DNA from: Actinomycetota bacterium
Lineage (GTDB): Bacteria; Actinomycetota; Humimicrobiia; Humimicrobiales; Humimicrobiaceae
NCBI GenBank assembly: GCA_016927635.1
Contig: JAFGMJ010000100.1
Span: forward strand, 1 to 13,313
Length of the DNA: 13,313 bases
Reading direction: 5' to 3'
The notes below the pieces were generated by a model. It saw only the letters and a list, made by a program, of their open reading frames with translations. It made no database searches and was not told the DNA's origin. A program made the position numbers and the translations under genes. Below are positions 1 to 13,313 of this stretch, one piece after another. Position 1 is the stretch's first letter; each line of letters begins with the position of its first letter.

Positions 1-58
1 AATAAAAGATTTAAATTTAAACCAGATTTTAAAAATACAGGAAATTATTTTTTAAAGT

Positions 59-88
59 AAAGATAAATTTGATCTTTTATTATTTTTA
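59..88 (+). terminator. possible weak terminator of an upstream gene
   Basis: A 6-bp stem AAAGAT/ATCTTT (59-64 and 72-77) with a 7-nt loop is followed by a T-rich tail. No gene end is visible in the first 188 bases, so this would belong to a gene outside the window. The stem is short and A+T-rich, so it could be chance. Confidence 0.2.
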
Positions 89-116
89 AGAAACCGTAAG
101 TTTTCAATGTAAAAAC

Positions 117-129
117 TGCCAACTTGGCA
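117..129. promoter_or_regulatory. 13-nt palindrome TGCCAA-c-TTGGCA upstream of the redox operon
   Basis: A perfect 6-bp inverted repeat sits around a single central C, about 60 bp before the first start codon of the operon, in otherwise A/T-only sequence. A 1-nt spacer suits a dimeric protein operator better than an RNA hairpin. The regulator is unknown, and no convincing -10/-35 pair could be placed around it. Confidence 0.35.
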
Positions 130-188
130 ATATTTTTTACAGAAAGAATTTTAAATCATTTTAATTAAAGCAATATTTAAAGGCAGAT

Positions 189-1925
189 ATGAAACAAAAA
201 AAATTTAACAAAAATAAAAGCAATGCTTTAAAGATATTGATAATAGGAGGAGTTGCAGCAGGCACCTCTGCAGCAGTTAAAGCCAGGCGAAGATCTGAAA
301 AAGCTGAAATAGTGATTTATGAAAAATATAAATATATTTCATATGGAACATGCGGCCTTCCATATTTTGTTAATGGAAAAATCGATGACATAGATGACCT
401 TATAATCAATACTGTGCACCAGTTTGAAAAAAGATTCAATGTCAATGTAAAAATACTCCATGAAGTAACTGAGATAGACCCGGCAAAGAAAATCATCAAA
501 GTAAAAGATCTTAATACGGGAAGGCATTTTTTTGATAATTACGACAAGCTGATCATAACCACCGGAACTGCTCAGCTTGTAATAGATGAAAAACTTTGCA
601 ATGCAGGGAATACTTTTTCTTTAAGGACAATAGACGAAGGCCTGATGCTTAAAGACTATATAGGTTTTCTTACAGGAGGCGATAAAAAGGAACCTGAAAG
701 CGGCATTATCAGCCCCAGGCCATCAGCGGTGATTGTGGGCGGCGGTTATATAGGGCTTGAGGTCATAGATGCACTCCTTTTAAAAGGATTCCAGGTGGTA
801 GTAATTGAAAAGATGCATCATATACTGCCTGCTTTTGATTTTGAAATCATCGAATATCTTGAAAATTATCTTGCCGACAGAGGCGTAAAAATATTGAAAA
901 ACACTGAAATAAGCAGTTTTGAGCAAAAAGATAATAATTCTGTGACTTCAGTTATTACTTCAAACGGACAAAAAATTGAAAGCGACCTGGTATTTTTAGG
1001 CATGGGCGCAAGACCTGATGTAAGGCTTGCCAGGCAGTGCGGCCTCAATATAGGAAATTCAGAGGCAATATCAGTCAATGAATATATGCAGACAAGCGAT
1101 CCTGACACATATGCAGCAGGTGATTGCTGCGAATGCCGCGATTTTGTCAGCGACATAAGGCAATCTTACTATCTTGCATCTATTGCAAACATACAGGGCA
1201 GGTGTGCCGGCTATAATGCGGCAGGCGGCATGGAAAAATTTATTGACAGTATACCTACATCAATAATCAAGGTCCTTGATATCGCTGCGGCTAAAACAGG
1301 CATAAGCTTTTATATGGCAAAAAAATTAAATATCAATGCTGCAAAAATAGAACTGCATGCATTAAATCACGCAGGTTATTATCCCCAGGCTTCAATAATT
1401 CATATGCTTGCAGTTTATGATAAAGATAACGGTACAATTCTTGGATTTGAGGCAATAGGAAGGGATGGCGTGGATAAGAAGACAGATATAATGTCTGTTG
1501 TCATAAGGGCCAAAATGAAAATATGGGAACTTTTGGATTTAAACTTGTGTTATCATCCTGAATATGGCTCGGCAAAAGACCCTCTAAATATGCTCGGAAT
1601 GATAGGCCAGAATATCAAAAAAGGCGAGCACAGATTTATTGATGTGGAAGAGCTAAAAGAGATTTTGGAAAAAAAAGAACCGGTTATAATTATAGATGTC
1701 AGGAGTGAGGGGGAATTTAGCAGGGGTCATATTGAAGGCGCTATAAACATTTCCATAGATGATTTAAGGGACAATATAAAAAGCCTGGACAGAAACAGCA
1801 AAATCGTTGTTCACTGCAGGACCTCTTACAGGAGCTATCTTGCATACAGAATACTTGTAAACCAGGGTTTCAAAAATGTATGGAACTTAAACGGTTCATA
1901 TCAGAGCTGGGAAAGAAAGATTTGA
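189..1925 (+). CDS. cdr: CoA-disulfide reductase with C-terminal rhodanese domain
   Basis: FAD-dependent pyridine nucleotide-disulfide oxidoreductase of the CoADR-RHD type, which reduces CoA disulfide or CoA-persulfide with NAD(P)H; it is cytoplasmic. Seen in the 578-aa product: an FAD-binding GGVAAG motif at residues 20-25, the single redox Cys (C55) in SYGTCGLPYF, a second nucleotide-binding GGGYIG at 184-189, and a late FAD motif around YAAGDCCE. The C-terminal ~100 residues form a rhodanese domain (IIDVRSEGEFSRGHIEGAINI) with catalytic C543 in HCRTSYRS. Family knowledge: fusions of this length bind CoA-linked persulfides or handle polysulfide. The start is the first ATG, with AAAGG just upstream, and it leaves a short Lys/Asn-rich extension before the Rossmann fold. 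First gene of a five-gene + strand run. Whether CoA disulfide, persulfide or polysulfide is the true substrate cannot be told from the sequence. Confidence 0.9.
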   Translation: MKQKKFNKNKSNALKILIIGGVAAGTSAAVKARRRSEKAEIVIYEKYKYISYGTCGLPYFVNGKIDDIDDLIINTVHQFEKRFNVNVKILHEVTEIDPAKKIIKVKDLNTGRHFFDNYDKLIITTGTAQLVIDEKLCNAGNTFSLRTIDEGLMLKDYIGFLTGGDKKEPESGIISPRPSAVIVGGGYIGLEVIDALLLKGFQVVVIEKMHHILPAFDFEIIEYLENYLADRGVKILKNTEISSFEQKDNNSVTSVITSNGQKIESDLVFLGMGARPDVRLARQCGLNIGNSEAISVNEYMQTSDPDTYAAGDCCECRDFVSDIRQSYYLASIANIQGRCAGYNAAGGMEKFIDSIPTSIIKVLDIAAAKTGISFYMAKKLNINAAKIELHALNHAGYYPQASIIHMLAVYDKDNGTILGFEAIGRDGVDKKTDIMSVVIRAKMKIWELLDLNLCYHPEYGSAKDPLNMLGMIGQNIKKGEHRFIDVEELKEILEKKEPVIIIDVRSEGEFSRGHIEGAINISIDDLRDNIKSLDRNSKIVVHCRTSYRSYLAYRILVNQGFKNVWNLNGSYQSWERKI

Positions 1926-2539
1926 TTAATGTATTGCGAGCCTATTTTAATTCCGGCGGTAATGAAAGGTTTGTTTTGGAAAAGATAAAAGATTTACAAA
2001 ATATGAAAGTAAAATTTATAACATGTGACGTAATACTGGATGAGGTAAAAGACAGGCTGCCTGATAACTGGGACACTGTAAAATTTGAAAAATTTATAGT
2101 TATTCCCAAATGTGACGACTGCATATCACTGCTTCTGGGTTCATCCCAGGAATATAAAAAGCAGATTTTAAAGGCTCCCGGCACCTATTACCTCACAAGG
2201 GATTATATAGGCGAGAGCGAAAACCCGATGCTTAGCAATTATGGGGAAATGCTTGAAAAATACGGGGAAAAGACATTGAAATGGATTTTAGACAAGATGC
2301 TGAAAAACTATACCCGTCTTGTCTATATAAACACCGGCAATTATGAGTCCGATGAGTGGAGAAAGGTCGCCTGCAGCCAGGCAGAAAAACTCGGCCTTGA
2401 TTTTGAAGAGGTTGAAGGAACGGACCAGTATTTCAGCAAACTAATAAGCGGCCAATGGGATGACCAGTTCCTGACAGTAGAGCCGGGACAAAAGATAAGC
2501 TTTGAAATGTTTTTAACGGATAATATAAAAAATAATTAG
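1880..2539 (+). CDS. DUF1638 family protein
   Basis: The C-terminal two thirds match my knowledge of DUF1638: KCDDCISLLLGS, then APGTYYLTRDYI, then KYGE and a YTRLVYINTG strand. Biochemical function is unknown; relatives often sit beside corrinoid or methyltransferase genes in anaerobes. The start is uncertain. ATG 1880 overlaps the previous gene by 46 bp. TTG 1922 overlaps its stop as TTGA and has GGGAAAG six bases upstream. ATG 2003 begins MKVKFITCDV, which looks like the usual family N-terminus but has no clear ribosome site. From M42 the protein goes straight from the first strand to KFIVIPKCDDC. It therefore appears to lack the central segment (about 45 residues, with a Gly/Cys loop) that I recall in family members. 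No transmembrane segment is seen. Likely co-transcribed with its neighbours. Confidence 0.7.
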   Translation: MELKRFISELGKKDLINVLRAYFNSGGNERFVLEKIKDLQNMKVKFITCDVILDEVKDRLPDNWDTVKFEKFIVIPKCDDCISLLLGSSQEYKKQILKAPGTYYLTRDYIGESENPMLSNYGEMLEKYGEKTLKWILDKMLKNYTRLVYINTGNYESDEWRKVACSQAEKLGLDFEEVEGTDQYFSKLISGQWDDQFLTVEPGQKISFEMFLTDNIKNN

Positions 2540-2551
2540 ATTATCATAATC

Positions 2552-3196
2552 ATGGCAGAAGTTATTAAAAATAAAAAACAATATAAAGTTGCAGCAGTTT
2601 ACGGCAGCCCCAGGCGTGGTGGCAATACTGATGTGCTTTTAAATAAGTTTTTGCAGGGCCTTTCTGAATGTGACTGTTTTAAAGAATCTGCAGATGAGCC
2701 GCTGGAGTTAAATATAGACAAAATCCATGTTTCAGAGCTTGCAATATCTTCATGCAGGGAATGCAGAAGCTGTTCCAAAAACGGCCTGTGTGTTGTAAAT
2801 GATGATATGCAAAAGGTTTACCCCTATGTTGAAGAATGCGATTTGCTAATAATTGCAAGTCCGGTTTTTTTTACCACAGTATCAGGCCATCTTAAGGCTT
2901 TTATAGACAGGTTCCAGAGATTCTGGGCTCTTAAGTATGAGATAGGAAGAAGAACTATAACAAAAGAAAATAAAAAAGGGATACTGCTCTCGTGCGCAGG
3001 CTCAAAACCTGAAAATATATTTGACTGCACAAAGAAGGTAATCAGGGCTCTTTTCGATGTGCTTTATATAAAATATTATGCTGATTTTTGCTATAACAAT
3101 ATAGATTTTATGGGCGATATTTTAAAAGAAAAGGAAATTATAGACGCAATATATGAATTTGGGAAAAAAGGTGAATTTATTAAGGAAGGCATATAA
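2552..3196 (+). CDS. iron-sulfur flavoprotein (Isf-like, NADPH-dependent FMN reductase fold)
   Basis: Flavodoxin-like FMN protein of 214 aa. The phosphate-binding loop is VYGSPRRGGNTDVLL (residues 16-30). A compact cysteine motif C68-x2-C71-x2-C74-x5-C80 has the spacing known to hold the [4Fe-4S] cluster in methanogen Isf. It is followed by the flavodoxin strand LLIIASPVFFTTVSGHLKAFIDRF, a typical FMN-side loop. Family members are cytoplasmic dimers passing electrons between ferredoxin-type donors and FMN; in anaerobes some help remove O2 or peroxide. The start lies 12 bp after the previous stop with no strong ribosome site, suggesting translational coupling. The electron donor and acceptor are not deducible; the adjacent CcdA/TlpA pair makes a redox-supply role possible but unproven. 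Confidence 0.8.
   Translation: MAEVIKNKKQYKVAAVYGSPRRGGNTDVLLNKFLQGLSECDCFKESADEPLELNIDKIHVSELAISSCRECRSCSKNGLCVVNDDMQKVYPYVEECDLLIIASPVFFTTVSGHLKAFIDRFQRFWALKYEIGRRTITKENKKGILLSCAGSKPENIFDCTKKVIRALFDVLYIKYYADFCYNNIDFMGDILKEKEIIDAIYEFGKKGEFIKEGI
3182..3189 (+). promoter_or_regulatory. ribosome binding site that fixes the TlpA start
   Basis: AAGGAAGG lies 8 nt before ATG 3198, inside the last codons of the preceding gene. It favours this start over the in-frame ATG at 3153, which would add 15 charged residues ahead of the signal peptide and overlap the upstream gene by 44 bp. Confidence 0.75.
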
Positions 3197-3197
3197 A

Positions 3198-3728
3198 ATG
3201 GAAAAAAATAAAAAATGGCTTTTATTTATTTTTACAGTTTCAGTTATAGCTGTTGCTGTTATATTTTTGTCTGCAGGTTGTACAGGTAACGGTGCTGATT
3301 CCGGAAATGCAACTGCAGGCAGTTCAAGCGCTATAGATTTTACTCTTCCTGATCTTGAAGGCGATGAAATAACTCTCAGCAGCCTTAAAGGAAGTATAGT
3401 CGTTGTGAATTTCTGGGCAACCTGGTGCCCGCCATGCAAAGCAGAGATACCTGATTTTATTGAAGTCAATTCTGAGTATATGGAGAAGAATGTAAAGTTT
3501 CTGGGTATCAGCTCAGAGGATGAGGACCTGCTTTTAAGCTTTGCAGGGATTTTTGGTATAAATTATCCTGTACTTATTGACAGCACAGGCGCTGTTTTTA
3601 ATGCGTACCAAGTTGAGGCGATACCGCAGACATTTATTATAGACACAGATGGGAATATAGCATTCGAGCAGGTAGGAATGATGTCAAAAAGCCAGCTTAA
3701 AGCAGCGCTTGATGATTTGCTTGGCTAG
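3198..3728 (+). CDS. TlpA/ResA-like thioredoxin-fold lipoprotein
   Basis: Surface-anchored thiol-disulfide oxidoreductase of 176 aa. Charged N-terminus (MEKNKK), hydrophobic segment at residues 7-26, then a lipobox ending in C28 (LSAGC), so Lgt (encoded later in this window) would lipidate it. A Ser/Gly/Ala-rich linker leads to an AhpC/TSA-TlpA domain starting at IDFTLPDLEG. The redox motif is W-C77-P-P-C80 in NFWATWCPPCKAEIPDF, and the cis-Pro loop is AIPQTFIID. The WCPPC dipeptide is typical of TlpA/ResA/CcmG-type reductants rather than DsbA-type oxidants. Only 1 bp separates it from the gene before and 24 bp from ccdA after it. Inferred role: receives electrons from CcdA and reduces extracytoplasmic disulfides, possibly on apocytochromes, although no cytochrome gene is in view. 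Confidence 0.9.
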   Translation: MEKNKKWLLFIFTVSVIAVAVIFLSAGCTGNGADSGNATAGSSSAIDFTLPDLEGDEITLSSLKGSIVVVNFWATWCPPCKAEIPDFIEVNSEYMEKNVKFLGISSEDEDLLLSFAGIFGINYPVLIDSTGAVFNAYQVEAIPQTFIIDTDGNIAFEQVGMMSKSQLKAALDDLLG

Positions 3729-3752
3729 ATTTATTTAAGGAGAAAATAAGAA

Positions 3753-4490
3753 ATGTTAGAAGTGGGAATACTTTCAGCTTTTATTGCAGGTATACTATCC
3801 TTTATATCACCATGCGTTCTTCCGCTGGTCCCTGTTTATCTGGGTATAATGTCCAGGAATGCCATATATAAAAATGAAAAAATAAAGCTTTCAGACAGGC
3901 TTTATACATTTATAAACAGTCTTCTTTTTGTTGCAGGTTTTTCAATCATATTTATCATTCTCGGTTCCACTGCGACATTTCTGGGACAGCTTCTGAAAAA
4001 TTATTTGAGCATAATCGGTAGAGTAGGGGGCGCAATACTGATAATTTTCGGCTTGCATTATGTAGGGCTTTTTAAAATACCTTTTCTTAATATGGAAAAA
4101 AGATTAAAAATGCCTGAAAAGCTTAAAACGGGCTATCTCTGGAGCTTTTTGTTCGGTGTTATTTTTTCATTTGGGTGGGTGCCATGCGTGGGAATGATAC
4201 TTTCTGCAATTTTGCTTCTTGCAAGCAATATGGATACCTTTCTGCAGGGAATTTCACTTCTGCTGGTATTTTCAGCAGGACTTGGCCTGCCTTTTATAAT
4301 GGGGAGCCTTTTTATCGGCTTTTCATCCAGGCTGCTTAAGAAAATAAACAGGCATTTAAATATAATATCAATAGTTTCAGGTATTTTCCTGATTATACTT
4401 GGCATTATTTTTGTAACCGATTCAATGATGAAAATAATGAATTTTTTGCTTGCAAGAATACCTTTTCTATCAAAAATAAGCCTTTACTGA
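3753..4490 (+). CDS. ccdA: CcdA/DsbD-type transmembrane thiol electron carrier
   Basis: Integral membrane protein of 245 aa, the usual CcdA length, with about six hydrophobic helices. The two conserved redox cysteines are both in Pro-Cys contexts: C21 in SFISPCVLPLVP (first helix) and C145 in FSFGWVPCVG (fourth helix). It moves reducing equivalents from cytoplasmic thioredoxin across the membrane to partners such as TlpA/ResA. Ribosome site AAGGAG (3737-3742) lies 10 nt before the ATG. It sits 24 bp after its probable partner, the thioredoxin lipoprotein. It ends the operon: no clear hairpin terminator follows, but a new promoter begins at the next base after the stop codon. Confidence 0.93.
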   Translation: MLEVGILSAFIAGILSFISPCVLPLVPVYLGIMSRNAIYKNEKIKLSDRLYTFINSLLFVAGFSIIFIILGSTATFLGQLLKNYLSIIGRVGGAILIIFGLHYVGLFKIPFLNMEKRLKMPEKLKTGYLWSFLFGVIFSFGWVPCVGMILSAILLLASNMDTFLQGISLLLVFSAGLGLPFIMGSLFIGFSSRLLKKINRHLNIISIVSGIFLIILGIIFVTDSMMKIMNFLLARIPFLSKISLY

Positions 4491-4518
4491 TTGAAAATAA
4501 GCTGTAAATATATATAAT
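4491..4518 (+). promoter_or_regulatory. sigma-70-type promoter for the signalling cluster
   Basis: TTGAAA (4491-4496) and a perfect TATAAT (4513-4518) are separated by 16 nt, starting directly after the ccdA stop codon. Transcription would begin near 4525, leaving a leader of about 180 nt before the ATG at 4707. This is the best -35/-10 pair I found in the window, though such matches are easier to get in AT-rich DNA. Confidence 0.55.
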
Positions 4519-4594
4519 CTAATATAGTCGCTTTTAATGGCTTTAAAGGTAAGCGTGTTTGTTTTATGGCATAAAAAATCATAATAAAACTTTT

Positions 4595-4665
4595 AATTAC
4601 ATAATTACTATTAATAAGTAATGTAATTATAATTATAATACAAGATTATGATATAATTATAATTA
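4595..4665 (+). repeat. two overlapping inverted repeats in the leader of the cobalamin-binding protein gene
   Basis: Repeat A: AATTACAT (4595-4602) and TACT (4606-4609) pair with AGTA (4617-4620) and ATGTAATT (4621-4628), with a 3-nt bulge and a 7-nt loop. Repeat B: a perfect 14-bp A/T-only inverted repeat, 4624-4637 with 4652-4665, around a 14-nt loop. The arms share 4624-4628, so in RNA the two stems would exclude each other. They could instead be operator sites. Base composition makes long A/T palindromes more likely by chance, so function is inference. The whole stretch 4491-4706 has no ORF worth calling and no cobalamin-riboswitch box that I can see. Confidence 0.45.
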
Positions 4666-4706
4666 AATTTACTATATCTAGCTTTTATTTATAGAGATTT
4701 AATTAT

Positions 4707-5762
4707 ATGAAGGATTTAAATGCTATTGCGGGTTCTTTCCTGAAAAATAATCATGATGAACTTGCAGAAAAAATATTTGAATTCTATATTAAAGAGAAGT
4801 TAAAGCCACAAACTTCTATAAATCCACATGAAAAGCTTATGATTAGAACCGGTGTAAGCTCAAATCTTTGCGCCCTTGCAGACGGGTTGTATTATTCTGA
4901 GCAAAATATATACGAGAATGAACTGGAATGGGCCAGAAGATACCTTTCCAGGATAAAGATACCGGTAGAAAATATTACTTTACTGCTTGAAGCTTCAAGG
5001 GATATTTTTGAAAAAAGGCTGCCTCAAAAAATAATTTTTAATGTCTTAAATTATGTTGATTATGGAATCACTGTGCTTAAAAGGACTTTAAATGAAGAGC
5101 CAAGCTATTTAAAAGAGGGAAATCAATTATATAATGAAAGCGTAAAATATCTGGAATATATTTTAAAAAAGAAAAAAAATTCAGCAATAGATATGATATT
5201 TAAACTTGTCAATAATCGCCAAAATACTATAAAAGATATTTATACGCATATATTCCAGCCCTTACATAGAGAGCTGGGAAGGATGTGGCAGAATGGACAA
5301 ATAACGACTTTTCATGAACAGTATGCAATCGCCGTAACCCAGCTTGCCATGTCCCAGCTTTATGATTATATTTTCAAGAAAGAAAAGAGCGGTAAATCTT
5401 TTTTAGCTGCTTGTGTTTCAGGTGAGCTTCACGAGATTGGGCTAAGAATGATATCTGATTTGCTTGCTCTTGAAGGCTGGACCACCTTTTATCTTGGGTC
5501 AGATACCAGCATTAAAACTATTATCGACACACTTGAAAATAACACAGTCAGCATAATCGGGTTATCTGTAACTGTTTCAAAAAACCTGGATGAGAGCAAA
5601 AAAGTAATTGAGTATATAAGGAAAGTATATGATTATGAGGATCTGAAGATAATTGTAGGCGGTTTTGTTTTTAACAATTCCGAAGATTTATGGAGCAGGG
5701 TAGGGGCGGACAGTTATGCAAATAATGCCTGTGAAGCAATCGATATAATTACTGGATTTTAA
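4707..5762 (+). CDS. cobalamin-binding sensor-like protein (helical cap plus B12-binding domain)
   Basis: 351-aa soluble protein. Residues 1-130 are an all-helical N-terminal region I cannot assign (possibly sensory). Residues ~140-225 look like the four-helix B12 cap, and ~232-350 the Rossmann B12-binding domain. Lower-ligand motif E240-L-H242-E-I-G245 is the E-variant of DxHxxG, and H242 should bind cobalt. The domain continues with LLALEGW, FYLGSD, IIGLSVTV and IIVGGFVF strands, as in MtbC1/CarH-like proteins. The cap has W194-x9-E204-Q205, resembling the photoreceptor motif Wx9EH but with Gln for His. There is no methyltransferase domain and no MerR DNA-binding domain, so a sensory role is likelier than catalysis. 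It is followed after 46 bp by a histidine kinase and its regulator. Ribosome site is weak (AGAGA, 4693-4697). Confidence 0.85.
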   Translation: MKDLNAIAGSFLKNNHDELAEKIFEFYIKEKLKPQTSINPHEKLMIRTGVSSNLCALADGLYYSEQNIYENELEWARRYLSRIKIPVENITLLLEASRDIFEKRLPQKIIFNVLNYVDYGITVLKRTLNEEPSYLKEGNQLYNESVKYLEYILKKKKNSAIDMIFKLVNNRQNTIKDIYTHIFQPLHRELGRMWQNGQITTFHEQYAIAVTQLAMSQLYDYIFKKEKSGKSFLAACVSGELHEIGLRMISDLLALEGWTTFYLGSDTSIKTIIDTLENNTVSIIGLSVTVSKNLDESKKVIEYIRKVYDYEDLKIIVGGFVFNNSEDLWSRVGADSYANNACEAIDIITGF

Positions 5763-5808
5763 AAATAAATTGAGCTTATAATTTCCGTAAAAATTATTCC
5801 GGGAGCTG

Positions 5809-6810
5809 ATGTGCGTAATGGAGGATTTATCTAAAGTAAAAAATCTTGTTATTACCTGTGATAAAAATGGTAAAATACTTGGTATCATAAATGAAGGCAC
5901 AAAGCTAAAAGAAAGCAGCTATATTGGTAAGGACTTTCCCAGTATTCTGAGTAAGGATAGCTTCGGTAAATCTATTAATTTCATCAAAAAAATAATTAAA
6001 AATAAAAGTGCCTTTAACTGTGAAATGCTTTTAAACACCAATGAAGGGAACAGTCTTTTTGATTTTTCGGGAATTAGTTTTAACACGAACCTGCTTATAA
6101 TTGCAACAAATGTTCATTATGAGATGAAAGATTTTTTAGGAGGAATGGGTGAAATAATAAATGAGCAGACAAATATCATAAGAACCTGTAATGCAGAAAA
6201 AGCCCAGATATCAAAAATTGAAAGGGAAAGGATAGCAAAGGAACTACATGATACAGTTAGCCAGACAATATTTTCCACAAGGGTAATAGCTGAAATATTG
6301 CCCGATATATGGGAAAAAAACAGACATGAAGCAGTGAAACAGCTTGAAAAACTTAAAGTCCTGACTGCGGAATCACTTTTTGAAATGAGAAGGGTGCTTC
6401 TGGAATTGAGGCCTGATGCTTTTTCAGATGAAGACATCAACGAGCTTCTCAGGCAACTTGTAAACTCGGCAAAACTGCGTTCAGGAATTAATGTAGGCTT
6501 AAAAATAAAGGGCAATGGCGTACCAGGAAAAGAAATCAAGGAAACGGTTTACAGGATAACGCAGGAGTCGCTTAATAATGCAATAAAACATTCGGGTGCA
6601 AAATCTGTAAGTGTTGTCCTTGAGTACTCTAAAAATAAATTAAATCTTAAAATTTCAGACGACGGCAAAGGTTTTGATTTAAATGAAGTTGCAAAAAATA
6701 AATACGGCATATATATTATGAATGAGCGGGCAAACTCTATGAATGCAAAACTTAAAATCACCAGTCTTATTGGTCATGGAACAGAGGTTTTTTTGTCCTG
6801 TAACTTATAA
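5809..6810 (+). CDS. soluble PAS-domain sensor histidine kinase (HisKA_3/NarL-partner class)
   Basis: 333-aa kinase without any membrane segment, so it senses a cytoplasmic signal. Residues ~10-105 read as a PAS-like domain (ITCDKNGKILGI at the start, FSGISFNTNLLIIAT at the end) with Cys at 17 and 71. A helical linker follows, then a HisKA_3 dimerisation helix with phospho-acceptor H147 in RERIAKELHDTVSQ. The ATPase domain has its N-box in QESLNNAIKH (N256/N257), G1 box DDGKGF (284-289) and a late G-x-G around SLIGHGTEVFLS. HisKA_3 kinases phosphorylate LuxR-type regulators, and one lies 19 bp downstream. Start is ambiguous: ATG 5809 is only 3 nt from GGGAG (5801-5805), whereas ATG 5818 is 12 nt away and removes three residues. 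The neighbouring cobalamin protein is the obvious candidate input partner (inference). Confidence 0.88.
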   Translation: MCVMEDLSKVKNLVITCDKNGKILGIINEGTKLKESSYIGKDFPSILSKDSFGKSINFIKKIIKNKSAFNCEMLLNTNEGNSLFDFSGISFNTNLLIIATNVHYEMKDFLGGMGEIINEQTNIIRTCNAEKAQISKIERERIAKELHDTVSQTIFSTRVIAEILPDIWEKNRHEAVKQLEKLKVLTAESLFEMRRVLLELRPDAFSDEDINELLRQLVNSAKLRSGINVGLKIKGNGVPGKEIKETVYRITQESLNNAIKHSGAKSVSVVLEYSKNKLNLKISDDGKGFDLNEVAKNKYGIYIMNERANSMNAKLKITSLIGHGTEVFLSCNL

Positions 6811-6829
6811 AAAATATTATTGAATAGTT

Positions 6830-7468
6830 ATGAATTCCGAAAGAACTATAAGTGTATTTATAGCTGATGACCATGCCGTTACAAGAGATGGCATCAAAAC
6901 AATGCTTTCCGTAAACAATGATTTTGTTTTTGCCGGGGAAGCTGCCAACGGAAGAGATGCTGTAGATCTTTGCAGTAAGATAAAACCTGATGTTATACTT
7001 ATGGATCTTGATATGCCTGTAATGGATGGGGTTTCTGCAATTAAAATCTTAAATGCCGAAAATCCTGATATTAAAATAATGGCGCTGACCAGTTTCCCTG
7101 ACAAAAAAATGGTAAGGGAGGCTTTCAAGGCTGGAGCCTCAGGCTATATGCTGAAAAATGCATCACCCCAGGAGATTGCTTCAGCAATAAGGGAAGCCTT
7201 TTCAGGCAGGGTGAGCATGTCCAGGGAAATAGCCGATGCCCTTTTTGAAGAAATAAAAAAACCTGCCCAAAATTATAATCTGGGTGAGCAGGAGTTAAAA
7301 ATACTTAACCTGCTTGCAAAAGGATATTCAAATAAAAAAATCTCAGAGATCCTATATATTAGCCAGCACACTGTTAAATTCCACATAAGCAATATACTTT
7401 CTAAAATGGGCGCTGCAACAAGAGCAGAAGCCGCTTCAATAGCAATAAAAAATAATATTATAAGCTGA
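6830..7468 (+). CDS. NarL/FixJ-family response regulator (receiver plus LuxR-type HTH)
   Basis: 212-aa DNA-binding regulator. Receiver domain residues ~7-125: acidic pair D13-D14, phospho-acceptor D59 in VILMDLDMPVMDG, switch T86/S87 in MALTSF, and conserved K109 in GYMLKNASP. All key phosphorylation residues are intact. C-terminal LuxR HTH residues ~148-208: LGEQELKILNLLAKGYSNKKISEIL, then recognition helix SQHTVKFHISNILSKMG. Its cognate kinase is almost certainly the HisKA_3 protein 19 bp upstream. No strong ribosome site precedes the ATG, consistent with coupling to the kinase. Likely targets are nearby promoters; palindromes at 4595-4665 and 7554-7569 are candidates only. No terminator is evident after the stop. 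Confidence 0.92.
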   Translation: MNSERTISVFIADDHAVTRDGIKTMLSVNNDFVFAGEAANGRDAVDLCSKIKPDVILMDLDMPVMDGVSAIKILNAENPDIKIMALTSFPDKKMVREAFKAGASGYMLKNASPQEIASAIREAFSGRVSMSREIADALFEEIKKPAQNYNLGEQELKILNLLAKGYSNKKISEILYISQHTVKFHISNILSKMGAATRAEAASIAIKNNIIS

Positions 7469-7553
7469 TCTTTTATCCGTCAAACTGCCCGATTGTCCAG
7501 TTAAAAACTAGCCTATTTATTAGCCATATGCGTATATGCAATAAAATAAGCCA

Positions 7554-7569
7554 AAGTATAATTATACTT
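7554..7569. promoter_or_regulatory. 16-bp perfect palindrome AAGTATAATTATACTT
   Basis: AAGTATAA is followed directly by its reverse complement TTATACTT. The palindrome centre is 33 bp before the TTG start of the pseudo-receiver gene. It contains TATAAT at 7557-7562, and another TATAAT follows at 7571-7576. It therefore overlaps or abuts a likely -10 region and could be an operator for a dimeric regulator such as the LuxR-type protein just upstream. No clear -35 was found. Confidence 0.45.
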
Positions 7570-7583
7570 ATATAATAATAATT

Positions 7584-7588
7584 AAGGA
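7584..7588 (+). promoter_or_regulatory. ribosome binding site for a TTG start
   Basis: AAGGA lies 6 nt before TTG 7595. There is no in-frame ATG near the start of the receiver-like fold, so this site supports TTG as the initiation codon of the small pseudo-receiver. Confidence 0.6.
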
Positions 7589-7594
7589 TTGTAA

Positions 7595-7972
7595 TTGAAA
7601 ATATTGTTGGCAATAAAAGACAGGCTGGTAAGATCGGCTCTTAAATCTTTAATAAGGTTTAACTGCACTGATGATATTGCCATGGATGCGGCAGATCATT
7701 TAAATTTCCTTGAACAATTGAGGAATAATAAAAACGACCTGGTAATACTTGAGAGGGAGTTTTTTTTCGATGATAATCCGGAGATGATTATACTTTTAAA
7801 AAAAGCTTACCCGGAAATTAACTTTATTGTTACCGGCATAAACAGGGAAAGCCAGAGAGAAGCCATAGATGCAAAGATGGATGCATTTTATATGCAAAGC
7901 GATTCTCCTGAAAGGCTTGTTGAATTAATAAACGGGTTTCGCCGGGGTAAAAAGAGTGTTTCTGATAATTAA
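7595..7972 (+). CDS. stand-alone pseudo-receiver domain protein
   Basis: 125-aa protein with the receiver-domain pattern: first strand KILLAIKD, helix LVRSALKSLI, strand DLVILE, strand INFIVTGIN with T80, strand AFYMQSDSP, last helix ERLVELINGF. Compared with active receivers it is degenerate. Only one of the two N-terminal acidic residues remains (D9). The phospho-acceptor Asp is replaced by Glu (E53 in LVILERE). The conserved Lys after the fifth strand is Gln (Q101). It has no output domain. Glu can mimic phospho-Asp, so it may be a constitutive partner or decoy for the kinase or regulator upstream (inference). TTG start, 126 bp after the response regulator gene, with its own palindrome and possible promoter. 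An alternative view is a decayed receiver, but the reading frame is clean. Confidence 0.75.
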   Translation: MKILLAIKDRLVRSALKSLIRFNCTDDIAMDAADHLNFLEQLRNNKNDLVILEREFFFDDNPEMIILLKKAYPEINFIVTGINRESQREAIDAKMDAFYMQSDSPERLVELINGFRRGKKSVSDN

Positions 7973-7995
7973 GGAAATATTATTTTTTAAAATTC

Positions 7996-8016
7996 AACCC
8001 TGTAAACGGGGTTTTT
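7996..8016 (+). terminator. Rho-independent terminator after the signalling cluster
   Basis: Stem AACCCTG (7996-8002) pairs with CGGGGTT (8007-8013), including one T-G wobble, around a TAAA tetraloop, followed by a short T run. It lies 23 bp after the pseudo-receiver stop and only 50 bp before the next start codon. Confidence 0.7.
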
Positions 8017-8065
8017 CATATATTTTTTAGATGTTTATTAAAAAACACATTGAAAGGAAAAAACA

Positions 8066-9355
8066 ATGAAAAAAACTATAAAAATAATGATGGTTGCTAT
8101 TACTGTTATGGCAATCGCATCCGTATTTTTAGTTCCATCAGTTATTGCAGCTGATACACCAAAGACAATAGTTGAAACCGCTGTTGGTGCTGGAAGCTTC
8201 AATACTTTAGTTGCCGCAGTAACTGCTGCCGGACTGGTGGACACTTTATCAGGACCAGGGCCATTTACAGTATTTGCCCCAACAGATGAAGCTTTTGAAA
8301 AACTTCCTGACGGCACAATTGATGCGCTCCTGGCTGATCCTTCAGGACAGCTTACAGACATTCTTCTTTTCCATGTTGTCTCAGGAAAAGTAATGGCAGC
8401 TGACGTTGTTAATCTTAAAAGCGCAACTAGCGTTAGCGGAAGGATACTTCCTATCGATACGACAGACGGCGTTAAAGTAGCAGGCGCAAAAGTTGTAGTT
8501 ACAGACATTGAATGCTCAAATGGTGTCATACATGTAATAGATACAGTAATGATACCTCCGGCTGCAAAATATTCTGTAAGCGATACAGGAGTAGCAGGTT
8601 TTGTGACCTATCTTTATAATAATCTTCTTGGAAGAAATCCTGATGTAGACGGACTCAATACCTGGGCAGGATGGCTCGAGAGTGGAGCAATGGCTGCAGA
8701 CACTACAGTATCAGGCATTCTTGCAAGCAGTGAGGCACAGGCAATGATATCGGGTTATTCAGACGATATGTTTGTAAAATATCTTTACATGGGTCTTTTT
8801 GGCAGAAATCCTTCATCTGATGAAGTATCTTCATGGACAAATATTCTTGCTTCAGGTGTTTCCAGGATGGATGCTGTAAAGCATTTTACAAGGTCCACAG
8901 AATTCATACTTCTCTGCTCAAAATATGGTGTTAAGCCATTTACAACTGACCTTGGGACAATACCTGAAACAGCAGTAAAGGCTGGTACATTCAGCACGCT
9001 GGTTGCTGCAGTAACCGCTGCAGGCCTTGCTGAGACACTGTCAGGACCGGGTCCATTTACAGTATTTGCGCCTACAGATGCAGCATTTGCAAAACTTCCT
9101 GCAGGTACAGTTGAGGCTCTTCTTGCAGACCCCACAGGGCAGCTGAAAAATATACTTCTTTTCCATGTCGTTTCAGGAAAAGTCATGGCTGCTGATGTTG
9201 TAAATCTTACAAGTGCGCCCACAGTGCTTGGCCAGGATGCTTCAATAGAGATTAAGGACGGCAAAGTATATGTTGATGGAGCACAGGTAATTGTAACAGA
9301 CATAATGTGTTCAAATGGAGTAATCCATGTAATCGACACAGTTATGCTTCCTTAG
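8066..9355 (+). CDS. secreted FAS1-DUF4214-FAS1 (fasciclin) protein
   Basis: 429-aa exported protein. Signal peptide: KK-rich start, hydrophobic stretch to residue ~25, probable cleavage after VIA or VIAA (28-29). First fasciclin (FAS1) domain ~34-163, DUF4214 region ~176-287 with two related halves ([19 protein letters not shown] and [19 protein letters not shown]), second FAS1 ~298-429. Both FAS1 copies keep [26 protein letters not shown] and [13 protein letters not shown] and are very similar, pointing to an intragenic duplication. FAS1 domains mediate adhesion or matrix binding; DUF4214 is common in surface and S-layer-type proteins. Its function is unproven, and adhesion or envelope structure is the best inference. 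AAAGGA (8053-8058) lies 7 nt before the ATG. No wall-anchor motif or transmembrane segment is seen at the C-terminus. It is a single-gene unit between two terminators. Confidence 0.9.
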
Positions 9356-9360
9356 TTTTT

Positions 9361-9411
9361 ATATTGCTGATTTGCAGCATGCAATATATTCAAAACAGGG
9401 TTTAGACCCTG
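9361..9411 (+). other. two small hairpins after the fasciclin gene
   Basis: ATATTGC (9361-9367) pairs with GCAATAT (9381-9387), and CAGGGT (9396-9401) pairs with ACCCTG (9406-9411) around TTAG. Neither is followed by a T run. With the strong terminator just downstream they make three consecutive hairpins in the 3' region, possibly protecting mRNA ends (inference). Confidence 0.4.
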
Positions 9412-9415
9412 GTAC

Positions 9416-9458
9416 AAAATATAAAGGGACCTTAATAAATAAGGTCCCTTTATATTTT
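9416..9458. terminator. strong bidirectional terminator
   Basis: A perfect 18-bp stem (9416-9433 with 9441-9458, core AAAGGGACCTT/AAGGTCCCTTT) surrounds a 7-nt loop AATAAAT. The A-tract on one side and T-tract on the other allow termination on both strands. It lies between the convergent fasciclin gene (+) and nitroreductase gene (-). Confidence 0.9.
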
Positions 9459-9473
9459 AATGGTTCTTTTAAT

Positions 9474-10226
9474 TTACTCGGCATATCCCACAGGTATCAC
9501 ATAAAGTGGCGTGTGCGCATCAGTTAAGCCTATTATCTCTATTACCATTTCATCTCTGAAGGCTCCTATTGGAACTGCCCCCAGATGCAGTGATGTCACT
9601 TCAAGAAGTATATTCTGGCACACATGGCCTGCCTCCATATTGGCATACCTTATTGCCCGGCTGCCATATTTTTTTTCAGTTCTTCCGTATTCAGCAATGA
9701 TGACTATATTTAATGGCGCTTCTTTTACAGGTTCCTGCAAAAGGCATGCTTCATATAGCTTGAGCCTCTTATCTTTATCGCTTACCTTATGCAGTTTGTG
9801 GCCCTGGGGGATATATTTATATATGCCGTCACTTTTAAATATATAAACATCTATAGGGTAAAGCGCCCCTGCAGAAGGCGCCGTACGGTAGCCCGTATCA
9901 TTTTTGGTTATGCCCTGTGCGGCCCATAAAATCATTGATATTTTTTCCATGTCTATTTTTCGGCCGGTAAAATCTCTGATCGATCTCCTGGACATAAGCG
10001 CTTCATCAAGAGGATAATGATTATCGGTTGATATTTCCGGAAGATCTATGATTTCAGCAGTATTATTTTGGCTTTCTAATCGGTTTATTGCAGTATTTGA
10101 TTTTTCCTGAGTCGTTATGCTATTGTTAACCTGGCATGAAACATTAAATGATGCAGAAATAGTAAAAAAAAGAATTGCTATAGCAGTTAAATACTTGAAT
10201 AAGATGTTAATTTTCTTACTTTTCAT
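9474..10226 (-). CDS. SagB-type nitroreductase with an export signal
   Basis: 250-aa FMN-dependent oxidoreductase of the SagB/ThcOx branch of nitroreductases. Domain from ~residue 65: SRRSIRDFTGRKI (FMN phosphate contacts), APSAGALYPIDVYIF (the branch's typical motif), and a second FMN region EAGHVCQNILLEVTSLHLGAVPIGAFRDE. Upstream are a Lys-rich start, a hydrophobic segment at residues ~8-27 and a Cys at 31 (FNVSC, only a partial lipobox), then an Asn/Thr/Ser-rich linker, so it looks exported or membrane-tethered. In peptide-toxin clusters SagB oxidises azolines, but no cyclodehydratase or precursor peptide is here, so the substrate is unknown. It is a single gene on the minus strand, converging with the fasciclin gene across a shared terminator and divergent from the DUF454 gene. 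The start codon has only a weak ribosome site. Confidence 0.85.
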   Translation of the reverse strand: MKSKKINILFKYLTAIAILFFTISASFNVSCQVNNSITTQEKSNTAINRLESQNNTAEIIDLPEISTDNHYPLDEALMSRRSIRDFTGRKIDMEKISMILWAAQGITKNDTGYRTAPSAGALYPIDVYIFKSDGIYKYIPQGHKLHKVSDKDKRLKLYEACLLQEPVKEAPLNIVIIAEYGRTEKKYGSRAIRYANMEAGHVCQNILLEVTSLHLGAVPIGAFRDEMVIEIIGLTDAHTPLYVIPVGYAE

Positions 10227-10299
10227 TTTATCAAATTATATTTTGCTTATTCAATATTACAGTAACAACTTTAAAGCTATTAGTAAAATTTAATTTTTT

Positions 10300-10314
10300 G
10301 TATGCCGGCAATAC
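10300..10314. promoter_or_regulatory. near-palindrome in a divergent intergenic region
   Basis: GTAT-GCCGGC-A-ATAC is an inverted repeat except for one extra A, a GC-rich core in A/T-rich DNA. It lies between the divergent nitroreductase (-) and DUF454 (+) genes, 26 bp before the latter's ATG. Possible operator; no other evidence. Confidence 0.25.
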
Positions 10315-10339
10315 TTTTTAATAATTAATTAATATTAAA

Positions 10340-10750
10340 ATGGACGTTAAAAAAAGTAAAAAAAATAGTTTCCTGAAAAAACCTGTGAGAGTATTGCTGA
10401 TATCAACAGGCACATTATGCATAGGAGTGGGCATAGCAGGGATTTTCATCCCGGTGCTCCCCACGACTCCTTTCATACTGCTTGCAGCAGCGCTTTATGC
10501 AAAAAGTTCCAGGAAATTTTACTCCTGGCTTGTAAACAACAGGGTTTTCGGTTCATATATTAGAAGTTATAGGGAAAAGCGTGGAGTTCCGCTTAAAATC
10601 AAAGTTTATGCGCTGTCTGTTTTGTGGCTGACAATAGGTCTTTCAATATATTTTGGCACCCAAATAATCTGGCTGAGATTACTTCTTGTAGCAGTGGCAG
10701 CAGGTGTTAGTGTGCATATACTGAAACTGAAAACCATAAAAAATACCTGA
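10340..10750 (+). CDS. DUF454 (YbaN-like) inner-membrane protein
   Basis: 136-aa membrane protein. A basic N-terminus is followed by a first helix containing the family's hallmark IFIPVLPTTPFILLAAALYAKSS (residues ~36-58). A soluble stretch, FYSWLVNNRVFGSYIRSYREKRGVPLKIK, matches the conserved DUF454 middle. Two more hydrophobic helices follow near the C-terminus (ALSVLWLTIGLSIYF and LLLVAVAAGVSVHIL). Length is normal for the family. Function is not established. It appears monocistronic: divergent from the nitroreductase gene and 262 bp before lgt. The ATG has no strong ribosome site. Confidence 0.9.
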   Translation: MDVKKSKKNSFLKKPVRVLLISTGTLCIGVGIAGIFIPVLPTTPFILLAAALYAKSSRKFYSWLVNNRVFGSYIRSYREKRGVPLKIKVYALSVLWLTIGLSIYFGTQIIWLRLLLVAVAAGVSVHILKLKTIKNT

Positions 10751-11000
10751 ACTCAGTCTTTTCCCCAGCGAGTAAAATACTGTCAGGTTTTATGCTTCAC
10801 TATCCTCCTGGCAGAAAAACCATGCCCGCTTAGCCTTCAAACAGTTTTTTCCAATACCTTTTATGGCAAATTATTTTTTGTCAAAAATTTTTAGATGCTA
10901 ACAACATTATTAAGAAATATAAGTTTTTTTTAAAATATGTTATTATTTCAAATTATTCCAGGATATTTTTAAGACGTCTTATTTATAAAAACTATTAACA
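10751..11000. other. intergenic region before lgt
   Basis: No convincing coding potential. An 8-bp stem CTGTCAGG (10780-10787) pairs with CCTGGCAG (10807-10814) with one wobble and a 19-nt loop; it has no T tail, so it is not a standard terminator. A perfect 12-bp palindrome TAAGACGTCTTA lies at 10970-10981, 32 bp before the lgt start, and may overlap its promoter. The rest is A/T-rich without a recognised RNA family. Confidence 0.35.
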
Positions 11001-11005
11001 GGGGG
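11000..11005 (+). promoter_or_regulatory. ribosome binding site for the lgt TTG start
   Basis: AGGGGG lies 7 nt before TTG 11013. It supports TTG as the start, giving the normal short Lgt N-terminus (MSAVNPIAFSFG) before the first helix. Confidence 0.65.
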
Positions 11006-11012
11006 AAATTAA

Positions 11013-11837
11013 TTGTCAGCAGTAAATCCGATTGCTTTCAGTTTTGGAAGATTTGAAATAAGGTGGTATGGAATACTTATAGCACTGGCTCTTCTCATTG
11101 GAATAGCTGTTTCATATTTCATTGCAAAATATAGGGGTGAAAAACCCGAGGAAGTCGTCAATTTTGCGCCCTTTGCAGTCATATTTGGGGTGCTTGGTGC
11201 CAGGCTTCTGCATGTCATTGTCAACTGGTCATATTACAGCCAAAATCTCTCTTATATATTTGCTTTCAGGAGAGGCGGCCTTGCAATACAGGGCGTTATG
11301 CTTGGCGGCGTGCTTGCTCTGCTGGTGTTCTGCAAAATACGTAAACTTGATTTCTGGCTCTGGGCAGACATCATTTCTCCCGCTCTTATTCTTGGGCAGG
11401 CAATAGGAAGATGGGGAAATTACTTTAACCAGGAAGCTTTTGGCATGCCAACAAGCCTGCCATGGGGAATATTTATAGAAGCTCCATACAGGCCCGCAAT
11501 ATATTCCAATTCAGAATATTTTCATCCCACATTTTTCTATGAGTTTCTGGCAAATATGATTCTTTTCGGGCTGCTGCTTTTAATTCACAGGCTTTATAAA
11601 AGAAGGCCGGACAGGTTTCCCTATGGCCTGATTTTTGCAACATATTTGGGCGTTTATGCTGTCTACAGGTCCATAATAGAATATTACAGGGTGGACAGCA
11701 GCGAATTCCTTGGCATAAAAGTCGTATATATACTTGATGCAATTGCAATAATAGTCGCACTTATAATAATTAATTACCTTGTCAAGAAATTCAGGATTAA
11801 AAAAATGCAGAAGGAGATGGAGGATTCTGAAGAGTAG
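11013..11837 (+). CDS. lgt: prolipoprotein diacylglyceryl transferase
   Basis: Membrane enzyme that transfers diacylglycerol from phosphatidylglycerol to the lipobox Cys of prolipoproteins; likely clients here include the TlpA-like lipoprotein at 3198. The 274-aa product has about seven hydrophobic helices and the family hallmarks: R17-W-Y-G near the N-terminus, GARLLHVI (62-69), RGGLAIQGVMLGG (87-99), the Lgt signature GRWGNYFNQEAFG (132-144, with R133 equivalent to the essential E. coli R143), HPTFFYE (171-177) and YRSIIEYYR (218-226) containing the second essential-Arg region. Q93 sits where E. coli has H103; other lineages vary here, so activity is still expected. TTG start. It ends 5 bp before the convergent queH, with no room for a dedicated terminator. 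Confidence 0.95.
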   Translation: MSAVNPIAFSFGRFEIRWYGILIALALLIGIAVSYFIAKYRGEKPEEVVNFAPFAVIFGVLGARLLHVIVNWSYYSQNLSYIFAFRRGGLAIQGVMLGGVLALLVFCKIRKLDFWLWADIISPALILGQAIGRWGNYFNQEAFGMPTSLPWGIFIEAPYRPAIYSNSEYFHPTFFYEFLANMILFGLLLLIHRLYKRRPDRFPYGLIFATYLGVYAVYRSIIEYYRVDSSEFLGIKVVYILDAIAIIVALIIINYLVKKFRIKKMQKEMEDSEE

Positions 11838-11842
11838 GCAGG

Positions 11843-12403
11843 CTAGGATTTTTTCATGGAATAAACGCATCCGCAGTATTTTTGCCTGTATACATTGAAC
11901 TGTGAGGCCATGTACATGGTTTTTTTAAATCCGTCTTTCTTTTTGAAATTTGAAAAATAATAACTGATGCCGGTATCTGAAGAGATTTCTTCTGCAACCT
12001 TGTTTATTACATCTGCGTTTTTATGCGGGCTCACAGAGAGCGTGGTAGCAAAAATATCAAAATTGCACTTTTTTGCAAGAACTGCAGTTCTTTTAAGCCT
12101 TTTGTAAAAACACAAGCTGCATCTCTTGCCTCCCTCAGGCTCACCTGTATAAATGTCTGTGTACTCAAACCAGCGTCTGCAGTCGTAAGGACCGGCATGC
12201 ATTTTAATTCCAAGATTTTGGCATACTCTTTTTACATCGGCCAGCCTTTTATCATACTCGTCAAAGGGGTGGATATTGGGATTGTAAAAATAAACCGTAA
12301 TATCAAAGCTGTCTTTTAAAAGCTGGTAAGGGTGCATAAGGCAGTTTGCGCAGCATGCATGCAAAAGCATTTTTTGTTTTATATGTGTTTTTTTTACATG
12401 CAT
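11843..12403 (-). CDS. queH: epoxyqueuosine reductase QueH (DUF208)
   Basis: Reduces epoxyqueuosine to queuosine at tRNA position 34, the non-B12 alternative to QueG; cytoplasmic. The 186-aa product shows the QueH layout: CC-x2-C (C17, C18, C21 in LLHACCANC), HPFDEYDKRL, the EGGKRCSLCFYKRL motif with a CxxC pair, ATTLSVSPHKN, a FKKKDGFK motif and the C-terminal YCGC. These cysteines bind a [4Fe-4S] cluster plus a second metal in characterised QueH. Length is typical. It converges on lgt (5-bp gap) and is divergent from hisD. No other queuosine gene is in the window, so it may rely on salvage or on genes elsewhere. The first ATG (12403) has a weak ribosome site. Confidence 0.95.
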   Translation of the reverse strand: MHVKKTHIKQKMLLHACCANCLMHPYQLLKDSFDITVYFYNPNIHPFDEYDKRLADVKRVCQNLGIKMHAGPYDCRRWFEYTDIYTGEPEGGKRCSLCFYKRLKRTAVLAKKCNFDIFATTLSVSPHKNADVINKVAEEISSDTGISYYFSNFKKKDGFKKTMYMASQFNVYRQKYCGCVYSMKKS

Positions 12404-12429
12404 TTTATTCTTGTATTTATCAATGTTTT

Positions 12430-12457
12430 TTAATATATTACATGAATGTGTTTACAA
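12430..12457 (-). promoter_or_regulatory. candidate queH promoter
   Basis: On the minus strand TTGTAA (12457-12452) and TATTAA (12435-12430) are 16 nt apart and would start transcription about 20 bases before the queH ATG. The match to sigma-70 consensus is partial, and A/T-rich composition lowers its weight. Confidence 0.35.
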
Positions 12458-12475
12458 AGAAAATAATTGCACGCT

Positions 12476-13313
12476 ATGCCATATGATTTTTTAAAAATTC
12501 AAAAAATTTCAGGGATTTTTGAAATAGAAGATTTTTTAAACAGGAGAACCCGGATAAACAGCGAAGTACTTGAATCTGTTTCAAAAATAATTGATGATAT
12601 AAGGGTTTCAGGCCAGGAGGCGCTGTTTAAATACTGCAGCAAATATGACGGAATAAATGCGACTTGTGTTGATGATATAAAAGTGGCTTTATCTGAGATT
12701 GAAAAAGCTAAAAAAAATATACCTGGTAGATATCCTGAACTTGCCCGCGCCATAGAGGTTGCACTTACAAACCTTCAGCATTACCACAATGTCCAGCTTG
12801 AAAAAGAGCCGAAATCATGGAATATAGAACCCGGAAGAGGTAAAAAGCTTGGCCAGTTATTGATGCCCCTTGAGAGAGTGGGCTTGTATATTCCGGGAGG
12901 CAGGTTTTTATACCCTTCCTCCATACTTATGGCAGCAGTTCCTGCAAGGGCGGCCGGCGTAAAGGAAATTGCGGTATGTTCGCCCCCAGGCGCCAGCGGA
13001 AAAATAGACAGCCTTCTTCTTTATATATTTGCCATTCTTGGGATAGATGAAGTTTACAGTGTGGGAGGTGCCCAGGCTGTTGCCTTATTTGCATACGGCA
13101 CTGAAAATATAAAAAAAGTTGATAAGATTGCAGGGCCGGGTAACATCTATGTAACGGCTGCTAAAAAAATAGTTTATGGTGATGTGGGCATAGACAGCCT
13201 TGCAGGACCGAGCGAGGTCCTTATAATTGCAGACAGCGCTGCAAAGCCGGCATTTATTGCGGCCGACCTTCTTTCCCAGTCTGAGCATGACCCGGACTCA
13301 TCCAGCATACTGC
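12476..13313 (+). CDS. hisD: histidinol dehydrogenase, 3' end beyond window (partial)
   Basis: Catalyses the last two steps of histidine synthesis: L-histidinol to L-histidine with 2 NAD+, Zn-dependent, cytoplasmic. From ATG 12476 an open frame (MPYDFLKIQKISG...) runs to the window end, giving 279 complete codons of the usual ~430. Recognised motifs: VSGQEALFKYCSKYDG near residues 42-57, the family block RVGLYIPGG with YPSSILMAAVPARAAGV, EVYSVGGAQAVALFAYGT, the signature AGPGNIYVTAAKK, the DSLAGPSEVLIIAD strand and the Zn-site LLSQSEHDPDSS, with Q268 and H271 matching known Zn ligands. The truncation is only the window edge. It is divergent from queH (72 bp apart). No T-box or attenuator fits in that gap. 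The ribosome site is poor; the only earlier nearby in-frame ATG (12446) runs into a stop, so 12476 is the likely start. Confidence 0.95.
   Translation, partial: MPYDFLKIQKISGIFEIEDFLNRRTRINSEVLESVSKIIDDIRVSGQEALFKYCSKYDGINATCVDDIKVALSEIEKAKKNIPGRYPELARAIEVALTNLQHYHNVQLEKEPKSWNIEPGRGKKLGQLLMPLERVGLYIPGGRFLYPSSILMAAVPARAAGVKEIAVCSPPGASGKIDSLLLYIFAILGIDEVYSVGGAQAVALFAYGTENIKKVDKIAGPGNIYVTAAKKIVYGDVGIDSLAGPSEVLIIADSAAKPAFIAADLLSQSEHDPDSSSIL

Follow-up and report, generated by a model that had tools for sequence, protein, structure and literature searches.

The question raised by this stretch of DNA (the window; 13,313 nucleotides of contig JAFGMJ010000100.1 from an Actinomycetota bacterium) is what a cobalamin (B12)-binding protein does beside a soluble histidine kinase and a response regulator. 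As the earlier note had described, four genes follow one another on the + strand, all of them present as ORFs. They encode a photocobilin-like protein of 351 amino acids (4707..5762; Pfam, family alignment, AF2 model and fold matches), a soluble HisKA_3 histidine kinase of 333 amino acids (330 if translation starts at the ATG at 5818; 5809..6810), a NarL/LuxR-type response regulator (6830..7468) and a pseudo-receiver of 125 amino acids with a TTG start (7595..7972). No membrane-like segment was found by hydropathy in any of the four proteins. The fresh promoter that had been proposed in front of them corresponds to a promoter-like site, TTGAAA-16-TATAAT, just 3′ of the ccdA-like gene (4491..4518, +), which matches the consensus at 11 of 12 bases and ranks first of 29 sites in the region, although it is a consensus match only and such scans are noisy (29 sites against 18.3 ± 4.0 in shuffled sequence). 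A terminator-like hairpin (7996..8013, +), likewise a consensus match only, closes the putative operon; three such hairpins were found, against 2.4 in shuffled sequence. The window contains no tRNA or Rfam matches.

In the first protein, Pfam places B12-binding_2 at residues 148–218 and B12-binding at residues 232–345, with neither a methyltransferase nor a DNA-binding domain, as had been said. Overlooked was the N terminus, a phycobilin-type globin domain (photoglobin type, residues 1 to about 128; 4707..5090, +) that was identified by profile alignment, the AF2 model and fold matches. The protein thus has the architecture of photoglobin-B12 proteins (photocobilins): an N-terminal globin, a B12-binding helical bundle and then a Rossmann domain, with the B12-binding half at residues 138–351 (5118..5759, +). 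The AF2 model has a pLDDT of 93 and its best fold matches are photocobilins (VIA-align lists only re-rank Foldseek's own matches; absence from them carries no meaning), and the protein search returned a 49%-identical relative. These closer kin had been missed when the protein was compared with CarH; a CarH-like identity was rejected on the missing MerR DNA-binding domain (Pfam) and on an NCBIfam score of 40.5 bits where the cut-off is 400. A role as a methyl-carrying, MtbC/MtgC-type corrinoid protein that merely happens to lie beside a two-component system is also very improbable. NCBIfam does return matches to MtbC/MtgC models, and some sources label relatives 'methanogenic corrinoid protein MtbC1', but all such matches fall far under the curated cut-offs (MtbC/MtgC, 65.1 against 350 bits), the globin domain and the photocobilin fold matches speak for another family, no methyltransferase occurs among the 14 contig proteins scanned, and the signaling partner is conserved across phyla. 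This reading was dropped on the NCBIfam cut-offs, the globin domain and the neighbors.

The kinase consists of HisKA_3 and HATPase_c (Pfam) and stands beside a regulator that is complete, with receiver and GerE domains (Pfam), as in NarL-type two-component systems. Its best 19-residue hydropathy is 1.07, against 2.87 for the neighboring CcdA-like protein, which agrees with the proposed lack of a membrane segment. The PAS domain ascribed to it was confirmed by the AF2 model and matches to PAS structures, although Pfam misses it. This PAS fold occupies residues 11–102 (5839..6114, +) and is followed by a conserved helix with the motif INEQTNxxR (6124..6201, +; AF2 model and conservation). Together they form what is called here the photocobilin-partner adaptor, proposed as a PAS fold plus an NNEQxNxLR helix in the product of the gene that immediately follows one for a globin-B12 protein. 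The window's domain scores 85.7 bits against a profile built without the window, and the window kinase 95.7 bits against a profile of 64 partner N-terminal domains from which the window was left out. Within the adaptor, conservation peaks in the helix (mean 2.91 bits, against 1.84 in the PAS core). The adaptor is not in Pfam, as judged from five partner N-terminal domains scanned alone, which gave no match save one to an unrelated family (E 0.023).

Conservation of the pair was assessed at 80 loci. A scan of genome contigs had turned up 492 stretches that encode a relative of the B12 protein, and the best 80 were retained by their similarity to the window's own. By their record titles, these loci span Chloroflexi, Acidobacteriota, Bacteroidota, Bacillota, Cloacimonadota, Gemmatimonadota, Verrucomicrobiota, Lokiarchaeota and others. 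A same-strand ORF directly follows the B12 gene in 75 of the 80; among these 75 downstream genes and the window kinase, 63 encode HATPase_c, 55 HisKA, 3 HisKA_3 and 7 the alternative output GGDEF, and most of the downstream partners have a common N-terminal domain. When the adaptor profile was run against the 3846 ORFs of the loci, the adaptor was found in the directly downstream gene at 69 of 80 loci (E < 1e-5), and at two more (L050 and L053) the domain begins within 10 bases of the B12 gene end, giving 71 of 80 adjacent. In the remainder, the adaptor position is cut by the contig end (L023), a fusion has the helix only (L045), weak helix matches alone occur in the downstream gene (L051, L070, L075 and L079) or in the gene directly upstream (L060), or no adaptor match was found at the locus (L028 and L036). 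Most locus sequences trained the profile; independent evidence comes from the window kinase, the held-out rows, 19 of 19 of which were recognized as adaptor, and searches of whole genomes.

The specificity search covered 50 of the 80 host genomes (230 Mb), all of which contain a B12 protein by choice of loci, and used adaptor profile A4 (38 rows) and B12-protein profile A1. The adaptor was found at E ≤ 0.001 in 40 of the 50 genomes (41 matches), and 40 of the 41 matches directly follow a same-strand B12-protein match at a distance of no more than 500 bases. Since A4 itself contains 28 of the 41, whose adjacency is therefore built in, the informative count is that of the remaining matches, of which 12 of 13 adjoin a B12-protein match; in the lone exception (G207) the adaptor is joined to GGDEF, and the same genome also has a partnerless B12 protein. 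Across 296 genomes of the window's phylum, the adaptor occurs in two, the window genome, itself an A4 row, and another (G270) in which a contig opens on the C-terminal 39 residues of a photocobilin-like protein, followed by the adaptor gene. In the same 296 genomes an A1 match at E ≤ 1e-30 was found in 14, several spanning the B12 half only. In these samples, then, the adaptor stood apart from such B12 genes in a single case, whereas the B12 proteins are often without it. All 18 of the nearest kinase relatives in the protein search (P0124–P0141) carry the adaptor, and among the matches listed in a kinase search of 61 genomes (E ≤ 1e-20) only the window's own includes the N-terminal domain, the others starting at residue 110 or later. 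Chance adjacency of the B12 protein and the kinase was rejected on the locus and whole-genome counts.

The earlier note had expected all four families to be neighbors in relatives, and this holds for the first two genes but not for the third and fourth. Of the 75 loci that have a second gene, 54 also have a third ORF (at 5 the contig ended too early), and a receiver domain of any type was found in it at 24 of these 54 (25 of 55 with the window, hybrid kinases included); GerE is absent from the 25 commonest third-gene families of the relative loci. Relatives therefore do not generally have a NarL-type regulator as their third gene. The fourth protein matches the receiver family at E 0.008, under the Pfam cut-off, and by eye has Glu at what we take, from the usual receiver motifs, to be the phospho-acceptor position and Gln where Lys is usual, in keeping with the degenerate receiver originally described. 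One homologue (57%) was found in 5.8 billion proteins, and that homologue keeps Asp where the window has Glu.

The pairing turns up repeatedly in microbes that are not related to one another, so the B12 protein and the kinase probably function as a single sensor; adjacency and shared inheritance do not by themselves amount to binding. The B12 protein is likely to act as a standalone sensor of the globin-B12 (photocobilin-like) kind, with the soluble kinase next to it under its control in trans; the core of the original idea, a B12 protein as signal-input subunit of a two-component pair, is sustained by the conserved adjacency and the dedicated adaptor domain. A change in the cofactor, whether loss of the adenosyl group by light or a change in the presence or redox state of the corrinoid, would alter the docking of the putatively cofactor-bound B12 protein on the PAS adaptor and the NNEQ-type helix, which is predicted to run into the phosphorylation domain of the kinase. 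Docking would then set kinase activity and hence phosphorylation of the NarL-type regulator, which in its phosphorylated form would change transcription of its putative target genes. The conserved partner names a candidate direct effector and docking region for standalone photocobilins, by which their function becomes a question of binding and autophosphorylation. If true, the proposal would add a two-protein, B12-based input to two-component signaling and provide a ready-made input module for optogenetics.

Several known systems resemble this arrangement in part. Schneider et al. 2022 reportedly associated the photoglobin-B12 family with signal-transduction domains through fusions and gene neighborhoods; the window protein has the domain architecture of that family but is missing its CxQD motif. 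AppA/PpsR and AerR/CrtJ, to our knowledge, have no globin domain, and the AppA/AerR-type fold match to the window B12 protein is distant in sequence (16% identity). As described in PMC9144470, a B12-type domain in these systems controls in trans a PAS protein with a conserved helix after the PAS domain, with DNA binding as the output in place of a kinase; the window kinase likewise has a PAS domain and conserved helix, as a candidate docking site. In the HbpS-SenS-SenR system an accessory tetrapyrrole-binding protein (heme, aquo-cobalamin) is described as modulating a two-component kinase, as proposed for the window, but HbpS is secreted and GAF-like, a sensor fold unlike the window's, and SenS is membrane embedded (PMC4991794). 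CarH/LitR are described as having a B12-binding fold with conserved Trp, Glu and His ligand in common with the window protein, but CarH acts as a repressor and has a DNA-binding domain, which the window protein lacks (PMC11796333, PMC10442372). By the account in PMC10979010, SasPcob and AbDPcob are like the window protein in their B12 helical bundle, Rossmann and globin domains and in GxxW, ExH and E204, and differ from it in that the window globin is N-terminal and EH, the bilin Asp and GxxxP are changed to EQ, Gly and GxxxS. That paper itself groups the photocobilin family by domain order, calls the function of standalone photocobilins 'less clear', and describes an isolated photocobilin that acts under light on a separate enzyme in vitro, the tested enzyme being a diguanylate cyclase; no word starting with 'kinase' occurs in its main text. 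A search of the CC-licensed literature found no paper on a photocobilin-kinase pair or the adaptor, which is not a claim of absence from print.

Whether light is the signal in the window is addressed by its residues, which were compared with those of 114 relatives (33 from the protein search, 80 from genome loci and 1 from a family genome). W194, E204 and H242 are kept and are each invariant in 114 of 114 relatives; H242 lies in an E/DxH cobalt-ligand motif (GELHEIG), and GxxW is also kept. Position 205 is Gln in the window and His in all 114 relatives (EH to EQ), and position 268 is Ser in place of the Pro of 111 of 114 (GxxxP to GxxxS), so that of the W-x10-EH and GxxxP pattern of light-responsive cobalamin domains the Trp and Glu remain and the His and Pro are replaced. 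Gly stands at position 49, where 104 of 114 relatives have Asp, and the closest relative (P0002) keeps EH and has Gly at both 49 and 268. Position 49 was matched to SasPcob Asp270 by the same 26-residue spacing from Asp to Trp in the profile alignment, in SasPcob and in the window (G49/W75); Asp270 is described as contacting biliverdin, with Trp296 lying 26 residues further (PMC10979010). At the columns of the CxQD bilin motif, attributed to photoglobins in PMC10151467, the window reads IRTG. These losses, with the divergence of the sequence, argue against bilin use in the window copy; they also argue against assuming that it senses light, to which positions 49, 205 and 268 give no support, though adenosylcobalamin photochemistry would be compatible with what is kept.

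That the same wiring carries a non-light signal (adenosylcobalamin supply, or the redox or upper-ligand state of a corrinoid) in an organism without light use is a plausible reading, if not the one we would choose. To the three substitutions are added an anaerobic habit among several hosts of the loci (Caloramator, Halanaerobium and Syntrophaceae are anaerobes), five other B12-binding-domain matches and part of a CobA/CobO-type adenosyltransferase in the window genome, and the absence of PF01126 heme oxygenase from that genome and 46 of 51 others searched. The heme-oxygenase test sees PF01126 only and may miss other heme-degrading enzymes, and the window genome is 77% complete; the link of heme oxygenase to the B12 protein is weak overall (5 of 52 genomes; 4 of 31 minus-strand upstream neighbors). 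Against a non-light signal stand the retained W194, E204 and cobalt-ligand His242, which could still support adenosylcobalamin photochemistry, and the negative result for a PduO-type adenosyltransferase (PF01923). AbPcob, moreover, with His in place of the bilin Asp, is described as light-responsive (PMC10979010). In the wider form of the preferred reading, standalone photocobilins of many phyla and Lokiarchaeota would use a dedicated, exchangeable PAS-plus-helix adaptor that plugs the B12 sensor into two kinase classes or diguanylate cyclases, and in the window lineage the two-protein light switch would have become a corrinoid sensor that works without bilin, perhaps independently of light, and signals to a NarL regulator; taken whole, this is tentative and rather doubtful. 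The window copy is a natural variant without key light residues and could help separate light-sensor from corrinoid-sensor residues.

The history of the block was examined in a genome of the same genus (G001, 92% complete), in which the order is oxidoreductase, FMN reductase, thioredoxin-like, CcdA-like, SagB-like, LGT and QueH. The CcdA-like and SagB-like genes are separated there by about 120 bases with no block between them, whereas in the window they are separated by the B12 protein, kinase, regulator, pseudo-receiver and a fasciclin protein. Misbinning of the contig is unlikely, its LGT protein being 89% identical to that of the same-genus genome with the same flanking gene order. As the most divergent of 115 sequences (longest root-to-tip path, midpoint-rooted tree) and one that has lost near-invariant residues, the window copy may have lost its cofactor or light function. 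We consider it quite unlikely that the copy is degenerate, a kinase scaffold without cofactor sensing or a gene heading for loss: the divergence, the lost signature residues, the pseudo-receiver in the same four-gene unit and the missing block in the same-genus genome would suit such decay, but the ORF is intact and full length, its model is confidently predicted, the cobalt ligand and GxxW are kept, and the 49%-identical relative exists. The window's lineage more probably gained the block than its relatives lost it, since the B12 protein was otherwise seen in the family only as a fusion (G021) and as a fragment where a contig ends (G026). The protein with two fasciclin domains and DUF4214 (8066..9355, +) was gained or lost with the block, possibly co-gained, and is a candidate target or cargo. 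Part of the intergenic stretch of the same-genus genome aligns at 4520–4560 of the window in a weak local alignment.

The bilin-contacting aspartate matching Asp270 of SasPcob was kept in 104 of 114 B12 proteins, yet the heme oxygenase family (PF01126) was absent from 47 of the 52 genomes searched. Among the 31 loci in which the photocobilin-like gene (globin plus B12-binding halves) had an upstream neighbor on the minus strand, this neighbor was a heme oxygenase in four: L033 (G220:C3), L038 (G224:C46) and two others.

The gene directly downstream of the B12 protein gene, which in most loci carries the adaptor (a PAS fold and conserved helix) at its N terminus, encoded just 164–173 amino acids in three Adhaeribacter loci (L047, L061 and L081). 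Its product there comprised the adaptor with its helix but lacked any output domain, which would suit a connector acting as a protein of its own. The pair was also found in two records titled Lokiarchaeota (L018 and L074), and therefore its range, with assignment by record title, may cross the divide between bacteria and archaea. In genome G207, a photocobilin-like gene (L153:2134–3144) and an adaptor-GGDEF gene (L154:2907–3986) were each unpaired and on separate contigs; their products may be partners at a distance.

In the window, the block missing from same-genus genome G001 includes a gene (8066–9355) whose product combines two fasciclin domains with DUF4214 and is a possible target of the receiver-GerE regulator. 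The block is adjoined by a gene for a SagB-type nitroreductase domain protein on the minus strand (9474–10226). The DUF1638 (1880–2539) and DUF454 (10340–10750) genes were unmatched in the syntenic stretch of G001. In same-family genome G021, a DUF454 gene (L120:4978–5355) was located two genes upstream of a B12-GGDEF fusion.
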